DNA from: Flavobacterium cupriresistens
Lineage (GTDB): Bacteria; Bacteroidota; Bacteroidia; Flavobacteriales; Flavobacteriaceae
Assembly (NCBI RefSeq): GCF_020911925.1
Contig: NZ_CP087134.1
Span: 3,658,001 to 3,722,000 of the forward strand
Direction of reading: 5' to 3'
DNA length: 64,000 nucleotides
Shown: in pieces, positions 1-64,000 of the stretch
Layout of the letters: every line of letters begins with the position of its first letter
Numbering within the stretch: the first letter of the stretch is position 1
Program-made: the position numbers and the translations under genes
The notes under the pieces: model-generated
Seen by the model: only the letters and a program-made list of their open reading frames with translations
Told to the model about the DNA's origin: nothing
Databases searched by the model: none

Positions 1-510
1 TTTGTCGTTTTGTCTACAGAAACGTCTGGCTTGAATCCGAATAAGGATGTGATTTTGTCTTTAGGAGCATTTTCTGTAGTTGATGACAGTATCCATATTA
101 AGGATAGTTTTGAATCTGTTTTATTACAGTATAAGTTTTTACAGGATAATGGGCTTTCTAACGAATTTATCATTGAAACAAAAATGATAAAAATGCCGGA
201 ACCTGAAGCAATTGAAGCTTTTATTAGTTTTTTGGGTAATGCTGTTTTGGTCGGACATCACATTAATTTTGATCTCGAAATGCTAAACAGTGCCCTGGAA
301 CGTTTGGACTGTGGAAGGCTTAAAAATGAAGCACTTGACGTCGACATGATGTACAGAAAGTTAATGGATATCAATGACAAACAGTTTTCACTAGATGATT
401 TGTGTGATATCTATAAAATCCCAAAAAGTGACCGAAATTCCTCTACCGAAGATGCGTACAGAATTTCGTTATTGTTCTTAAAATTAAAATCCCGATTGGG
501 AATAAAATAA
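1..510 (+). CDS. DEDD-type 3'-5' exonuclease domain protein, 5' end missing
   Basis: The reading frame is open from the first base (FVVLSTETSGLNP...), so the gene starts before the window; about 169 C-terminal residues are visible. The fold matches the DnaQ/epsilon family. The Exo I region reads LSTETSGL where the family has DTETTGL, so the first catalytic Asp is Ser. Exo II (VGHHINFDLEML) keeps its Asp. Exo III reads RNSSTEDAYRIS; the usual His five residues before the Asp is Asn. Two of the five DEDDh residues are therefore replaced, and the protein may be inactive or a binding module. It converges on acs across a shared terminator. The family call is fairly sure; the loss of activity is inference. 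Confidence 0.75.
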   Translation, partial: FVVLSTETSGLNPNKDVILSLGAFSVVDDSIHIKDSFESVLLQYKFLQDNGLSNEFIIETKMIKMPEPEAIEAFISFLGNAVLVGHHINFDLEMLNSALERLDCGRLKNEALDVDMMYRKLMDINDKQFSLDDLCDIYKIPKSDRNSSTEDAYRISLLFLKLKSRLGIK

Positions 511-542
511 AAAAAGCCTCTTAAAATTTAAGAGGCTTTTTT
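509..542. terminator. Bidirectional intrinsic terminator between exonuclease gene and acs
   Basis: A near-perfect hairpin with arms AAAAAGCCTCTTAAA and TTTAAGAGGCTTTTT has A- and T-tracts on both sides. It can end transcription from both convergent genes. Confidence 0.85.
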
Positions 543-563
543 GTATCTGTTAGTTTGAGAATA

Positions 564-2471
564 TTAGATTTTCTCTTTTGTAATTTCATCTACAATTTCA
601 GGGTTTAATAGTGTTGAAGTATCTCCAAAACTAGAGAAGTCTCCTTCAGCAATCTTACGTAAAATTCTACGCATAATTTTTCCTGAACGTGTTTTTGGTA
701 AACCGGACACGAATTGAATTTTGTCTAATTTAGCAATTGGTCCAATGTGGTCCGAAATATACTGATTGATTTCTTTGCTTAAATTGGCTCTGTCTCTGTA
801 TTCGCCTGTTTCTTTTAAGATCACAAAACCATACAAAGCATTTCCTTTAATATCATGCGGGAATCCAACAATAGCAGATTCTGCAACTGCCGGGTGCTCG
901 TTGATTGCATCTTCAATTGGAGCTGTACCTAAATTATGACCCGAAACAATCACAACATCATCTACTCTACCGGTGATTCTGTAGTACCCTACTTCGTCTC
1001 TTAAAGCACCGTCTCCTGTAAAATATTTACCTGGGAAAGCAGAAAAATAAGTGTCTTTGTAACGTTGGTGATCTCCCCAGATTGTTCTGGCGATTCCCGG
1101 CCAAGGGAATTTAATGCACAAACTACCTACTACTTGATTACCTTCAATTTCGTTGCGTTTTTCATCCATCAAAACAGGTTGAATTCCTGGTAATGGCAAA
1201 GTAGCATAAGTTGGTTTTGTAGGTGTTACAAAAGCGATTGGCGAAATCATGATTCCACCAGTCTCAGTTTGCCACCAAGTATCAACAACCGGACATCTTT
1301 TATCTCCAACGTGATCATTAAACCAGTGCCAAGCTTCTTCGTTTATAGGCTCCCCTACTGATCCGATTACTTTAAGTGATTTTAAAGGATATTTTTGAAC
1401 ATAATCCAAGCTTTCTTTTGCCAGAGAACGAATCGCTGTTGGCGCTGTGTAAAACTGAGTTACTTTATGTTTTTCGATAATTTCCCAAAAACGACTGAAA
1501 TCAGGATAAGAAGGCACTCCTTCAAAAATTACGGTTGTTCCTCCATTCAATAATGGTCCGTATAAGATATAAGAGTGACCTGTAATCCAACCGATATCTG
1601 CGGTACACCAGAAAATATCATTTTCTTCGTGATTGAAAACATTCTTAAAAGTATAGGCGGTATAAACCATATAACCGGCTGTGGTATGCACCATTCCTTT
1701 TGGTTTTCCGGTTGATCCGGAAGTGTATAGAATAAACAAAGGATCTTCAGCGTCCATGATTTCTGCAACACTATTGTCTAGAGCAGCATCTAATAAAGGT
1801 TGTAACCAAATGTCACGGCCTTCTTTCATTTTAATTGCTGTTTGTGTTCTTTTCGCAACCAGAACTTTTTCAACAGATGGGCAGGTTTCTAATGCCTCAT
1901 CTACAATCCCTTTAAGGTCAATTGTTTTGTTTCCTCTGTAACCGCCATCAGAAGTGATGACCATTTTACATTCACAATCGTTAATTCTTGCAGATACTGC
2001 TGATGCCGAAAATCCTGCAAAAATAACAGAATGTATTGCCCCTATTCTGGCACAAGCCAAAACAGCTACGGCCAATTCCGGGATCATTGGTAAATAAATA
2101 CAAACACGGTCTCCTTTACGTACGCCTTGCTCGCGCAACACATTGGTCATTTTAGATACTCGTTCGTATAATTCGTTATAAGTTATATGTAAAGCGCTTT
2201 CTGAAGGATCGTTTGGTTCAAAAATAATCGCTGTTTTTTCTCCTCTTTTGCTTAAATGTCTGTCGATACAGTTTTTTGTAATATTCACTTTAGCTTCAGT
2301 AAACCATTTTACTTCAGCATCGCCCATATTAAAATCAACTACTTTTTCCCATTGTTGGTACCAAGTGAAATTTTCTTCAGCTATTTTTCCCCAAAATTTT
2401 CTTGGTTCTCTTATTGACTTATTGTAATGCTTAAAATATTGTTCTAAATTTTCAATTTTATAATAACTCAT
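564..2471 (-). CDS. acs: Acetyl-CoA synthetase (acetate--CoA ligase, AMP-forming)
   Basis: Activates acetate with ATP to acetyl-AMP and then acetyl-CoA in the cytoplasm. The 635-residue length fits the Acs family (about 630-650). Visible motifs are the P-loop-like adenylation motif YTSGSTGKPKG (about residues 249-259), the hinge region TGDGALRDEVGYY followed by ITGRVDDVV, and the C-terminal PKTRSGKIMRR whose Lys (about 598) is the residue acetylated in this family. The ATG start sits just after a T-rich untranslated stretch. It is transcribed alone, with a shared terminator downstream. No TAnnTTTG box was found close upstream. The identification is secure. Confidence 0.97.
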   Translation of the reverse strand: MSYYKIENLEQYFKHYNKSIREPRKFWGKIAEENFTWYQQWEKVVDFNMGDAEVKWFTEAKVNITKNCIDRHLSKRGEKTAIIFEPNDPSESALHITYNELYERVSKMTNVLREQGVRKGDRVCIYLPMIPELAVAVLACARIGAIHSVIFAGFSASAVSARINDCECKMVITSDGGYRGNKTIDLKGIVDEALETCPSVEKVLVAKRTQTAIKMKEGRDIWLQPLLDAALDNSVAEIMDAEDPLFILYTSGSTGKPKGMVHTTAGYMVYTAYTFKNVFNHEENDIFWCTADIGWITGHSYILYGPLLNGGTTVIFEGVPSYPDFSRFWEIIEKHKVTQFYTAPTAIRSLAKESLDYVQKYPLKSLKVIGSVGEPINEEAWHWFNDHVGDKRCPVVDTWWQTETGGIMISPIAFVTPTKPTYATLPLPGIQPVLMDEKRNEIEGNQVVGSLCIKFPWPGIARTIWGDHQRYKDTYFSAFPGKYFTGDGALRDEVGYYRITGRVDDVVIVSGHNLGTAPIEDAINEHPAVAESAIVGFPHDIKGNALYGFVILKETGEYRDRANLSKEINQYISDHIGPIAKLDKIQFVSGLPKTRSGKIMRRILRKIAEGDFSSFGDTSTLLNPEIVDEITKEKI

Positions 2472-2940
2472 TTTGGATGGATTTTTTTTTTATAAATGTA
2501 TTAAATCTGTATGTATTCTTAAAATTATTTAATTTATAAATTTTAGCATAAAAAAACACATAGTAAAAAAAATGTTACTTTTTTATGGGTATTTCATAAA
2601 AATAAGGGTTTTATGGCAAAACAACACCATAAAAAAGGCACAATAAATTAATATCATGCCTTTTCGTTTTAACAATTTCAATAACAATTAATTTTTTTGT
2701 AATACTGCATTACAATGCTCTTTTCTATTTTGAAAATAGCAACATCTTGATTAATCAATATAGAAATCGATACAAGTATGTTTATTGCTAAACATACCCC
2801 ATTAATTGGGACTACCTTCACCTAACTCAGAAACTTAAAAGTTAAGTGATTACAATATGCATCTATATCTATATTATCTTAATAAATGCTTACTAATTCA
2901 AAATATTACGTAAAAGAGATACAGTGCAAACCCCAATTTA
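2472..2940. other. Non-coding gap of 469 bp between acs and ilvC with small hairpins
   Basis: No convincing ORF on either strand. The region is very AT-rich. It holds a 9-bp perfect stem-loop at 2776-2797 (GTATGTTTA, loop TTGC, TAAACATAC), a weaker one at 2799-2811, another at 2836-2848, and a palindrome CTATTTTGAAAATAG near 2725-2740. No U-tract terminator for ilvC is evident. It must contain the acs promoter and the ilvC 3' end; a small RNA is possible but not shown. Confidence 0.5.
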
Positions 2941-4410
2941 TTATCCAATTTTTTTCATTGCAGTCATCGATTCTCTCAACCATGCTCCTACTTCTTCGAT
3001 AGGATGTTGACGAATTTCTTTATTAACTGCTATTAGAACTGCATTGTCTACTCCGTTTGAAGTTGAGAATGGTTTTCCAATTATGTTTGTTTCTACTTTT
3101 TTCATAAATTCAGTCAACAACGGTTTACAAGCGTGGTCGAATAAATAACAACCGTATTCTGCTGTGTCAGAAATAACACGGTTCATTTCGAATAATTTTT
3201 TTCTTGCAATTGTATTCGCAATCAAAGGTAATTCGTGTAAGGATTCGTAGTAAGCTGATTCTTCGATGATACCTGCTTCGGTCATGGTTTCAAAAGCCAA
3301 TTCAACTCCCGCTTTTACCATGGCAATCATTAATACTCCATTGTCAAAATATTCTTGTTCAGCTATTGGAGCTTCTTGTGGAGCTGTTTTCTCGAAATTA
3401 GTTTCTCCGGTTGCTGCTCTCCATTTCAATAAGTTAACATCGTCATTCGCCCAGTCAGTCATCATTGTTCTTGAGAATTCTCCTGAAATAATATCATCCT
3501 GATGCTTTTGGAATAATGGGCGCATAATGTCTTTTAATTCGTCTGCAAGTTCATAAGCTTCAATTTTTGCAGGGTTAGAGAGACGGTCCATCATATTGGT
3601 GATTCCTCCGTGTTTCAAAGCTTCTGTGATGGTTTCCCATCCGTATTGGATCAGTTTTGATGCATATGCTGCGTCAATTCCTTTTTCAATCATTTTGTCA
3701 AAACATAAAATAGAACCTGTTTGCAACAAACCACAAAGAATAGTTTGTTCTCCCATTAAGTCAGATTTTACTTCTGCAACGAAAGATGATTTTAAAACTC
3801 CTGCTTTATGACCACCTGTACCTACTGCATATGCTTTTGCCTGATCTAAACCAGTACCATTTGGGTCATTTTCAGGGTGAACCGCAATAAGGGTTGGTAC
3901 ACCAAAACCTCTCTTGTATTCTTCACGAACTTCAGATCCAGGGCATTTAGGAGCACACATAATTACAGTAATGTCTTTACGGATTTGCATTCCTTCTTCT
4001 ACGATATTAAAACCGTGAGAATACGATAAAGTAGAACCGTTTTTCATTAATGGCATAATCGCAGTAACAACAGCAGTGTGTTGTTTGTCCGGAGTAAGAT
4101 TACAAACTAAATCGGCACTTGGAATTAATTCTTCGTAAGTTCCCACTTTAAAACCATTTTCTGTAGCGTTTTTAAAAGAAGCTCTTTTTTCAGCGATTGC
4201 ATCGGCACGTAGCGCGTATGAAATGTCTAATCCGGAATCTCTCATGTTTAAACCTTGATTTAAACCTTGTGCACCACAACCTACAATAACAACTTTTTTT
4301 CCAGCCAATGCTGCAATTCCATCAGCAAATTCTGATTGCTCCATAAATTCGCAAACGCCTAATTGTTCTAATTGTAATCTAAGTGGTAGTGTGTTGAAAT
4401 AATTTGCCAT
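2941..4410 (-). CDS. ilvC: Ketol-acid reductoisomerase, class II (long form)
   Basis: Isomerises and reduces acetolactate or acetohydroxybutyrate with NADPH, the second common step of Val/Ile/Leu synthesis. At 489 residues it is the long class II form, as in enterobacteria, rather than the 330-residue class I enzyme. The Rossmann dinucleotide site [16 protein letters not shown] lies at about residues 35-50, followed by two knotted helical domains containing the Mg-binding acidic residues (motif region [13 protein letters not shown]). It is the last gene of ilvD-ilvB-ilvN-ilvC, 43 bp after ilvN. Confidence 0.97.
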
Positions 4411-4453
4411 TTTTTTAATACTATTTAATGAATGTGTAATTTAATAATTGATA

Positions 4454-4975
4454 CTATTTAAGTGTCTCTAACATTGTTGATATTTCCATTTTCTCTTTAG
4501 AAACGGATATTCTTCCCGAACGTACAAACTGCATGATACCGTAAGGCTTAATTTTTGTGTATAATTCTTCGATTTCAGATCGTCTTCCTGATTTTGAAAT
4601 CACAAAAAAGTCACGTGATACGGTCACAATAGTAGATTGACTTTCTTTGATGATGTTCTGAATTTGTTTTTCATCGAAAAGCAGATTCGAAGCGATTTTG
4701 AACAAAGCATTTTCTAAATAAATAGTCTCTTCATCTGTGTGATAGAATGCTTTAATAACCTCAATTTGTTTTTCGATTTGTCCGACAATATTCTTAACCC
4801 ATTTTTCAGTAGTGTCTACTACAATTATGAATCGTGAAACATTCTCAATTTCTGATTCTGAAACATTTAAGCTTAATATGTTAATGTGACGCTTTAAGAA
4901 TATTCCTGATATTCTATTCAACAAGCCCACGTTATTTTCCGAGTATACCGATATGGTAAATGTTTTATCTTCCAT
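4454..4975 (-). CDS. ilvN: Acetolactate synthase small (regulatory) subunit
   Basis: Regulatory partner of IlvB that confers valine feedback control. An N-terminal ACT domain (TFTISVYSENNVGLLNRISG, about residues 5-24, continuing to SRFIIVVD) is followed by the typical second domain ending in a regulatory module. I chose the start at MEDKTFT (173 aa); the frame stays open 13 codons further, but that stretch reads as spacer and runs into a TTTCAAG-type repeat. It lies 77 bp after ilvB, with the repeat in between. Confidence 0.93.
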   Translation of the reverse strand: MEDKTFTISVYSENNVGLLNRISGIFLKRHINILSLNVSESEIENVSRFIIVVDTTEKWVKNIVGQIEKQIEVIKAFYHTDEETIYLENALFKIASNLLFDEKQIQNIIKESQSTIVTVSRDFFVISKSGRRSEIEELYTKIKPYGIMQFVRSGRISVSKEKMEISTMLETLK

Positions 4976-5000
4976 GTTGTTTTGTTTAAAGTTTTTCTTT

Positions 5001-5047
5001 GTTTCAAGTTTCACGTTATTAAACCTGAAACTTGAAACCTGAAACTT
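5001..5047. repeat. Heptamer-type dispersed repeat (TTTCAAG/TTTCAGG family), inverted
   Basis: GTTTCAAGTTTCACGTT on the left is matched in inverted orientation by AACCTGAAACTTGAAAC on the right, giving a potential hairpin between ilvB and ilvN. Related copies lie at 15571-15612, 19912-19970 and 33798-33825. Confidence 0.75.
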
Positions 5048-5052
5048 TTTCT

Positions 5053-6759
5053 TTAGCTTAATCTAATTTGAGAAACACATGCTCCCGTTGGAATCATTGG
5101 GAATACGTTGTTTTCTTTTTCTACCATAACTTCTAAAAAATAAGAATCTTTTGAAGCCATCATTTCGGCTACAGCAGCATCCAAATCTTCACGTTCGGTG
5201 ACTTTTTTAGATTTAATATGATATCCTGCGGCAATTGCAACAAAATTGGGGTTGATCATTTTTGTTGAAGCATATCTGTTATCAAAAAATAATTCCTGCC
5301 ATTGGCGTACCATTCCGAGGAATTCGTTATTTAAAACAACAATTTTTACAGGCACCTTCGTCTGAAAAATGGTTCCTAATTCCTGAATGGTCATTTGGAA
5401 ACCACCGTCACCAATAACAGCGACAACTTCACGATCCGGTCTTCCCATTTTAGCTCCAATTGCAGCCGGTAAAGCAAATCCCATAGTTCCTAAACCTCCC
5501 GAAGTAATGTTACTCTTGGTTGAATTAAACTTCGCGTAACGACAGGCAAACATTTGATGCTGACCAACATCTGAAACGATAATCGCATCCCCTTTGGAGT
5601 GTTTGTTGATCATTTCGATGGTTTCACCCATAGAGATTCCTTTGTTGTTTGTTGGTTTTAACTCCTCATCGATAACCGAATCAAATTCGATTTTATATTT
5701 TTCTTTGAATTCGTTGTGCCAAGCGTCATGTGCTCTGTCATCAATTAGAGGCAATAAAGCATTTAGTGCTTCTTTTACATCGCCTAAAACAGCCACTTCT
5801 GTTTTTACATTTTTATCTACTTCTGCCGGATCAATTTCAAAATGAATCACTTTTGCCTGTTTGGCATAGGTTTTTAAATCTCCGGTAACACGATCGTCAA
5901 AACGCATTCCAAGTGCAATTAAAACATCGCATTGGTTAGTCAATAAATTAGGGCCATAATTGCCGTGCATGCCTAACATTCCCACATTCAAAGGATGAGC
6001 TGTAGGTAATGCGGAAAGTCCAAGAATCGTCCACCCTGCAGGAATTCCTGACTTTTCGATGAACGCTTTTAATTGTGCTTCGGCTTCACCCAAAATGATC
6101 CCTTGACCAAAAACAATAAAAGGTTTTTTAGCGCTATTGATTAAAGCCGCAGCTTCGGCAACTTTATCTAATTTTAATTTTGGAACCGGAGTATAACTTC
6201 TGATGGCTGTGCATTTTTCATAACTAAATTCAAATTCATCAAACTGTGCATTTTTAGTTATGTCAATCAAAACAGGCCCTGGACGACCAGAACGTGCTAT
6301 GAAAAAGGCTTTTGCCATAATCTCAGGAATTTCGGAAGCTTCCGTAATCTGATAATTCCATTTGGTTACCGGAGTTGAAATTCCGATAATGTCTGTTTCC
6401 TGAAAAGCATCAGAACCCAGTAAATGTTTTCCAACCTGACCTGTGATACAAACCATTGGTGTTGAATCGATCTGAGCATCGGCGATTCCGGTAACTAAGT
6501 TGGTTGCTCCGGGGCCTGAAGTAGCAATTGCAACTCCGACTTTTCCTGTAGCTCTCGCATATCCCTGAGCGGCATGTGTTGCGCCTTGTTCGTGACGTAC
6601 TAAAACATGGTGTAATTGCTCCTGGAATTTATATAATTCGTCGTAAACCGGCATTATGGCTCCTCCCGGATATCCATATATTAAGTCTACTCCTTCTTCT
6701 AATAAACATCTTATAACGGCTTCTGCCCCTGATATTTTCATTGTATCTGTTTTTTTCAA
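5053..6759 (-). CDS. ilvB: Acetolactate synthase large (catalytic) subunit
   Basis: ThDP-dependent condensation of two pyruvates, or pyruvate plus 2-oxobutyrate, the first common step of Val/Ile synthesis. At 568 residues it has the normal length. The N-terminal pyrimidine-binding domain shows YGYPGGAIMPVYDEL and the catalytic Glu in LVRHEQGATHAAQGYARATG. The C-terminal ThDP/Mg motif is GDGGFQMTIQEL followed by VLNNEFLGMVRQWQ. It is the second gene of the ilvDBNC unit, 112 bp after ilvD. Confidence 0.97.
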   Translation of the reverse strand: MKKTDTMKISGAEAVIRCLLEEGVDLIYGYPGGAIMPVYDELYKFQEQLHHVLVRHEQGATHAAQGYARATGKVGVAIATSGPGATNLVTGIADAQIDSTPMVCITGQVGKHLLGSDAFQETDIIGISTPVTKWNYQITEASEIPEIMAKAFFIARSGRPGPVLIDITKNAQFDEFEFSYEKCTAIRSYTPVPKLKLDKVAEAAALINSAKKPFIVFGQGIILGEAEAQLKAFIEKSGIPAGWTILGLSALPTAHPLNVGMLGMHGNYGPNLLTNQCDVLIALGMRFDDRVTGDLKTYAKQAKVIHFEIDPAEVDKNVKTEVAVLGDVKEALNALLPLIDDRAHDAWHNEFKEKYKIEFDSVIDEELKPTNNKGISMGETIEMINKHSKGDAIIVSDVGQHQMFACRYAKFNSTKSNITSGGLGTMGFALPAAIGAKMGRPDREVVAVIGDGGFQMTIQELGTIFQTKVPVKIVVLNNEFLGMVRQWQELFFDNRYASTKMINPNFVAIAAGYHIKSKKVTEREDLDAAVAEMMASKDSYFLEVMVEKENNVFPMIPTGACVSQIRLS

Positions 6760-6871
6760 AAATCTCCTCTAATGTTAAAATCAAAATCAATTTCTAGTTT
6801 TCTGTTTGAAATTTACTTTTGCTTTTATTATTGTTTATATACAATTGATTTTTGATGTTGTTATTGAATCA

Positions 6872-8545
6872 TTATTTATCGGTAACGCAACCTGTTGAGG
6901 CACTCGAGACTGATCTCGCGTATTTCAGTAATACTCCTTTTGAAGCTTTTAGAGGCGGTTGAATCCAACTTGCCTTTCTGGCTGCAAATTCAGCATCAGA
7001 TATTTTAAGATCAATGGTGTTTTTTACCGCGTCAATGGCGATTAAATCCCCATCATTAACCAGTGCAATACCACCACCATCATATGCCTCGGGTGTGATG
7101 TGTCCTACCACAAAGCCATGTGAACCTCCGGAAAATCTACCGTCTGTAATCAGAGCAACGCTGTTTCCTAAGCCGGCTCCAATAATAGCTGATGTAGGTT
7201 TTAGCATTTCGGGCATTCCCGGACCACCTTTTGGTCCACAATACCTAATGACGACTACATCTCCCGGTTTTACTTTACCGGCCTGAATACCTGGAATTAC
7301 ATCAAATTCGCTTTCAAAAACAACTGCTGTTCCTTGAAAATATTCTCCTTCTTTTCCGCTTATTTTAGCAACACAACCTTCAGCAGCAAGATTTCCGTAC
7401 AAAATCTGAATATTTCCGGTTGGTTTTAGTGCTTTTTGAATCTCGTGAATAACCTCTTGTCCGTCTTGTAAGTCCGGAATATTGGCTAAATTTTCGGCTA
7501 CTGTTTTTCCGGTTACGGTTAAGCAATCTCCATGAATTAATCCTTCTTTTAGTAAGTATTTCAAAACAGCCGGAACTCCTCCAACTGCATGTAAATCCTC
7601 CATCATATATTTACCACTTGGCTTTAAGTCAGCCAGTACGGGTGTTTTGTCGCTAATTTTTTGGAAATCTGTTAAAGTAATTTCAACATCTACCGCATGA
7701 GCCATGGCAATTAAGTGCATTACTGCATTGGTAGAACCTCCTAAAACAGCTACCAGCGTAATTGCATTTTCGAAAGCCTTGCGGGTCATAATGTCTTTGG
7801 GCTTAATGTCTTTTTCTAATAAAACTCTGATGGCTTTTCCGGCATCAAGACATTCTTGTTTTTTCTCTTCGCTTAAAGCTGGATTTGACGAACTGTATGG
7901 TAAGCTCATTCCTAAAGCTTCAATTGCCGATGACATGGTGTTTGCTGTATACATTCCACCGCAAGCCCCTGCTCCCGGACATGCATTTTGAATAACGCCT
8001 TTGTAATCTTCAGGAGAAATGGTGTTGTTGAATTTTTTTCCTAAAGCTTCAAAAGCTGAAACGATATTCAAAGATTCCCCTTTCCATTTTCCGGAGTGAA
8101 TTGTTCCGCCGTAGACCATAATTGCCGGACGATTTACTCGACCCATTGCCATTAAAGCACCTGGCATATTTTTATCACAACCGGGAATCGCAATCAAACT
8201 GTCGTACCATTGCGCTCCCATAACGGTTTCGATAGAGTCTGCAATTACATCACGGGACACTAAAGAAAAACGCATTCCGTCTGTACCATTAGAAATTCCG
8301 TCACTTACACCAATGGTATTAAAAATAAGTCCGACCAGATTTGCATCCCAAACACCTTTTTTAACATCTTTTGCTAAATCATTCAGGTGCATGTTGCAGG
8401 TATTACCATCGTAACCCATACTAACAATACCTACTTGTGCTTTTTTTAAATCTTCTTCAGTTAAACCAATACCGTACAACATGGCTTGCGCTGCTGGTTG
8501 TGTTTGATCTTGAGTGATGGTTTTGCTGTACTTATTTAATTCCAT
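6872..8545 (-). CDS. ilvD: Dihydroxy-acid dehydratase
   Basis: Fe-S enzyme that dehydrates 2,3-dihydroxy-3-methylbutanoate/pentanoate to the 2-keto acids. The 557-residue length is standard. Cluster-ligand motifs [17 protein letters not shown] and [16 protein letters not shown] are present, as is the substrate-site region [11 protein letters not shown] and the C-terminal [11 protein letters not shown]. It is the first structural gene after the Ile/Val-rich leader peptide and attenuator, so its expression is expected to depend on charged Ile/Val tRNA. Confidence 0.97.
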
Positions 8546-8571
8546 TATGTATTTTTTATTTAAATTTTATC

Positions 8572-8602
8572 CAAAAAAAAACCTTCCAATATTTGGAAGG
8601 TT
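8572..8602 (-). terminator. ilv attenuator terminator
   Basis: On the minus strand AACCTTCCAA, loop ATA, TTGGAAGGTT is followed by a run of U. It lies 24 nt after the leader peptide stop and 26 nt before the ilvD ATG, the arrangement of a transcription attenuator. The 5' arm (ACCUUCC) can instead pair with GGAAUGGU at the end of the leader ORF (plus-strand 8631-8638), with one bulged U. Confidence 0.88.
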
Positions 8603-8626
8603 TCTAATATATTTTTTCAATTATAT

Positions 8627-8701
8627 TTATACCATTCCTGATGCAGATGTGTTAATCACATTGACAACAATAACAGAAATAATAATAATTGAGATTTGCA
8701 T
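8627..8701 (-). CDS. Ile/Val-rich leader peptide of the ilv operon (24 aa)
   Basis: Short ORF beginning MQISIIIISVIVV and ending SASGMV. Of 24 residues, 7 are Ile and 5 are Val, including four consecutive Ile codons (ATT). It follows a TAnnTTTG box by about 20 nt, has an A/G-rich ribosome site (AAAAAAGAAAAG) directly before ATG, and is followed by a terminator hairpin and ilvD. This matches classical ribosome-mediated attenuation: stalling at Ile/Val codons during starvation would prevent the terminator. No Leu codons occur, so the sensing appears to be Ile and Val rather than Leu. The peptide itself probably has no function. Confidence 0.9.
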   Translation of the reverse strand: MQISIIIISVIVVNVINTSASGMV

Positions 8702-8720
8702 CTTTTCTTTTTTAGTTTCA

Positions 8721-8728
8721 CAAAAGTA
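8721..8728 (-). promoter_or_regulatory. -7 element of the ilv leader promoter
   Basis: Minus-strand TACTTTTG matches the Bacteroidota -7 consensus TAnnTTTG exactly. It predicts transcription start a few bases before the leader peptide ATG at 8701. A clear -33 TTTG at normal spacing was not seen. It makes ilvDBNC a unit separate from leuAB. Confidence 0.65.
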
Positions 8729-8810
8729 TAAAAACTTAAAGGACTAAAAAAATAAAATCTCAACATTTATGATACTTATTGTTGTTTTTTGTATTATTTT
8801 AATAAAAACA

Positions 8811-9929
8811 CTAAACAATTGTTGATTGTCCAATGTGAACATTATCATTATTGAAATAAAGTAAGTCGTCTTTGCTGAAAATGAAATTGGAAACGAACTC
8901 CCCTACTTCATTTGTGCCAAATTTTGAATCTGCTTTCAAATCTGTTGTGACTACTTTAAATTCAATTGCTTTTTCAACCGCCTGATACACCACATTTGCT
9001 TCTTTAAAAAGTCCGAAATGTTCTAATAACATTGCAGCAGATAAGATGGAAGCAATTGGGTTTGCGATATTTTTTCCTTTTGCTTGTGGGTAAGAACCGT
9101 GAATGGGTTCAAACAACGCATTTTTTTCTCCTAAAGAAGCCGAAGCCAATAAACCGATAGAACCTGTAATAACACTGGCTTCATCAGACAAAATATCACC
9201 GAACAAATTTTCTGTCAAAATCACATCAAATTGTTTTGGATTTAAAATGATCTGCATGGCGGCATTATCAACAAATAAGAAGTCTAAAGCAACATCGGGA
9301 TAACTCTCCCCTATTTTCTGAACTACTTTTCTCCACAATCTTGAGGTTTCCAAAACATTGGCTTTGTCTACCATGGTTAGCTTTTTACGACGATTTTGTG
9401 CCGCTTTAAACGCTAAATGTGCAATTCGGGTAATTTCTTCCTCTGAATATTCGCATAGATCAGAAGCATGTGTTCCTTCTTCGTTTAGGGTTTTGGCTCC
9501 GAAATAAGCTCCGCCTGTTAATTCTCTGAAAATAGTGAAATCAGCACCATCGATAATTTCTCTTTTTAAAGGAGAAGCATCAATCAATGATTTATAAGGT
9601 TTAATTGGACGGATATTGGCAAACAAACCCAGTTCTTTACGCAGTTTTAATAATCCTTGCTCCGGACGCACCTTTGCATTTGGATTGTTATCATATTTAG
9701 GATCTCCAATCGCGCCAAACAAAACAGCATCTGTATTCAGACACAGGTTTAGTGTTTGCTCCGGTAAAGGATTTCCTGTTTTGTCGATAGCGATCGCTCC
9801 CATAAGCGCTTCTTCAAAAACAAATTCATGATTGTACACCTCGCCTATGGCGTGTAAAGCTTTTTTGGCTTGTAAAATTACTTCCGGTCCAATACCATCT
9901 CCTGGTAAAACTGCTATTTTCAAATTCAT
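8811..9929 (-). CDS. leuB: 3-isopropylmalate dehydrogenase
   Basis: NAD-dependent oxidative decarboxylation of 3-isopropylmalate in leucine synthesis. The 372 residues fit the family. Visible are the N-terminal AVLPGDGIGPEV, the substrate-binding Arg cluster RPEQGLLKLRKELGLFANIRP, and the metal/NAD region FGDILSDEASVITGSIGLLAS followed by EPIHGSYPQAKGKNIANP. It follows leuA by 43 bp. leuC and leuD, which supply the isomerase step between LeuA and LeuB, are not in this window. Confidence 0.96.
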   Translation of the reverse strand: MNLKIAVLPGDGIGPEVILQAKKALHAIGEVYNHEFVFEEALMGAIAIDKTGNPLPEQTLNLCLNTDAVLFGAIGDPKYDNNPNAKVRPEQGLLKLRKELGLFANIRPIKPYKSLIDASPLKREIIDGADFTIFRELTGGAYFGAKTLNEEGTHASDLCEYSEEEITRIAHLAFKAAQNRRKKLTMVDKANVLETSRLWRKVVQKIGESYPDVALDFLFVDNAAMQIILNPKQFDVILTENLFGDILSDEASVITGSIGLLASASLGEKNALFEPIHGSYPQAKGKNIANPIASILSAAMLLEHFGLFKEANVVYQAVEKAIEFKVVTTDLKADSKFGTNEVGEFVSNFIFSKDDLLYFNNDNVHIGQSTIV

Positions 9930-9972
9930 AACGTCTCGTTCTTTATGTATTTAAATCTTTTTTTTTGTCTAA

Positions 9973-11154
9973 TTAGTTTCTGATCAAGTCACCCTCAATC
10001 TTAGAAGCTTCAATGATTTGATGAATATCTACATCTAATACTTCTTTTTTGATATCTGCGAATTTTAAAAACTCGATGTATACGATATCCAATTGTGTTT
10101 TGGTAAGTTCATAACCTACCTTTTTAGCACGGTAAGCCAATGCAGCTCTACCACTTCTTGCTGTTAATATTATAGATGATTCATTTACTCCCACATCAAG
10201 TGGATCCATGATTTCATAAGTTGCTCTGTTTTTGATTACTCCGTCCTGGTGAATACCGGAACTGTGAGCAAAAGCATTCGCACCAACAATAGCTTTATTG
10301 GGCTGAACGATCATTCCCATACTTTCAGAAACTAAACGACTCATTTCGTTTAATTCTCGGGTATTGATATTGGTATCTAAATTCAGATATGGGTGTTGTT
10401 TGAAAATCATTACAATTTCTTCCAACGCAGTATTACCGGCTCTTTCGCCAATACCGTTTATAGTACATTCTATTTGTCTTGCTCCATTTATAGCCCCTGC
10501 AATTGAGTTTGCAGTCGCCATTCCTAAATCATTATGACAGTGGCAGGAAAGGATTACGTTTTCGATTCCTTTTACGTTTTCTTTTAAATATTTAATTTTT
10601 GCACCGTATTCTTCAGGCAAACAATAACCTGTAGTGTCAGGGATATTTAATACTGTTGCTCCCGATTTTATTACTTCTTCGCAAACTTTTGCAAGGAAAG
10701 CGTTATCCGTTCTACCGGCATCTTCGGCATAAAACTCCACATCTTCAACATAAGATTTTGCATGTGATACGGCATATTTTGCTCTGGCGATAATATCTTC
10801 TTTTGTCGTATTTAGTTTATGGAGTATGTGAGATTCTGATGTTCCGATTCCGGTGTGGATTCTTGGTTTTTTAGCATGTTTTAAGGCAGCTGCAGCAACA
10901 TCGATGTCGTTTTTTACGGCTCTTGTTAGTCCGCAGACGGTTGCGTTTTCTACAATTTTACAAATCTCAGAGACCGATAAAAAATCGCCCGGACTTGACA
11001 CAGGGAAACCTGCTTCAATGATGTCAACTCCCATCTTATCAAGTCGTTCTGCGATAACTAATTTTTGTTTCGTATCTAACTTACATCCCGGGACCTGTTC
11101 ACCATCACGCAAAGTGGTGTCAAAAATTTGAACTTTCTCTCTATTCATATTCAT
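9973..11154 (-). CDS. leuA: 2-isopropylmalate synthase, short form without C-terminal regulatory domain
   Basis: Condenses acetyl-CoA and 2-oxoisovalerate at the entry to leucine synthesis. The TIM-barrel motifs [12 protein letters not shown] (about residues 12-23) and [15 protein letters not shown], with the metal-binding His pair, are clear, as is [13 protein letters not shown]. The protein is 393 residues and ends shortly after the linker region, lacking the roughly 110-residue LeuA dimerisation/allosteric domain of the 510-residue form. It may escape Leu feedback. The distinction from other DRE-TIM enzymes (homocitrate or citramalate synthase) rests on its position next to leuB. An alternative start at Met3 is possible. 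Confidence 0.88.
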
Positions 11155-11183
11155 TTATTTAATGTAATTTCACATCTTGATAA

Positions 11184-11191
11184 CAAATATA
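11184..11191 (-). promoter_or_regulatory. -7 element of the leuAB promoter
   Basis: Minus-strand TATATTTG matches TAnnTTTG and lies 30 bp before the leuA ATG. No leucine-rich leader ORF or terminator is present between it and leuA, so leuAB is not attenuated in the way ilv is. Confidence 0.6.
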
Positions 11192-11303
11192 TGTTGTACT
11201 ACTTCTGTATGAAATTCATTTTAATGAGATTATACTGTTTATAAAACAATTTATACGCTATTAAATAACTAAAAATCAATAAGTTACATTATTATATTTT
11301 ACA

Positions 11304-12845
11304 ATGGCTAACCATCAAAAAGATTTCTTATTTGTTCTGATAAAATCACTTTCAAAATCTGAAAAAAGGCAGTTTAAAATTTTTGCAAGTCGTTTGGAAA
11401 CGAGTTCAAATACAAAATTTATTGAATTGTTTAATATTTTAGATAAGTCCGAAACTTATGATGAAAAACTCATTCTTAAGAGCGGAATCATAAAAAAAGT
11501 ACAGCTATCTAACTTAAAATCATATTTGTACAAGCAGATATTGGTCAGTATTCGATTGAATATTCCAAGTCAGAACATTCGTTATCAGTTGCGGGAACAG
11601 ATTGATTTTGCTGTTATTCTTTATAATAAAGGTCTTTATAGACAGAGTTTAAAGATCCTTGACAAGACAAAAATTCTGGCGCTGGAGAATGATGAAAAAT
11701 ATATGGCGTATGAGATTGTCGAATTCGAAAAACTAATCGAATCACAGTATATTACCAGAAGTATTCAGGGTCGCGCAGATGAATTAGTCGTGCAGGCCAA
11801 AGAATTGAACTATCGCAATACAATTTCAAGCAAATTATCGAATTTATCACTGCAATTGTACGGAATCATGCTAAAAACGGGTTACGTAAAAAGTGATGAG
11901 GAATATAAGTATATAGACGATTACTTTAATAAACACATCGCCAAGCTGGACGAGTCTAAGTTTGGTTTTCGTGAGAAGTATTGGTTTTATAATGCCAATC
12001 TGTGGCGTAGTTTCCTTGTTCAGGATTTTGTAGCAAGTTATAAATATGCTTATAAATGGGTGACTTTGTTTTACGATAATCCTAATATGATTTATTTGAA
12101 TCCTGTATTTTTCCTAAAAGGGAATCATTATTTTCTGGAATCGCTTTATATGTTGAAATATAAAACGAATTTTAAAAAGTATTTGACACTTTTGGAAGAA
12201 ACCATTCAGGATCCTAAATTTCCTGTGAACGATAATATTGCGTCGCTATCCTTTTTATACGTTTATAACAACAAACTAAATTTACATATCCTGGAAGGTA
12301 CTTTTGCCGAAAGCGAATACCTGATCCCGGAGATTCTGGAGAAAATAAAACTGCACAATGAACATCTTGATGAACATCACGAAATGGTGTTCTATTATAA
12401 AATTGCGTGTATTTATTTTGGGAATGAGAAGTACAATGAGTCTATTCACTATTTGGATAAAATCATCAACAACAAAAATTTATCGATGCGCGAAGATTTA
12501 ATGTGCTTTGCGCGTATCTTGTCTTTGATTGTGCATTATGAATTAGGGAAAGATTATTACTTGGAAAATCACCTTAAAAACACGTATAAGTTTTTACTGA
12601 AAATGAACGATCTGCATGAGGTTCAAAAGGAGATTATCAAATTCTTAAAGAACCTGAACAATTTTTATCCTGCCGATATTAAAAAGGAGTTTATTAAAAT
12701 GAGGACTCGTTTTATAGAACTGGAGAAAATTACCTATGAAAAAAGGGCTTTTCTGTATTTAGACATTATTTCATGGCTGGAGAGCAAAATAGAAAACAGG
12801 AAAATTGCCGATATTATGAGGGAAAAGGCGAAACTTAATAGGTAA
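11304..12845 (+). CDS. Conserved-looking hypothetical protein, helical repeat type
   Basis: A 513-residue soluble protein, with no signal peptide or membrane segment, rich in Leu, Lys, Tyr and Glu. Paired helices are suggested throughout (for example FAVILYNKGLYRQSLKILDK, YKIACIYFGNEKYNESIHYL), resembling TPR-like repeats. The N-terminus (DFLFVLIKSLSKSEKRQFKIF) is basic. I do not recognise a catalytic motif. It is divergent from leuA with 149 bp between, and it is followed by a strong palindromic terminator. Function unknown; a scaffold or regulatory role is only a guess. Confidence 0.8.
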   Translation: MANHQKDFLFVLIKSLSKSEKRQFKIFASRLETSSNTKFIELFNILDKSETYDEKLILKSGIIKKVQLSNLKSYLYKQILVSIRLNIPSQNIRYQLREQIDFAVILYNKGLYRQSLKILDKTKILALENDEKYMAYEIVEFEKLIESQYITRSIQGRADELVVQAKELNYRNTISSKLSNLSLQLYGIMLKTGYVKSDEEYKYIDDYFNKHIAKLDESKFGFREKYWFYNANLWRSFLVQDFVASYKYAYKWVTLFYDNPNMIYLNPVFFLKGNHYFLESLYMLKYKTNFKKYLTLLEETIQDPKFPVNDNIASLSFLYVYNNKLNLHILEGTFAESEYLIPEILEKIKLHNEHLDEHHEMVFYYKIACIYFGNEKYNESIHYLDKIINNKNLSMREDLMCFARILSLIVHYELGKDYYLENHLKNTYKFLLKMNDLHEVQKEIIKFLKNLNNFYPADIKKEFIKMRTRFIELEKITYEKRAFLYLDIISWLESKIENRKIADIMREKAKLNR

Positions 12846-12888
12846 GATTAAAATTCCAATATTTTGAAATTCCAAATTCCAAAAAAAC

Positions 12889-12921
12889 AAACCCGACAGG
12901 TTTTTAAAACCTGTCGGGTTT
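12889..12921. terminator. Palindromic terminator / dispersed palindrome
   Basis: A 33-nt perfect palindrome with arms AAACCCGACAGGTTTT and AAAACCTGTCGGGTTT around a single T, followed by AT-rich sequence. It can terminate the hypothetical gene on plus. From general familiarity, the same palindrome occurs at many intergenic sites in Bacteroidota genomes, so it may also be a mobile-type repeat. Confidence 0.75.
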
Positions 12922-13027
12922 AAATTTGTAAACGAAATTCTATTTAAGGTAATAAAAACCATAAAAAAAATCCCAACCTCCAACAATTGGAATTTGGGAT
13001 TTTAAATTATTGGAATTTACTACAATG

Positions 13028-14683
13028 TTATTCTATAATATTAGAAGTCGTAACATAGAAGTTTTTGTCTACTTCCAGTTTAGGTTCTTTACCTTCAATT
13101 TTTTCTGATTTCCATTCCTGAGTTGGTTTCAACCAGATTTCTTTTCCGTCTACCGTTACTTTTACCGGCATGTCAAACTTATTTACGCAGTTTGTCCAGT
13201 GGTATCCTAGTTGTCCGTCTTTAAACATATATTCAAAAACCGGAATTTTGGTACTTCTCAAATACTGATTGAAAATTTTGCTTAAATCAATTCCGGTTTG
13301 TGTGCTCATATAATCTTCAATCTGTTTAGTAGTAACGGTTTGATGATAAAAAGTACTGTTTAAACCTCTTAAAATTGATTTCCATTTGGCATCATCATTT
13401 ACAATCTGACGAATCGTATGAAGCATATTGGCTCCTTTTGGATACATATCCCCGGAACCTTCATTGTTTACTTCATAATTACCTATAATCGGTTTGTCGT
13501 TTTGAATGTTTCTTCTGCATCCGATAACATATTCAGCTCCCGCTTCTTTGCCATAGTAATATTCCACAAAAAGACTCTCCGAATAATTGGTGAAACTTTC
13601 GTGAATCCACATGTCTGCAATGTCTTTGTACGTAATATTGTTTGCAAACCATTCGTGACCAGATTCATGAATGATGATAAAGTCAAATTTCATTCCCCAT
13701 CCGGTACCGCTTAGATCATGACCTAAATAGCCGTTTTTGTATTCATTACCATAGGTTACAGAACTTTGGTGCTCCATACCTAAATAAGGCGCTTCAACCA
13801 GTTTATAGCTGTCTTCGTAGAAAGGATAAGGTCCAAACCAGTTTTCAAATGCTTTTAGCATTCTTGGTGCATCTTTAAAGTGCTCTTTGGCTTTGTCTAA
13901 GTTGTCTTTTAAAACATAATAACTGCAGTCCAGATCTCCTTTTTCTCCTTTATACTTCTCAGAAAAATGAGCATAATCTCCAATATTAATGTTTACACCG
14001 TAATTGTTGATTGGATTGGCCACGTACCAATTAAAGGTTCTCGTACCGTCTTTTTCTTTTTTAATGCTTTGTAATCTTCCATTAGAAACATCAGTCAAAT
14101 CGCCCGGAACATTTACGCTGATCAACATGTTCTCCACTTCGTCATACATATGATCTTTGTTAGGCCACCAAACACTGGCGCCCAGACCCTGACAAGAGGA
14201 AGCGATGAAATCTTTCCCGTTTTTGTCTTTTTTCCAGGTAATTCCTCCGTCCCAAGGTGGTTTTATTGCTTCTTTAGGTTTTCCACCAAATGAAACCACA
14301 ATCTCCTTTTTATCTCCTACTTTTTGAGCAGCAGTCAATTCGATGAAAAAAGCATTGCCATCTCTCACAAACTTTAGCTCTTTCCCATCCTGAGTGACTT
14401 TATAAATCTGCATGGGCTGCTGTAAGTCTATTTGCATTTTCGTCCCTGTTGACAAAACCGTATAACGAATCGTATTAGATCCGGTTATCGTTTTCTCAGA
14501 AGGGTTTACTTTAATATCCAGATGGTAATATTTCAAGTCCCACCAGGCTCTTTCTTTTGTGATGCTTCCGCGTAAAGTGTCCTGATGTGTAAAAGTAGTT
14601 TCAGACTTATTAAGAAGTCCTTGAGCATTGGTTCCGAAACTAACCAGAAAGGCTATAACAAAGCCTCCAAAGTAATTTTTCAT
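13028..14683 (-). CDS. M1 family metallopeptidase (aminopeptidase), secreted
   Basis: Zinc aminopeptidase of the gluzincin M1 family. The signal peptide is MKNYFGGFVIAFLVSFGTNA. An N-terminal beta domain is followed by the exopeptidase motif GMEHQS (residues 302-307, a GxMEN variant with His for Asn) and the zinc site HESGH (339-343), with the third ligand Glu362 exactly 18 residues later in WIHESFTNYSE. At 551 residues it lacks the C-terminal ERAP-like helical domain found in 850-residue members. No type IX sorting domain is evident at the C-terminus. Single gene, probably periplasmic. Substrate unknown. Confidence 0.92.
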   Translation of the reverse strand: MKNYFGGFVIAFLVSFGTNAQGLLNKSETTFTHQDTLRGSITKERAWWDLKYYHLDIKVNPSEKTITGSNTIRYTVLSTGTKMQIDLQQPMQIYKVTQDGKELKFVRDGNAFFIELTAAQKVGDKKEIVVSFGGKPKEAIKPPWDGGITWKKDKNGKDFIASSCQGLGASVWWPNKDHMYDEVENMLISVNVPGDLTDVSNGRLQSIKKEKDGTRTFNWYVANPINNYGVNINIGDYAHFSEKYKGEKGDLDCSYYVLKDNLDKAKEHFKDAPRMLKAFENWFGPYPFYEDSYKLVEAPYLGMEHQSSVTYGNEYKNGYLGHDLSGTGWGMKFDFIIIHESGHEWFANNITYKDIADMWIHESFTNYSESLFVEYYYGKEAGAEYVIGCRRNIQNDKPIIGNYEVNNEGSGDMYPKGANMLHTIRQIVNDDAKWKSILRGLNSTFYHQTVTTKQIEDYMSTQTGIDLSKIFNQYLRSTKIPVFEYMFKDGQLGYHWTNCVNKFDMPVKVTVDGKEIWLKPTQEWKSEKIEGKEPKLEVDKNFYVTTSNIIE

Positions 14684-14734
14684 AAATTTAGAAATTTGTA
14701 ATAAATAAGGTATTTAAGCCAACTTAATCTGTAA

Positions 14735-14742
14735 CAAATGTA
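14735..14742 (-). promoter_or_regulatory. -7 element of the M1 peptidase promoter
   Basis: Minus-strand TACATTTG matches TAnnTTTG, 51 bp before the ATG. Confidence 0.55.
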
Positions 14743-14852
14743 AACATTCAGATTAAGTTATCTGAAATTTTATGATTTCTCTTCGAAATATTTAATGTTA
14801 AAATTCATTATTCTTCAGTATTTTAGCTTTTCTAAAAAACACCGCTTACTTT

Positions 14853-15551
14853 ATGAAATCCAATTTAATACTATTTGTTTTATGTTTAGTTTTTTCTGTA
14901 ACAGCTGGTGCCCAAACGATTCCGATTCATAAAACAAAAGGGAAAATAAGTATCGATGGTGATTTAGCTGATTGGAAGACACCATTTAAAGGTCCGTTTG
15001 TTATACATAACTCAGGTGGAAAGGCTACCCAACAAACCACTGTCTCTTTTGCTTGGGATGATGAAAATCTTTATGTTGCATATCGTTCTCAAGATGCTAA
15101 AATTGTCGGGTCAAAGAAGCAAAACGACTCGCAAATATTTAATAGTGATGATTTGGTTGAAATTTTTATAGATCCTGATGGAGATAGGCAAAATTATCTG
15201 GAAATCGGAGTTAATGCTTTCTCAACGCATTACGATATGCTCATCAAATGTATTTCGCCTGGTTGTGGAGGTTGGAATACTTCTATATCGTTTAACCTTT
15301 CCGGCATGCAAGCAGTTAGTAAAATAAATCCAAAAGGCTTTTCTACCGAAATAAAAATTCCTTTTTCGGGGTTGAAAAACATTCCGAATGGGAATTTTAA
15401 CAAACCGAAAATCGGCACCAAATGGAAAGGAAATGCTTTTAGAATCGATTACGGTAATACGACTGAATATCTTGCATTACAGCCTTATAAGAATCCTGTA
15501 TTTGGTTTCCATAAACCGGAGGAGTTTGCTGTTTTGGAGTTTGTGGAGTGA
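14853..15551 (+). CDS. Secreted CBM9-like (DOMON-type) carbohydrate-binding domain protein
   Basis: A 232-residue protein with signal peptide MKSNLILFVLCLVFSVTAGAQ. The mature part is one CBM9-like beta-sandwich: it opens with ISIDGDLADWKTP and continues with TVSFAWDDENLYVAYRSQDA, NSDDLVEIFIDPDGD, YLEIGVNAF and FSTEIKIPFSGL, the usual order of strands in this family. Such domains bind sugars or haem-like ligands. No catalytic domain is attached. It is monocistronic, and the 3' side is a repeat-rich gap. Ligand unknown. Confidence 0.85.
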   Translation: MKSNLILFVLCLVFSVTAGAQTIPIHKTKGKISIDGDLADWKTPFKGPFVIHNSGGKATQQTTVSFAWDDENLYVAYRSQDAKIVGSKKQNDSQIFNSDDLVEIFIDPDGDRQNYLEIGVNAFSTHYDMLIKCISPGCGGWNTSISFNLSGMQAVSKINPKGFSTEIKIPFSGLKNIPNGNFNKPKIGTKWKGNAFRIDYGNTTEYLALQPYKNPVFGFHKPEEFAVLEFVE

Positions 15552-15570
15552 AAGGGTTGTTAATGGTTTG

Positions 15571-15612
15571 TTTCAGGTTTCAAGTTTCAGGTTTGAAGTT
15601 TCAGGTTTCAGG
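15571..15612 (+). repeat. Six tandem heptamers of the TTTCAGG family
   Basis: Exactly six 7-bp units in a row: TTTCAGG, TTTCAAG, TTTCAGG, TTTGAAG, TTTCAGG, TTTCAGG. It directly abuts the larger repeat unit that follows. Confidence 0.9.
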
Positions 15613-15847
15613 TTACTGCTTACTAGTTTTAGGGTTGTCACAATTCTGTCATTTCGAGCGAAGTCGAGAAATCACACAAGCTACCCTATTTCTATTTTCC
15701 TCAATTTTGTCGTACTGAGGAACGAAGTGTCTTCATGAGATAATCTGTAAAGTGAAGTTCAGCGGTATCGATTCAGCAAGCGTAGATCCTTCGTTCCTCA
15801 GGATGACAAACTGGACGGAGTTTTTGGTGTGATTTCTTGTGGGTTTA
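15602..15847. repeat. Long imperfect-palindrome repeat, copy A
   Basis: Shares the order and most bases with copy B 291 bp downstream, beginning GGTTACTGC and continuing through TAGTTTTAGGGTTGT and TGTCATTTCGAGCGAAGTCG. The unit is internally inverted: TGTCATTTCGAGCG..AAATCACAC near the left, and GTGTGATTTCT..AAATGACA at the right, with a nested pair ACTGAGGAACGAAG / CTTCGTTCCTCAGG. No coding content is supported. Confidence 0.85.
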
Positions 15848-15892
15848 CAGAAATGACAATCCACACAGTTTATTTTGCAAGGGTTCAGATTT

Positions 15893-16140
15893 CAGATTTC
15901 AGGTTACTGCATACTAGTTTTAGGGTTGTTGCAATTCTGTCATTTCGAGCGAAGTCGAGAAATCACACAAGCTGCTCCATTTCTATTTTCCTCAATTTTG
16001 TCATACTGAGGAAGGAAGTATCTTCGCAAGTAATTCCGTAAAGTGAAATTCAGCGGTATTAATTCAGTAAACTTATGTTCTTCAGGATGACAAACTGTAC
16101 GGAGTTTCTGGTGTGATTTCTCACTTCGCTCGAAATGACA
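15893..16140. repeat. Long imperfect-palindrome repeat, copy B
   Basis: Second copy of the unit at 15602, diverged by scattered substitutions. Here the right arm is intact (GTGTGATTTCTCACTTCGCT then CGAAATGACA), giving a clear inverted match to the left arm TGTCATTTCGAGCGAAGTCG. Together the two copies fill the 635-bp gap 15552-16186. Confidence 0.85.
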
Positions 16141-16186
16141 AAAAAAATATATTATCGTGCTGTAAGTATATTAATTTTGCTTTATG

Positions 16187-16747
16187 CTATTGAATACCCT
16201 CTCCTACTAAATACTTAAAAAACTCATTTTCTTTTTTCATTTTATCAATTTCAGTAGAAGTCTTCTTTTTTTGAAAATGGATATTTTGCAAAAACCGATC
16301 ATTTAAATTTCCTTGACACGTATAGGTGTCTAAAAACATTGTTATTCCTTTTTTTAAGACTGTCGATTTTGGAAATTTATCCATCATAAAAGTACGAACA
16401 GAGTTGTCCTTTGAAACAAATAATTCTCCGGTGCTTTGGTTGATTATACTGTAATACGAATTCTCTTTTTCTAAAAAAAGAATCAATTTTTGTCCTGCTT
16501 TTGGTTTTTCAATTCGTCGGTCACACATCCAATCCTCAAAAATTTCGACTTTGATTTTCGGGGTTGATTTGCCTTTAATAAACTGATTTATTAAAAGTTC
16601 GTATTTCCCTTTCGAAACACTTGTGATAGATCCTTCGACAATTAAATCAGCCTTTGAAATAACTATAGAATAGGGTAAAATTCTCTTCTTATAATCGAAA
16701 TTAACCGAAGGATTCAAAAATAATAAGAAGCATATAAAAAGTTTCAT
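16187..16747 (-). CDS. Small secreted hypothetical protein
   Basis: A 186-residue protein that I do not recognise. A short hydrophobic N-terminus (MKLFICFLLFLNPSVNF) suggests a signal peptide. The mature part has beta-type segments (LIVEGSITSVSKGKYELLI, KLILFLEKENSYYSIIN) and two Cys residues (EDWMCDRRIEKP and LDTYTCQGN) that could form a disulfide. The C-terminus is charged and helical. It lies 74 bp beyond hisIE on the same strand, so it may receive read-through from the his operon, but nothing links it to histidine synthesis. Confidence 0.65.
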   Translation of the reverse strand: MKLFICFLLFLNPSVNFDYKKRILPYSIVISKADLIVEGSITSVSKGKYELLINQFIKGKSTPKIKVEIFEDWMCDRRIEKPKAGQKLILFLEKENSYYSIINQSTGELFVSKDNSVRTFMMDKFPKSTVLKKGITMFLDTYTCQGNLNDRFLQNIHFQKKKTSTEIDKMKKENEFFKYLVGEGIQ

Positions 16748-16821
16748 GATCAGATTTTTTAAACTAAAATACTACTTAATTCTGCTTTTAAGTTTATTTT
16801 TAAAAAAAAAATATCGAATAA

Positions 16822-17421
16822 CTACTTCTGACGCTTCTTCAAAACATTTACAACGTCTTCCAGCTGAAAACCTTTGGCTTGTAGCAAAATTAAATAATGA
16901 AAAAGTAAATCAGCACTTTCACTTAAAAACAAATCATCATTATCGTCTTTGGCTTCGATTACCACTTCTACGGCCTCTTCCCCTACTTTCTGGGCAATTT
17001 TATTGATGCCTTTTTCAAATAGTGAAGCCACATAACTTTTCTCGGAATCAGCATTTTCTCTACGGACTTTGATTGTGTTTTCTAAATTGGAAATAAAACC
17101 ATAAGACTCTTTATTTTCTTCCTGCCAGCAGGTATCTGCCCCTGTGTGACACGTTGGTCCAACGGGTTTTGCCTGGATTAATAAGGTATCGCCATCACAG
17201 TCATTTTTAATGTCTACTAAGTTTAAAAAGTTACCACTCTCCTCCCCTTTTGTCCAAAGTCTTTGTTTGGATCGGCTGAAAAAAGTAACTTTTTGAGTAT
17301 CTATCGTTTTTTGAAGCGATTCTGCATTCATATAACCCAGCATTAAAACTGTTTTAGTCTCTGAATCCTGAACTATTGCCGGAATTAAATCGTCTGTGTT
17401 TTTTGAGAAATCTATGTTCAT
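16822..17421 (-). CDS. hisIE: Bifunctional phosphoribosyl-AMP cyclohydrolase / phosphoribosyl-ATP pyrophosphatase
   Basis: Carries out steps 2 and 3 of histidine synthesis. The HisI domain (about 1-105) shows MLGYMNAESLQKT, the SRSKQRLWTKGEESGNFL motif and the Zn/Mg site CDGDTLLIQ...TCHTGADTCW. The HisE domain (about 112-199) shows EKGINKIAQKVGEEAVEVVI and SESADLLFHYLILL. The 199-residue fused form is usual in this phylum. It is the last gene of the his operon, 97 bp after hisF. Confidence 0.96.
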   Translation of the reverse strand: MNIDFSKNTDDLIPAIVQDSETKTVLMLGYMNAESLQKTIDTQKVTFFSRSKQRLWTKGEESGNFLNLVDIKNDCDGDTLLIQAKPVGPTCHTGADTCWQEENKESYGFISNLENTIKVRRENADSEKSYVASLFEKGINKIAQKVGEEAVEVVIEAKDDNDDLFLSESADLLFHYLILLQAKGFQLEDVVNVLKKRQK

Positions 17422-17518
17422 TATGATTTTATATTTTTGAATTCAGATCTTAGATTGCTGAATCCTGTTATAATTTAATTAATAAGTATTGGAATTTGGA
17501 ATTTAAGAAATTTGGGAT

Positions 17519-18274
17519 TTAAATTCTAACTTCAATACTATTGTTTTTAAGTTCTCTTTTTAAAGCTTTAATTTCGATTTCTTTAAAGTGAAAAACACTC
17601 GCAGCCAAAGCGGCATCTGCTTTTCCAATTTTAAATGAATCGACAAAATGTTGAATATTTCCGGCTCCTCCCGATGCAATAATCGGAATATTTACTAGTT
17701 CCGAGAGTTTTGCCAAAGCCTCGTTTGCAAATCCGTTTTTGGTTCCGTCATTGTCCATTGATGTGAATAAAATTTCGCCTGCACCACGTGCTGCAACTTC
17801 TACGGCCCAATCGAATAAATTTAACTCTGTAGGTACTTTTCCGCCTACTAAGTGTACAATCCATTGTCCGTTAATTTGTTTGGCATCGATTGCTACCACA
17901 ACACATTGACTTCCGAATTTTTGTGCCAAATCATTGATTAATTGCGGGTTTTTTACAGCCGATGAATTGATTGATACTTTGTCAGCTCCATTGTTCAATA
18001 GGATTTCAACATCCTCGACAGAAGAAATCCCTCCTCCGACCGTAAACGGAATATTGATTTTTTCCGCAACATGGCGCACCATATTTACTAAAGTCTTTCT
18101 GCGTTCTTCCGTAGCGGAAATATCCAGGAAAACCAACTCATCTGCCCCTTCAGCTGAATATAACGCAGCAAGTTCTACAGGATCTCCCGCATCGCGCAAA
18201 TCAACAAAATTGACGCCTTTTACGGTTCGACCGTTTTTTATATCTAAACAAGGTATGATTCTTTTTGCTAACAT
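17519..18274 (-). CDS. hisF: Imidazole glycerol phosphate synthase, cyclase subunit
   Basis: Forms IGP and AICAR from PRFAR using ammonia delivered by HisH. It is a (beta/alpha)8 barrel of 251 residues. Catalytic Asp residues are visible in [16 protein letters not shown] (about residue 11) and [14 protein letters not shown] (about 130). The phosphate-binding sites are [20 protein letters not shown] and [13 protein letters not shown]. It is separated from hisA by a 201-bp spacer that contains a G+C-rich repeat. Confidence 0.97.
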
Positions 18275-18383
18275 TTTTTTAATGTGTTAATTAGATAATG
18301 TGTCAATTGGATAATTTTAAAATTATGTAATTATTTGATACATAAGGTTTTCTTGAAAATAACATTTTTTTGTTGTTATGATT

Positions 18384-18479
18384 TGCATGTCATGATGCAT
18401 CGTGGATACGTGCCATGGCACGTACCGTAAGGCGCATCGCATAGACGCACCGCATAGACGCACTGCTGTGCGTCTCTAC
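18384..18479. repeat. G+C-rich palindromic dispersed repeat at the 3' end of hisA
   Basis: Contains an 18-bp perfect palindrome TACGTGCCATGGCACGTA (18407-18424), two direct copies of GCATAGACGCAC, and a hairpin AGACGCAC-TGCT-GTGCGTCT (18456-18475). It is much richer in G+C than its surroundings. Its right end CTACA includes the complement of the hisA stop codon TAG (18476-18478). Confidence 0.85.
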
Positions 18480-19219
18480 ATTGATAATATGTAATTTTCC
18501 AATTGTTTCAACGAAATTCGTCCTTCATAAATCGCTTTTCCGATGATGGTTCCTTCGCAGCCCAATTCGGCCAATTTGGGTAATTCATCAAATGTTGAGA
18601 TTCCTCCTGATGCGATTAATTTAATCTCTGCTGCGTTCGATTTGACGGTACAATTCTCTATTATTTTTTTATATAAATCAAAACTGGGGCCTTCTAGCAT
18701 CCCGTCTTTGGCAATGTCCGTGCAAATAACGTATTGAATTCCTTTGTTTTGATAGTCTTGAATAAATGGAACCAAATCTTCATTTGAGTCTTCTAACCAG
18801 CCTGAAACTGCCACTTTTTCATCTTTGGCATCTGCTCCCAGAATGATTTTATCAGAACCGTATTCTGCAATCCATTTTTGGAATAATTCTCTGTTTTTTA
18901 CTGCGATACTGCCGCCTGTGATTTGATTTGCACCACTTTCAAAAGCAATTTTCAGATCGGAATCTGCTTTTAGTCCGCCTCCGAAATCAATCTTCAGTTT
19001 GGTCTTTGTTGCTATTTGTTCTAAGATTTTATAATTGACAATCTTGCTTGACTTGGCACCATCTAAATCGACTAAATGCAGATACTCGATTCCGTGTGCT
19101 TCAAATGATTTTGCGACTTCAAGCGGGTTTTCATTATAAATTATTTTGGTGTCATAATCTCCTTTGGACAAACGAACACATTTTCCGTCAATGATATCTA
19201 TGGCTGGTATTATTCTCAT
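18476..19219 (-). CDS. hisA: ProFAR isomerase (HisA)
   Basis: Amadori isomerisation of ProFAR to PRFAR. It is a (beta/alpha)8 barrel of 247 residues with [15 protein letters not shown] (catalytic Asp about residue 8), [20 protein letters not shown], and the second catalytic region [18 protein letters not shown]. The phosphate site is [13 protein letters not shown]. The C-terminus ends ENYILSM and the stop codon TAG falls inside the adjacent palindromic repeat, so the last residue or two may have been set by repeat insertion. Confidence 0.96.
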
Positions 19220-19309
19220 GTTTATTATTTTAGATTTCTGATTTTAGATTTTAGATTCTAAAATTGGAATTGAAATAGATGTTTTTGGTTAAATTGGAAT
19301 TTAAAATAT

Positions 19310-19891
19310 TTAAATATTTAAAAAATTCCCCAGTATTTTCTCTCCAATGTCTCCGCTTTTTTCGGGGTGAAACTGGGTTCCGTAAAAATTATTTTTATGT
19401 AAGGCCGAGGCGTATTCAACATCGTAATGGGTTGTTGCTATGGCTTCGGGGCAACTTGGAGCATAAAAACTGTGTACCAAATACATGAATTCGTTCTCTG
19501 GAATTTCTCTAAACAAATCTGATTTCAAATTATAGATCTGATTCCAACCCATTTGAGGCACTTTTACGTTAGATGTGAATTTGACCACATCAACATCAAA
19601 AATACCTAATCCCTTGGTGTTTCCTTCTTCAGACGATTGGCACATCAGCTGCATTCCCAGACAAATTCCTAATACGGGTTGTTTTAGATTTGGAATCAAA
19701 CAGTCCAAACCACTCTCAATCAGTTTTTCCATTGCTGAACTTGCTTCGCCAACTCCGGGGAAAATCACTTTGTCGGCAGCCAGAATTTCTTCCGGATTAT
19801 TGCTCAGGATGGCCTTGTAACCCAGTCTTTCAATAGCAAACATGATGCTTTGAATATTTCCTGCCCCGTAATTTATGATAACTATTTTCAT
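19310..19891 (-). CDS. hisH: Imidazole glycerol phosphate synthase, glutamine amidotransferase subunit
   Basis: Hydrolyses glutamine and channels ammonia to HisF. It is a class I amidotransferase of 193 residues. The nucleophile Cys is in VLGICLGMQLMCQSSEEG, the oxyanion region is PGVGEASSAM, and the His/Glu pair is in NFYGTQFHPEKSG near the C-terminus. It lies between hisB and hisA, with about 90-bp spacers on both sides. Confidence 0.97.
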   Translation of the reverse strand: MKIVIINYGAGNIQSIMFAIERLGYKAILSNNPEEILAADKVIFPGVGEASSAMEKLIESGLDCLIPNLKQPVLGICLGMQLMCQSSEEGNTKGLGIFDVDVVKFTSNVKVPQMGWNQIYNLKSDLFREIPENEFMYLVHSFYAPSCPEAIATTHYDVEYASALHKNNFYGTQFHPEKSGDIGEKILGNFLNI

Positions 19892-19911
19892 TTTTATTCT
19901 TTGGTATGTTT

Positions 19912-19970
19912 TGTTTCAAGTTTCAAGTTTCACGTTCTGTGCGTAACTTGAAACCTGAAACCTGAAACTT
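19912..19970. repeat. Heptamer-type dispersed repeat (TTTCAAG/TTTCAGG), inverted
   Basis: GTTTCAAGTTTCAAGTTTCA on the left faces ACTTGAAACCTGAAACCTG on the right, a potential hairpin in the hisB-hisH spacer. It belongs to the same family as 5001-5047. Confidence 0.75.
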
Positions 19971-19988
19971 TGAACAATCTTAAACTTG

Positions 19989-21125
19989 TTAAAGCATCCC
20001 TTTCGTTGATGGTAGAATCATTTTCTCTGTATCTCGTTTTACTGCTACTTTTATCGCTTTGGCGAAGGCTTTAAAGATCGCTTCGATTTTGTGGTGTTCG
20101 TTTGTTCCTTCGGCTTTTATGTTGATGTTGGCTTTGGCTCCATCGGAAAATGATTTGAAGAAGTGATAAAACATTTCGGTTGGCATTTTTCCAACCATTT
20201 CACGTTTGAATTCGGCTTCCCAAACCAACCAATTTCTTCCTCCGAAGTCAATGGCAACCTGCGCGAGGCAATCGTCCATTGGAAGACAGAAACCATATCG
20301 CTCTATTCCTAACTTATTGCCTAATGCTTTTGCGTATACTTCGCCCAAAGCAATTGCAGTATCTTCAATGGTGTGGTGTTCATCGACTTCTAAATCCCCT
20401 TTTACAGTAATTTCTAAGTCCATTTGACCGTGACGTGCAATCTGATCTAACATATGATCAAAAAAGGCAATTCCGGTTTCGATCTTGCTTTTACCGGTTC
20501 CGTCTAAGTTTAAACCAATAAAAATATCAGTTTCGTTTGTTTTTCTGGTAATTGAGGCTGAACGTTCTTCTAATTTCAGAAATTCATAAATCGTTTTCCA
20601 GCTTGTTGTTTGAAGAATAATGGTATCGTTTAATTCTTCTCGTTTTATGCTGATTTCATTGGTGCCGATTCCATCAGTATGATTTATAAAGATGGCTTTT
20701 GCTCCTAAATTTTTAGCTAATTCAACATCGGTTAGACGATCTCCTAAAACAAATGAATTCTCTAAATCATATTGGGGATTATTCAAGTATTTAGTTAGCA
20801 TTCCGGTTCTTGGCTTGCGTGTTGGTGCGTTTTCTTCAGGGAAAGACTTATCAATGAAGATATCATCAAACAATACGCCTTCATTTTCAAAGGCTTTCAG
20901 AATAAAATTTTGTGTTGGCCAAAAGGTATCTTCGGGGAAACTGTCTGTTCCTAATCCGTCTTGATTGGTTACCATAGCCAATTCATAGTCGAGTTCGCTG
21001 GCGATTTTGGCTAAATATTGAAATGCTTTTGGATAAAATTCTACTTTATCCAGGCTGTCTAATTGATAATTTTCGGGTTCTAAAACAATCGTTCCGTCAC
21101 GATCGATAAAAAGTACTTTTTTCAT
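19989..21125 (-). CDS. hisB: Bifunctional histidinol-phosphatase / imidazoleglycerol-phosphate dehydratase
   Basis: Two steps in one protein. The N-terminal HAD phosphatase (about 1-165) shows the nucleophile motif [16 protein letters not shown] and [16 protein letters not shown]. The C-terminal dehydratase (about 185-378) shows [32 protein letters not shown] and [18 protein letters not shown] start at [11 protein letters not shown] (378 aa). Fourteen more codons are open upstream, but they read through the TTTGCCAC-type repeat and are unlike the family. Confidence 0.96.
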
Positions 21126-21141
21126 AGTTTGATTCTTTTTT

Positions 21142-21350
21142 TTTGCCACTAATTTCGCGAATTGCACTAATTTGTTTATTGATGGTGAATTTTTAATTGG
21201 CCACAGATTAACACAGATTAAACTGATTTTTTTTCTTTGCCGCTAATTTCACGAATTGCGCTAATTTGATTGTTAACGGTAAATTTTAAACTGGCCACTG
21301 ATTACACAGATTAGAATGATTTTTTTCTTTGTTGCGAATTGCTCTAGTTT
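21142..21350. repeat. Tandem array of a 92-94 bp repeat (two full units, one truncated)
   Basis: Unit starts at 21142, 21236 and 21328. Each full unit runs TTTGCCRCTAATTT, CGAATTGCRCTAATTTG, then GGCCACWGATTAMACAGATT, then a T-rich end. The third copy breaks off after GCGAATTGCTCTAG. It fills most of the 310-bp hisC-hisB spacer. A related element is at 48323-48501. Confidence 0.85.
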
Positions 21351-21435
21351 TATGATTAGTATAATCGTTGTGTTTTTGGGCAAGAATAATTTTGCGTTCT
21401 TGGCGTAATCCTTTGCGAACTTTGAGGTTAATTTT

Positions 21436-22482
21436 TTACTTCAACAACTTCAATTCCTTAATTAAAACTGCATTTTCTTCTGGGATTCCGATTGTGAATC
21501 GAAGACAGTTTTCGCATAAAGCTTGTGTTGTACGGTTTCTGATTACGATTCCTTTTGCAATTAATTCATCATATCTTTTGTTGGCATTGTCTACTTTTAC
21601 AAGAATGAAATTGGCCTCTGTGGGATATATTTTCTCTACAAAAGAAACTTCGAGTAAAACTTTAAGTAATTCCTCTCTTTGTTCAATAATAGAACTAATT
21701 TCTGATTTTATTTTTTCTGAATCATTCAAGCGAACTATCGCTCTTTGTTGTGTTAATTCATTTACATTATAGGGCGGCTTTATTTTATTCAAAACCAAAA
21801 TTATTGCTGCTGAAGCATAACAAACTCCCAATCGGATTCCTGCCAAACCGTAGGCTTTAGAAAGTGTTTGTGTGATGACTAAATTAGGGTATTCATCCAT
21901 TTCGGTGAGCCAGCTTTCTTTGTCAGAAAAATCAATATAGGCTTCATCAATTACAATCAAACCTTTGAAGTTCTGAAGTAATTTTACCACGCTTTCATCC
22001 GAAAAAGAATTGCCGGTTGGATTATTTGGAGAGCAAAAAAAGATGATTTTGGTATTGTCATCAACGGCATCTAAGATTTTCTCTACTTGTGGTTGAAAAT
22101 CAGTCGAAAGTAAAACCTCTCTGTTTTCTACTGCGTTTATGTCGGCTAGAACGCCATACATGCCGTAGGTCGGCGGCAACGAAATGATATTGTCTTTTTT
22201 AGGTTCACAGAAAGCTCTGAAAAGCAAATCTAAGACTTCATCACTACCGTTCCCCAGTAGAATCTGATTTGGGTTTACTTTATTGTTTTTTGCTAAAATA
22301 GCTTTCACCGAATTTTGCTGTGGATCCGGGTAGCGATTTACACCATTTTGAAACGGATTTTCATTCGCGTCCAAAAAAATCATGTTCGCAGTATTAAAAT
22401 CCTCAAACTCGTCTCGTGCAGACGAATACGGCTTTAGGGTTTTTACGTTTTCACGTGTTATTGTATTTAGGTCGAATTTCAT
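21436..22482 (-). CDS. hisC: Histidinol-phosphate aminotransferase
   Basis: PLP enzyme that transaminates imidazole acetol phosphate. It is a fold type I aminotransferase of 348 residues. The visible motifs are LGNGSDEVLDLLFRAFC, FFCSPNNPTGN, VIDEAYIDFSD, and the Schiff-base Lys in QTLSKAYGLAGIRLG. The C-terminal Arg region is CLRFTIGIPEEN. It lies 145 bp after hisD and 310 bp before hisB. Confidence 0.96.
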   Translation of the reverse strand: MKFDLNTITRENVKTLKPYSSARDEFEDFNTANMIFLDANENPFQNGVNRYPDPQQNSVKAILAKNNKVNPNQILLGNGSDEVLDLLFRAFCEPKKDNIISLPPTYGMYGVLADINAVENREVLLSTDFQPQVEKILDAVDDNTKIIFFCSPNNPTGNSFSDESVVKLLQNFKGLIVIDEAYIDFSDKESWLTEMDEYPNLVITQTLSKAYGLAGIRLGVCYASAAIILVLNKIKPPYNVNELTQQRAIVRLNDSEKIKSEISSIIEQREELLKVLLEVSFVEKIYPTEANFILVKVDNANKRYDELIAKGIVIRNRTTQALCENCLRFTIGIPEENAVLIKELKLLK

Positions 22483-22502
22483 TTTATTTTATTTTTTTAA
22501 GA

Positions 22503-22622
22503 AGTGAATTTGTGAAATGTGATTTGTGAAAATGTGAATTGTAAAAATTCAGAATCATTTAAAAACCCTTTTTTATCTCGTATTTCAAATCTTTCATTCT
22601 ATATTTTACAAATTCACAACTT
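22503..22622. repeat. Low-complexity GTGAATTTGTGAAA-type repeat in the hisD-hisC spacer
   Basis: Several variants of GTGAATTTGTGAAATGTGA and GTGAAAATGTGAATTG are followed at the right by the inverted form TTTTACAAATTCACAAC. No gene is present here. Confidence 0.5.
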
Positions 22623-22627
22623 ACTTC

Positions 22628-23917
22628 TTACTTTTCCATTAAACTTTCCAGTCGTAGTGTTACTGCATTTTTATGGGCTTGCAAGCCTTCTGCTTCCGCC
22701 ATAAGTTCGATTGCCTTTCCGATATTTTGAATTCCTTTTTCTGATATTTTCTGAAACGTCATTGATTTCATGAAGCTGTCCAAGTTTACACCGCTGTAAT
22801 TCTTGGCATATCCGTTAGTCGGTAGTGTGTGATTGGTTCCTGATGCGTAATCTCCGGCACTTTCAGGGGTGTAATTTCCGATAAAAACAGAGCCTGCGTT
22901 TAGTACACCATTGCAATAAAAATCATCATACTCGGAGCAAATAATAAAGTGTTCCGGACCGTAATCATTAATTAAGTCCAAGGCAATTGTATCATTTTCG
23001 ACTAAGATTAGTTTGGAGTTTTCGATCGCCTTTTTTGCTATCGCTTTTCTTGGAAGAGCCTCAATCTGAATCTGAATTTCCTTTTCTACCGCGTCAATTA
23101 GTTTTTTTGAAGTCGAAACTAAAATTACCTGACTGTCTGTCCCATGTTCCGCCTGTGATAACAAATCAGAGGCTACGAAGGCGGGAACCGCAGTGTTGTC
23201 GGCCACAACTAATAATTCTGAAGGTCCGGCTGGCATATCAATCGCAACACCAAATTGAGTGGCGAGTTGTTTGGCAACTGTAACAAACTGATTTCCGGGG
23301 CCAAAAATTTTATATACTTTTGGTATAGATGCTGTCCCAAACGTCATTCCGGCAATTGCCTGAATACCGCCTACTTTTATGATTTTGGTTACCCCACATA
23401 AAGTAGCTGCGTACAATATTGCGGGGTTAATTTTTCCTGTTTTGTCTGGAGGTGAACATAAAACAATTTCTTTGCAGCCAGCAATCTCAGCCGGTACAGC
23501 CAACATCAGAACTGTAGAAAACAAAGGTGCTGTCCCGCCAGGGATATACAAACCTATTTTTTGAATAGGTCTTTTTTCCTGCCAGCATTTTACGCCTTCC
23601 ATTGTTTCTATGGAGATTCTGTCTGTTTTCTGGGCTGTGTGAAACTTGTAAATATTGTCTTTTGCAAGTTGAATGGCTTCTTTTAATTCACTTGAAACCA
23701 GACCGATCGCTTCTTGTATTTCTTCGTTAGTAACTACATAAGTATCTAAAGTGATTCCGTCAAAAATAGAAGTGTATTTTGCGATGGCTTCATCTCCTTT
23801 TTTTTGTACTTCTTTGAAGATTTCCTTAACGGTAACTTCAATGTCGTCTATCGTTTTGGTTGGTCTTTGTAATAGTTCTGACCAGGTTTCCGGTTTGGGA
23901 TTATCTATTCTATTCAT
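22628..23917 (-). CDS. hisD: Histidinol dehydrogenase
   Basis: Zn-dependent, NAD-linked four-electron oxidation of histidinol to histidine. The 429 residues are normal. Motifs: YIPGGTAPLFSTVLMLAVPA, FGPGNQFVTVAKQLA, DMPAGPSELLVVADNTA, LLSQAEHGTDSQVILVS (Zn ligand region), and the C-terminal ESAGDYASGTNHTLPTNG with the catalytic Glu/His. It is the second gene of the operon, 133 bp after hisG. Confidence 0.97.
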   Translation of the reverse strand: MNRIDNPKPETWSELLQRPTKTIDDIEVTVKEIFKEVQKKGDEAIAKYTSIFDGITLDTYVVTNEEIQEAIGLVSSELKEAIQLAKDNIYKFHTAQKTDRISIETMEGVKCWQEKRPIQKIGLYIPGGTAPLFSTVLMLAVPAEIAGCKEIVLCSPPDKTGKINPAILYAATLCGVTKIIKVGGIQAIAGMTFGTASIPKVYKIFGPGNQFVTVAKQLATQFGVAIDMPAGPSELLVVADNTAVPAFVASDLLSQAEHGTDSQVILVSTSKKLIDAVEKEIQIQIEALPRKAIAKKAIENSKLILVENDTIALDLINDYGPEHFIICSEYDDFYCNGVLNAGSVFIGNYTPESAGDYASGTNHTLPTNGYAKNYSGVNLDSFMKSMTFQKISEKGIQNIGKAIELMAEAEGLQAHKNAVTLRLESLMEK

Positions 23918-24050
23918 TTGTATTTTTATTTGAATTTCAAATTCTTACTTGGTTTTTAACTGCAAAGACTCGCAAAGTCATTATCAAGTTCTAAATTTAG
24001 AATTTGGGATTTCATTATTGGAATTTGTTTTTTTAACGTTGGAATTTAAT

Positions 24051-24908
24051 TTACAGTACCATTTTTTCAATCGGGCAAACCAGAATTCCCTCCGCTCCTG
24101 CTTCTTTTAATTGATCAATTACGTCCCAAAAAGTATCTTTATCAATTACAGAGTGTACACTGCTCCAGCCTTCCTGCGCTAAAGGAAGAACCGTTAAACT
24201 TCTTAAAACCGGAAGGATTTTTCCAACGGCTTCAATTTTATTGTTGGGAATGTTCATTAAGATGTATTTTGAATTTCGGGCTCTTAAAACAGCCTGAATT
24301 CTAAATTTCAACGTATCAATGTGTTTTTGAATCTCAGGAGAAACTTTTGGAGAAACGGCCAAAACGGCTTCGCTTTTTAATATTACTTCAACTTCTTTCA
24401 GATTGTTTTTGAATAAAGTACTTCCGCTGGAGACAATATCCACAATTGCATCTGCAAGACCAATGTTAGGTGCAATTTCTACTGAACCTGAAATTTGGTG
24501 AATATCAACCGTTACCCCGAAAGAGTTAAAGTATTCATTTACTGTGTTGGGATAAGAAGTAGCAATTCGTAAACCGGCAAGGTCTTTAACGGAGTTGTAT
24601 TCGAAGGTTTTCGGAACTGCTACAGAAACCTTGCATTTAGAAAAACCTAATTTTTGAACCACTTCTATTCCTTTTCCTTTTTCAACCAGAAGATTGTCTC
24701 CGACTATGGCCAGATCAACAACCCCGTCGATTAAGTATTGCGGAATGTCTGAATTTCTCAAATACAGTACTTCGAGAGGGAAATTAGAAGCTTCGGCTTT
24801 AAGTTGATCAATGCCGTTATTGATTGAAATCCCGCAATCTTTCAGGATTTGAATGCTGTCTTCGTTTAAACGACCGGATTTTTGAATTGCAATTTTTAAA
24901 GTACTCAT
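24051..24908 (-). CDS. hisG: ATP phosphoribosyltransferase, long form
   Basis: Commits PRPP and ATP to histidine synthesis. At 285 residues it is the long form: a two-lobed periplasmic-binding-like catalytic part (KIAIQKSGRLNEDSIQILKD, VDLAIVGDNLLVEKG, GSVEIAPNIGLADAIVDIVSSG as successive motifs) plus a C-terminal PII-like regulatory domain (RSLTVLPLAQEGWSSVHSVI...EGILVCPIEKMV), which normally binds histidine for feedback inhibition. It needs no HisZ. It is the first structural gene after the His leader and attenuator. Confidence 0.97.
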   Translation of the reverse strand: MSTLKIAIQKSGRLNEDSIQILKDCGISINNGIDQLKAEASNFPLEVLYLRNSDIPQYLIDGVVDLAIVGDNLLVEKGKGIEVVQKLGFSKCKVSVAVPKTFEYNSVKDLAGLRIATSYPNTVNEYFNSFGVTVDIHQISGSVEIAPNIGLADAIVDIVSSGSTLFKNNLKEVEVILKSEAVLAVSPKVSPEIQKHIDTLKFRIQAVLRARNSKYILMNIPNNKIEAVGKILPVLRSLTVLPLAQEGWSSVHSVIDKDTFWDVIDQLKEAGAEGILVCPIEKMVL

Positions 24909-24953
24909 TTTTTTAGTTTTTTTGGATTAAATAGTCTGAGTACAAAGAGTTGG

Positions 24954-24990
24954 AAATAAAAAACCCGTTTGATGTACTCAAACGGGTTTT
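24954..24990 (-). terminator. his attenuator terminator
   Basis: On the minus strand a 13-bp stem AAAACCCGTTTGA / TCAAACGGGTTTT with a 5-nt loop is followed by a U-tract (UUUUUUAUU). It lies 27 nt after the leader stop and 45 nt before the hisG ATG. The 5' arm segment CGUUUGAG can alternatively pair with CUCAAGCG inside the leader ORF (plus-strand 25027-25034), giving 8 bp with one G-U. Confidence 0.92.
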
Positions 24991-25017
24991 AAAATATGAT
25001 GATTTACACGCATATCA

Positions 25018-25077
25018 TTAACACATCGCTTGAGAGCAATAATGAAAATGATGATGATGTAATTGAATAGAAATCAT
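25018..25077 (-). CDS. His-rich leader peptide of the his operon (19 aa)
   Basis: The ORF reads MISIQLHHHHFHYCSQAMC, with four consecutive His codons and a fifth two codons later. It sits between a TATATTTG promoter box and a strong terminator, just before hisG. This is the standard layout of histidine attenuation: ribosome stalling on His codons when His-tRNA is uncharged leaves the CUCAAGCG segment free to form an antiterminator. When translation finishes, the ribosome covers that segment and the terminator forms. The mechanism is inferred from the sequence and from known his leaders. Confidence 0.93.
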   Translation of the reverse strand: MISIQLHHHHFHYCSQAMC

Positions 25078-25112
25078 GACTTGATTTGTTTTATAATTCT
25101 TTGATTCGGTTG

Positions 25113-25120
25113 CAAATATA
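25113..25120 (-). promoter_or_regulatory. -7 element of the his operon promoter
   Basis: Minus-strand TATATTTG is an exact TAnnTTTG match. It is 36 bp before the leader peptide start. A canonical -33 TTTG is not obvious at the expected spacing. Confidence 0.65.
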
Positions 25121-25202
25121 CTAGTTAATTTCATAAAAAAGCATTTTTTAATTTAACTTAATGATATTTTATTGTTAAATAATGTTTGAAGTGCTGTTTT
25201 TA

Positions 25203-26618
25203 CTATGTTTTTTTAATTTCCGATAACGTTTTCATAGGCTGCTTAAAATCTAAAATTACAGTGGTTCCCTTCCCTTTATCGCTATTTACCTTAAATGTAA
25301 TAGACAACAAATCTGCGATTCTTTTCACAATAGAAAGTCCTAAACCGGTTCCTTTGATTTCGGGATGTTCGGATGATTTTGATCTGTAAAAAGGGTTGAA
25401 AATCGTTTCGAGATCTTCTTGATCAATCCCAATTCCGTTATCGGTAACCGTGCAGCGGATCTGATCTTCTTGTCTGGTTAATGAAATTGAGATTTCTCCG
25501 GCTTCACTGGTGTATTTTATAGCATTTGAAATAATATTTCTCAAAATTGTCAATACCAAATAGTTGTCCGAATGGATATAATAATCAGCTTCGGCTTCAA
25601 ATTTCATATTGATTTTTTTATGGTTTATTTTTTCTGAATTTAAAGTCAGTACATCCAAAATCAAAGCATTCAAATAAACGGATTCGTATTTTATATTGTC
25701 ATTTTTGTTCTCAGAACGTGCCATTAAAAGCAGCTGGTCTACCAACCTGTTCAAATGGTCAACTTCTGCAATACAAAAGTTTACTTTTTCTTCGTATTCC
25801 TTGCTGTCTCTTTGTTTGCGTATTAGTACTTCAAGTGTTCCTTTAATAACGGTTAGTGGTGTTCTTAGCTCGTGTGAGGCGTCTGAAGTAAATTGTTTTT
25901 CGCGTTCGATGGCATCTTCAATTCGGTTTAACAGGCTGTTTATTGTTTCGGACAGCGTGTATAATTCATCTTTCGTTTTGGGTAATGGGATTCTTGTTTT
26001 CAGGTTATCTCTGGTAATACTCCTAGAGGTATTGGTAATGGCGTTTATTGGTTTGATGCTTCGACCGGCAAAAAAGCGGGCTATAAAAAACAACAGCAAT
26101 AAAATTACCGGAAATGCCAGACACATAATTTCGAATAGATTATTAAGAACCATTCGGGAACTAGTCAGTGACATAGCGATCATGAGATAGCCAATGTTTT
26201 TAGATTTGATGATAAGAGGAACCTGAACTTGCCGAATAATATTATTGCCAATTTTGGTGTCGAATAATTCGTAATCTTCTACGCTGTCATGAAAAACGAG
26301 TACTGCTGTATTGAGATTTGGAGATTTTTCAGTTATTCTTTTGTTGGTATCCAGGAATTGAACAAAAACAGGGTTTACATCAACTGTATTATGTTCACGT
26401 TCTTCCCACTCTTCCTTGTCTACTAAAATTACAGTGCCATTTGTTACTTTAATTTCTTTGAGGTGATTTTGTATTTCTACATTTATACCTTCATCAATAT
26501 GACTGTAAACGGAGTGTTTAACAATAGCGTAAATAGTAAAAAAAACCACTAAAATCAGCAAACCTGTTGTGATAATGTAGTTTAAAGCAATTCTGTTTTT
26601 AAAGGAAAGTTGCGCCAT
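25203..26618 (-). CDS. Two-component sensor histidine kinase
   Basis: Membrane sensor of 471 residues. TM1 is about residues 11-33, an extracytoplasmic sensor region spans about 34-158, TM2 is about 159-183, and a HAMP region runs about 184-236. The HisKA phospho-acceptor His249 is in FTSDASHELRTPLTVIKG. The ATPase domain has an N-box (ILRNIISNAIKYT), a G1 box (VTDNGIGIDQED) and a G2 box (GTGLGLSIVKRIADLL). It is cotranscribed with the response regulator (3-bp gap). The signal is unknown. The layout resembles OmpR-class envelope-stress systems such as PmrB or CusS types. Confidence 0.93.
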   Translation of the reverse strand: MAQLSFKNRIALNYIITTGLLILVVFFTIYAIVKHSVYSHIDEGINVEIQNHLKEIKVTNGTVILVDKEEWEEREHNTVDVNPVFVQFLDTNKRITEKSPNLNTAVLVFHDSVEDYELFDTKIGNNIIRQVQVPLIIKSKNIGYLMIAMSLTSSRMVLNNLFEIMCLAFPVILLLLFFIARFFAGRSIKPINAITNTSRSITRDNLKTRIPLPKTKDELYTLSETINSLLNRIEDAIEREKQFTSDASHELRTPLTVIKGTLEVLIRKQRDSKEYEEKVNFCIAEVDHLNRLVDQLLLMARSENKNDNIKYESVYLNALILDVLTLNSEKINHKKINMKFEAEADYYIHSDNYLVLTILRNIISNAIKYTSEAGEISISLTRQEDQIRCTVTDNGIGIDQEDLETIFNPFYRSKSSEHPEIKGTGLGLSIVKRIADLLSITFKVNSDKGKGTTVILDFKQPMKTLSEIKKT

Positions 26619-26621
26619 TTA

Positions 26622-27284
26622 TTAGTCGTTAGCAATGTAACCAACACCGCGAATTGTTTTTATATAATCTTCTTCAATTTTCAGATTGAGTTTTTTTCGG
26701 ATGGCATTCATAAAGACATCGATAACACCTGTGTCGTATTCGAAATTGATTTCCCAGACATCTTTTAGAATCTGATTTCGGGTACATACTTTTCCTTTAT
26801 TGCGAATCAGATACGCCAATAACTCAAATTCTCTTTGTGTTAGAGAAACTTCTTCATTGTTTTTTAGTACAATGTATTTTGTCAAATCAATTTTGATAGT
26901 ACCAAGTGAAAGAATCTCTTTGCCTTTATGTTTTCGAAAATGAATTTTAATACGCTCGACCAATTCTTCAAAACTAAAGGGTTTCTTGATGTAATCGTTT
27001 GCCCCCGCTTTGAGTCCTTCAATGGTCTCCTGTACCGTGTCTTTGGCTGTCAGAAATATAATTGGTGTGGTCTGGTCTTTAATTCTAATGGCTTTACAGA
27101 GTTCTAAACCATTAATTTTTGGAAGCATCCAATCCAGTAAGATTAAATCAAATTGCTGTTCTTGCGTTAGCTCAAACCCTTTTGCACCATCATTTGCTGT
27201 GGTCACTTTATATCCTTCCTCCTGCAAACCTTGTTGCAGAAACTGAACTATACCTAATTCATCTTCAATTATTAAAATATGCAT
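26622..27284 (-). CDS. OmpR-family response regulator
   Basis: DNA-binding regulator of 220 residues. The receiver domain (1-120) has IIEDE near the start, phospho-acceptor Asp51 in LILLDWMLPKING, the conserved Thr/Ser in IIFLTAKD, and Lys in YIKKPFSFEEL. The winged-helix output domain (about 128-220) has LTQREFELLAYLIRNKGKV and TIRGVGYI. It is divergent from the LTA-synthase-like gene, and the intergenic region carries an 11-bp-phased repeat array of the kind OmpR-family dimers bind. Self-regulation and control of that gene are inferred. Confidence 0.93.
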   Translation of the reverse strand: MHILIIEDELGIVQFLQQGLQEEGYKVTTANDGAKGFELTQEQQFDLILLDWMLPKINGLELCKAIRIKDQTTPIIFLTAKDTVQETIEGLKAGANDYIKKPFSFEELVERIKIHFRKHKGKEILSLGTIKIDLTKYIVLKNNEEVSLTQREFELLAYLIRNKGKVCTRNQILKDVWEINFEYDTGVIDVFMNAIRKKLNLKIEEDYIKTIRGVGYIAND

Positions 27285-27344
27285 TTTTTAAGATTTTAAT
27301 TAGGAAATGTACTACATTTTTTACTGATTTACAATTCAAAGATA

Positions 27345-27352
27345 CAAATTTA
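27345..27352 (-). promoter_or_regulatory. -7 element of the response regulator promoter
   Basis: Minus-strand TAAATTTG matches TAnnTTTG, 60 bp before the ATG and about 50 bp from the phased repeat array. Confidence 0.5.
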
Positions 27353-27400
27353 AAAAATTAGAAAATCTCTAAAACCTTTCTCTATTAATGAAACGAACAT

Positions 27401-27461
27401 CTTAAGCGAACATTAAGTTAACACTAAGGAAGGTAAAAGAGGAACTTAATCTGGCGTTAAT
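27401..27461. promoter_or_regulatory. Phased direct-repeat array, candidate OmpR-family (PmrA/BasR-like) operator
   Basis: Hexamers begin at exact 11-bp intervals: CTTAAG (27401), ATTAAG (27412), ACTAAG (27423), a degenerate TAAAAG (27434), CTTAAT (27445) and GTTAAT (27456). The last pair, CTTAAT-N5-GTTAAT, is close to the PmrA box of Gammaproteobacteria. It ends 10 bp before the -7 box of the downstream gene, where an activator would replace a -33 element. Confidence 0.7.
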
Positions 27462-27471
27462 CAATCAAAAT

Positions 27472-27479
27472 TACTTTTG
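27472..27479 (+). promoter_or_regulatory. -7 element of the LTA-synthase-like gene promoter
   Basis: TACTTTTG matches TAnnTTTG. It overlaps the possible TTG start at 27477, which argues for the ATG at 27495 as the real start. No TTTG at -33; the phased repeats take that position. Confidence 0.65.
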
Positions 27480-27494
27480 TTTAAAAAAATAATA

Positions 27495-29585
27495 ATGATA
27501 TTTTATAAGAAACTTGCCCCGTTCTACTATCTTGGATTATTCTACTTTATTGTAAGTTTTATAGTTAGGGTTGTTTTGTTTTTTCATCCTATCACACAGA
27601 GCTCTTTTAGTATTGTGGAGAGTCTTAAAATTTTTGTTTTAGGTCTTATTTCTGATTTTTTCGTATTTGTTGTGGCCAGTTTCTTTCTTTGGCTTTATCT
27701 GATTTTTATTTCTAATTCTAAATACAACAAGCCCTCGGGGTTTATTATTCTGGGGATTTTTGTGCTGCTGTTTCTTTATATTGCTTCCGGAAGAAGTATA
27801 TTGGATGAATATGGTGGTGCGTTACCTGGAATTGTCCTAATTTTTGTGGGGATTAAAACAGTACTTTTTGCTCTTTTGCTTTTTCTTCCAAAACATCGCG
27901 ACAAAATCCGATTTTGGTTATTTGCTTTTGTAATTTTCTTGTATGTTTTACTGATTCTTCAAAATGCATTGAGTGAGTATTTTTTCTGGAATGAATTTGG
28001 AGTCAGATACAATTTTATCGCGGTAAACTATCTGATTTATACCAATGAGGTGATTGGTAACATTATGGAATCGTATCCTGTGATCCCATTATTTTCTATT
28101 CTGTTTCTGATAACAGGAGCTTTTACCTATTTTATTCTGAGAAAATCCAGAAGCTATATTGATGCAATTCCAACATTTAAAGAGAAAATAAAAATTTCTG
28201 CTCTGTATATCAATTTATTAATTGCTTCTTTGATTTTAATTCCGGCTTTGGCGTTGACAGAAAACTCAAAAAACGTGTTTGTCAATGAATTGCAATCGAA
28301 TGGTTTGTATAAGTTTTATTTAGCTTTTCATAATAACAGTTTAGATTATTTTAAATTTTATAAAACACTTCCGAAGCAGCAAGCTTTTACAATTTTGAAA
28401 CAGCAATTACCTGCGATTACGGGGAATAGCACGATCCGAAAAATAGAAAGTGATTCGGCTGAAAATCGAAAAAATGTGGTGCTTATCACCATTGAAAGTT
28501 ACAGTGCCGAATTCATGGAAATGTATGGAAACAAAGAGAAGATAACGCCGTTTTTAGATAGTTTATCTCAAAAGAGTCTTCAGTTTACTAATTTGTATGC
28601 TGCCGGAAACCGAACCGTACGTGGACTTGAAGCAGTAACCTTATGTCTTCCGCCAACTGCCGGAGAAAGTGTTGTAAAAAGAGAAGACAATAAAAACAAA
28701 TTTTCGACCGGAGCTCTTTTCAAGCAAAAAGGATACAATGTGAAATTTATGTACGGTGGTGATGCGTTCTTTGATAATATGAGGGATTTTTATACCGGAA
28801 ATGGCTATGAAATCATAGATAAATCAAATTTTACAGCCGAAGAGATTACCTTTTCTAACGTTTGGGGCGTTTGCGATGAGGATATGTACAACAAAGCCAT
28901 AAAGGTTATGAATACCGAAGCAAAAGGAAACAAACCCTTCTTTAATCACATCATGACTGTCAGTAATCACAGGCCTTTTACCTACCCTAATAATAAAATT
29001 GATATTCCCGGAGACATCAAGTCACGTGATGGTGGTGTAAAATATACCGATTATTCGCTTAAAAAATTCTTTGCAATGGCCAGTAAACAACCTTGGTTTA
29101 ATAACACTGTTTTTGTAATTGTTGCAGATCATTGCGCCTCAAGTGCGGGTAAAACACAGCTTCCGGTAGATAAATACAGGATTCCTGCATTCATTTACAG
29201 ACCCGGAGTTAAGGCCGAAAAATACAATCAGGTAATGTCACAGATTGATCTTATGCCAACCGTGTTTGGATTACTTCACTTTAATTATCAAAGTAAGTTT
29301 TTTGGACAAGATGTTTTAAAACCGGATTACAAACCAAGAGCTTTTATTGCGACTTATCAGGATTTGGGTTTGATAAAAGACAATGTCCTGACTATTTTAT
29401 CACCTAAGCAACTAGTCAAACAATTTGAATTGAAAGTAAAACCAACAGCAGGTCTTTCACCGGAATATTATATTTATTATGATGAGGTACCATTAAAGAA
29501 GGAAAGAACTGATTTGGTCAATGAAACCATATCTTTTTATCAAACCGCTTCTGATGTTCTTAAGCATAAGAAGTATCAAAAGTAA
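27495..29585 (+). CDS. LTA synthase/MdoB-like sulfatase-superfamily transferase, membrane bound
   Basis: A 696-residue protein with about five N-terminal membrane helices (within residues 1-250) and an extracytoplasmic alkaline-phosphatase-fold domain. Catalytic features are the metal-binding Glu in NVVLITIESYSAEF, the nucleophile Thr374 in GNRTVRGLEAV, and VFVIVADHCASS late in the domain. The family transfers phosphoglycerol or phosphoethanolamine to envelope glycans or lipids. Since Bacteroidota lack lipoteichoic acid, a lipid A, glycan or periplasmic glucan target is more likely. It is divergent from an OmpR-type regulator and probably controlled by it. The exact substrate is unknown. Confidence 0.88.
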   Translation: MIFYKKLAPFYYLGLFYFIVSFIVRVVLFFHPITQSSFSIVESLKIFVLGLISDFFVFVVASFFLWLYLIFISNSKYNKPSGFIILGIFVLLFLYIASGRSILDEYGGALPGIVLIFVGIKTVLFALLLFLPKHRDKIRFWLFAFVIFLYVLLILQNALSEYFFWNEFGVRYNFIAVNYLIYTNEVIGNIMESYPVIPLFSILFLITGAFTYFILRKSRSYIDAIPTFKEKIKISALYINLLIASLILIPALALTENSKNVFVNELQSNGLYKFYLAFHNNSLDYFKFYKTLPKQQAFTILKQQLPAITGNSTIRKIESDSAENRKNVVLITIESYSAEFMEMYGNKEKITPFLDSLSQKSLQFTNLYAAGNRTVRGLEAVTLCLPPTAGESVVKREDNKNKFSTGALFKQKGYNVKFMYGGDAFFDNMRDFYTGNGYEIIDKSNFTAEEITFSNVWGVCDEDMYNKAIKVMNTEAKGNKPFFNHIMTVSNHRPFTYPNNKIDIPGDIKSRDGGVKYTDYSLKKFFAMASKQPWFNNTVFVIVADHCASSAGKTQLPVDKYRIPAFIYRPGVKAEKYNQVMSQIDLMPTVFGLLHFNYQSKFFGQDVLKPDYKPRAFIATYQDLGLIKDNVLTILSPKQLVKQFELKVKPTAGLSPEYYIYYDEVPLKKERTDLVNETISFYQTASDVLKHKKYQK

Positions 29586-29637
29586 GAGAAAGTAAAATTG
29601 TAATTTTCAACGGAATGCAATCCATATTATAAAGTAA

Positions 29638-29676
29638 AAAAAAGTCTCAAATTCATTTAGAATTTGAGACTTTTTT
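29638..29676. terminator. Bidirectional terminator between convergent genes
   Basis: Arms AAAGTCTCAAATTC and GAATTTGAGACTTT around ATTTA are flanked by A- and T-tracts on both sides. It serves the transferase gene and the S1/P1 nuclease gene. Confidence 0.87.
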
Positions 29677-29707
29677 GTTTTGCTCATGCTCGAATCAAGA
29701 GACCGTT

Positions 29708-30706
29708 TTAGTCATTCTGATTTTGCATTCCGAAAAGATATCCGCTTTGAAACAATTTTAAATCGTCTCTTAAAGCTTGGTTGTTTCTTTGTGTAACTGT
29801 CGATGCATCCAAATCACTTAAATCCGGTTTTCCTGCGTTAACCCAAGCCGTGTACCAAAAACTTGCTGTTGCCGTGATTGCTTTTCTCATTTGGCTTTCA
29901 ACCATTCCGTTTAATTCTTTGTGTAATTTTTCGGCATAGTCATCAGAGAATTTAGCTGCGTTGTATTTAGTTTTAACAACTTTTCCGTCTGCACCAATAA
30001 CATAAATCTTATTTTCAGGAGTTGAAGTTCTTAGTTTTTTATCAACCGCTAATAAAGGTTCAACAAGAGTGTGGGTGTCATTAATCATGTCCCAGGTTGC
30101 TTTATGTACATTTTCGTAGTATTGCGCTTCCGGAACATTTAACTTATAATTTTTGACGAATAACTCCGGTAATTTGCTTTCCCAAAGTGAATGAATTCCT
30201 TTCTGATCGGTTAACTGACCGTCATGATTTGCAGAAGTGTGCAATGGCATGTGGGCATCTCCGATATAATGACCTAAATCTGCTGCAAGGAATAAAATTT
30301 CGGCTCTGTTTTTTTCTTTGAATGCCTTTGTCAATTTTTCCATCATATCTTCAATGTACCATGGTAAAATTCCATTGTCATTCAAAAACTTGGCATCATA
30401 TTTCTTTTTTGCTTCTTCAAAAGTTTGTGGTATACTTTCTACAGGTCCGAAATTTTCCATGTCAAAATAATGTCTTGGATTTTCGTCTTTATAATTCAAT
30501 GCATATTTACGGATATCCGGCACAGAAGCTTCCTGAGTAATAAAATCAATATGATTGTAAAAAAACACCTGAAGTGGACGGGGCAAAGCCATTACCGCTG
30601 CTTTGTTGATACGTTCATGACCTACGATTCCCCATGATAATGTCAAAAAACCAATTCCTACTACTAGAAAGGCAATTAGTCTTGGTTTCATTCTAAAGTT
30701 TTTCAT
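29708..30706 (-). CDS. S1/P1 nuclease / zinc-dependent phospholipase C family protein
   Basis: A 332-residue protein with an N-terminal membrane-type signal (LIAFLVVGIGFLTLSWG). The mature protein would begin near Trp-Gly (WGIVGHERI), where the N-terminal Trp and the first His are zinc ligands in this family. Further ligand motifs are ASVPDIRKY, NPRHYFDMENF, LAADLGHYIGDAHMPLHTS and GIHSLWESKL. These give the tri-zinc site pattern of S1/P1 nucleases and PLC. Nucleic acid or phospholipid could be the substrate; the sequence does not decide. It is transcribed alone from a good promoter. Confidence 0.9.
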   Translation of the reverse strand: MKNFRMKPRLIAFLVVGIGFLTLSWGIVGHERINKAAVMALPRPLQVFFYNHIDFITQEASVPDIRKYALNYKDENPRHYFDMENFGPVESIPQTFEEAKKKYDAKFLNDNGILPWYIEDMMEKLTKAFKEKNRAEILFLAADLGHYIGDAHMPLHTSANHDGQLTDQKGIHSLWESKLPELFVKNYKLNVPEAQYYENVHKATWDMINDTHTLVEPLLAVDKKLRTSTPENKIYVIGADGKVVKTKYNAAKFSDDYAEKLHKELNGMVESQMRKAITATASFWYTAWVNAGKPDLSDLDASTVTQRNNQALRDDLKLFQSGYLFGMQNQND

Positions 30707-30727
30707 TTTAAATTTTTATTTGGACTG

Positions 30728-30757
30728 CAAATTTATCCCATTTATGCACACTACAAA
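30728..30757 (-). promoter_or_regulatory. Promoter of the S1/P1 nuclease gene with both elements
   Basis: On the minus strand TTTG at -33, 18 bp, then TAAATTTG. Both Bacteroidota consensus elements occur at normal spacing, making this the clearest promoter in the window. Confidence 0.8.
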
Positions 30758-30851
30758 GAAAACGGGACTAATTATTATAGTAATTTAACTTTTTGTTATT
30801 TTTTGGACTATACCAAGGATACTAATTCCATCTTATCAGTCATTTTCTTTG

Positions 30852-30859
30852 TATGTTTG
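30852..30859 (+). promoter_or_regulatory. -7 element that decides the start of the downstream gene
   Basis: TATGTTTG matches TAnnTTTG. It covers the first possible ATG (30853), so translation should begin at the next Met (30880), which opens a good signal peptide. Confidence 0.6.
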
Positions 30860-30879
30860 CTTTAGTTAAATCGAATGTT

Positions 30880-31830
30880 ATGCGTCTTATTGTTTTAAAT
30901 TTCTTTCTTTTTTTAGCTCCTTTTTGTTTGGCCCAAGAGGCTGAAATACAGCTAAAAAACGTCAGCGATACTGTTCTGAATTCAAAAAGAACACTTAAAA
31001 TTTCGGATCCTTTAAATGGCGAGAAAACAATGCAAAAATTGTTTCCGGGTAATTTATACCATTTTGCTGATAAAAATACTTTTGTGAGCTGGAAGTGCAA
31101 AAATTGCAAGACTACTGCTTATACAGACGTTAATGAGGTCGAAGGCGATCAGCTTTTTCCGTATGAATCAGGCGTTGCCACAAGATTGTTAACGACGCTG
31201 GGCTATTCGGACTCCAAAGGAAATGAGTTTAAAATACTTGCTTTTAATCATTCGTTTCATGATGAAGACGGATTACAAACAGGCCGTTTTTCTGGTGGAT
31301 TGTTGGGCCTTGCTAAATTTGCAAAGAATAATACTATTTGGGAAATGAGGTCTTTTCAGCCTGCTGTTGCCGGCTTTGGAGCCTTCGCACGATGCCCTAC
31401 TCCGAAACTTTTGCAAATCGGAGAAGATCAATATGCTTTTACCCTGTTGCATGTCAATGGTGGTGCCGGTGGTCCTTTTGAAGGTTATCTTTATCTGATT
31501 GCGGGTTTTGATGGTAAGTACCAGTCCATAATGGAAGTTAATAATTATCAGCTCACCAATGTACAAAGTGTGGACTGGTCAAGTTCTTACAAAGTTGTAA
31601 AGGATGACAAAAAAATACATTTTAGAGACATTATAATTACAACAAAAGGTTCATTTAATAAAGCGGAGCAAGCTAATGATGAGTTCGAAGTTGTTTTACC
31701 CGAAGAAATAGCTGTTATGGCTAAAACGAAAAAGTCTTTCGATTTTGAGATGGAAAGACGATTTTCATTTAAAGGGAAATTTTATAAAATGATTAATAAA
31801 CCGGTAGTAAAATTTTCAAACGTTAAATAG
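30880..31830 (+). CDS. Secreted hypothetical protein with a CxxC pair
   Basis: A 316-residue protein that I do not recognise. The chosen start gives the signal peptide MRLIVLNFFLFLAPFCLAQ. A CxxC motif (SWKCKNCKTTAY) lies near residue 80, and a Gly-rich segment (HVNGGAGGPFEGYLYLIAG) near the middle. The remainder looks beta-rich. The frame is open nine codons further up, but those overlap the promoter box. It converges on the YeiH gene with only 4 bp between stops, and no terminator is visible there. Confidence 0.75.
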   Translation: MRLIVLNFFLFLAPFCLAQEAEIQLKNVSDTVLNSKRTLKISDPLNGEKTMQKLFPGNLYHFADKNTFVSWKCKNCKTTAYTDVNEVEGDQLFPYESGVATRLLTTLGYSDSKGNEFKILAFNHSFHDEDGLQTGRFSGGLLGLAKFAKNNTIWEMRSFQPAVAGFGAFARCPTPKLLQIGEDQYAFTLLHVNGGAGGPFEGYLYLIAGFDGKYQSIMEVNNYQLTNVQSVDWSSSYKVVKDDKKIHFRDIIITTKGSFNKAEQANDEFEVVLPEEIAVMAKTKKSFDFEMERRFSFKGKFYKMINKPVVKFSNVK

Positions 31831-31834
31831 GTTC

Positions 31835-32800
31835 TTAATTCAGGTATACAATGGTGGTCAATCCTAAAAAGGCAATAAAGACCCAAAGAAAAACACCTTG
31901 CAGCAAAGGCCTTACTCCTACCGCTTTGAGCGTTTTTATATTTAGAGTTGCACCAATAAGGAACAAAGTTATCGTTAGACCAATTTTTGCGATGCTTACG
32001 ATATGCGGCGCCACAATGGCTGTTGAAGGGACATAAGTGTTTAAAAGCATGGCTACAATAAACAGTCCGATAAAATAAGGTATTTTGATCTTACTGTTTT
32101 TGTTTTTAAATGCAATAGCAGTGAAAATTGAAATTGGAATGATCCATAAAGCTCTTGCTAATTTTACTGTTGTAGCAATTTGCAAAGCTTCAGCCCCGTA
32201 TCTATTCGCTGCCCCAACTACAGAGCTGGTATCATGAATCGCAATAGCGCACCATAAACCAAATTCTTTTTGCGATAAATCAAGTTGATGACCAATATAA
32301 GGGAAAAGAAATAAAGCGACAGAATTCAGTATAAAAATGACTCCCAAAGCAATTGAAGTCTGATTTTCGTTTGATTTGATGACCGGAGCTACTGCTGCAA
32401 TGGCACTACCACCACAAATAGCAGTTCCGCAAGAAATTAAATGTGACGTTTTCTTTTCGATTTTAAGCCACTTTCCTAAGAGAATACCGAAAATCAAAGT
32501 GCTGAAGATAGAGAGTATGGTCAGTAGAAAACCTTCTTTTCCTGCTGAAATGGCACTGGCTGCATTCATTCCAAAACCAAGACCTACAACAGAAAATTGC
32601 AATAGAAACGTAATGGCTTTATGATTGAAAGCTAAAAAAGGGTTTCCAAAAACGTTAACAATAAGAACGCCCAATAACAATGCGACAGGTGGAGAAATAA
32701 TGGAGAATATACACAGAATAATAACCAGGGCAAAAACGGCCTGTTGAAAGTAAATACTAACGTCTAATAATTGCGGTGTTGAATGTTCTTGCGATTTCAA
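31835..32800 (-). CDS. YeiH/UPF0324 family putative sulfate exporter
   Basis: An integral membrane protein of 321 residues with about ten hydrophobic segments. Family-like motifs are NPFLAFNHKAITFLLQFSVV, CGTAICGGSAIAAVAPVI and AIAIHDTSSVVGAANRYG. Members are annotated as putative sulfate exporters, but the transported species is not well established. The neighbouring LysR gene, 74 bp upstream on the same strand, is likely its regulator, echoing the YeiE-YeiH pairing of enterobacteria. Confidence 0.88.
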   Translation of the reverse strand: MKSQEHSTPQLLDVSIYFQQAVFALVIILCIFSIISPPVALLLGVLIVNVFGNPFLAFNHKAITFLLQFSVVGLGFGMNAASAISAGKEGFLLTILSIFSTLIFGILLGKWLKIEKKTSHLISCGTAICGGSAIAAVAPVIKSNENQTSIALGVIFILNSVALFLFPYIGHQLDLSQKEFGLWCAIAIHDTSSVVGAANRYGAEALQIATTVKLARALWIIPISIFTAIAFKNKNSKIKIPYFIGLFIVAMLLNTYVPSTAIVAPHIVSIAKIGLTITLFLIGATLNIKTLKAVGVRPLLQGVFLWVFIAFLGLTTIVYLN

Positions 32801-32874
32801 AATAATATACTTATTAATTACTCAGCAAAGATCTGACGATTCTATTAAAATCGCCAATCGTAAATTACAATAGA

Positions 32875-33771
32875 CTATAACTTCAGGTTATAGTAAGCTG
32901 ACATACTTTGAACAAATAGCTCTGATAGAGGGTCTGATTTTCCGACTAAAGTAATGATGTAAAAGTATCTTTCAATGGTTAAATTCTCGACATCTAATAC
33001 TGTTAGCTCGTTGTTTTTTAACTCCTTACCTACTGCATGTGTTGACATAAAGGCAAAACAATCGGAATTTAATAAATAGGATTTGATACTTTCGGTACTT
33101 CCTAATTGCATTTCGAATTGCAAATCCGTTATTTTTAAATTGACTTGCCTTAAAGCATATTCTATAACTTCAAGTGTTCCTGAGCCACGTTCCCGCGTGA
33201 TGAATTTCATTGATTTGAGATCATTTAATGAAATTTCATTCTGCTGAGCCATAGGATTTTGACTGTTGCAAACCAAAACCAATTCGTCTTTTAAAAATGG
33301 AATGTATTTGATGGACTGATTTTTTGATTGTCCTTCCACAATTCCAATTTCAATTTCTTTGTTGATTAAGGCATTTTCGATTTGCTCAGTGTTACCATTA
33401 AGCAAATTGACTTTTATTTCTTGCTGCTTTTGATGAAATTGCGCCAAAACAGGAGAAATAATATATTGTGAAATTGTGGTACTCGACCCTAAACGCAATA
33501 AACCCTGGCGGTTACTGGCAAAAACACTCATGTCAAAATCAATTTTGCGATAGATTTCAAAGATGCTTTTAGTGTGCTGCAGTAGCATATCGCCAGCTGG
33601 AGTTAAGGCTATTTTGGACCCGTTTCGTTCAAAAAGTTTTGTTTTATAGGTTTCTTCGAGTTCCTGAATGTGTTTAGAAACTGCGGGCTGTGTAATATAC
33701 AATTCCGTTGCGGCTTTTGTAAAGTTAAGCCTTAAAGCGACGGTGTAGAATACTTTTAGCCTGAAGTCCAT
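32875..33771 (-). CDS. LysR-family transcriptional regulator
   Basis: A 298-residue protein. The N-terminal winged HTH (about 1-62) includes FTKAATELYITQPAVSKHIQELE, listed here in part: the segment LYITQPAVSKHIQELE is the recognition helix region. The C-terminal two-lobed effector domain runs about 90-298. The effector is unknown. It lies directly upstream of, and codirectional with, the YeiH exporter gene, so control of that gene is the natural inference. A heptamer repeat lies just upstream of its start. Confidence 0.92.
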   Translation of the reverse strand: MDFRLKVFYTVALRLNFTKAATELYITQPAVSKHIQELEETYKTKLFERNGSKIALTPAGDMLLQHTKSIFEIYRKIDFDMSVFASNRQGLLRLGSSTTISQYIISPVLAQFHQKQQEIKVNLLNGNTEQIENALINKEIEIGIVEGQSKNQSIKYIPFLKDELVLVCNSQNPMAQQNEISLNDLKSMKFITRERGSGTLEVIEYALRQVNLKITDLQFEMQLGSTESIKSYLLNSDCFAFMSTHAVGKELKNNELTVLDVENLTIERYFYIITLVGKSDPLSELFVQSMSAYYNLKL

Positions 33772-33797
33772 TCTGGAAGGGTGTTAGGTTAATTTTG

Positions 33798-33825
33798 TTT
33801 CAAGTTTTAAGTTTGAAGTTTCAGG
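33798..33825 (+). repeat. Four tandem heptamers of the TTTCAGG family
   Basis: TTTCAAG, TTTTAAG, TTTGAAG, TTTCAGG in a row. It belongs to the same family as 15571-15612. Confidence 0.8.
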
Positions 33826-33863
33826 TTGGGCTTTGTTAAAACCTTTGACACTCTGAGCTTACC

Positions 33864-35891
33864 TTATAATAATCCATTGTACTTTCTAACAAACCATTCG
33901 GTTGTCAGTAGAGCAACAAGTATAATTAGTAACCAAATCCAATCAATAAGAGGTGTTTTTGTTGCAATATTTTTTTCGATCGATTTGTATTCTTTATTTT
34001 CTAAAAGTGTTTTTATCAATTCTGCTGACTGATCTTCAAAAAAGGCTTTTCCATTGGTTTGTAGAGCCAATTGTTTTAATTTTAAAACATCAGGATTTAC
34101 AAATTGTTTTTCAATATCAAAATCTAAAATTTCAAAATGCCCGGAATAATTGGTATTGGTGTTTAATTCTTTTACTGAAAAATTATACTTTCCAGCTGTT
34201 AATCCATCCAAATTTACAGAAAAAGAATTGTTTCCTTTTAGTAAATCGTAGTTTTTAGTTTGTTTCGTTGCTGCGTTTGTTACGCTGATCGTAAGTCTTG
34301 CCTTTTCATCGAACTCATAATTTTTATTGAAATATTGCGCATTGATGGCAATTGCTTCGCCTGAATTATAGAAACTTTCGTGTGTGACCACCAATGATTT
34401 TCTAGAGGTTGATGAAGCTAAAAACTGAACTATTTTATCGATAAAAACATCATATTTTTCAAAAGACTGATGGTCTACATGACTTTGTAGACGCCATTTC
34501 CAGCTGTTTTCTCCTAAAAGATAAGCCGTTCGTTTGCCTTGATTTTCGGCGAAAGCCAACAATGGTGCGTTGGTACTTACATTTCTGATTTTTGAAGAAA
34601 GTAAAACCGAAACATTTCCATTAGTGGTTACGGTCCCAAATAAATTTTGCAAAGGCGGAAAATTTTCAAAACCAATATTATCAATGGCAAATAAATTAAA
34701 CTGCGATTGAAACTCGTTCAGATAATCTTCTTTCTGGCCACTCATTTTGAAGACCAAATTAGATTGCTGCTGATTTAAGAAATTAAAATCAGTGTTAGTT
34801 CCTGTAATAATAAAGGTATTTGTGCCTGCCAACTTATTAGTGTCGAAAATGGCTTTAAAAGCGGTTGTCGGTTGATATAAAACCAAAACAGAAACATCTT
34901 GTAATGAATTGATTTCGTTAGGTCTTACCAGTATTACTTTGCGTTGCGCATTAGACTCAATAGAACGTTTCAAAGCAGCAATATCAGGATGGTTTATTGC
35001 CGAAACAATCGCTATTGTTGACTTTTGATCCATTACTTCAACTGCGAAGTTCTTGATGTTGTTGTAGCTGTTCTTCTCTTTTACATTAGAAGAAATACTC
35101 GCTTTAAAAACTTGCAGTCCAACTTTATCAGCGGGTAAAAGTAAATTGATTGTTGCTGTTTTTTTAGACGGTGAAAAAGAAACTTTTTCTTTAGCAATAA
35201 CACTGCTTCCCTGAACAATAGAAAAATCGGCTGTCGTATTTTTAGTTCCGGAATACTGAAGAAAAACTTCTACAGGGAATTTGTTTTTATGAAAAGCGTA
35301 TTTGTTTACATTTAATTGATTGATTTTTAAATCAAAAAAAGTGGTCGTATCACCTACAATTACAGGATAAACCTTGTTTATTGGATCAAAACGATACACA
35401 TAATCATTTCCGGTGGTTTGATTTCCATCTGTAATAATAACCGTTGGGAAAATAGTATTTCTGTTGATGCTTTTTAAGTTTTTGGCAATGGCATCTAAAT
35501 TCGTCTGTTTTCCTTTAAAATCAAATTGTTTGGAAGGTTTTAAATCTGCATCAAATTGATAGGACTGAATTTCAAATTTTTCCTGAAGTGCAGGATTTGA
35601 AACTAAATCCTGGTACAATTCGATTGTTTTTTTGTCTGATTTTAAAACCGGAATCGAACTGGAATTGTCTACTACGATTGCCAGAGGTGTTTTGGTTACT
35701 TCAAGGGTATTTTTGGTTACAATCGGATTAATCAACAAAACGAGTATCGCAAAAATGGTCGAAAAGCGCAAAAAAGCCAAAAACAAATTCACTTTTGAAT
35801 TGCTTTTGGCTTTATGAAAATATTGAAAATACGACAAAGCACCAGCTATTACTAAAGAAAGCAACAATAATAGAATCGTGTTTGTAGTCAT
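33864..35891 (-). CDS. Membrane-anchored VWA-like protein
   Basis: A 675-residue protein. Two N-terminal membrane helices (about 5-23 and 38-60) are followed by a VWA-like domain with a MIDAS-type DxSxS motif (AIVVDNSSSIP) and VIITDGNQTTGND. A long beta-rich extracytoplasmic region follows, and a last helix (about 648-666, WIWLLIILVALLTTEWFV) closes the protein. This resembles the BatA/aerotolerance-type and related membrane VWA proteins of Bacteroidota. The role is unknown. It lies 64 bp downstream of fabG on the same strand. Confidence 0.78.
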   Translation of the reverse strand: MTTNTILLLLLSLVIAGALSYFQYFHKAKSNSKVNLFLAFLRFSTIFAILVLLINPIVTKNTLEVTKTPLAIVVDNSSSIPVLKSDKKTIELYQDLVSNPALQEKFEIQSYQFDADLKPSKQFDFKGKQTNLDAIAKNLKSINRNTIFPTVIITDGNQTTGNDYVYRFDPINKVYPVIVGDTTTFFDLKINQLNVNKYAFHKNKFPVEVFLQYSGTKNTTADFSIVQGSSVIAKEKVSFSPSKKTATINLLLPADKVGLQVFKASISSNVKEKNSYNNIKNFAVEVMDQKSTIAIVSAINHPDIAALKRSIESNAQRKVILVRPNEINSLQDVSVLVLYQPTTAFKAIFDTNKLAGTNTFIITGTNTDFNFLNQQQSNLVFKMSGQKEDYLNEFQSQFNLFAIDNIGFENFPPLQNLFGTVTTNGNVSVLLSSKIRNVSTNAPLLAFAENQGKRTAYLLGENSWKWRLQSHVDHQSFEKYDVFIDKIVQFLASSTSRKSLVVTHESFYNSGEAIAINAQYFNKNYEFDEKARLTISVTNAATKQTKNYDLLKGNNSFSVNLDGLTAGKYNFSVKELNTNTNYSGHFEILDFDIEKQFVNPDVLKLKQLALQTNGKAFFEDQSAELIKTLLENKEYKSIEKNIATKTPLIDWIWLLIILVALLTTEWFVRKYNGLL

Positions 35892-35955
35892 ATTTATAGT
35901 ATTCGGTGACGGTTTTCAGTCTTCAGTAAAAACTGAAATCTGGACCGGAACTTTT

Positions 35956-36702
35956 TTAAGTTAACATTCCTCCACAAACATTTAAAACCTGTCCTGTGAT
36001 GTAAGCGCTCATATCTGAAGCCAGGAATAAACAAGCATTGGCAACATCTTCAGTAGTTCCGCCACGTTTTAAAGGAATTCCTTCTCTCCATCCTTTTACT
36101 ACATCTTCATTTAATTTAGCTGTCATCTCTGTTTCGATAAATCCTGGAGCAATTGCGTTGCAACGAATATTACGAGAACCTAATTCAAGTGCCACCGATT
36201 TTGTAAATCCAATTGCACCAGCTTTTGAAGCTGCATAGTTAGTTTGTCCGGCATTTCCGGAAACTCCTACTACTGAACTAATATTGATAATTGAACCTGC
36301 GCGTTGTTTTAGGAAAGTTTTTTGAATTGCTTTTGTCATATTAAAAACAGACTTCAAATTAACATCAATTACCTGATCGAAATCAGCTTCAGACATACGC
36401 ATTAACAAATTGTCTTTTGTAATTCCGGCGTTGTTAATTAAAATATCTACCGTTCCGAAATCAGCCAAAACTGCTTCGACAAAAGTTTGAGCCTCATTAA
36501 AATCAGCTGCATTAGATTGGTATCCTTTGGCTTTAACTCCTAAACTGTTTAATTCAGCTTCTAAAGCTTCTGCTGAAGCTACAGATGAACTGTATGTAAA
36601 GGCAACATTTGCGCCATGTTTAGCAAAAACTTCTGCAATTCCTCTTCCAATTCCACGACTAGCGCCTGTAATGATGGCAACTTTTCCTTCTAGTAATTTC
36701 AT
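35956..36702 (-). CDS. fabG: 3-oxoacyl-[acyl-carrier-protein] reductase
   Basis: NADPH-dependent ketoreduction in fatty acid elongation. It is a classical SDR of 248 residues from MKLLEGKVAI; the frame also permits a TTG two codons earlier, which I reject. The cofactor site is ITGASRGIGRGIAEVF, NNAGITKDNLLMRM follows, and the catalytic Ser (INISSVVGVSGNAGQ) and Tyr-Lys (NYAASKAGAIGF) are present. The C-terminal ITGQVLNVCGGM matches FabG. Other SDR reductases are possible, but the residue pattern fits FabG best. Confidence 0.92.
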   Translation of the reverse strand: MKLLEGKVAIITGASRGIGRGIAEVFAKHGANVAFTYSSSVASAEALEAELNSLGVKAKGYQSNAADFNEAQTFVEAVLADFGTVDILINNAGITKDNLLMRMSEADFDQVIDVNLKSVFNMTKAIQKTFLKQRAGSIINISSVVGVSGNAGQTNYAASKAGAIGFTKSVALELGSRNIRCNAIAPGFIETEMTAKLNEDVVKGWREGIPLKRGGTTEDVANACLFLASDMSAYITGQVLNVCGGMLT

Positions 36703-36911
36703 ATTCAAAATTAAATTTAATATTTATTTGTAGCTGTTCCTGTTATCGATTCTCTCGTTTCTGTTTTTGAAGAAAAACAGAAAAAAGATTTTCATTTCTG
36801 GCAGCGCTATAAATGACTTGTCAAATATATGATAATTCCCTTTTTAAAAAAATAACAATCGTATAATTTATGGTCTCCCTCTTCTTAAGTACTTAATTGT
36901 TCGCTGAAAAT

Positions 36912-36947
36912 AAAAATACCGTTCCAAAATTTGAAACGGTATTTTTG
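36912..36947 (-). terminator. Terminator of the small peptide genes
   Basis: Hairpin AAAAATACCGTT ... AACGGTATTTTT (interior CCAAAATTTGA) with T-rich flanks. It sits 18 bp after the stop of the first small peptide gene. Confidence 0.75.
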
Positions 36948-36965
36948 TTTTTGAAATAAACTTAA

Positions 36966-37190
36966 TTAACACCCAAGTCCAACACAAGGATCATCTATAG
37001 GAAATGGATTCTCACGTATAATGTCTGCACATGGATAGAGCGGATAGTCTATACGATTCGCACCCGGAGGAGCATAGGTTTTACATTTTTCTACAGGTTT
37101 TGGGTCATTAGGACCTTTTCCTGTAATGTTTTTTTGTTCTTCGTCATTAAGAAGGTGGATTCCTTCTAAATTTAAAATAGTCTTTAACAT
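36966..37190 (-). CDS. Small Cys-rich peptide precursor with double-glycine-type leader (peptide 1)
   Basis: A 74-residue precursor. Residues 1-26 (MLKTILNLEGIHLL then NDEEQKNITGKG) look like a double-glycine-type export leader as found on Bacteroidota bacteriocin-like peptides. The predicted core of 48 residues is Pro-rich and has four Cys (36, 54, 69, 74), the last being the C-terminal residue. The leader shares 14 of 26 positions with the neighbouring peptide at 37276-37479. It is followed by its own terminator. No C39-peptidase transporter is in the window. Secretion and antimicrobial or signalling function are inferred. Confidence 0.7.
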   Translation of the reverse strand: MLKTILNLEGIHLLNDEEQKNITGKGPNDPKPVEKCKTYAPPGANRIDYPLYPCADIIRENPFPIDDPCVGLGC

Positions 37191-37275
37191 AGTTGGTTTT
37201 TTGGTTAATTTTTAGCTATCAATCTAATGCGAACCCTGCATCATTTTTTTTAGGGTTCTACATTTTGAGACCGTG

Positions 37276-37479
37276 TTAACAAATTATACCGTCTACTGTT
37301 GCTGTGCATAGTGGTATTACTTCTTCCTCACGTGGAAGCATGATACAAGGTCCGTTGTATGTAAAAGGCGACCAAGGCACGGTACATCTTATTCCTCCGC
37401 TACCGTTTCCGTTTAGGCTTTTCAGCTCTTCGCTGCTTAATACTTCGATTCCTGAAAAATTTAAAAAAGTTTTTAACAT
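37276..37479 (-). CDS. Small Cys-rich peptide precursor with double-glycine-type leader (peptide 2)
   Basis: A 67-residue precursor from MLKTFLNFSGIEVL; a start 11 codons earlier is open but would spoil the leader match. The leader continues SSEELKSLNGNG, and the core (41 residues) begins SGGIRC, with Cys at 32, 45, 58 and 67, again ending on Cys. The cores of the two peptides are unlike in sequence but share four Cys and a C-terminal Cys. The gene lies 85 bp upstream of peptide 1 on the same strand. No modification enzyme is adjacent. Confidence 0.7.
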   Translation of the reverse strand: MLKTFLNFSGIEVLSSEELKSLNGNGSGGIRCTVPWSPFTYNGPCIMLPREEEVIPLCTATVDGIIC

Positions 37480-37613
37480 AATAAAATTGGTTGTTAATAG
37501 TTGGTTTCTCAATCATTTTGTGTCCGTTGAGTTTCAGACATGAAACGTATTCTAATTGTCTTTTCTGCTGTTTTTAAATAAAGTACAAAGTCATATATTT
37601 TAATTTTTTCCTT

Positions 37614-37640
37614 AAAAAAAGCAGCTCAAAAGCGAGCTGC
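37614..37640 (-). terminator. Terminator of the 91-residue membrane protein gene
   Basis: Minus-strand GCAGCTC-GCTTTT-GAGCTGC followed by seven U. It separates this gene from the peptide genes downstream. Confidence 0.88.
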
Positions 37641-37667
37641 CTTAATTCAAAATAAAATAAAAAAAAA

Positions 37668-37943
37668 CTAAAATATATGATTTTGCTTTGTTGCAAAAAA
37701 CAAAATTGTCACTGCTACCGCTAAAATTAGCATCCTGTAAATAGAGGACTGAAACAGTGTAGTGTTATTGATTTTGTCATCTTTTCTCTGTTTTATGAGA
37801 TTAACAATCATTACAGGAATGATCACTATTATGGACAAGTACAAATAATATCGGGTAAAGCCTGGGTAAAGTTCTGATATTGCTATAAGTATAATACCCC
37901 ATAAAAAGAACACGGTATTTACTGATGTAAGATACTTTTTCAT
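37668..37943 (-). CDS. Small membrane protein (91 aa)
   Basis: Unrecognised protein with three hydrophobic segments (about 8-26 NTVFFLWGIILIAISELYP, 32-51 and 68-86) and a basic loop KQRKDDK. It starts MKKYLTSVN. It is directly upstream of the two Cys-rich peptide precursors but has its own terminator, so it is not in the same transcript. Small membrane proteins beside bacteriocin genes are often immunity proteins; here that is only a suggestion from position. Confidence 0.65.
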   Translation of the reverse strand: MKKYLTSVNTVFFLWGIILIAISELYPGFTRYYLYLSIIVIIPVMIVNLIKQRKDDKINNTTLFQSSIYRMLILAVAVTILFFATKQNHIF

Positions 37944-38100
37944 TATGCTAAAAAATCACTTTATTGTTTTGGTGTATTTGCCAATAGAATTTGCCGTCCA
38001 ATAAGTATCAGCATATCCTTTACAAGGAATCTTAATGCAAATATTTTGAACTTGTTTGATTTAATAATTGAAATAAAAAACTATCCTGAAGATTAGAATT

Positions 38101-38133
38101 AAAAAAGGTCGTCTCTAATTTGAGACGACCTTT
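38101..38133 (-). terminator. Terminator of the SusCD-type operon
   Basis: Minus-strand AAAGGTCGTCTC-AAATTA-GAGACGACCTTT followed by U-rich sequence, 17 bp after the DUF4302-like gene. Confidence 0.88.
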
Positions 38134-38149
38134 CTCTGTTTTAAGTTAA

Positions 38150-39511
38150 TTATTGGAATGAGTATGCAACCATTCTAAAAGGAGTTGATGTACTCGTAAA
38201 AGTATAACCACTATAACCTGAAACCTGCGCCTTGGCAAAATAAAGACCTTGAGGATTCATGAATTGATTATCTAACGCTTGCAGGAAAGATGGAGCCGCT
38301 ATTGCTGGTGCTGTAGGTGCCGTACTTGATTTCCAAACTCCAGGGGTAAATGTAACCGTTTTCTTTGTGGCATCGGCAGTTAAAGTAAAGTAGTGGTATC
38401 TTCTGGCTACAGTGGCGCCACTGGCATTTCCGAATCTGTATTCAATAAAATTACTTCCATCAGCATTATTAAACCAAAGTTGTACTCTTGTAAGCATAAA
38501 TCCGGCTGCTTGCTCTGAATCATTTAATAAAGTCAGGAATAACTGAGAGTTTGCTGCTTCACCTTTTGTTGTATTAAATATATAAGCGTATACATTATTT
38601 CCACTTCCAGGCAGTAATAGTTTGTAATCGTCTGTTAAGGCTAAAGGTGTGTTAGAGAATTTAATGGAAGCTGTTACCCCTCCTGTTCCCGTAGCAGTAA
38701 AACTTTTATCAGTATCATTATAGGTAAAGTCGGTTAATTTTTGACCTGCAACAACTATAGCAGGACTAACAGTGATTCCTGTTGGCGTATAAGCAACTCC
38801 TGTTCTGATAACATCTCCAGATCCGTCTAAAGCTGTTGAAATGGAATATCTGCTTGCTTGCGAAACAGAGAAGCTATACTTTTTAGTGGTAGTTCCGTCG
38901 TTAGTTTCCAGCAATCTGAAAAGTGGGCTACTGCTATTTCCAATGAAATTTTGTTGTGATATTGTATTCTTAGGTAAATCAGCCCAGTCTTGAGCAGTTG
39001 CTTTTACAAAACGAACATCTCTAACTAATCTGTTGGTTTTAAAAAGAATATCACCATTGGCTTGTTTTCCGTAGTATAAAAACTGGAAATCTCCTAAGTA
39101 TCCTTTTCCTCTTAAAGCTGCAGTTGGAGCATTGCCTGAATCTGACAAAAGGTGTATTCTGTTAAAGGTAGTAAATACCACACTCATAGTGCTTCCTAAT
39201 ACCACATCAAACTGGCTTTCGTACGTTTTTGTATCGGCATTAAAATCGGATGCCATTTGTACTTTTCCGTCGTCAGTAAATTTAAACAAATGGGTAAAAC
39301 CTCCCAATTGGGTGTCATCTGTAAAATACACTGCTTTCCAGCCAAATTCTGAAGAAAGTAAGGCTGTTCTCAACTCACTTTTCTGTGCGTTTATTCGCTC
39401 GACCGGAGTTTTATCAAAGATTTTTTCCGCGTCTGTATTATTGGTACAAGCACCCAAAGACATTGCTAAAAAAGCAAACATCGAGTACTTAAATATATTT
39501 TTTAGTTTCAT
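38150..39511 (-). CDS. DUF4302-like lipoprotein
   Basis: A 453-residue lipoprotein: signal MKLKNIFKYSMFAFLAMSLG with lipobox Cys22 (GACTNN). The N-terminal region (ERINAQKSELRTALLSSEFG then WKAVYFTDD) is typical of the DUF4302 family that accompanies SusC/SusD genes. The rest is beta-rich. Probably surface exposed or periplasmic at the outer membrane. It is last in the operon and may help capture the substrate. No enzymatic motif is seen. Confidence 0.8.
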   Translation of the reverse strand: MKLKNIFKYSMFAFLAMSLGACTNNTDAEKIFDKTPVERINAQKSELRTALLSSEFGWKAVYFTDDTQLGGFTHLFKFTDDGKVQMASDFNADTKTYESQFDVVLGSTMSVVFTTFNRIHLLSDSGNAPTAALRGKGYLGDFQFLYYGKQANGDILFKTNRLVRDVRFVKATAQDWADLPKNTISQQNFIGNSSSPLFRLLETNDGTTTKKYSFSVSQASRYSISTALDGSGDVIRTGVAYTPTGITVSPAIVVAGQKLTDFTYNDTDKSFTATGTGGVTASIKFSNTPLALTDDYKLLLPGSGNNVYAYIFNTTKGEAANSQLFLTLLNDSEQAAGFMLTRVQLWFNNADGSNFIEYRFGNASGATVARRYHYFTLTADATKKTVTFTPGVWKSSTAPTAPAIAAPSFLQALDNQFMNPQGLYFAKAQVSGYSGYTFTSTSTPFRMVAYSFQ

Positions 39512-39545
39512 AATATTACTATTTTAATTATACATTAACGGACAC

Positions 39546-40406
39546 TTAGTTATTTACGACGTTGGTTGTATTTCTCTGCGCTGCATCTCTTAAAGCATAA
39601 AAGTCAATTCCGAAAGCATCTTTATAATACTGTACTACGATTGCTTCTTTTCTTTTCAATTTATCCCTTCCGTCAGCGCTTGTAATACTGGCAAGAATTG
39701 CGTCGTATTCTGCTACTGAACTTATCAATATAACAGAAGCTGTTTCAGCAAAATCTTCAGTAACATTGTTTCTTGCATAGTTCGTAACAAAACCTAGATT
39801 TCTTGAAACTGCAAGATTTTCTAAATGCCAGGTTCCTGTATAATCCCCTGGAGTAATTTTTTGCCAAGCTTGCTCGTCAAAAGGTTTGTTTTGATTTAAA
39901 ATGTGTACATACTCATGTTGAATGGTATGGATGAATTCAGTAACATTGTCTCTGTTTTTTTGATTCAGATAATCTACTTCAAAAAGGGTGATTCTCTGAC
40001 CTGAATCTGCGATACCAAGTGTTCTGGTTCCGTTTGAATTTGAATTTACTCCACCAACCAAAACAATTTCTCTTGGTGCGATGATTTTTACAAAATCAGC
40101 CCCTCCAACTTCTGAATAACTATCGATCCAGATTTGTTTAACGATATTTAAAGCTGGTTTAACTTTATCTACTAATGGAGGAAAAAGAAATCTGTTGTTA
40201 TCGACTTTATTCTGATTCCATAAGTATTGTGCGTTAATATTATAGGGATCCAGGTAATTTGTTGTGATCCATTTGTCTAGCTCCGTTTTTGGAAGAGGTG
40301 AAAAATCCAATTGACTTTCCTTAGGTTGATCTTCATGAGCACAAGCTGCAAAAGTTAAAACTCCTGCAACAAGTATCATCGTTCTATATAGTTTAAATAT
40401 TTTCAT
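39546..40406 (-). CDS. Substrate import-associated zinc metallohydrolase-type lipoprotein
   Basis: A 286-residue lipoprotein with lipobox Cys22 (LTFAACAHE). The zinc-binding HExxH motif is HEYVH at residues 164-168 (FIHTIQHEYVHILNQ). Lipoproteins of this kind are found beside TonB-dependent SusC/SusD pairs in Bacteroidota. It may trim the ligand before import or bind it. The gene lies 24 bp after susD, in the same operon. Substrate unknown; the presence of a protease-like module suggests a peptide or protein-bound ligand, which is inference. Confidence 0.85.
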   Translation of the reverse strand: MKIFKLYRTMILVAGVLTFAACAHEDQPKESQLDFSPLPKTELDKWITTNYLDPYNINAQYLWNQNKVDNNRFLFPPLVDKVKPALNIVKQIWIDSYSEVGGADFVKIIAPREIVLVGGVNSNSNGTRTLGIADSGQRITLFEVDYLNQKNRDNVTEFIHTIQHEYVHILNQNKPFDEQAWQKITPGDYTGTWHLENLAVSRNLGFVTNYARNNVTEDFAETASVILISSVAEYDAILASITSADGRDKLKRKEAIVVQYYKDAFGIDFYALRDAAQRNTTNVVNN

Positions 40407-40429
40407 AGTATCTTAAATTTAATAAAAAT

Positions 40430-41911
40430 TTATCTAGGATTTTTTTCTACGCCGTAGTTTGATGCACTTAGCGGTATTTGTAATGCTCTTCGTTTATCGT
40501 CTTTAACCAATGTGTTTACAGGTTTTCCTTGATCTTCACGGCTTACAACAATATTAAAACGTTTTACATCAAACCATCTTAATCCTTCATGAACAAAATC
40601 TCTTCTTCTCGCTTCGGTAAGCGCTTTAACATAAGAAGTTTGTACGTCTGTCATCGTATAGAACGGTGTTAACTCATCTGCAATTACAGGGTATCCTGCT
40701 ACAACATCTGCTTCAGTAAGTTTATCTGTTGCGGCATTGTATCCGGCTGTTCTTGTTCCTAAAAAGTATTCCAATTCTGTGTTGGCATCTGCAATTCTGT
40801 TTTTCATAACAAGTGCCTCAATACGGTTTAGATAAAACTCATCATTAGACAAAAGTACGATTCCACAATAAGCAATTCCAATATTTGCCGTTAGATTTGT
40901 ATATTTAAAATACTCTTCAAATTTTGGTGTAAATAAAGTACTGCTGCTGTTGTAGCTGTAAAAATCAAAAAGCCAGGCTTTTCCAAATGGATTTGTTCCA
41001 TTAAAAAGTTCTCTTTGTTTCTCATCTGTCAAATAAAAATTACTACCATTTGCAGATCTTCCGACTAATGTATTTGGTGATCCAATTAATAAATTTGACG
41101 TAAGAGAAGATTTACTGTATTCGATAAATTGAATATCCGGAGCTAAACTTGACAAAGTTACATAATCTTTTAGTTTACCAACTGGTTTAGATCCTAATCC
41201 GCTTGAAACTTCAAGTACCTTATCCCAATCTCCTTTTATTAAATAGAAACGGCTGGCAAATGCTTTGGCTGCTTCTTTGTTGAAATGGAACTTTGGCTCT
41301 TTATAGTTATTCGATACGTATCTCAATCCTTCTTCAATATCTTGTTGAATGAAATCAAAAACTTCTTTTACTGTATTTCTTTTATAACTTTTCAGTAATT
41401 CTGTTTCCGGTTCTGTAACATAAGGAACCCCTAAATCTGTTGCAGCAGTAGCCGGATTATATCGGTTTGACCAAAAGGTAACCAACATAAAATGAGAGTA
41501 TGCTCTTGCTAATAAAGCTTCTCCTTTTTGAGGATTTAAGCTAGTAGGATTTCCTAGTTCTTTAATGGACTGTAAAGCCTGATTAGCATGCGCAATAGCT
41601 CTGTAACAAGCATCCCAATAATTAGCCTGAGTATCTATATTGGTCTCGTCTTGCATTTCCCAATAGTAACTTTGTGTACTTTTTACACTGGCGTTATTTA
41701 ATTCAGCATCGGCAACGTTATCAGACATTGTTTCTCCCAAATCCATATAAGAAGCCAGCGGGTATGCATTAACCAATAACTCGGATATTTTTTCCGGTGT
41801 ATCTATTTGAGTTCTGTTATCGGGAACCTCTGACAAAAAATCATCACAGCTACTAACACCAACGAGCAGTAATAAGGCAGCGGTTATTTTTATATATTTT
41901 ATGTTTTTCAT
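40430..41911 (-). CDS. SusD/RagB-family outer-membrane lipoprotein
   Basis: Surface lipoprotein that forms the lid of the SusC transporter. It has 493 residues from MKNIKYIKIT; an upstream TTG is rejected. The signal peptide ends at lipobox Cys22 (VGVSSCDDFLSEVPDNRTQI). The family pattern includes SQSYYWEMQ-like N-terminal helices, QKGEALLARAYSHFMLVTFW and, at the end, ALTEARRRDFVHEGLRWFDVKR, of which RRRDFVHEGLRWFDVKR is diagnostic. It follows susC by 11 bp. The ligand is unknown. Confidence 0.94.
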   Translation of the reverse strand: MKNIKYIKITAALLLLVGVSSCDDFLSEVPDNRTQIDTPEKISELLVNAYPLASYMDLGETMSDNVADAELNNASVKSTQSYYWEMQDETNIDTQANYWDACYRAIAHANQALQSIKELGNPTSLNPQKGEALLARAYSHFMLVTFWSNRYNPATAATDLGVPYVTEPETELLKSYKRNTVKEVFDFIQQDIEEGLRYVSNNYKEPKFHFNKEAAKAFASRFYLIKGDWDKVLEVSSGLGSKPVGKLKDYVTLSSLAPDIQFIEYSKSSLTSNLLIGSPNTLVGRSANGSNFYLTDEKQRELFNGTNPFGKAWLFDFYSYNSSSTLFTPKFEEYFKYTNLTANIGIAYCGIVLLSNDEFYLNRIEALVMKNRIADANTELEYFLGTRTAGYNAATDKLTEADVVAGYPVIADELTPFYTMTDVQTSYVKALTEARRRDFVHEGLRWFDVKRFNIVVSREDQGKPVNTLVKDDKRRALQIPLSASNYGVEKNPR

Positions 41912-41922
41912 AATCAACTATA

Positions 41923-44900
41923 TTAAAATGAAAGGTTTAAAGTAAAACTGTATTGTGTTGTAATTGGGAAAGCTACACCTCCTGTATTACGGAATTCAGG
42001 ATCTTGTCCGTTTAATCTCTTATCAGAATAGATCAACCAAGGGTTAACTGCTGAACCTTTTAATGTAAAGGTACTTACGCCTAATTTTTTCTTGAAATCA
42101 TTAGGGAATTCCCAGCTAAGTGAAACATTTTTTAGTCTTATGAAATCACCATCTGCAATTCTAACATCAGAATAATTATAAGTATTGTAAGCACGTCCAA
42201 GCGTATTAACTCCACCGTAATTTGTAATCAAACGTTTGTCAGCAATAACCGGAACGTCTGTACGTTGTTCGTCACCTGGATTGATCCAACGATTTGTGAA
42301 ATCTTTTGTAAACACAGCTAAATCATCGTATTGACTGCTGAATGCCGGGTTTAAACGAACTTTGTTTCCACCTGATCCTACGAAAAACACATATAATGAC
42401 CAGCTTTTGTATGTAAACGTGTTAGCTAAACCAATTGATTTGTTTGGCTCGATTGAACCTTCGTATTTCAAGTACTTAGTAACATTTTCAGTATCCTGAA
42501 AATTAGCTCCAGTTACTTTATCATCTTCACCATCCTGCATCACAAAAGTTGGTAATCCTTGGTTATTTAAACCTGTAAATTGGTAAGAATAGATTGAATT
42601 TCTAGGACGACCAAGAGCATTTCCTCCATTTCCATCAACTAAATCAAATGCTGTAGGTTGATTTTCTAATTTTGTAATCTTTTGGTTGAACACAGAGAAA
42701 TTAAGTGTTGTTGACCATTTAAATTTATCTGTAACAATGTTTTGAGTAGTAAAACCAATCTCAATACCTTTAGTTTCCATATTAGCATTATTTCCTTGCT
42801 TGATTTTTTGTCCTCCAATTCCTGAAGTAACAACAAAATCAACTAAATCAAATGCTTTACGGCTATAAACGTCTGTTGTAAACTGAACTCTGTTATTAAA
42901 CATTCCTAAATCAACACCGATGTTGGTTTCGTACTGTTTTTCCCAAGTCAAATCAGAGTTTTGTAACTGCTCAATATCAATTCCTGTTTCTCTGTCTGGA
43001 ATACCTAGACGGTCTGTAATAAAACTTTTGTAGATCGCTAATGAGTTGGTCGCCGGACCGGCTGTTGCAGTAAGCCCATAAGATGCTCTTAAAGCTAAAT
43101 TATTGATAGATTCTACATTTTTCATGAATTTTTCTTCAGCAACATTCCATTTTCCACTAAAAGTATAAGTCGGAAGCCATCTTGAAGAACCACTGTTTCC
43201 TTGTCTGTTTGATCCGTCATAACGACCTGTAATCGATCCTGTATAACGACGATCATACGTATATCCTACTTTACCAAAGAAACCAACTGTTCTTTCTCTT
43301 TCAGCACTTAATCCATAGTAAGAGTTTCCTTCATTAATAATTTTTTCAATAAGTTTTGGATCGGTAAAAGCTGTTAATCCTCTGTCGTATTGAAGTCCTG
43401 CAGCAGTAAAATTATCACTGTTTCTGTCTAAAGATCTTAGCTCTGTACCGAAAAAGCCTTCTAATTCATGCTTTTCATTCAAAGTATTTCTGTACGTCAC
43501 ACTGTTTCTGATATTGTAAGAAGTCAGGTCGTTAGTGAATTTTCTTAAGAATCCACCATTAGGTAATACAGAAATTGGTTGTGCTGTTAAATCGTTCGGA
43601 TCTTTATATAAAAAGATGTTAGCGTCTCTAACGATTGTGTTTGCGCCATCTGCACCATATTCTGTACCCGCTTTGTAAGCTCCTACAACATTTGAATTTT
43701 CGTAAATTTTGTGCTCTCTTGAAGTATTGGCATAACGCGCAGAACCTGTAAGATTATAACTTAAATGTTTGTTGATTTTATAATCTAAATCCAATTGAAA
43801 ACGGATGTCTTTTACTTTAATTTCTAAAACATTGTTTTGCAATTCGTTAATAATATTCATTGGAGCCCAGTTATTTCTGTAGTACTCTAATCCACCTGCG
43901 TCATTATAAGGACGAAGTGTTCTGCTCGTACTTAAAACATAATTGAACGGGTTGATATCAAAATCTCTGGTTACGTTACCGAATACAACATCTTGTTGGC
44001 TTTCGTAACTTCCCGGAGCGGTTTGATCACGAACAGAAGCTAAGGTAGACAACGTGATGTTTAATCTGTCGTTTACATAAAAAGTTCCTTTAATATTCGA
44101 TGATAATTGTTTTACACTGTCAGCAATTGTCCATCCCGGATCTGTGTAATAACCCAATGATGCATAAAAAGTATTGTTTTTTCCACCACCTGAAAAGCTT
44201 AAAGAGTGATTTTGTGTAATTGAAGGTCTGAATAAAACTTTGAACCAATCTGTGTTTCCTAATTCGTATTTTTTCAGAAACTGATTCATATAAGGTTGCT
44301 CGTTTCTAACCCCGAACTGTCCATTTGATGTGTTGTAGGTGTTAATTTCTTTTGAAAGAATATTGTAAACCCCACCATATCTACCCTGAAGAGTTGATGG
44401 CATGTCAAGAAAACCTTTTTGTTCCATTTCTTTTAAAATACTCATAGATTCCTGAGAATTTAGAATATCGTACTGTGTGTAACTTGGAACTGTTCTAACT
44501 GTATTTTCAACAGAATAACTTACTTTTAAAGGAGAATCTCTACGTCCTTGTTTTGTTGTAACAACTACAACTCCATTTAATGATCTTGAACCATAGATTG
44601 AAGTAGCTGATGCATCTTTCAAAATTTCAATACTTTGGATGTCATTTGAGTTTAATCCCGCAACTGCAGAACTCAACAAAGTTTCAGAGTTTCCTGAAGC
44701 TAAATCTGCAAATGAAATGTTGATGATATCTTCTTGTACCACACCATCGATAACCCATAATGGTTTTGTATCACCAAAAATGGAAGAAGATCCACGAACT
44801 GTAATTTTAGGAGCAGTACCAAATGTTCCGGTAACGTTCTGAACCGTTACACCCGCTGCTTTTCCTTCAATCATTCTACTGATATCTACAACACCGTCTA

Positions 44901-45648
44901 CTTTTAATTCAGTACCCGAAATTTTACTAATCGCTCCTGTAAAAGTTCTTTTTGATGTTTTTTCGTAACCGGTAGTTACTACAACCTCTTTTAAGTTCTG
45001 TCCTGCTTCGTTCAAAACAATAGTTGGGGTAGTATTCGATATTCCAATTTCTTTAGTCTCCATACCAACATAAGAAATTACTAAAGCGGTACTATTTGCC
45101 GGCATTTCGATAGAGAAATTACCGTCAAAGTCCGTTAATACAGCTACTTTTGATCCCTTAGCCAATACGGTTGCACCAGGTAACGGAACTCCACTTGGGT
45201 CCGTAACTTTACCTCTAATGATTGGTCCCGGAACCAGAACATCAAATAATGAAGCCGGAGTTTCTGCGCCTGAAAAAATATTCTTGCTGCTTTTTTGCAA
45301 TATAATCTGATTGCTAATTTCAGCGTATGAAATATTTAAGGGTTCCAGAATTCTCGACAAAATTGCCGATAAGGTCTCATCATTTGCTTCTATACTAACT
45401 CTTTGGTTGAGTTGTGTTATTCTTGAATTATAAGAAAACTTAACCTGAGCCGATTTTGCAAGTTTAGACAATGCGTTATCCAAAGTTAAATTTTCAACTG
45501 TAATTGTAACTTTGGTGTCTAGTTTCTTTTGTCCATTTATATCGTTTGCCATAGCAACACTTGAAAAGATAAGTGCTAAGACAAACTGAAATAGTGTTAT
45601 TTTCATGATTCGATGGAGTAATCGTTGTTTAACAACTGGTTTTTTCAT
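41923..45648 (-). CDS. SusC/RagA-family TonB-dependent transporter with STN signalling domain
   Basis: Outer-membrane importer of 1241 residues. In order: signal region (about 15-35), STN domain (about 45-120; VTITVENLTLDNALSKLAKS), carboxypeptidase-like beta domain (about 148-230; GKVTDPSGVPLPGATVLAKG), plug (about 235-365; ISRMIEGKAAGVTVQNVTG and LKDASATSIYGSRSLNGVVV) and the beta-barrel, ending in Phe (FTLNLSF). The STN domain implies cell-surface signalling to the FecR anti-sigma encoded upstream. It is cotranscribed with SusD and the two lipoproteins. Confidence 0.95.
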   Translation of the reverse strand: MKKPVVKQRLLHRIMKITLFQFVLALIFSSVAMANDINGQKKLDTKVTITVENLTLDNALSKLAKSAQVKFSYNSRITQLNQRVSIEANDETLSAILSRILEPLNISYAEISNQIILQKSSKNIFSGAETPASLFDVLVPGPIIRGKVTDPSGVPLPGATVLAKGSKVAVLTDFDGNFSIEMPANSTALVISYVGMETKEIGISNTTPTIVLNEAGQNLKEVVVTTGYEKTSKRTFTGAISKISGTELKVDGVVDISRMIEGKAAGVTVQNVTGTFGTAPKITVRGSSSIFGDTKPLWVIDGVVQEDIINISFADLASGNSETLLSSAVAGLNSNDIQSIEILKDASATSIYGSRSLNGVVVVTTKQGRRDSPLKVSYSVENTVRTVPSYTQYDILNSQESMSILKEMEQKGFLDMPSTLQGRYGGVYNILSKEINTYNTSNGQFGVRNEQPYMNQFLKKYELGNTDWFKVLFRPSITQNHSLSFSGGGKNNTFYASLGYYTDPGWTIADSVKQLSSNIKGTFYVNDRLNITLSTLASVRDQTAPGSYESQQDVVFGNVTRDFDINPFNYVLSTSRTLRPYNDAGGLEYYRNNWAPMNIINELQNNVLEIKVKDIRFQLDLDYKINKHLSYNLTGSARYANTSREHKIYENSNVVGAYKAGTEYGADGANTIVRDANIFLYKDPNDLTAQPISVLPNGGFLRKFTNDLTSYNIRNSVTYRNTLNEKHELEGFFGTELRSLDRNSDNFTAAGLQYDRGLTAFTDPKLIEKIINEGNSYYGLSAERERTVGFFGKVGYTYDRRYTGSITGRYDGSNRQGNSGSSRWLPTYTFSGKWNVAEEKFMKNVESINNLALRASYGLTATAGPATNSLAIYKSFITDRLGIPDRETGIDIEQLQNSDLTWEKQYETNIGVDLGMFNNRVQFTTDVYSRKAFDLVDFVVTSGIGGQKIKQGNNANMETKGIEIGFTTQNIVTDKFKWSTTLNFSVFNQKITKLENQPTAFDLVDGNGGNALGRPRNSIYSYQFTGLNNQGLPTFVMQDGEDDKVTGANFQDTENVTKYLKYEGSIEPNKSIGLANTFTYKSWSLYVFFVGSGGNKVRLNPAFSSQYDDLAVFTKDFTNRWINPGDEQRTDVPVIADKRLITNYGGVNTLGRAYNTYNYSDVRIADGDFIRLKNVSLSWEFPNDFKKKLGVSTFTLKGSAVNPWLIYSDKRLNGQDPEFRNTGGVAFPITTQYSFTLNLSF

Positions 45649-45954
45649 AATTTTGGTTTGTTTTGATTAATACTGTTTCGTGCGTATTCTAAGAAACGAC
45701 TGAATTATTCTTTACAGAGAACAATTCAACTTTAATGAAGTGTCGATAATGTTACAGCATTTCGACACTTTTTTTTTGCATTCTACTATTTACATAGGCA
45801 TTCTTTTGTTTTTTTTGGTTATTTTATTTTGGTTTTGGTTGTTTTTAAACTTGTTCTATTTAAAGAAATCCTTTATCTATTTTTATTTTTCTATGGGATT
45901 ATTCAGCGAAAAATAATTTCTCAAAGCCATGAAGACTTTAGTACAAAAAATAGA
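45649..45954. other. 306-bp gap between fecR and susC
   Basis: No ORF. It should contain the ECF-sigma-dependent promoter of susC, but no clear TAnnTTTG was found, which fits a sigma-specific sequence. A terminator-like hairpin oriented for the plus strand lies inside (45738-45777). Confidence 0.5.
45738..45777 (+). terminator. Plus-oriented hairpin with T-tract in a minus-strand operon
   Basis: AAGTGTCGA, 15-nt interior, TCGACACTT followed by a run of nine T on the plus strand. No plus-strand gene precedes it. On the minus strand it is a stem without a U-tract, between fecR and susC. Confidence 0.5.
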
Positions 45955-47067
45955 TTAATTACATCCTTCAGATAGTATGATAATCTGGTTTCCATTCATT
46001 TCAAAGCTGGTATTATTACCGATACTTTTGCATACAATTCTTAACTTCTCCGTCAGAGGCTGATCGCTAAGCGAAGTGGTAAGATGACACTCCTTTAATT
46101 TGTCTTTAGGATAATCAATATCAATCAGATAAGCTTGCTCAATTGTTTCAAAAATTTGAGCGACCGGTATATCGGTAAATTCAAAACTTAATTGTTCGAT
46201 ATTACCAACACTGCTTACCAATGTTTTGTCCTGAGTAATATTGGTGATTTTGTTAAAAGTTAGATCACTTCGTTGAAAACGCAATGCCTGATTAGGGAGT
46301 AAAACGACCTCCCTATCCGACATCGATACTAATTCATTCGATTTAACCTTAACTTTACCGGTGCGAACGAGAACTTCTACATTTGGCTGATCGGAATAAG
46401 CTTTAACCCTAAAGCTGGTTCCAACAACTTTTGTAACAATTTCGTTTGCGTAAACGAAAAAAGGCTTTTTAGGATTTTTACTAATTTCAAAGAAACCTTC
46501 GCCGGACAAATACACCTTTCTTTCGTTTCCGGTAAAGATTTTAGGATAACTTAATTTACTATTGGGTTGTAATAAAACAGAACTTCCGTCTGATAATGTA
46601 ATGATTTGAGGTTTGCTGGAATTATTTGTTTGTTCCACCAATCCTTCTTTATTGTCATCAATTAGTTCATTGTAGGTAACAACTTCATGACTTGTGCTTG
46701 AAGTGCTTTTGTAAAACCAAACCGACATTAAGCAAAAAAATAATGCGGCAGCAACTCCAGCTAAAAAATATTTTTTTAGAAAACTAAATGTGTTATTTTG
46801 AGTGGAATCAATTTGATTCTCTTTTTTTTCAATTTTGCTCCAGGTATCCTGCAACGCTTTGTGAATATCGGAATTGGATAATTCTGAATTTGGTGCTTTC
46901 ATTGCAAGCAAAAACAATCTTGCATCTTCAACCAATTTCGCACGTTGCTGATTTTCTAAAGTCCATTCTTCCCAACCGTCCTCGTCAATTTGAGAGAGGA
47001 TCCAGGACTGGAATGATTTATCAGATAAAAAATCTTCTATTTCGGTATATGTACTACGTTCTTGCAT
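45955..47067 (-). CDS. FecR-family anti-sigma factor
   Basis: A 370-residue single-pass inner-membrane protein. The cytoplasmic N-terminal part (1-98) binds the sigma factor. A membrane helix at about 100-118 (YFLAGVAAALFFCLMSVWFY) is followed by a periplasmic FecR domain (VTKVVGTSFRVKAYSDQPNV, EVLVRTGKVKV) and a C-terminal STN-interacting segment (SFEFTDIPVAQIFETIEQAY). It relays ligand binding by the SusC-type receptor to the ECF sigma. It lies 89 bp after the sigma gene and 306 bp before susC. Confidence 0.94.
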   Translation of the reverse strand: MQERSTYTEIEDFLSDKSFQSWILSQIDEDGWEEWTLENQQRAKLVEDARLFLLAMKAPNSELSNSDIHKALQDTWSKIEKKENQIDSTQNNTFSFLKKYFLAGVAAALFFCLMSVWFYKSTSSTSHEVVTYNELIDDNKEGLVEQTNNSSKPQIITLSDGSSVLLQPNSKLSYPKIFTGNERKVYLSGEGFFEISKNPKKPFFVYANEIVTKVVGTSFRVKAYSDQPNVEVLVRTGKVKVKSNELVSMSDREVVLLPNQALRFQRSDLTFNKITNITQDKTLVSSVGNIEQLSFEFTDIPVAQIFETIEQAYLIDIDYPKDKLKECHLTTSLSDQPLTEKLRIVCKSIGNNTSFEMNGNQIIILSEGCN

Positions 47068-47156
47068 CTGTATTTGAGGTTACAAAGACATAGAGGACAG
47101 TACTCTTATTATATACTCACCAAATTGTGATTTTTTTTATATTTTTAAAAATAAAA

Positions 47157-47768
47157 TTAAAAAGTACTTGAGGATAGTAGTGCAATTATAGAAAAAGTAC
47201 CTTTCCATTCCTTGCGAAGCGTAAGTAAACCGCGGTACAAGAGATTACTTGCAGACTGATAATTGACATCCAGCATTTCTGCGATTTGTTCAACTGTAAG
47301 TCCCTGATGGTATCTGAGATACAAGGCTTCTTTTTGTCTTACCGGAAGATTATTTAATAATTCATTCAAATGCGTCACTTTTGCTCTTGTAGTATCATCG
47401 TCATCGTCGATAAGTTCATGCTCTACCGAAAATTTCAATAAAAAAGCTACAGAATCAGTGCTTGCTGCTTTGCGAAAGATGTGGTCTCTTTCGTGTAAAC
47501 GTGCAATTCTTTTACGAACACTTGATAATAAATAAGCTTTTACAACTACAGAACCTTGCAAGCTGTTCCTGTAGACCCATACATCAGTAAACACATCTTG
47601 TATGCAATCCTGAACTTTCTCTGCAAAGGGCGAAAGTGAATTACCGTAATTAACCAAATCTCTGTAATACCTTTCGAATAGTAATGAAAATGATTTCTCA
47701 TCTCCTTCTTTCAGGTTAGTCCAAAGCGTAATGTCATCAAATGGGGTTTGTAAAATTTTGGTTTTCAT
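47157..47768 (-). CDS. ECF RNA polymerase sigma-70 factor
   Basis: A 203-residue extracytoplasmic-function sigma factor. Region 2 is at about 25-100 (SFSLLFERYYRDLVNYGNSL, CIQDVFTDVWVYRNSL), and region 4 with its HTH at about 135-190 (LPVRQKEALYLRYHQGLTVE, MLDVNYQSASNLLYRGLLTL). With the FecR and STN-bearing SusC gene downstream, it forms a trans-envelope signalling set that probably switches on the uptake operon. The C-terminal tail (FSIIALLSSSTF) is hydrophobic and may be a small extension. Confidence 0.95.
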   Translation of the reverse strand: MKTKILQTPFDDITLWTNLKEGDEKSFSLLFERYYRDLVNYGNSLSPFAEKVQDCIQDVFTDVWVYRNSLQGSVVVKAYLLSSVRKRIARLHERDHIFRKAASTDSVAFLLKFSVEHELIDDDDDTTRAKVTHLNELLNNLPVRQKEALYLRYHQGLTVEQIAEMLDVNYQSASNLLYRGLLTLRKEWKGTFSIIALLSSSTF

Positions 47769-47899
47769 AACTTGGTTTTGGCATAGAATTATTGATAAAG
47801 AGTACTGTTAGTTAATATCAAGAAGATACTTTTTTAACATTATCTTTTAACTTAATGCTCTAAATGTATAAAAGCAAAAATTTAAAACCAATTTTTTTA

Positions 47900-47939
47900 C
47901 AAAAAAGAGACGGTTTCCTAATACAGGAAAACCGTCTCT
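47900..47939 (-). terminator. Minus-strand terminator with no clear upstream gene
   Basis: Minus-strand AGAGACGGTTTTCCT / AGGAAACCGTCTCT hairpin (one bulge) followed by UUUUUU. The nearest minus-strand ORF upstream is the doubtful 60-codon frame at 48049-48231. Confidence 0.75.
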
Positions 47940-48048
47940 ACGCCTTTATTTTAACGAAGTTTTAACTATTTTGGGACGCAACCATTTTTTTTACTTTTTT
48001 TTAATTGTGAGATTTTACTACAACTTATTCTTTAATCAACTAAAATCG

Positions 48049-48231
48049 CTAAATGTTTCTGCTGAATTTTGTTTTATGCTTTTCGAAGAAATAATTCAAT
48101 CGTTCTTTTTGGATATTTTGCCTTAAATCTTTACTGAATTGGCTGTAATTTTGGATCAAGACTGAAAGTTGCAGAGTGGTAAAAATTAAAGATAGGTAGT
48201 GTTGAAAAAAGTGAAAAAAGAAGAAATCCAT
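48049..48231 (-). CDS. Doubtful small ORF with Phe-rich start (60 aa)
   Basis: Encodes MDFFFFHFFQHYLSL..., six Phe in the first nine residues, followed by a charged C-terminal half. There is no clear ribosome site or -7 box. It is listed because a real minus-strand terminator lies 110 bp after it. It could be a small protein, a Phe-type leader peptide, or chance. No phenylalanine gene follows; the next gene is the ECF sigma factor. Confidence 0.22.
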   Translation of the reverse strand: MDFFFFHFFQHYLSLIFTTLQLSVLIQNYSQFSKDLRQNIQKERLNYFFEKHKTKFSRNI

Positions 48232-48322
48232 TTTAATCCTAAAAATTCTATCTAACTCTTTTTAAGTTATTAAAAAATAAGTTGTTTAGATTCCTCGTTT
48301 TCGTGACCATCTTCATCATTCT

Positions 48323-48501
48323 GCCACTGATTAAAAGGATTTACACAGATTTTATAAATCATTTTAATCTTTTAATCTGTGGCATTTTTCTCGCTCATAG
48401 AGGTGCCAAATTAGCAACTCTTTGTCAAAGTCACAGACGTATTTTCTTGAAATCTGTTGCAAAGAAATAATTCGAGTAAATTGGTGCAATTCGTGGCAAA
48501 A
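48323..48501. repeat. GCCACNGATTAAA-type dispersed repeats
   Basis: An inverted pair, GCCACTGATTAAAAGGATT (48323 on) and AATCTTTTAATCTGTGGC (ending 48383), makes a 61-nt hairpin. Further right, AATTGGTGCAATTCGTGGCA (48479-48498) is the reverse complement of the start of the unit found at 21142. The 399-bp gap 48232-48630 holds nothing else but this and a terminator. Confidence 0.75.
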
Positions 48502-48565
48502 GATTTAAAAAAAACTGAAAACACAAACGGCTTAATCACAATGTATTGCAAATTAATTATAGAGC

Positions 48566-48601
48566 AAAAAAAAAGTCCTACTAAACAAATAGTAAGACTT
48601 T
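48566..48601 (-). terminator. Terminator of the GIY-YIG-like gene
   Basis: Minus-strand AAAGTCTTACTA / TAGTAGGACTTT hairpin (one mismatch) followed by nine U, 30 bp after the stop. Confidence 0.82.
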
Positions 48602-48630
48602 AAGTCAAATTGTATTAAGAATAGAATGCC

Positions 48631-49059
48631 TTAAAAAGCTACATTCCATTTAGGTAATTTTCCATTTGCATCTAAGAAATTTTGTAAAACCTGTCCTTCT
48701 ACAGTTGTTGGAATTCCTTTTACTTCTACAGTAAAAGTCTCATACCAAACCACTTCCAGAGCAGTGATGTTTTCTAGTTTCATTTGTGCTGGCCAAGAAT
48801 ATTTTCTACCTGTTTTTGCAAATTGGTGACCGTTTACGATTTTGTCGTATAAGCCGCCATTTTTGCTTTTTAGAGTTCCGTCATTCTGAACAGTTCCGGT
48901 AGAACCAACCATAATTAACTCTTTTGCATCTCCTTCAACAGCGTAAACAACAAAAACTCCTGCTCCTGATTCCGGTGCGTTACAAGCTTGTTCTAGGCTA
49001 TCTTCTACAGTAAAAGTAAAGCTATTGCTTACTTTAAACTTTTCTAATTCTTTGTTCAT
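48631..49059 (-). CDS. Hypothetical protein with weak GIY-YIG-like pattern (142 aa)
   Basis: Small soluble protein. The order GVFVVYAVEG, then ELIMVGSTG, then GGLYDKIVNGHQF, then a late Glu in TTVEGQVLQNFLDANGKLPKWN resembles the GIY...YIG...R...E arrangement of GIY-YIG nucleases. However, the first Tyr is replaced by Phe (GVF for GIY), YIG reads MVG, and the catalytic Arg is not clear. It may be a degenerate or non-nuclease member. It is a single gene, with terminators on both sides. The family call is tentative. Confidence 0.6.
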   Translation of the reverse strand: MNKELEKFKVSNSFTFTVEDSLEQACNAPESGAGVFVVYAVEGDAKELIMVGSTGTVQNDGTLKSKNGGLYDKIVNGHQFAKTGRKYSWPAQMKLENITALEVVWYETFTVEVKGIPTTVEGQVLQNFLDANGKLPKWNVAF

Positions 49060-49134
49060 ATCTCTCTTTTTAAGCGTCTAAGTTTCTGAGAAACTAAGCT
49101 GCTAAGCTTTAATTTATCCTCTTTTTAAAAATGT

Positions 49135-49166
49135 AAAAAAGTCTCAACACGAATTGAGACTTTTTT
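49135..49166. terminator. Terminator after sucD
   Basis: AAAAAAGTCTCAA-CACGAA-TTGAGACTTTTTT, with A/T tracts on both sides, 29 bp after the sucD stop. Confidence 0.87.
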
Positions 49167-49194
49167 GGAATTTGTTATTTTGAATATTTGGAGA

Positions 49195-50067
49195 TTATCC
49201 AAGTATTTCTTTTACTTTTTTACCAATTTCAGCTGGTGAATCAACAACGTGAATTCCGTTGTCTCTCATAATTTGTTTTTTAGCAGCAGCTGTATCATCA
49301 GAACCACCAACAATAGCACCTGCGTGACCCATTGTTCTACCAGCAGGAGCAGTTTCTCCGGCGATAAAACCAACAACTGGTTTACGGTTACCATCAGCTC
49401 TTACCCATTTAGCAGCATCAGCTTCTAATTGACCTCCAATTTCACCAATCATGATGATAATTTCAGTTTCAGGATCGTTCATTAATAATTCAACAGCTTC
49501 TTTAGTTGTAGTTCCGATAATTGGATCTCCACCAATTCCGATAGCAGTAGTAATTCCTAAACCTTGTTTTACAACCTGATCAGCAGCTTCGTAAGTTAAA
49601 GTTCCTGATTTAGATACGATACCAACAGTTCCTTTTTTGAAAACGAAACCTGGCATAATACCAACTTTAGCTTCTCCCGGAGTAATAACACCTGGACAGT
49701 TTGGTCCGATTAATCTGGAATTTCTTTCTTTAACATAATTATTTGCTTTAATCATATCTGCAACAGGAATTCCTTCAGTAATAGCAATAATTACTTTAAT
49801 TCCAGCATCAGCAGCTTCCATAATTGCATCAGCAGCAAAAGCCGGCGGAACAAAAATGATAGATGTATCAGCTCCAGCTTGCTCTACAGCGTCTTTTACG
49901 GTATTAAAAACCGGACGATCTAAATGGCTAGTTCCACCTTTTCCAGGAGTAACACCACCAACAACATTAGTACCGTACTCAATCATTTGAGAAGCGTGGA
50001 AAGTTCCTTCGCTACCTGTAAATCCTTGAACAATTATTTTGGAATCTTTATTAACTAAAACACTCAT
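49195..50067 (-). CDS. sucD: Succinyl-CoA ligase (synthetase) alpha subunit
   Basis: Substrate-level phosphorylation step of the TCA cycle, with SucB/SucC supplied from elsewhere. It has 290 residues. The CoA-binding Rossmann domain opens [20 protein letters not shown] and includes [29 protein letters not shown] is typical, and the active-site His is in [13 protein letters not shown] near residue 245. It is preceded by its own -7 box. Confidence 0.97.
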
Positions 50068-50102
50068 GATATATATTTTATGTAGTTTTTAAAATTGTGA
50101 TG

Positions 50103-50110
50103 CAAAAATA
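50103..50110 (-). promoter_or_regulatory. -7 element of the sucD promoter
   Basis: Minus-strand TATTTTTG matches TAnnTTTG, 35 bp before the ATG. Confidence 0.55.
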
Positions 50111-50152
50111 AGGTTTTGTAATGTATTTTACTCTTTTTGTCATCAAAAAATA

Positions 50153-50515
50153 TTAAGAAAATTGACTCATTTGGAATCCTCGATATAATTTGTCGTCTTT
50201 AATCTGCCAAATGGTAGAAAAATGAGCCAACAACATCTCCTCTCTTGGGTTTTCGATCGTTTTAACGTAATGAGAATAACGTATTGATACTAAATCATCT
50301 TCGGCAATAATATGGCTTATTCGGACTTTAGACCGCACATAAGCACGACTTAATTCATTGGCCATTCCTAGTAAAGAATCATAATTCATCAAAATTAGCC
50401 CTTTACTGCTATTCCAATCTAACAAGACTTCCGGATGCAGATAGATTTTCATGATTTCGCTATCAATCAAGGCATCGGACTTATAAAATTTTTGAACAAA
50501 TTCTTTTATAGACAT
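50153..50515 (-). CDS. NTF2-like (SnoaL-type) fold protein, 120 aa
   Basis: Small cytoplasmic protein with the cone-shaped NTF2-like pattern: N-terminal helix MSIKEFVQKFYKSDALID, then DWNSSKGLILMNYDSLLGMA, and C-terminal paired strands VRISHIIAEDDLVSIRYSHY and STIWQIKDDKLYRGFQMSQ. No catalytic residues are evident. It begins 1 bp after the lpxD-like gene, so it is in that operon. Role unknown. Confidence 0.75.
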   Translation of the reverse strand: MSIKEFVQKFYKSDALIDSEIMKIYLHPEVLLDWNSSKGLILMNYDSLLGMANELSRAYVRSKVRISHIIAEDDLVSIRYSHYVKTIENPREEMLLAHFSTIWQIKDDKLYRGFQMSQFS

Positions 50516-50516
50516 A

Positions 50517-51446
50517 TTACTTCAATTTATTTAGAATTTCGGGAATCTTTTTGATATTAGCCAATTGCTTCAACTTTTCTCTTGATTCTTCGATTGGAGT
50601 TCCGAAATAAGATTTCCCTCCTTCAACCGATTTTGTAACACCTGTTTGTCCCATAATAACAGCCTTAGTTCCAATCGTGATACCACTAGTGGTGCCCACT
50701 TGTCCCCAGATTGTTACTTCGTCTTCAATAACAACACAGCCGGCAATACCGGTTTGTGAAGCGATCAGACATTTTTTGCCAATTACAGAATCGTGTCCAA
50801 CATGCACCTGATTGTCAATTTTAGTCCCATCCCCGATTGTAGTATCTCCTGTAACACCTTTGTCAATTGTACAAAGGGCACCGATACCAACATTGTCTTC
50901 AATCACAACTCTACCGCCTGAAATTAACTGATCGAAACCATCCGGACGTTTTTTGTAATAAAAAGCGTCAGCACCTAGAATCGTTCCGGCATGGATAATT
51001 ACATTATCACCAATAACGGTATGATCATAAATAGAAACATTAGAATGAATCAAACAATTCTTTCCAATTTTTACATGATTTCCAACAAAACTATTAGGTT
51101 GAATGTGCGTTCCTTCTCCAATGGTAGCAGAAGCGGAAACCGCTACGTTTGCAAATTGAAAAGGTTTAAAGTGTTTGGTCAGGGTATTAAAATCTCTAAA
51201 AGGATCATCAGAGATCAAAAGTGCTTTTCCTTCCGGGCAATCTACTTTTTTGTTGATTAAAACAATTGTAGCCGCCGATTGTAAAGCTTTATCGTAATAT
51301 TTTGGGTGGTCAACGAAAACAATATCTCCAGGTTCAACAACATGTATTTCATTCATGCCTAAAACGGGGAAGTTTTGGTCGCCTATAAATTCGCACTCAA
51401 GCAAATTTGCAATTTCTTGTAAAGAGTGAACTTTTGGAAATTTCAT
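50517..51446 (-). CDS. Second LpxD-like acyltransferase (309 aa)
   Basis: Left-handed beta-helix acyltransferase related to UDP-3-O-acylglucosamine N-acyltransferase. An N-terminal uridine-binding-like domain (about 1-95) is followed by hexapeptide repeats (VSASATIGEGTHIQPNSFVG, HSNVSIYDHTVIGDNVIIHA). The loop GADAFYYKKRPDGFDQL and the conserved His in DNQVHVGHDSVIGKK match the family. It is about 38 residues shorter than the lpxD at 54552 and diverged. It may acylate a different sugar nucleotide or be a paralogue of unknown specificity. Confidence 0.82.
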   Translation of the reverse strand: MKFPKVHSLQEIANLLECEFIGDQNFPVLGMNEIHVVEPGDIVFVDHPKYYDKALQSAATIVLINKKVDCPEGKALLISDDPFRDFNTLTKHFKPFQFANVAVSASATIGEGTHIQPNSFVGNHVKIGKNCLIHSNVSIYDHTVIGDNVIIHAGTILGADAFYYKKRPDGFDQLISGGRVVIEDNVGIGALCTIDKGVTGDTTIGDGTKIDNQVHVGHDSVIGKKCLIASQTGIAGCVVIEDEVTIWGQVGTTSGITIGTKAVIMGQTGVTKSVEGGKSYFGTPIEESREKLKQLANIKKIPEILNKLK

Positions 51447-51451
51447 ATTTT

Positions 51452-51552
51452 TTAATTAGATAATTTGCCAATTGGATAATGGGATAATGTGCTGGTTAGA
51501 AGATAATAAACTTAATTATCTCATTGGCACATTATCCCATTATCTAATTAAT
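51452..51552. repeat. Inverted GGATAATG-type repeat between efp and the second lpxD
   Basis: GATAATGGGATAATGTGC (51475-51492) is perfectly inverted as GCACATTATCCCATTATC (51527-51544), with outer partners TTAATTAGATAAT and ATCTAATTAA. An 18-bp stem or longer. A related string occurs near 18285-18320. Confidence 0.8.
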
Positions 51553-51555
51553 ATA

Positions 51556-52122
51556 CTACTCTTTTACACGCTCCATATAAGAACCTGAAGCGGTATCAAT
51601 TTTAATTTTATCTCCTTCGTTGATGAACAAAGGAACGTTTACATTTGCACCAGTTTCTACAGTAGCAGATTTAGTTGCATTAGTAGCTGTATTTCCTTTA
51701 ACTCCCGGCTCAGCATAAGTAACTTCAAGAATTACAGAAGATGGCATGTCTACTGATAGAGGTAAGTCAGTTTCAGTATTTACCTGAACCATTACACTTG
51801 TTCCTTCTTTTAATAATCCCGGAGCATCCAGGATGTTTTTATTCAAAGAAATTTGCTCGAAAGATTCTGTATTCATAAAATGAAATTCATCTCCTTCAGC
51901 ATATAAAAATTGGTAATTATGCGTCTCTACACGCACATCATCAATTTTATGTCCTGCAGAAAAGGTATTGTCTAATACTCTTCCTGTAGTTAAACTTCTC
52001 AATTTTGTTCTTACGAAAGCAGGACCTTTTCCAGGTTTTACGTGAAGAAATTCAACAATTTTATAAATATCGTGATTGAATTTGATACACAATCCGTTTC
52101 TAATATCTGATGTAGATGCCAT
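51556..52122 (-). CDS. efp: Elongation factor P
   Basis: Relieves ribosome stalling at polyproline stretches. It has 188 residues in three beta domains. The tip loop HVKPGKGPAFVR carries the conserved Lys32, usually modified. The end of domain I/II includes TGRVLDNTFSAGHKID, and domain III includes NEGDKIKIDTASGSYMERVK. It is flanked by repeat-rich spacers on both sides, within the lipid A gene block, an arrangement common in Flavobacteria. Confidence 0.97.
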   Translation of the reverse strand: MASTSDIRNGLCIKFNHDIYKIVEFLHVKPGKGPAFVRTKLRSLTTGRVLDNTFSAGHKIDDVRVETHNYQFLYAEGDEFHFMNTESFEQISLNKNILDAPGLLKEGTSVMVQVNTETDLPLSVDMPSSVILEVTYAEPGVKGNTATNATKSATVETGANVNVPLFINEGDKIKIDTASGSYMERVKE

Positions 52123-52125
52123 TTT

Positions 52126-52308
52126 TTTATATTTTAGATTTAAGAATGTAGATTTTAGATTCTTATAAAAGAACCAATCTCCCTTTTTTATATTTTAGAT
52201 TTAAGAGTTCAGATTTTAGATTCTCTGAAAAGAATCAATCTGTCTTTTTGGATTTTAGAGTGTAGAATTTCATAATCTAAAATCTACACTCTAAAATCTA
52301 AAATCTTA
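52126..52308. repeat. TTTAGATTTTAGATT-type repeats in the lpxA-efp spacer
   Basis: Two direct copies of a segment reading TATTTTAGATTTAAGA then GATTTTAGATTCT, about 60 bp apart, followed by an inverted pair (TTTTAGAGTGTAGA / TCTACACTCTAAAA). The element fills the whole spacer. Confidence 0.75.
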
Positions 52309-52310
52309 AA

Positions 52311-53096
52311 TTAGTAATTACCTGAATAACCTTTCATAATTCCTCTTGATGAATTTCTGATAAAATCAAGAATTTCATCTCTCTCAGGAGTGGCTTCCAT
52401 TTCGGCTTCAATAATGCTTAAAGCCTGTGTTGTATTGTAATTTTTTTGGTATAAAATTCTGTAAATTTCTTGAATTTCTCTGATTTTATCGGTGCTAAAA
52501 CCTCTTCTTCTTAAACCAACCGAATTGATTCCCACGTATGATAACGGTTCTTTTGCTGCTTTTGTATAAGGTGGTACATCTTTTCTTACCAAAGAACCAC
52601 CGGAAATCATAGCGTGATCTCCAATATGGATAAATTGATGAATAGCTGCTAAACCTCCAATTACAGCATGGTTACCCACAACAACGTGACCTGCCAAGGC
52701 AACTCCGTTTACAATAATAGCGTTATTACCAATTTCGCAATCGTGAGCAATATGCGCGTAAGCCATAACCAAACAATTGTCTCCTAAAGTCGTTTGCCCT
52801 GAAGCAACAGTTCCTCTATTGATGGTTACACATTCTCTGATCGTACAATTGTCACCAATAATAGCCAAAGAATCTTCTCCGCCAAATTTTAAATCTTGTG
52901 GTACAGCAGAAATTACAGCTCCGGGAAAAATATTACAATTTTTTCCGATACGAGCGCCTTCCATAATGGTCACATTTGAACCGATCCATGTACCGTCACC
53001 AATAATAACATTATTGTGGATTGTTGTAAAGGGTTCAATTACAACGTTTTTAGCGATTTTAGCGCCAGGATGAACATAAGCTAATGGTTGATTCAT
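52311..53096 (-). CDS. lpxA: UDP-N-acetylglucosamine acyltransferase
   Basis: First acylation of lipid A synthesis. A 261-residue left-handed beta-helix with hexapeptide repeats (IAKNVVIEPFTTIHNNVIIG, GTWIGSNVTIMEGARIGKNC). The catalytic His region is VMAYAHIAHDCEIGNNAI, and GGLAAIHQFIHIGDHAMISG is characteristic. A C-terminal helical domain (GLRRRGFSTDKIREIQEIYR) follows. It lies 74 bp after lpxC-fabZ. Confidence 0.96.
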   Translation of the reverse strand: MNQPLAYVHPGAKIAKNVVIEPFTTIHNNVIIGDGTWIGSNVTIMEGARIGKNCNIFPGAVISAVPQDLKFGGEDSLAIIGDNCTIRECVTINRGTVASGQTTLGDNCLVMAYAHIAHDCEIGNNAIIVNGVALAGHVVVGNHAVIGGLAAIHQFIHIGDHAMISGGSLVRKDVPPYTKAAKEPLSYVGINSVGLRRRGFSTDKIREIQEIYRILYQKNYNTTQALSIIEAEMEATPERDEILDFIRNSSRGIMKGYSGNY

Positions 53097-53170
53097 CTGT
53101 CTGTTTTATATTTTAAATTAAAATAGTCTGATTTGGGCAACAAACCTAAACAATAATTTTGATTAAACTA

Positions 53171-54568
53171 TTATTGTTTTTTTACAATTTGTGCCATTAA
53201 TTCTGCCTCAGTAACTAATTTTCCGTTTGCGTATGCGTTTGCCTGCATATGACAAATTCCTCTTCTGATAGGAGAAATCAATTCGCACTTGAAAATTAAG
53301 GTATCTCCCGGCAGTACTTTGTGTTTGAACTTAACGTTATCAATTTTCATGAAATAAGTCAAGTAGTTTTCCGGATCCGGAACGGTACTTAGAACCAAAA
53401 TCCCTCCTGTTTGTGCCATTGCTTCAACAATTAGAACTCCCGGCATAACCGGTGCTTCAGGAAAATGTCCAACGAAAAAGTTTTCGTTCATCGTCACATT
53501 TTTCAAACCTACCACATGACGATCAGACATTTCGATGATTCTGTCGATCAACAAAAATGGAGGTCTGTGAGGTAACATGGCCATGATTTTGTGAATGTCC
53601 ATCAATGGCTCTTTGTTCAAATCATAAACCGGAACGTGATTTCTTTGTTCAATTTTAATGATTTTTCCAATTTTCTTAGCAAACTGAGTGTTCACATAGT
53701 GACCAGGTTTGTTAGCGATAATTTTCCCTTGAATTCTAACACCGATTAAAGCTAAATCACCTACTACATCTAATAATTTGTGACGTGCAGCTTCATTAGG
53801 ATAGTGTAAAGTGAGATTGTCTAAAACACCATTCGGTTTTACTGAAATTTTATCTTTACCAAAGGCTTTCTTTAAATTTTCCATTGTAGCATCAGAAATT
53901 TCTTTGTCTACATATACAATAGCGTTGTTTAAATCACCACCTTTAATTAATCCGTTTTCTAATAAAGATTCTAATTCGTGCAAGAAGCTAAAGGTTCTTG
54001 AATTTGAAATTTCGTCTTTAAAATCAGCGATACTTTTCATAGTTGCATTTTGAGTACCTAATACTTTAGTCCCAAAATCTACCATTGCAGTAACTTGATA
54101 ATCGTCACTTGGCATAACCAAGATTTCGCTTCCTGTAGCTTCATCAGTAAACGAAATAACTTCTTTTACTACATAAACATTACGTTTAGCGTCTTGTTCT
54201 TCGATTCCTGCATTTTCTATTGCTTCAACAAAATATTTTGAAGAACCATCCATAATAGGCAGTTCTGAAGCATCTAATTCTATAATAACATTATCCAAAT
54301 CACATCCAACTAAAGCAGCTAAAACATGTTCCGGAGTTTGAATTTTAACTCCTAATTTTTCAAGATTTGTGCCTCTTTGTGTATTAACAACATAATTAGC
54401 ATCAGCCTCAATGACTGGTTGACCTTGCAAATCTACTCTTACAAAAGTGAAACCATTATTAATTGGAGCTGGTTTAAAAGTCATTGTAACTTCTTTACCA
54501 GTGTGTAATCCAACTCCTGTTAGTGAAATTTCATTTTTGATGGTCTTCTGTTTAACCATTATTTCCAT
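53171..54568 (-). CDS. lpxC/fabZ: Bifunctional UDP-3-O-acyl-N-acetylglucosamine deacetylase / 3-hydroxyacyl-ACP dehydratase
   Basis: Fusion of 465 residues, the normal form in Bacteroidota. The LpxC part (about 1-300) shows [20 protein letters not shown], the zinc-binding [13 protein letters not shown] and [19 protein letters not shown]. The FabZ part (about 318-465) shows [18 protein letters not shown] and [20 protein letters not shown] with the catalytic His and Glu. It overlaps the 3' end of lpxD, so translation is probably coupled. Start at the first ATG; Met4 (54559) is an equally good start. Confidence 0.97.
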
Positions 54569-55595
54569 TTTTTGGGTTTATTATTTGTTTTTTTAATTCT
54601 TCCAGTTCGGCTACGATTTTAGGTAAGTTCTTAAAATGAACATACGATTTACTAAAATCACTTAAACTAAAGGTTGGACTTCCTTGTAAAACTTCGTCGT
54701 CCTTAATATTTCTGGCAACGCCTGATTGCGCCTGAACTCTCACATTATTCCCAATAGTTAAGTGGCCTGCTATACCAACCTGCCCACCAATCATACAATT
54801 TTCGCCAATTTTTGTAGAACCGGCAACACCTGTTTGCGCTGCAATTACGGTATTTTTACCAATTTCTACATTGTGTGCGATTTGAATCTGATTGTCTAAT
54901 TTAACTCCTTTTCTAATAATTGTAGAACCAAGTGTAGCTCTGTCAATTGTAGTGTTGGCGCCAATATCTACATTGTCCTCCAGAATCACATTCCCGATTT
55001 GCGGTACCTTACTGAATACTCCTTCTTCATCTGGAACGAAACCGAAACCATCAGCCCCGATAATAGTACCGGAGTGTATCGTACAATTATTCCCAATTAT
55101 AGTTTCAGAGTATATTTTAGCGCCGGCAAAAATATAGACATTATCGCCAATAACAACATTATCGCCAATAAAACTGTTTGGGTAAATTTTTACGTTGTCT
55201 CCTAAGACCACATTCTGTCCTATATAACTAAAGCTGCCTAAGTATAGATTTTCGCCATATTTAGTGCCTTCAGAGATAAAAGAGTTTGCTTCAATTCCGT
55301 TTTTATTCAATTTTACCTGATTGTAAAACTGCAATAGTTTGGAAAAAGAGGCATAGGCATCTTCTACTTTTATTAAAGTTGTCGTAATTTCTGCTTCGGG
55401 TGTAAAACTATCGTTAACAATGGTTACCGTTGCTTTTGTTGTGTATATGTAATTGATATACTTTGGATTAGCTAAAAAAGTCAGCGACCCTTCCTCACCT
55501 TCTTCGATTTTAGATAAGTGAGAAACTTCTGCAAGGGGATTCCCAACAACTTCTCCATCTAAAATTCCTGCTATTTGTTCTGCTGTAAATTTCAT
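54552..55595 (-). CDS. lpxD: UDP-3-O-(3-hydroxyacyl)glucosamine N-acyltransferase
   Basis: Third step of lipid A synthesis. It has 347 residues. The N-terminal uridine-binding domain (about 1-100; [20 protein letters not shown]) is followed by hexapeptide repeats and the catalytic His in [40 protein letters not shown] is a strong family motif. A C-terminal helix ends the protein. It is overlapped at its 3' end by lpxC-fabZ and preceded by the HD hydrolase gene (39-bp gap). A TATTTTTG box lies immediately before the ATG (minus strand, 55601-55608), which would give an almost leaderless transcript; unproven. Confidence 0.95.
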
Positions 55596-55634
55596 CGCGA
55601 CAAAAATATAAAAAATAGATTTTAAATGTTAATT

Positions 55635-56864
55635 TTAGATAAGTTGTTTTGGAAAACAGATGTAATATTTTGTTACCAATTTAGATAACGACTTCAAATT
55701 CAACTGATCAGAAGCTTCGACAACATCTTCAATTGTTTTATCTTTTTTCAAAATTCGTATAGGCTCTGCTTCTTTGCTGTAAGCCTGATTTTTTATTTTT
55801 CCTCTGAAAATAAAATAACCTGCTTCTAATAAGGAAACATTATGTTCTTGCGCAAATTCTTCTTTTAAAGACTGAGATTCTTCCATCGGAATTTTATCTG
55901 CACTGAGTTTTATCTTTAATAAATCTCTGTTAATTATCATTTTGCTTAAAGTAGACAATATAAAATCGTCGTGTTTCTGCCAGGCTTTTAAAGCACTTAT
56001 AATATCAAAATCGTCCAGTTGAGAAAATAAATCTAACTTTTCAGCATCGAAATTTTCGAGTGTAATTTTGTTTTTCATAAAATACAAAAGGGGTTCACTG
56101 CAAGGCAATGATTGTCCTTTTAGTACCAATTCTTTGGCTCTCTTTAAAACTTTCATTAGAATTAATTCCGCTACCAGACTAGTTTTATGCAAATAAGCCT
56201 GCCAATACATCAATCGTCTTGAAAGCAGGAATTTTTCAACAGAGTAAATTCCCTTTTCTTCAATTACCAAAACACCATCGACCACATTCATCATTTGAAT
56301 CAATCGCTCCGAATTGACATTTCCTTCTGCAACTCCGGTGTAAAAACTATCGCGTTTTAAATAGTCCATACGATCCATGTCTAATTGACTTGAGATCAAT
56401 TGCAACATGAACTTTCTGTGATATTCTCCTTTAAAAACCTGAATTGCCAAACTCAATCTTCCGTCAAATTCCTCATTTAACTGATTCATAAACAGTAATG
56501 AAATGGCTTCGTGATTGACATCTTCGACTATGCTTTTTTCCATAGCATGCGAAAACGGACCATGACCGATATCGTGTAATAAAATTGCGATATACAAGGC
56601 ATTCTCTTCTTCAGACGAGACTACTACTCCTTTAAAACGAAGTGTTTCTACCGCCTTTTGCATCAAATGCATACAGCCCAAAGCATGATGGAAACGGGTG
56701 TGATTGGCACCGGGATAAACCAAATACGAGAGTCCCATTTGCGAAATACGTCGCAAACGCTGAAAATAGGGATGCTGAATTAAGTCGTATATGAGCTCAT
56801 TCGGAATTGAAATGAAGCCATAAATGGGATCATTGAATATTTTTAACTTGTTAATTGAAGTCAC
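55635..56864 (-). CDS. HD-domain phosphohydrolase
   Basis: A 409-residue metal-dependent phosphohydrolase of the dGTPase-related type. The HD motif is clear: FQRLRRISQMGLSYLVYPGA, TRFHHALGCMHLM (first His) and LLHDIGHGPFSHAMEKS (the HD pair, about residues 97-98). Also DMDRMDYLKRDSFYTGV, the downstream Asp region. Proteins of this type are hydrolases of nucleotides, but the substrate is not shown by the sequence. It precedes lpxD in many Flavobacteria and here. Confidence 0.92.
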   Translation of the reverse strand: MTSINKLKIFNDPIYGFISIPNELIYDLIQHPYFQRLRRISQMGLSYLVYPGANHTRFHHALGCMHLMQKAVETLRFKGVVVSSEEENALYIAILLHDIGHGPFSHAMEKSIVEDVNHEAISLLFMNQLNEEFDGRLSLAIQVFKGEYHRKFMLQLISSQLDMDRMDYLKRDSFYTGVAEGNVNSERLIQMMNVVDGVLVIEEKGIYSVEKFLLSRRLMYWQAYLHKTSLVAELILMKVLKRAKELVLKGQSLPCSEPLLYFMKNKITLENFDAEKLDLFSQLDDFDIISALKAWQKHDDFILSTLSKMIINRDLLKIKLSADKIPMEESQSLKEEFAQEHNVSLLEAGYFIFRGKIKNQAYSKEAEPIRILKKDKTIEDVVEASDQLNLKSLSKLVTKYYICFPKQLI

Positions 56865-56887
56865 AATTTGGTTTTTTTATAAGACAA

Positions 56888-56895
56888 CAAATATA
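56888..56895 (-). promoter_or_regulatory. -7 element of the HD hydrolase-lpxD promoter
   Basis: Minus-strand TATATTTG matches TAnnTTTG, 23 bp before the ATG. It probably drives the HD-lpxD-lpxC/fabZ-lpxA unit. Confidence 0.6.
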
Positions 56896-57054
56896 ACTAA
56901 ATTACTACTTATTCGGTTTTTGTTTGCATTCAAAAAATAAAACAATTTTAGTACTGCAACAAAAGTGTTTTTATCCGGAGGACTGCGAAGTCTTTTAAGG
57001 CCCCCTTTAACGCGTTTTTTAGGTAACCTAAATTTAACACAAATTTAAGTTCGG

Positions 57055-57078
57055 TTGGTTCTGTAAATAACGAACCAA
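57055..57078. promoter_or_regulatory. Candidate operator for the GbsR/MarR-type regulator
   Basis: Perfect inverted repeat TTGGTTC-N10-GAACCAA. It lies 4 bp upstream of the -7 box, between the normal -33 and -7 positions, where a bound dimer would block RNA polymerase. Confidence 0.7.
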
Positions 57079-57082
57079 AATC

Positions 57083-57090
57083 TATCTTTG
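57083..57090 (+). promoter_or_regulatory. -7 element of the efflux operon promoter
   Basis: TATCTTTG matches TAnnTTTG. It contains the possible TTG start (57088), which supports the ATG at 57103 as the true start. Confidence 0.68.
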
Positions 57091-57102
57091 CTCAAAAAAA
57101 AG

Positions 57103-57600
57103 ATGAAATCGATTCAAAAAGAGAGAGAAGATCTCATAGAATCTTTCGGAGTTTACTTCGAATCATTTTATCATATGTCTCCATTAGGTTCCAGAATCCT
57201 TGGATTGCTAATCGTTGACGGTATAAAAGAGGGCTTGACATTTGAACAATTGGTAGAGAAAACCGGCGCCAGTAAAAGCTCTGTTTCCACGAATCTGAAC
57301 TTGCTTCTAAAAATGGAAAAGATAAACTACTTTACGATACCGGGAGACCGGAAAAAGTACTACAAGTCTTCTCCGTTTAGCGAGCGATTAAACAGTTATC
57401 TCAAGATTATTGCTTACGAAAGAAAAATCATTGATAAGATGCTCTCCTATCGCGAAAAAACGATGTCAAGTCCGGAAGAGCTAATAAATCTGGACAATAC
57501 CAGAGCTTATAAAGCGCACGTAATAAAAGTTGAAGAACTGATAAAAGAAACTATATCTGAATTTACAGAAATAGAAAATCCGACAAATCCCCACAAATAA
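57103..57600 (+). CDS. GbsR/MarR-type transcriptional regulator
   Basis: A 165-residue winged-helix regulator. The HTH region is about residues 35-85: ILGLLIVDGIKEGLTFEQLV, EKTGASKSSVSTNLNLLLKM, then the wing YFTIPGDRKKYYKSS. The C-terminal helices dimerise. It is the first gene of an RND efflux operon (20 bp before the adaptor gene) and is preceded by a strong inverted repeat in its own promoter, so it is likely a repressor of the operon relieved by a pump substrate. This is inferred from layout. Confidence 0.9.
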   Translation: MKSIQKEREDLIESFGVYFESFYHMSPLGSRILGLLIVDGIKEGLTFEQLVEKTGASKSSVSTNLNLLLKMEKINYFTIPGDRKKYYKSSPFSERLNSYLKIIAYERKIIDKMLSYREKTMSSPEELINLDNTRAYKAHVIKVEELIKETISEFTEIENPTNPHK

Positions 57601-57620
57601 TTAATTCAAATTAAATAAGT

Positions 57621-58739
57621 ATGAAGCATATTTCATTTTCTCTGTTAGCCATTATGCTAGTTTTTGCATCCTGCAAAAAAAAGGAAGAACAAGCACCGCC
57701 TCAAGGCCCTGCTCCTTTTCCGGTTAAAACTGTTACAATTCAGAATGCGACGGTATATCAAGACTATACTGCCAATCTTGAAGGGCAACAGAATGTGGAA
57801 ATACGTCCAAAAGTAAACGGATTTATTCAAAAAATATATGTTGATGAAGGTCAGGTTGTAAAAAAAGGACAATTGCTTTTTAAACTAGAAACGCAAACGT
57901 TAAATGAAGATGCTTCTGCAGCAAAAGCCGCTGTTCAGGCTGCCCAGGTTGAAGTAGACCGATTGAAACCTTTGGTGGATCGAAAAATCATTAGTGTGGT
58001 ACAATTGGAAACGGCAAAAGCGAAATTAGCTCAGGCAAAAAGTACATACGGAAGCATTGTGGCCAATATTGGCTATGCAACAATTTACTCTCCGGTAAAC
58101 GGTGTTATTGGTGGATTGCCTTTCAGAGAAGGAAGTTTGGTTAGTGCTACTAACGAAATGCCACTGACAACGGTATCTGATACCAAAATTGTTCGTGCCT
58201 ATTTCTCTATGAATGAAAAGCAATTGTTGTTCTTTAATAAAACATTTAAAGGAGCGACAACTGCCGAAAAATTAAAAGCAGCTCCTTTGGTTTCCTTGAT
58301 TTTAGTTGATAACTCAGAATACGATCAAAAAGGAAGAATTGCAACGATGAACGGTCTGGTGAATGCACAAACCGGAACGACACAATTCAGAGCTGAATTT
58401 GCTAATCCTGAAGGGATTTTAAGAAGTGGAAGCACCGGTATTATTCGTTTACCGATTGAAGAAAAAGATGTAATTCTGGTTCCTCAAAATGCCGTTTTCG
58501 AGGTTCAGGGAAAACAGACCATTTACGTGGTGGAGAAAGGCAATAAAGTAAAGTCGAGAATCATTGAAACCAATGGGACGACAGCGCTAAACTATATTGT
58601 TTCTTCAGGGCTTAAAGAGGGTGAAATTGTTGTAATCGAAGGAGCGTCAAAATTAAAAGACGATGCAGAAATTACACCACAACAAGCCAAAGATGAGGCT
58701 GTAACTACAGCAAATACAAATTCTTCCGCTAAAAAATAA
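57621..58739 (+). CDS. RND efflux periplasmic adaptor (membrane fusion) lipoprotein
   Basis: A 372-residue AcrA/MexA-type adaptor. Lipoprotein signal with Cys18 (LVFASCKKKEE). The biotinyl-lipoyl half-motifs are NVEIRPKVNGFIQKIYVDEG and ATIYSPVNGVIGGLPFREGS, around a coiled-coil hairpin (about 90-135; ASAAKAAVQAAQVEVDRLKP). Beta-barrel and membrane-proximal domains follow. It bridges the RND pump and the outer-membrane factor encoded just downstream. Confidence 0.95.
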   Translation: MKHISFSLLAIMLVFASCKKKEEQAPPQGPAPFPVKTVTIQNATVYQDYTANLEGQQNVEIRPKVNGFIQKIYVDEGQVVKKGQLLFKLETQTLNEDASAAKAAVQAAQVEVDRLKPLVDRKIISVVQLETAKAKLAQAKSTYGSIVANIGYATIYSPVNGVIGGLPFREGSLVSATNEMPLTTVSDTKIVRAYFSMNEKQLLFFNKTFKGATTAEKLKAAPLVSLILVDNSEYDQKGRIATMNGLVNAQTGTTQFRAEFANPEGILRSGSTGIIRLPIEEKDVILVPQNAVFEVQGKQTIYVVEKGNKVKSRIIETNGTTALNYIVSSGLKEGEIVVIEGASKLKDDAEITPQQAKDEAVTTANTNSSAKK

Positions 58740-58747
58740 TAGTAAAG

Positions 58748-61700
58748 ATGTTAAAAACTTTTATAGAAAGACCAGTTCTCTCGACGGTAATTTCGATCTT
58801 AATTACCATTTTAGGTATTTTAGGATTGATGACTTTGCCGATCGAGCAATATCCCGAAATAGCCCCTCCAACCGTACAGGTTAGTGCTACCTATACCGGA
58901 GCCAATGCAGAAACCGTACTTAACAGTGTCGTGATTCCTTTAGAGGAAGAAATCAACGGTGTGGAAGGAATGACTTATATGACTTCGTCTGCTGCAAATG
59001 ACGGTTCTGCCAAAATATCTGTTTATTTTGAACTTGGAATTAACCCGGATATTGCCGCGGTAAACGTTCAAAACAGAGTTTCCCGTGCCACCAGCAAATT
59101 GCCACAGGCCGTTGTACAGACGGGAGTAACAACACTTAAGAGTCAGACTAGTGCCTTGATGTTTTTTGCTTTGTATTCTAATAATAATGATTTTGACGAA
59201 ACCTATATTCAGAATTATGCTAAAATCAACCTTGTACCTAAATTACAACGTGTAAAAGGAGTTGGACAAGTAAATGTTTTTGGTGCCAAAGATTACTCCA
59301 TGAGAATCTGGATTGATCCGGAGAAGATGGCTTCTTACAGTGTTTCTCCTAAAGATATTCAGGCAGCATTACAAGAACAAAACGTAGAAGCGGCACCGGG
59401 TAAATTTGGAGAAAATGCGGAAGGTGTTTACGAATATGTAATCAAATACAAAGGCCGTCTTTCTGAAATTAAGGATTATGAAAACATCGTGATCAAATCA
59501 ACCGGAAACGGGAATTTCCTTCATTTAAAAGATGTCGCAACGGTTGAATTGGGTGGTTTCAATTATGGAACAAAAAATATTGCCATGGGTAAACAAGGTG
59601 TTGCTGTTGGTGTATTTCAAACTTCCGGTTCTAATGCGCAAGACATTATTACAGAGGTTACCAAAATTCTTGACGAGACCAAACCCGATTTTCCAAAAGG
59701 AGTAGATTATGTAATTCCATTTAATACAAAAACATTCCTTGATGCCTCTATTGAAAAAGTAATTCACACTTTGGTAGAAGCTTTTATATTGGTATTTATA
59801 GTAGTGTTTTTATTTCTTCAGGATTTTAGATCTACTTTAATTCCGGCGATAGCCGTTCCGGTAGCGATTATTGGTACGTTTTTCTTCCTGCAGGTATTTG
59901 GTTTTTCGATCAACATGCTGACTTTATTTGCCATGATTCTGGCTATTGGTATTGTCGTCGATGATGCAATTGTCGTCGTCGAGGCCGTCCATGCTAAGCT
60001 GGACGAAGGAGCAAAATCCGGAAAAGAAGCTACTATTTCTGCGATGAGTGAAATCACAGGAGCTATTGTTTCTATTACTTTGGTAATGGCTGCCGTATTT
60101 ATTCCGGTGTCGTTCTTGAGCGGGCCTTCAGGAGTATTTTATCAGCAATTTGCGATTACTTTAGCGATAGCGATCTTAATTTCTGCAGTAAATGCATTAA
60201 CGCTAAGTCCGGCATTATGTGCCTTGTTCTTAAAGCCGCATGCAGATTCTGAGCACGGACATGAACACAAAAATTTTAAAGACCGTTTCTTCATTGCATT
60301 CAACACCAGTTTCGACAGGATGAATGACCGATACGTGAAATCTCTTGGTTTTTTAGCCAAAAGAAAATGGATTGCCATTACTGGACTGGCGGTTTTCTCT
60401 GCGATCACGATCTTTTTATTCCAAAGTACACCTTCAGGGTTTATTCCGAATGAAGACAGGGGGATTATTATGGCAGATTTAACGTTGCCTCCGGGAACAA
60501 CGTTGGAGAAAACGCAACTAGCCGTTAATGAATTGGATTCTATTGTTTCTTCAATGGATATCGTTGAATCGAGAATGAGTGTGGTGGGTTTCAGTTTATT
60601 GAATAGCGTAAACGGAGGTTCTTATGCCTTTATGGTTATTAAATTAAAAGACTGGAAATACCGAACAGAGGCCAATCAGTCTGTGGATGCCATTGTGGGG
60701 CAATTGTTTGCAAAAACAGCTCACTTTAAAGACGCCAGAGCCTTATTTTTTACACCACCAAGTGTACAGGGATTTGGATCTGCGGATGGTTTTGAGCTTA
60801 AAATTCAGGACATAGGAGATGATGATTGGGCAACGGTAAGTAAAGTGAGTAATGAGTTTTTGGGTGAATTAATGAAAAGACCTGAAATTCAATACGCAAT
60901 CACGAACTTCAACCCTACTTTCCCTCAATATCAAATGGATATTAATGTAGAAAGAGCTAAAAACGCAGGAGTTTCTGTGAGTGATATTTTTAATACGATG
61001 CAAGGGTATTATGGAGGTCTTTATACGACTGATTTCAATAAATTCGGAAAACAATACCGTGTTATGATTCAGGCAAAACCTTCAGACAGAGCCAATCTGG
61101 AATCGATCAATTCCGTATACGTGAAGAATAATTCCGGACAGCAGGTTGCTATAAGTCAGTTTGTTGATTTCAAAAGAATTTACGGGCCTGAGGCGGTTGC
61201 ACGTTTCAACATGTTAAAAGCAGTAAACGTAAATGGTAAAGCTAAACCGGGTTACAGTTCAGGAGACGCGATTAAAGCCATTCAGGAAGTTGCCGCGCAG
61301 CATTTGCCAAAGACCTACAGTTATGAATTTTCAGGAATGACCCGTGAGGAAATCCTTGCAGGAAGTCAGGCGGCTGGTGTGTTCTTATTGAGTTTAATAT
61401 TTGTATACTTTTTGTTAAGTGCGCAATATGAGAGTTATTTAGTGCCTTTGTCTGTAATTCTTTCATTGCCTGTCGGAATTGCCGGAGCCATTGGTTTTGT
61501 AAAACTGGCGGGATTAGAAAACAACATCTATTTCCAGGTAGCCTTGATCATGCTTATAGGACTCTTAGCGAAAAATGCCATTCTGATCGTGGAGTTTGCT
61601 ATACAAAGGCGACGACAGGGAATGGATCTGGCACAAGCTGCTATTGAAGGTGCAAAAGCACGTTTGCGTCCGATTCTAATGACTTCTCTTGCCTTTATAT

Positions 61701-61924
61701 TTGGTTTATTACCATTAGCGCTGGCCTCCGGTGTTGGTGCTGTAGGGAACCGTTCTATTGGTATGGGAGCAGTTGGAGGAATGTTAATCGGAACGATATT
61801 CGGTGTATTTGTAATTCCGATATTGTTCATTGTTTTCCAAAGTTTGCAAGAGCGAATCTCAGGAAAACCAGTAGTAAATAATGAATCTGAAACGACACTT
61901 TTAGACGAAGAATATGAAAAATAA
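58748..61924 (+). CDS. RND multidrug efflux pump, HAE1 type inner-membrane transporter
   Basis: Proton-driven drug exporter of 1058 residues, the standard AcrB length. It begins with TM1 (TFIERPVLSTVISILITILG). The proton relay Asp pair Asp405-Asp406 lies in AIGIVVDDAIVVVEAVHAK. Porter and docking domains (for example QNRVSRATSKLPQAVVQTGV) alternate with two blocks of six TM helices, the second ending in GTIFGVFVIPILFIVFQ. The stop overlaps the start of the outer-membrane factor gene by 11 bp. Substrates are unknown. Confidence 0.96.
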   Translation: MLKTFIERPVLSTVISILITILGILGLMTLPIEQYPEIAPPTVQVSATYTGANAETVLNSVVIPLEEEINGVEGMTYMTSSAANDGSAKISVYFELGINPDIAAVNVQNRVSRATSKLPQAVVQTGVTTLKSQTSALMFFALYSNNNDFDETYIQNYAKINLVPKLQRVKGVGQVNVFGAKDYSMRIWIDPEKMASYSVSPKDIQAALQEQNVEAAPGKFGENAEGVYEYVIKYKGRLSEIKDYENIVIKSTGNGNFLHLKDVATVELGGFNYGTKNIAMGKQGVAVGVFQTSGSNAQDIITEVTKILDETKPDFPKGVDYVIPFNTKTFLDASIEKVIHTLVEAFILVFIVVFLFLQDFRSTLIPAIAVPVAIIGTFFFLQVFGFSINMLTLFAMILAIGIVVDDAIVVVEAVHAKLDEGAKSGKEATISAMSEITGAIVSITLVMAAVFIPVSFLSGPSGVFYQQFAITLAIAILISAVNALTLSPALCALFLKPHADSEHGHEHKNFKDRFFIAFNTSFDRMNDRYVKSLGFLAKRKWIAITGLAVFSAITIFLFQSTPSGFIPNEDRGIIMADLTLPPGTTLEKTQLAVNELDSIVSSMDIVESRMSVVGFSLLNSVNGGSYAFMVIKLKDWKYRTEANQSVDAIVGQLFAKTAHFKDARALFFTPPSVQGFGSADGFELKIQDIGDDDWATVSKVSNEFLGELMKRPEIQYAITNFNPTFPQYQMDINVERAKNAGVSVSDIFNTMQGYYGGLYTTDFNKFGKQYRVMIQAKPSDRANLESINSVYVKNNSGQQVAISQFVDFKRIYGPEAVARFNMLKAVNVNGKAKPGYSSGDAIKAIQEVAAQHLPKTYSYEFSGMTREEILAGSQAAGVFLLSLIFVYFLLSAQYESYLVPLSVILSLPVGIAGAIGFVKLAGLENNIYFQVALIMLIGLLAKNAILIVEFAIQRRRQGMDLAQAAIEGAKARLRPILMTSLAFIFGLLPLALASGVGAVGNRSIGMGAVGGMLIGTIFGVFVIPILFIVFQSLQERISGKPVVNNESETTLLDEEYEK

Positions 61925-63314
61925 TGTATATAAAATAGTAACAGTTGTCGTCTCGGCAACTGTTATGCAATCCTGCTTCGTTGCAAAGGAATACAAAAGA
62001 CCGGATGTAAAAACCGAGAATCTGTACCGAACCGAAGTTGCGGCAAAGGACAGCGTCTCGTTGGCCAATATATCCTGGAACAACATTTTTACAGATCCAA
62101 TTTTGCAAGGTTATATTAAAAAAGGTCTGGATAGCAATCTGGATATTCGAATTGCCATGCAAAATATCGCAGCAGCAGAAGCTTCTATGAAACAAGGTAA
62201 GTCGGGCTACTTCCCTACCCTGTCTGCCGGAACAGATTGGACGCATCAACAATTATCAAAAAACAGTCAGTTTGGAGCTTTGCTTCGTGACAGAAGCACC
62301 GATCAATATCAATTGACCGGAACTTTAAGCTGGGAAGCTGATATCTGGGGGAAAATAAGAAGTAATGCACGTGCAACAAATGCGATTTATTTGCAAACAA
62401 CAGCAGCGACTCAAGCGGTAAGAACACAGTTAATCGCTGACATTTGCTCTACTTATTTTCAATTGATTTCGATCGACGAACAGATTAGAGTTGCAGAAGA
62501 GACCTTGATAAACAGAGACGAAAGCATCGTGGCAATTCAAGCCTTAAAAGATGCCGGAAATGTTACAGAAGTTGGTGTCAAGCAAACCGAATCTCAAAAA
62601 TACGCTACCCAAATTATTATTGCAGATTTAAAAGTAGCAGGTATTCTTTTCGAAAACAAAATGAGTATTCTTTTAGGACAGCCTTCAGGTAAAATTGAAA
62701 GAAGCAGTTTTGGAGCTCAAAAAGAAGTTCCTGAAATTACTTTAGGAGTTCCGGCGACATTATTGCGTAACAGACCTGATGTAATTGCAGCAGAATACAA
62801 TTTCATGTCGTATTTTGAACAAACGAATGTCGCGAAAAGTAATTTTTATCCAACGTTTAAAATTACAGCAACAGGCGGACTTCAAAGTATTGATTTAAAA
62901 GAATGGTTTAGTGCCAATTCTATTTTTGCCAACATCGTGACCGGTTTAACACAACCTATTTTTAATAAACGTGAGATCAGAACCAAATACGAAATTGCAA
63001 AAGCCAATCAGGAAAAAGCTTACTTGCAATTTGAACAATCTTTGTTAACTGCCGGTAGAGAAGTTTCAGATGCTTTGGCACAATACAACAATGAAATTTA
63101 CAAAATATCTGTTCGTGAAAAGCAAGTGGAAGCTTTAAAAGTAGCGACTGATTATTCTGATGAATTATTGAAATATGGTTTGGTCAATTACTTGGAAGTG
63201 TTAACGGCTAAAGATGATGCTTTGAATGCGCAATTGACATTAATCGAAAATAAATACGCTAAGTATAATGCGGTAATCCAATTGTACAAAGCACTTGGAG
63301 GTGGTTGGCAGTAA
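61914..63314 (+). CDS. RND efflux outer-membrane factor (TolC/OprM-like) lipoprotein
   Basis: A 466-residue NodT-family channel. Lipoprotein Cys21 (TVMQSCFVAKEYKRPDV). Two structurally repeated OEP segments are visible (LQGYIKKGLDSNLDIRIAMQ and SYFEQTNVAKSNFYPTFKIT), with RNRPDVIAAEYNF between them and the C-terminal SDELLKYGLVNYLEVLTAKD. It completes the tripartite pump with the two preceding genes. A strong terminator follows. Confidence 0.95.
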   Translation: MKNNVYKIVTVVVSATVMQSCFVAKEYKRPDVKTENLYRTEVAAKDSVSLANISWNNIFTDPILQGYIKKGLDSNLDIRIAMQNIAAAEASMKQGKSGYFPTLSAGTDWTHQQLSKNSQFGALLRDRSTDQYQLTGTLSWEADIWGKIRSNARATNAIYLQTTAATQAVRTQLIADICSTYFQLISIDEQIRVAEETLINRDESIVAIQALKDAGNVTEVGVKQTESQKYATQIIIADLKVAGILFENKMSILLGQPSGKIERSSFGAQKEVPEITLGVPATLLRNRPDVIAAEYNFMSYFEQTNVAKSNFYPTFKITATGGLQSIDLKEWFSANSIFANIVTGLTQPIFNKREIRTKYEIAKANQEKAYLQFEQSLLTAGREVSDALAQYNNEIYKISVREKQVEALKVATDYSDELLKYGLVNYLEVLTAKDDALNAQLTLIENKYAKYNAVIQLYKALGGGWQ

Positions 63315-63342
63315 ACCCGTCCGGAAGTATTAGTTATAAAGT

Positions 63343-63378
63343 AAAAACCATCGAGTATTTTTTATTCGATGGTTTTTT
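63343..63378 (+). terminator. Terminator of the efflux operon
   Basis: AAAACCATCGA ... TCGATGGTTTTTT with an AT-rich loop and long T-tract, 28 bp after the last stop. Confidence 0.88.
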
Positions 63379-63455
63379 GTTTTTTTATAGTAAAAATTAT
63401 CATAATATTAATAAATAGCCGTTTCAAAAAGAAGTAAATTGCCAATAGATTTTAA

Positions 63456-63463
63456 TACTTTTG
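63456..63463 (+). promoter_or_regulatory. -7 element of the porX promoter
   Basis: TACTTTTG matches TAnnTTTG, 17 bp before the ATG. A TTG lies 14 bp upstream, shorter than the usual spacing. Confidence 0.6.
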
Positions 63464-63479
63464 AACAGACAAAACAATT

Positions 63480-64000
63480 ATGGATAAAATAAAAATACTT
63501 TGGGTTGATGATGAAATCGACCTTTTAAAGCCACACATATTATTTCTGGAGAAAAAAAATTATGCAGTAACAACTTGTAACAATGGTTTAGACGCTATTA
63601 CCCTCTTTGAAGAAGATAATTTTGATATTGTTTTTTTGGATGAAAATATGCCCGGGATGAGCGGTTTGGAGACCCTTTCGGAAATGAAAGAGAAAAAATC
63701 AGCCATTCCGATGATTATGATTACCAAAAGCGAAGAAGAATATATAATGGAAGAAGCCATTGGTTCTAAAATCGCCGATTATTTGATAAAACCCGTAAAT
63801 CCAAATCAGATTTTATTGAGTTTAAAGAAAAATCTGGATCATTCGAGATTAATCTCCGAAAAAACAACTTTAGACTACCAAAAGGAATTTAGAAAAATCT
63901 CAATGGAACTGGCAATGGTCAACTCCTTTGAAGATTGGGTGGAGCTGTATAAAAAACTGATTTTTTGGGAGTTGGAACTGGAAAACATCAACGATCAGGC
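63480..64000 (+). CDS. porX: PorX-type response regulator of the type IX secretion system, 3' end beyond window
   Basis: First 173 residues, running off the window edge. The receiver domain has WVDDEIDLLKPHI, phospho-acceptor Asp54 in VFLDENMPGMSGLETL, the conserved Thr in MIMITKSEEEYIMEEAI and the Lys in YLIKPVNPNQILLSL. It is followed by a helical region (FRKISMELAMVNSFEDWVEL). This N-terminus matches PorX, whose full protein (about 515 residues) ends in an alkaline-phosphatase/PglZ-like domain; that part is not visible. With PorY and SigP it controls T9SS genes. It implies that the organism glides and/or secretes by T9SS. Confidence 0.9.
   Translation, partial: MDKIKILWVDDEIDLLKPHILFLEKKNYAVTTCNNGLDAITLFEEDNFDIVFLDENMPGMSGLETLSEMKEKKSAIPMIMITKSEEEYIMEEAIGSKIADYLIKPVNPNQILLSLKKNLDHSRLISEKTTLDYQKEFRKISMELAMVNSFEDWVELYKKLIFWELELENINDQ

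Follow-up and report, generated by a model that had tools for sequence, protein, structure and literature searches.

Two tandem minus-strand open reading frames (ORFs) encode small Cys-rich precursors in the window (the whole stretch of 64,000 nucleotides of Flavobacterium cupriresistens DNA that was analysed, contig NZ_CP087134.1, positions 3,658,001 to 3,722,000). Precursor 1 (36966..37190, 74 a.a.) has a leader ending in EEQKNITGK and a core, here called type A, with YAPPGANRxxYPLYPC plus two more cysteines. Precursor 2 (37276..37479, 67 a.a. from the ATG at 37479; the ORF list instead starts it at an upstream TTG) has a leader ending in EELKSLNGN and a type B core, CTVPWSPFTYNGPC plus two more cysteines. 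As an initial annotation of this locus had described, 14 of 26 leader positions are identical between the two precursors (counted by eye on the translations), and each has four cysteines, one of them the last residue.

The precursor genes lie at the 3′ end of a block on the same strand, a link that the initial annotation overlooked. This block encodes an ECF sigma factor (47157..47768), a FecR-type anti-sigma factor (45955..47067; PF04773 and PF16344), a SusC/RagA TonB-linked outer-membrane protein with an STN domain (41923..45648), a SusD-like lipoprotein (40430..41911; PF14322), a substrate import-associated zinc metallohydrolase lipoprotein, hereafter zincin (39546..40406; TIGR04549 and PF15890), and a DUF4302 lipoprotein (38150..39511; PF14135). 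The operon thus has the elements of FecIRA-type signalling, i.e. an ECF sigma factor, FecR and an STN domain on the transporter. Between DUF4302 and the precursors is a gene for a small membrane protein of 91 a.a. (37668..37943, minus strand), a hydrophobic ORF that is indeed followed by its own hairpin, as first annotated: a probable intrinsic terminator at 37614..37640 (minus strand; GCAGCTC-loop-GAGCTGC and seven T), read by eye and not listed by the terminator scan. Hairpins with T runs also follow DUF4302 (38104..38133, minus strand, a probable terminator; the scan listed the hairpin on the plus strand) and precursor 1, and only that after DUF4302 was listed by the automated scan. Given the hairpin and T run after the 91-a.a. 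gene, and those elsewhere, the two precursor genes probably form a separate transcript.

Both window precursors are real genes. Their database relatives share 95% identity, and also 97%, 88% and 52% (the window's own proteins may themselves be in clusters P0001 and P0002, but not in P0003, at 88%, or P0004, at 52%). A profile search with the precursor family retrieved 62 proteins, and all organism-named rows among these matches are Flavobacterium. The pN/pS ratio is 0.04–0.45 in 10 out of 13 precursor gene pairs, and 0.47–0.55 in the three pairs that involve the window's 74-a.a. gene. A leader profile trained on 30 leaders from five loci with C39-exporter cassettes (chosen by regular expression, none of them SusCD-linked) detects the window precursors with E-values of 6e-10 and 3.5e-6, and the next of the 421 window ORFs has an E-value of 0.29. 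Neither window precursor has a match in a scan of Pfam and NCBIfam at E up to 1, the peptide has no relatives in a PDB sequence search at E up to 10, PADLOC gave no matches, and the AlphaFold2 model of the peptide has a mean pLDDT of 57 and a pTM of 0.26. The precursors are probably those of secreted Cys-rich peptides, of an exported kind found across the genus.

The cores were initially described as unrelated; they do align, however, with the first pair of cysteines and the prolines around it in common, and P0004 mixes features of both. In type A cores a C is followed by [WYF]AP and this by YPxYPC; type B cores follow CT[IV]PW[ST]P[FL]xYxGPCIM; two further cysteines usually come after the first pair in both types. 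The number of cysteines, which had been taken to be fixed, is so only in part. All four are invariant in alignment A5 (17 rows, assembled without the two-Cys members L087, L088, L096 and L099, the type C/D members L029, L093 and L097, L091 and the second gene of L082), but invariance is limited to the first two in alignment A6 (42 rows), and members with two cysteines account for four out of 23 SusCD-linked precursor genes read and 13 out of the 62 profile matches. Two other forms were seen. One is a precursor-like ORF, perhaps a decayed one, just downstream of DUF4302 in another genome (L103:763-987, G241); its core is short and it has a single Cys. The other is a lone six-Cys precursor found in two genomes (L037:9747-9947 and L039:9650-9850; MKTRLL..GVEVLS/GAEVLS..GSGKGGNPDLSLCGCSCSG), with no exporter matches within the 19 kb read.

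The leaders resemble those cut by C39 peptidases. The available text of one report (PMC6363468) names positions −12, −8, −7 and −4 for ComA/LahT, with Gly, Ala or Ser at −1. Placing the cut behind residue 25 gives precursor 2 Leu-12, Glu-8, Leu-7 and Leu-4, as named there; precursor 1 departs from this register at −7, where it has Gln, a residue also found at this position in 25 of the 30 cassette leaders. Both window leaders retain Gly-2 and end in GK (precursor 1) or GN (precursor 2), i.e. in none of GG, GA or GS at −2/−1. Of 47 placed relatives, 29 have Gly or Ser at −1 and the other 18 have Lys, Asn, Arg or Phe. Owing to the non-canonical Lys or Asn at −1, we file the window precursors as a variant and not as strict members of the C39 double-glycine group.

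The initial annotation stated that no C39 transporter is adjacent and that maturation would depend on genes elsewhere. The first statement holds and the second is supported: four C39 ABC exporters score above the cut-off elsewhere in the same genome, and one of them belongs to a cassette (L031; G000:C1, about 1.374-1.383 Mb). This cassette encodes an AraC/TPR regulator, a VKOR/C39-like protein, an HlyD protein, two Cys-rich precursors whose leaders are of this kind too, and the C39 exporter, which aligns with the chains of PCAT1 and ComA along almost its whole length. The VKOR/C39-like protein of the cassette is present in all 19 precursor genomes counted. The genome search that had been proposed for further leaders and an exporter therefore turned up both (matches to the A2 profile within this genome include A2's own rows), and the possibility raised with it, that the genome holds neither, falls away. 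Related cassettes in other genomes have up to 21 leader-bearing ORFs; in L036:6648-15954 (G004), for example, 21 leader-bearing Cys-rich ORFs surround a single C39 exporter, and two neighbours are identical in protein sequence. L031 also contains, at positions 5761-6489 (G000:C1 about 1.3758-1.3765 Mb) and on the strand opposite to its Cys-rich precursors, four small Cys-free precursor-like ORFs (e.g. MKTKKIKFEDF..KKQQKAVRGGD..DPIKGGGNTGGNG); the one that was scored comes near TIGR04149, below the cut-off.

These cassettes bring in the main rival reading, a bacteriocin or class II microcin-like toxin that would be exported by a C39 transporter and kill relatives, perhaps entering them via the same kind of SusCD receptor. 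We regard it as possible, though on balance improbable. Kinship of the leaders with the C39 cassettes, small Cys-rich cores, arrays of many precursors as in L036 and patchy presence would all suit a toxin, as would the NCBIfam bacteriocin-like models that lie near some relatives and the source name of P0016 ('Bacteriocin-type signal se...'). The window precursors themselves, however, match none of the Pfam and NCBIfam models, and the 91-a.a. protein, the sole neighbour assessed as an immunity gene, does not track them: it accompanies DUF4302 in 11 out of 19 precursor loci, in two of the 11 as a fragment or partial match, and in 27 out of 59 loci that lack precursors (p = 0.43; L133, truncated, and L160, a fragment, are excluded from this count). 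The role of immunity or export helper first suggested for this protein is accordingly unsupported. An enzymatically modified RiPP, with its modifying enzyme encoded elsewhere, is very improbable. One small Cys-free precursor of the cassette does resemble the TIGR04149 rSAM-modified RiPPs, at a score under the cut-off, but a modification enzyme is absent beside the precursors and among the cassette genes scanned, and paired cysteines together with a VKOR protein suit plain disulfides.

The precursors are linked to the SusCD operon across the genus. Among 299 Flavobacterium genomes searched there are 19 strong family places (E < 1e-11; the rows of the window, G004 and G008 were in the search profile) in 16 genomes, and all 19 are just downstream of an orthologous DUF4302 gene; no such place occurs in the 223 genomes that lack a DUF4302 match. 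Divergent precursors occupy this slot in another three genomes. The strong and divergent places are 146-1895 bp downstream of DUF4302, on the same strand; weak leader-only matches (E 1e-11 to 1e-3) were read in part, among the matches listed. The whole block is found in the same order in F. panacis, whose genome is possibly one of the 299. In total 86 loci around DUF4302 were read, some places twice, and 30 of them with a flank of ∼1.5 kb, so that distant precursors could escape in loci that seem to have none.

Presence of the precursors goes with presence of both the operon and the cassette. Matches to DUF4302 at E up to 1e-40 occur in 76 out of 299 genomes, and matches to the VKOR protein of the cassette, at E up to 1e-100, occur in 79. 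With shared descent ignored, precursors are found in 19 of the 49 genomes that have both, and in none of the 27 with the operon only, the 30 with the cassette only or the 193 with neither. The 19 genomes include three (G100, G159 and G225) counted by slot position and leader match; as divergent members were sought in the slot alone, the bias-free set is the strict 16, for which p = 8e-11 (operon) and 3e-4 and 1.6e-4 (conditional tests), shared descent again being ignored. A precursor was not found in the other 30 of the 49 genomes, and the operon therefore does not need the precursor.

The slot after DUF4302 also holds other genes. The 91-a.a. protein is frequent there, with or without precursors, and in several loci a Cys-rich lipoprotein of ∼288 a.a. 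without a Pfam match follows DUF4302 (L104:341-1207; the same slot in L086, L105, L106, L110, L114 and L137). The precursors could thus be passenger genes, inherited with the block because the gap collects small genes, with no functional tie to SusCD. We consider this unlikely, if still a reading of some weight: the precursors, the 91-a.a. protein and the 288-a.a. lipoprotein are unrelated and use the same slot, probable terminators split the transcription units, and many operons are without a precursor. Against it, besides the lack of strong family places in the 223 genomes without DUF4302, is the behaviour of the block. The operon and the precursors occur together in another gene context in G004, G299 and G307 (in G004 they adjoin AraC and DUF417 genes). 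Conversely, in close relatives without the operon (G072, G098, G137 and G268) a 142-a.a. gene and FabG are adjacent, the site is intact and the precursors are absent; three more distant genomes have FabG and lack both operon and precursor (eight genomes were picked from the 30 with the cassette only, and the site was read in the seven that have the flanking gene). The moved contexts with precursors and the joint absence at the empty site indicate that block and precursors behave together as a single island.

The precursors have been gained or lost often, yet they are clustered on the DUF4302 tree (a quick search with 72 proteins, fragments and distant homologues being excluded). Their presence requires 11 changes, at least 10 of them forced by well-supported branches, as compared with 17.6 in shuffles; ancestral presence with many losses would give the same pattern. 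Core distances (n = 17; each genome represented by a single precursor, the window by precursor 1) correlate with the distances of SusD (0.57) and DUF4302 (0.61), and given the flanking 675-a.a. gene the partial correlations are 0.48 and 0.50, respectively. The flanking gene itself gives 0.48 (partial correlation 0.36 given SusD) and FabG 0.08. These values are compatible with co-evolution of peptide and receptor, short of proof; linked genes share history.

The explanation that we prefer, tentatively and at a little below even confidence, is that the peptides are an exported, disulfide-bonded ligand or cargo of their own SusCD system. The precursors, with their variant double-glycine leader, would be cut after residue 25 and exported by the C39 exporter of L031 (or another of the four), and their Cys pairs would oxidise with help from the VKOR-type protein of the cassette, as leader, cassette and co-occurrence suggest. 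The resulting 42- and 49-residue peptides may then act, as ligand or as cargo carrier, on the SusC(STN)-SusD-zincin-DUF4302 receptor encoded next to them; FecR and the ECF sigma factor might relay binding or uptake, and the peptide could be cut by the zincin. Export in trans by a C39 cassette is a well-supported inference, and it is the linkage that speaks for the receptor step: it hints, short of proof, that the bacterium imports or detects a peptide that it makes itself. A broader version, which we think possible but rather doubtful, would be a Gram-negative autocrine system, in which a C39-exported disulfide-bonded peptide is read by a linked SusCD-STN/FecR/ECF system, as a pheromone or as a carrier returning a ligand, with peptide and receptor co-diversifying.

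Most SusCD systems have no known substrate, and foreign nutrients are the usual assumption. If our preferred explanation is true, a secreted self-peptide would give the SusCD/zincin/DUF4302 class a testable ligand and would connect C39 peptide export in Bacteroidota with surface signalling. By analogy, one concrete form of this proposal would be a peptide that carries iron, or a different ligand in short supply. In the available text of PMC5429918, a related zinc metallohydrolase/RagB/SusC set of Riemerella (B739_0101-0103) shows values of 3.06-3.81 under iron limitation, which we take as log2 changes; in that of PMC10434189, the DUF4302 gene BT3961 of B. thetaiotaomicron shows −3.2 in iron-depleted versus iron-rich growth. 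These responses are opposite in direction, and either is compatible with a nutrient role that needs no peptide. We also considered a SusD mutation of F. johnsoniae; the available text of PMC10197871 gives no sign of a tie to the DUF4302 operon. Titles and the starts of abstracts, among the literature matches listed, do not describe the precursors or their link with SusCD, which is weak evidence of absence.

Several known systems resemble the one proposed here in part. Peptides with a C39-type leader, Cys-rich and bacteriocin-like, are a known kind, so the initial annotation's 'new' is unsupported at that level: some Flavobacterium leader relatives score below, but towards, the cut-offs of NF047798 (leader_Chryseo, bacteriocin-like protein) and TIGR04149, although neither window precursor reaches the curated cut-off of either (no hits). 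With the C39/PCAT systems (ComA, PCAT1 and LahT) the window precursors share a register of Leu-12, Glu-8, a hydrophobic residue at −4 and Gly-2; unlike in those systems, they are unlinked from an exporter and have Lys or Asn at −1, where 18 of the 47 relatives have Lys, Asn, Arg or Phe. As in FecIRA cell-surface signalling, an ECF sigma factor, FecR and an STN-bearing TonB-dependent transporter follow in order, but here the transporter is a SusCD, zincin and DUF4302 come with it, and a peptide gene lies at the 3′ end of the operon. Class II microcins, e.g. microcin V with its receptor Cir, combine a small peptide, C39-type export and a TonB-dependent outer-membrane receptor. The window system, as known from its genes, likewise has a small peptide, a C39-type leader and a TonB-dependent outer-membrane receptor; unlike microcin V and Cir, its receptor operon is linked to the peptide, its receptor is a SusCD and not a siderophore receptor, and the one neighbour assessed as an immunity gene does not track the peptide.
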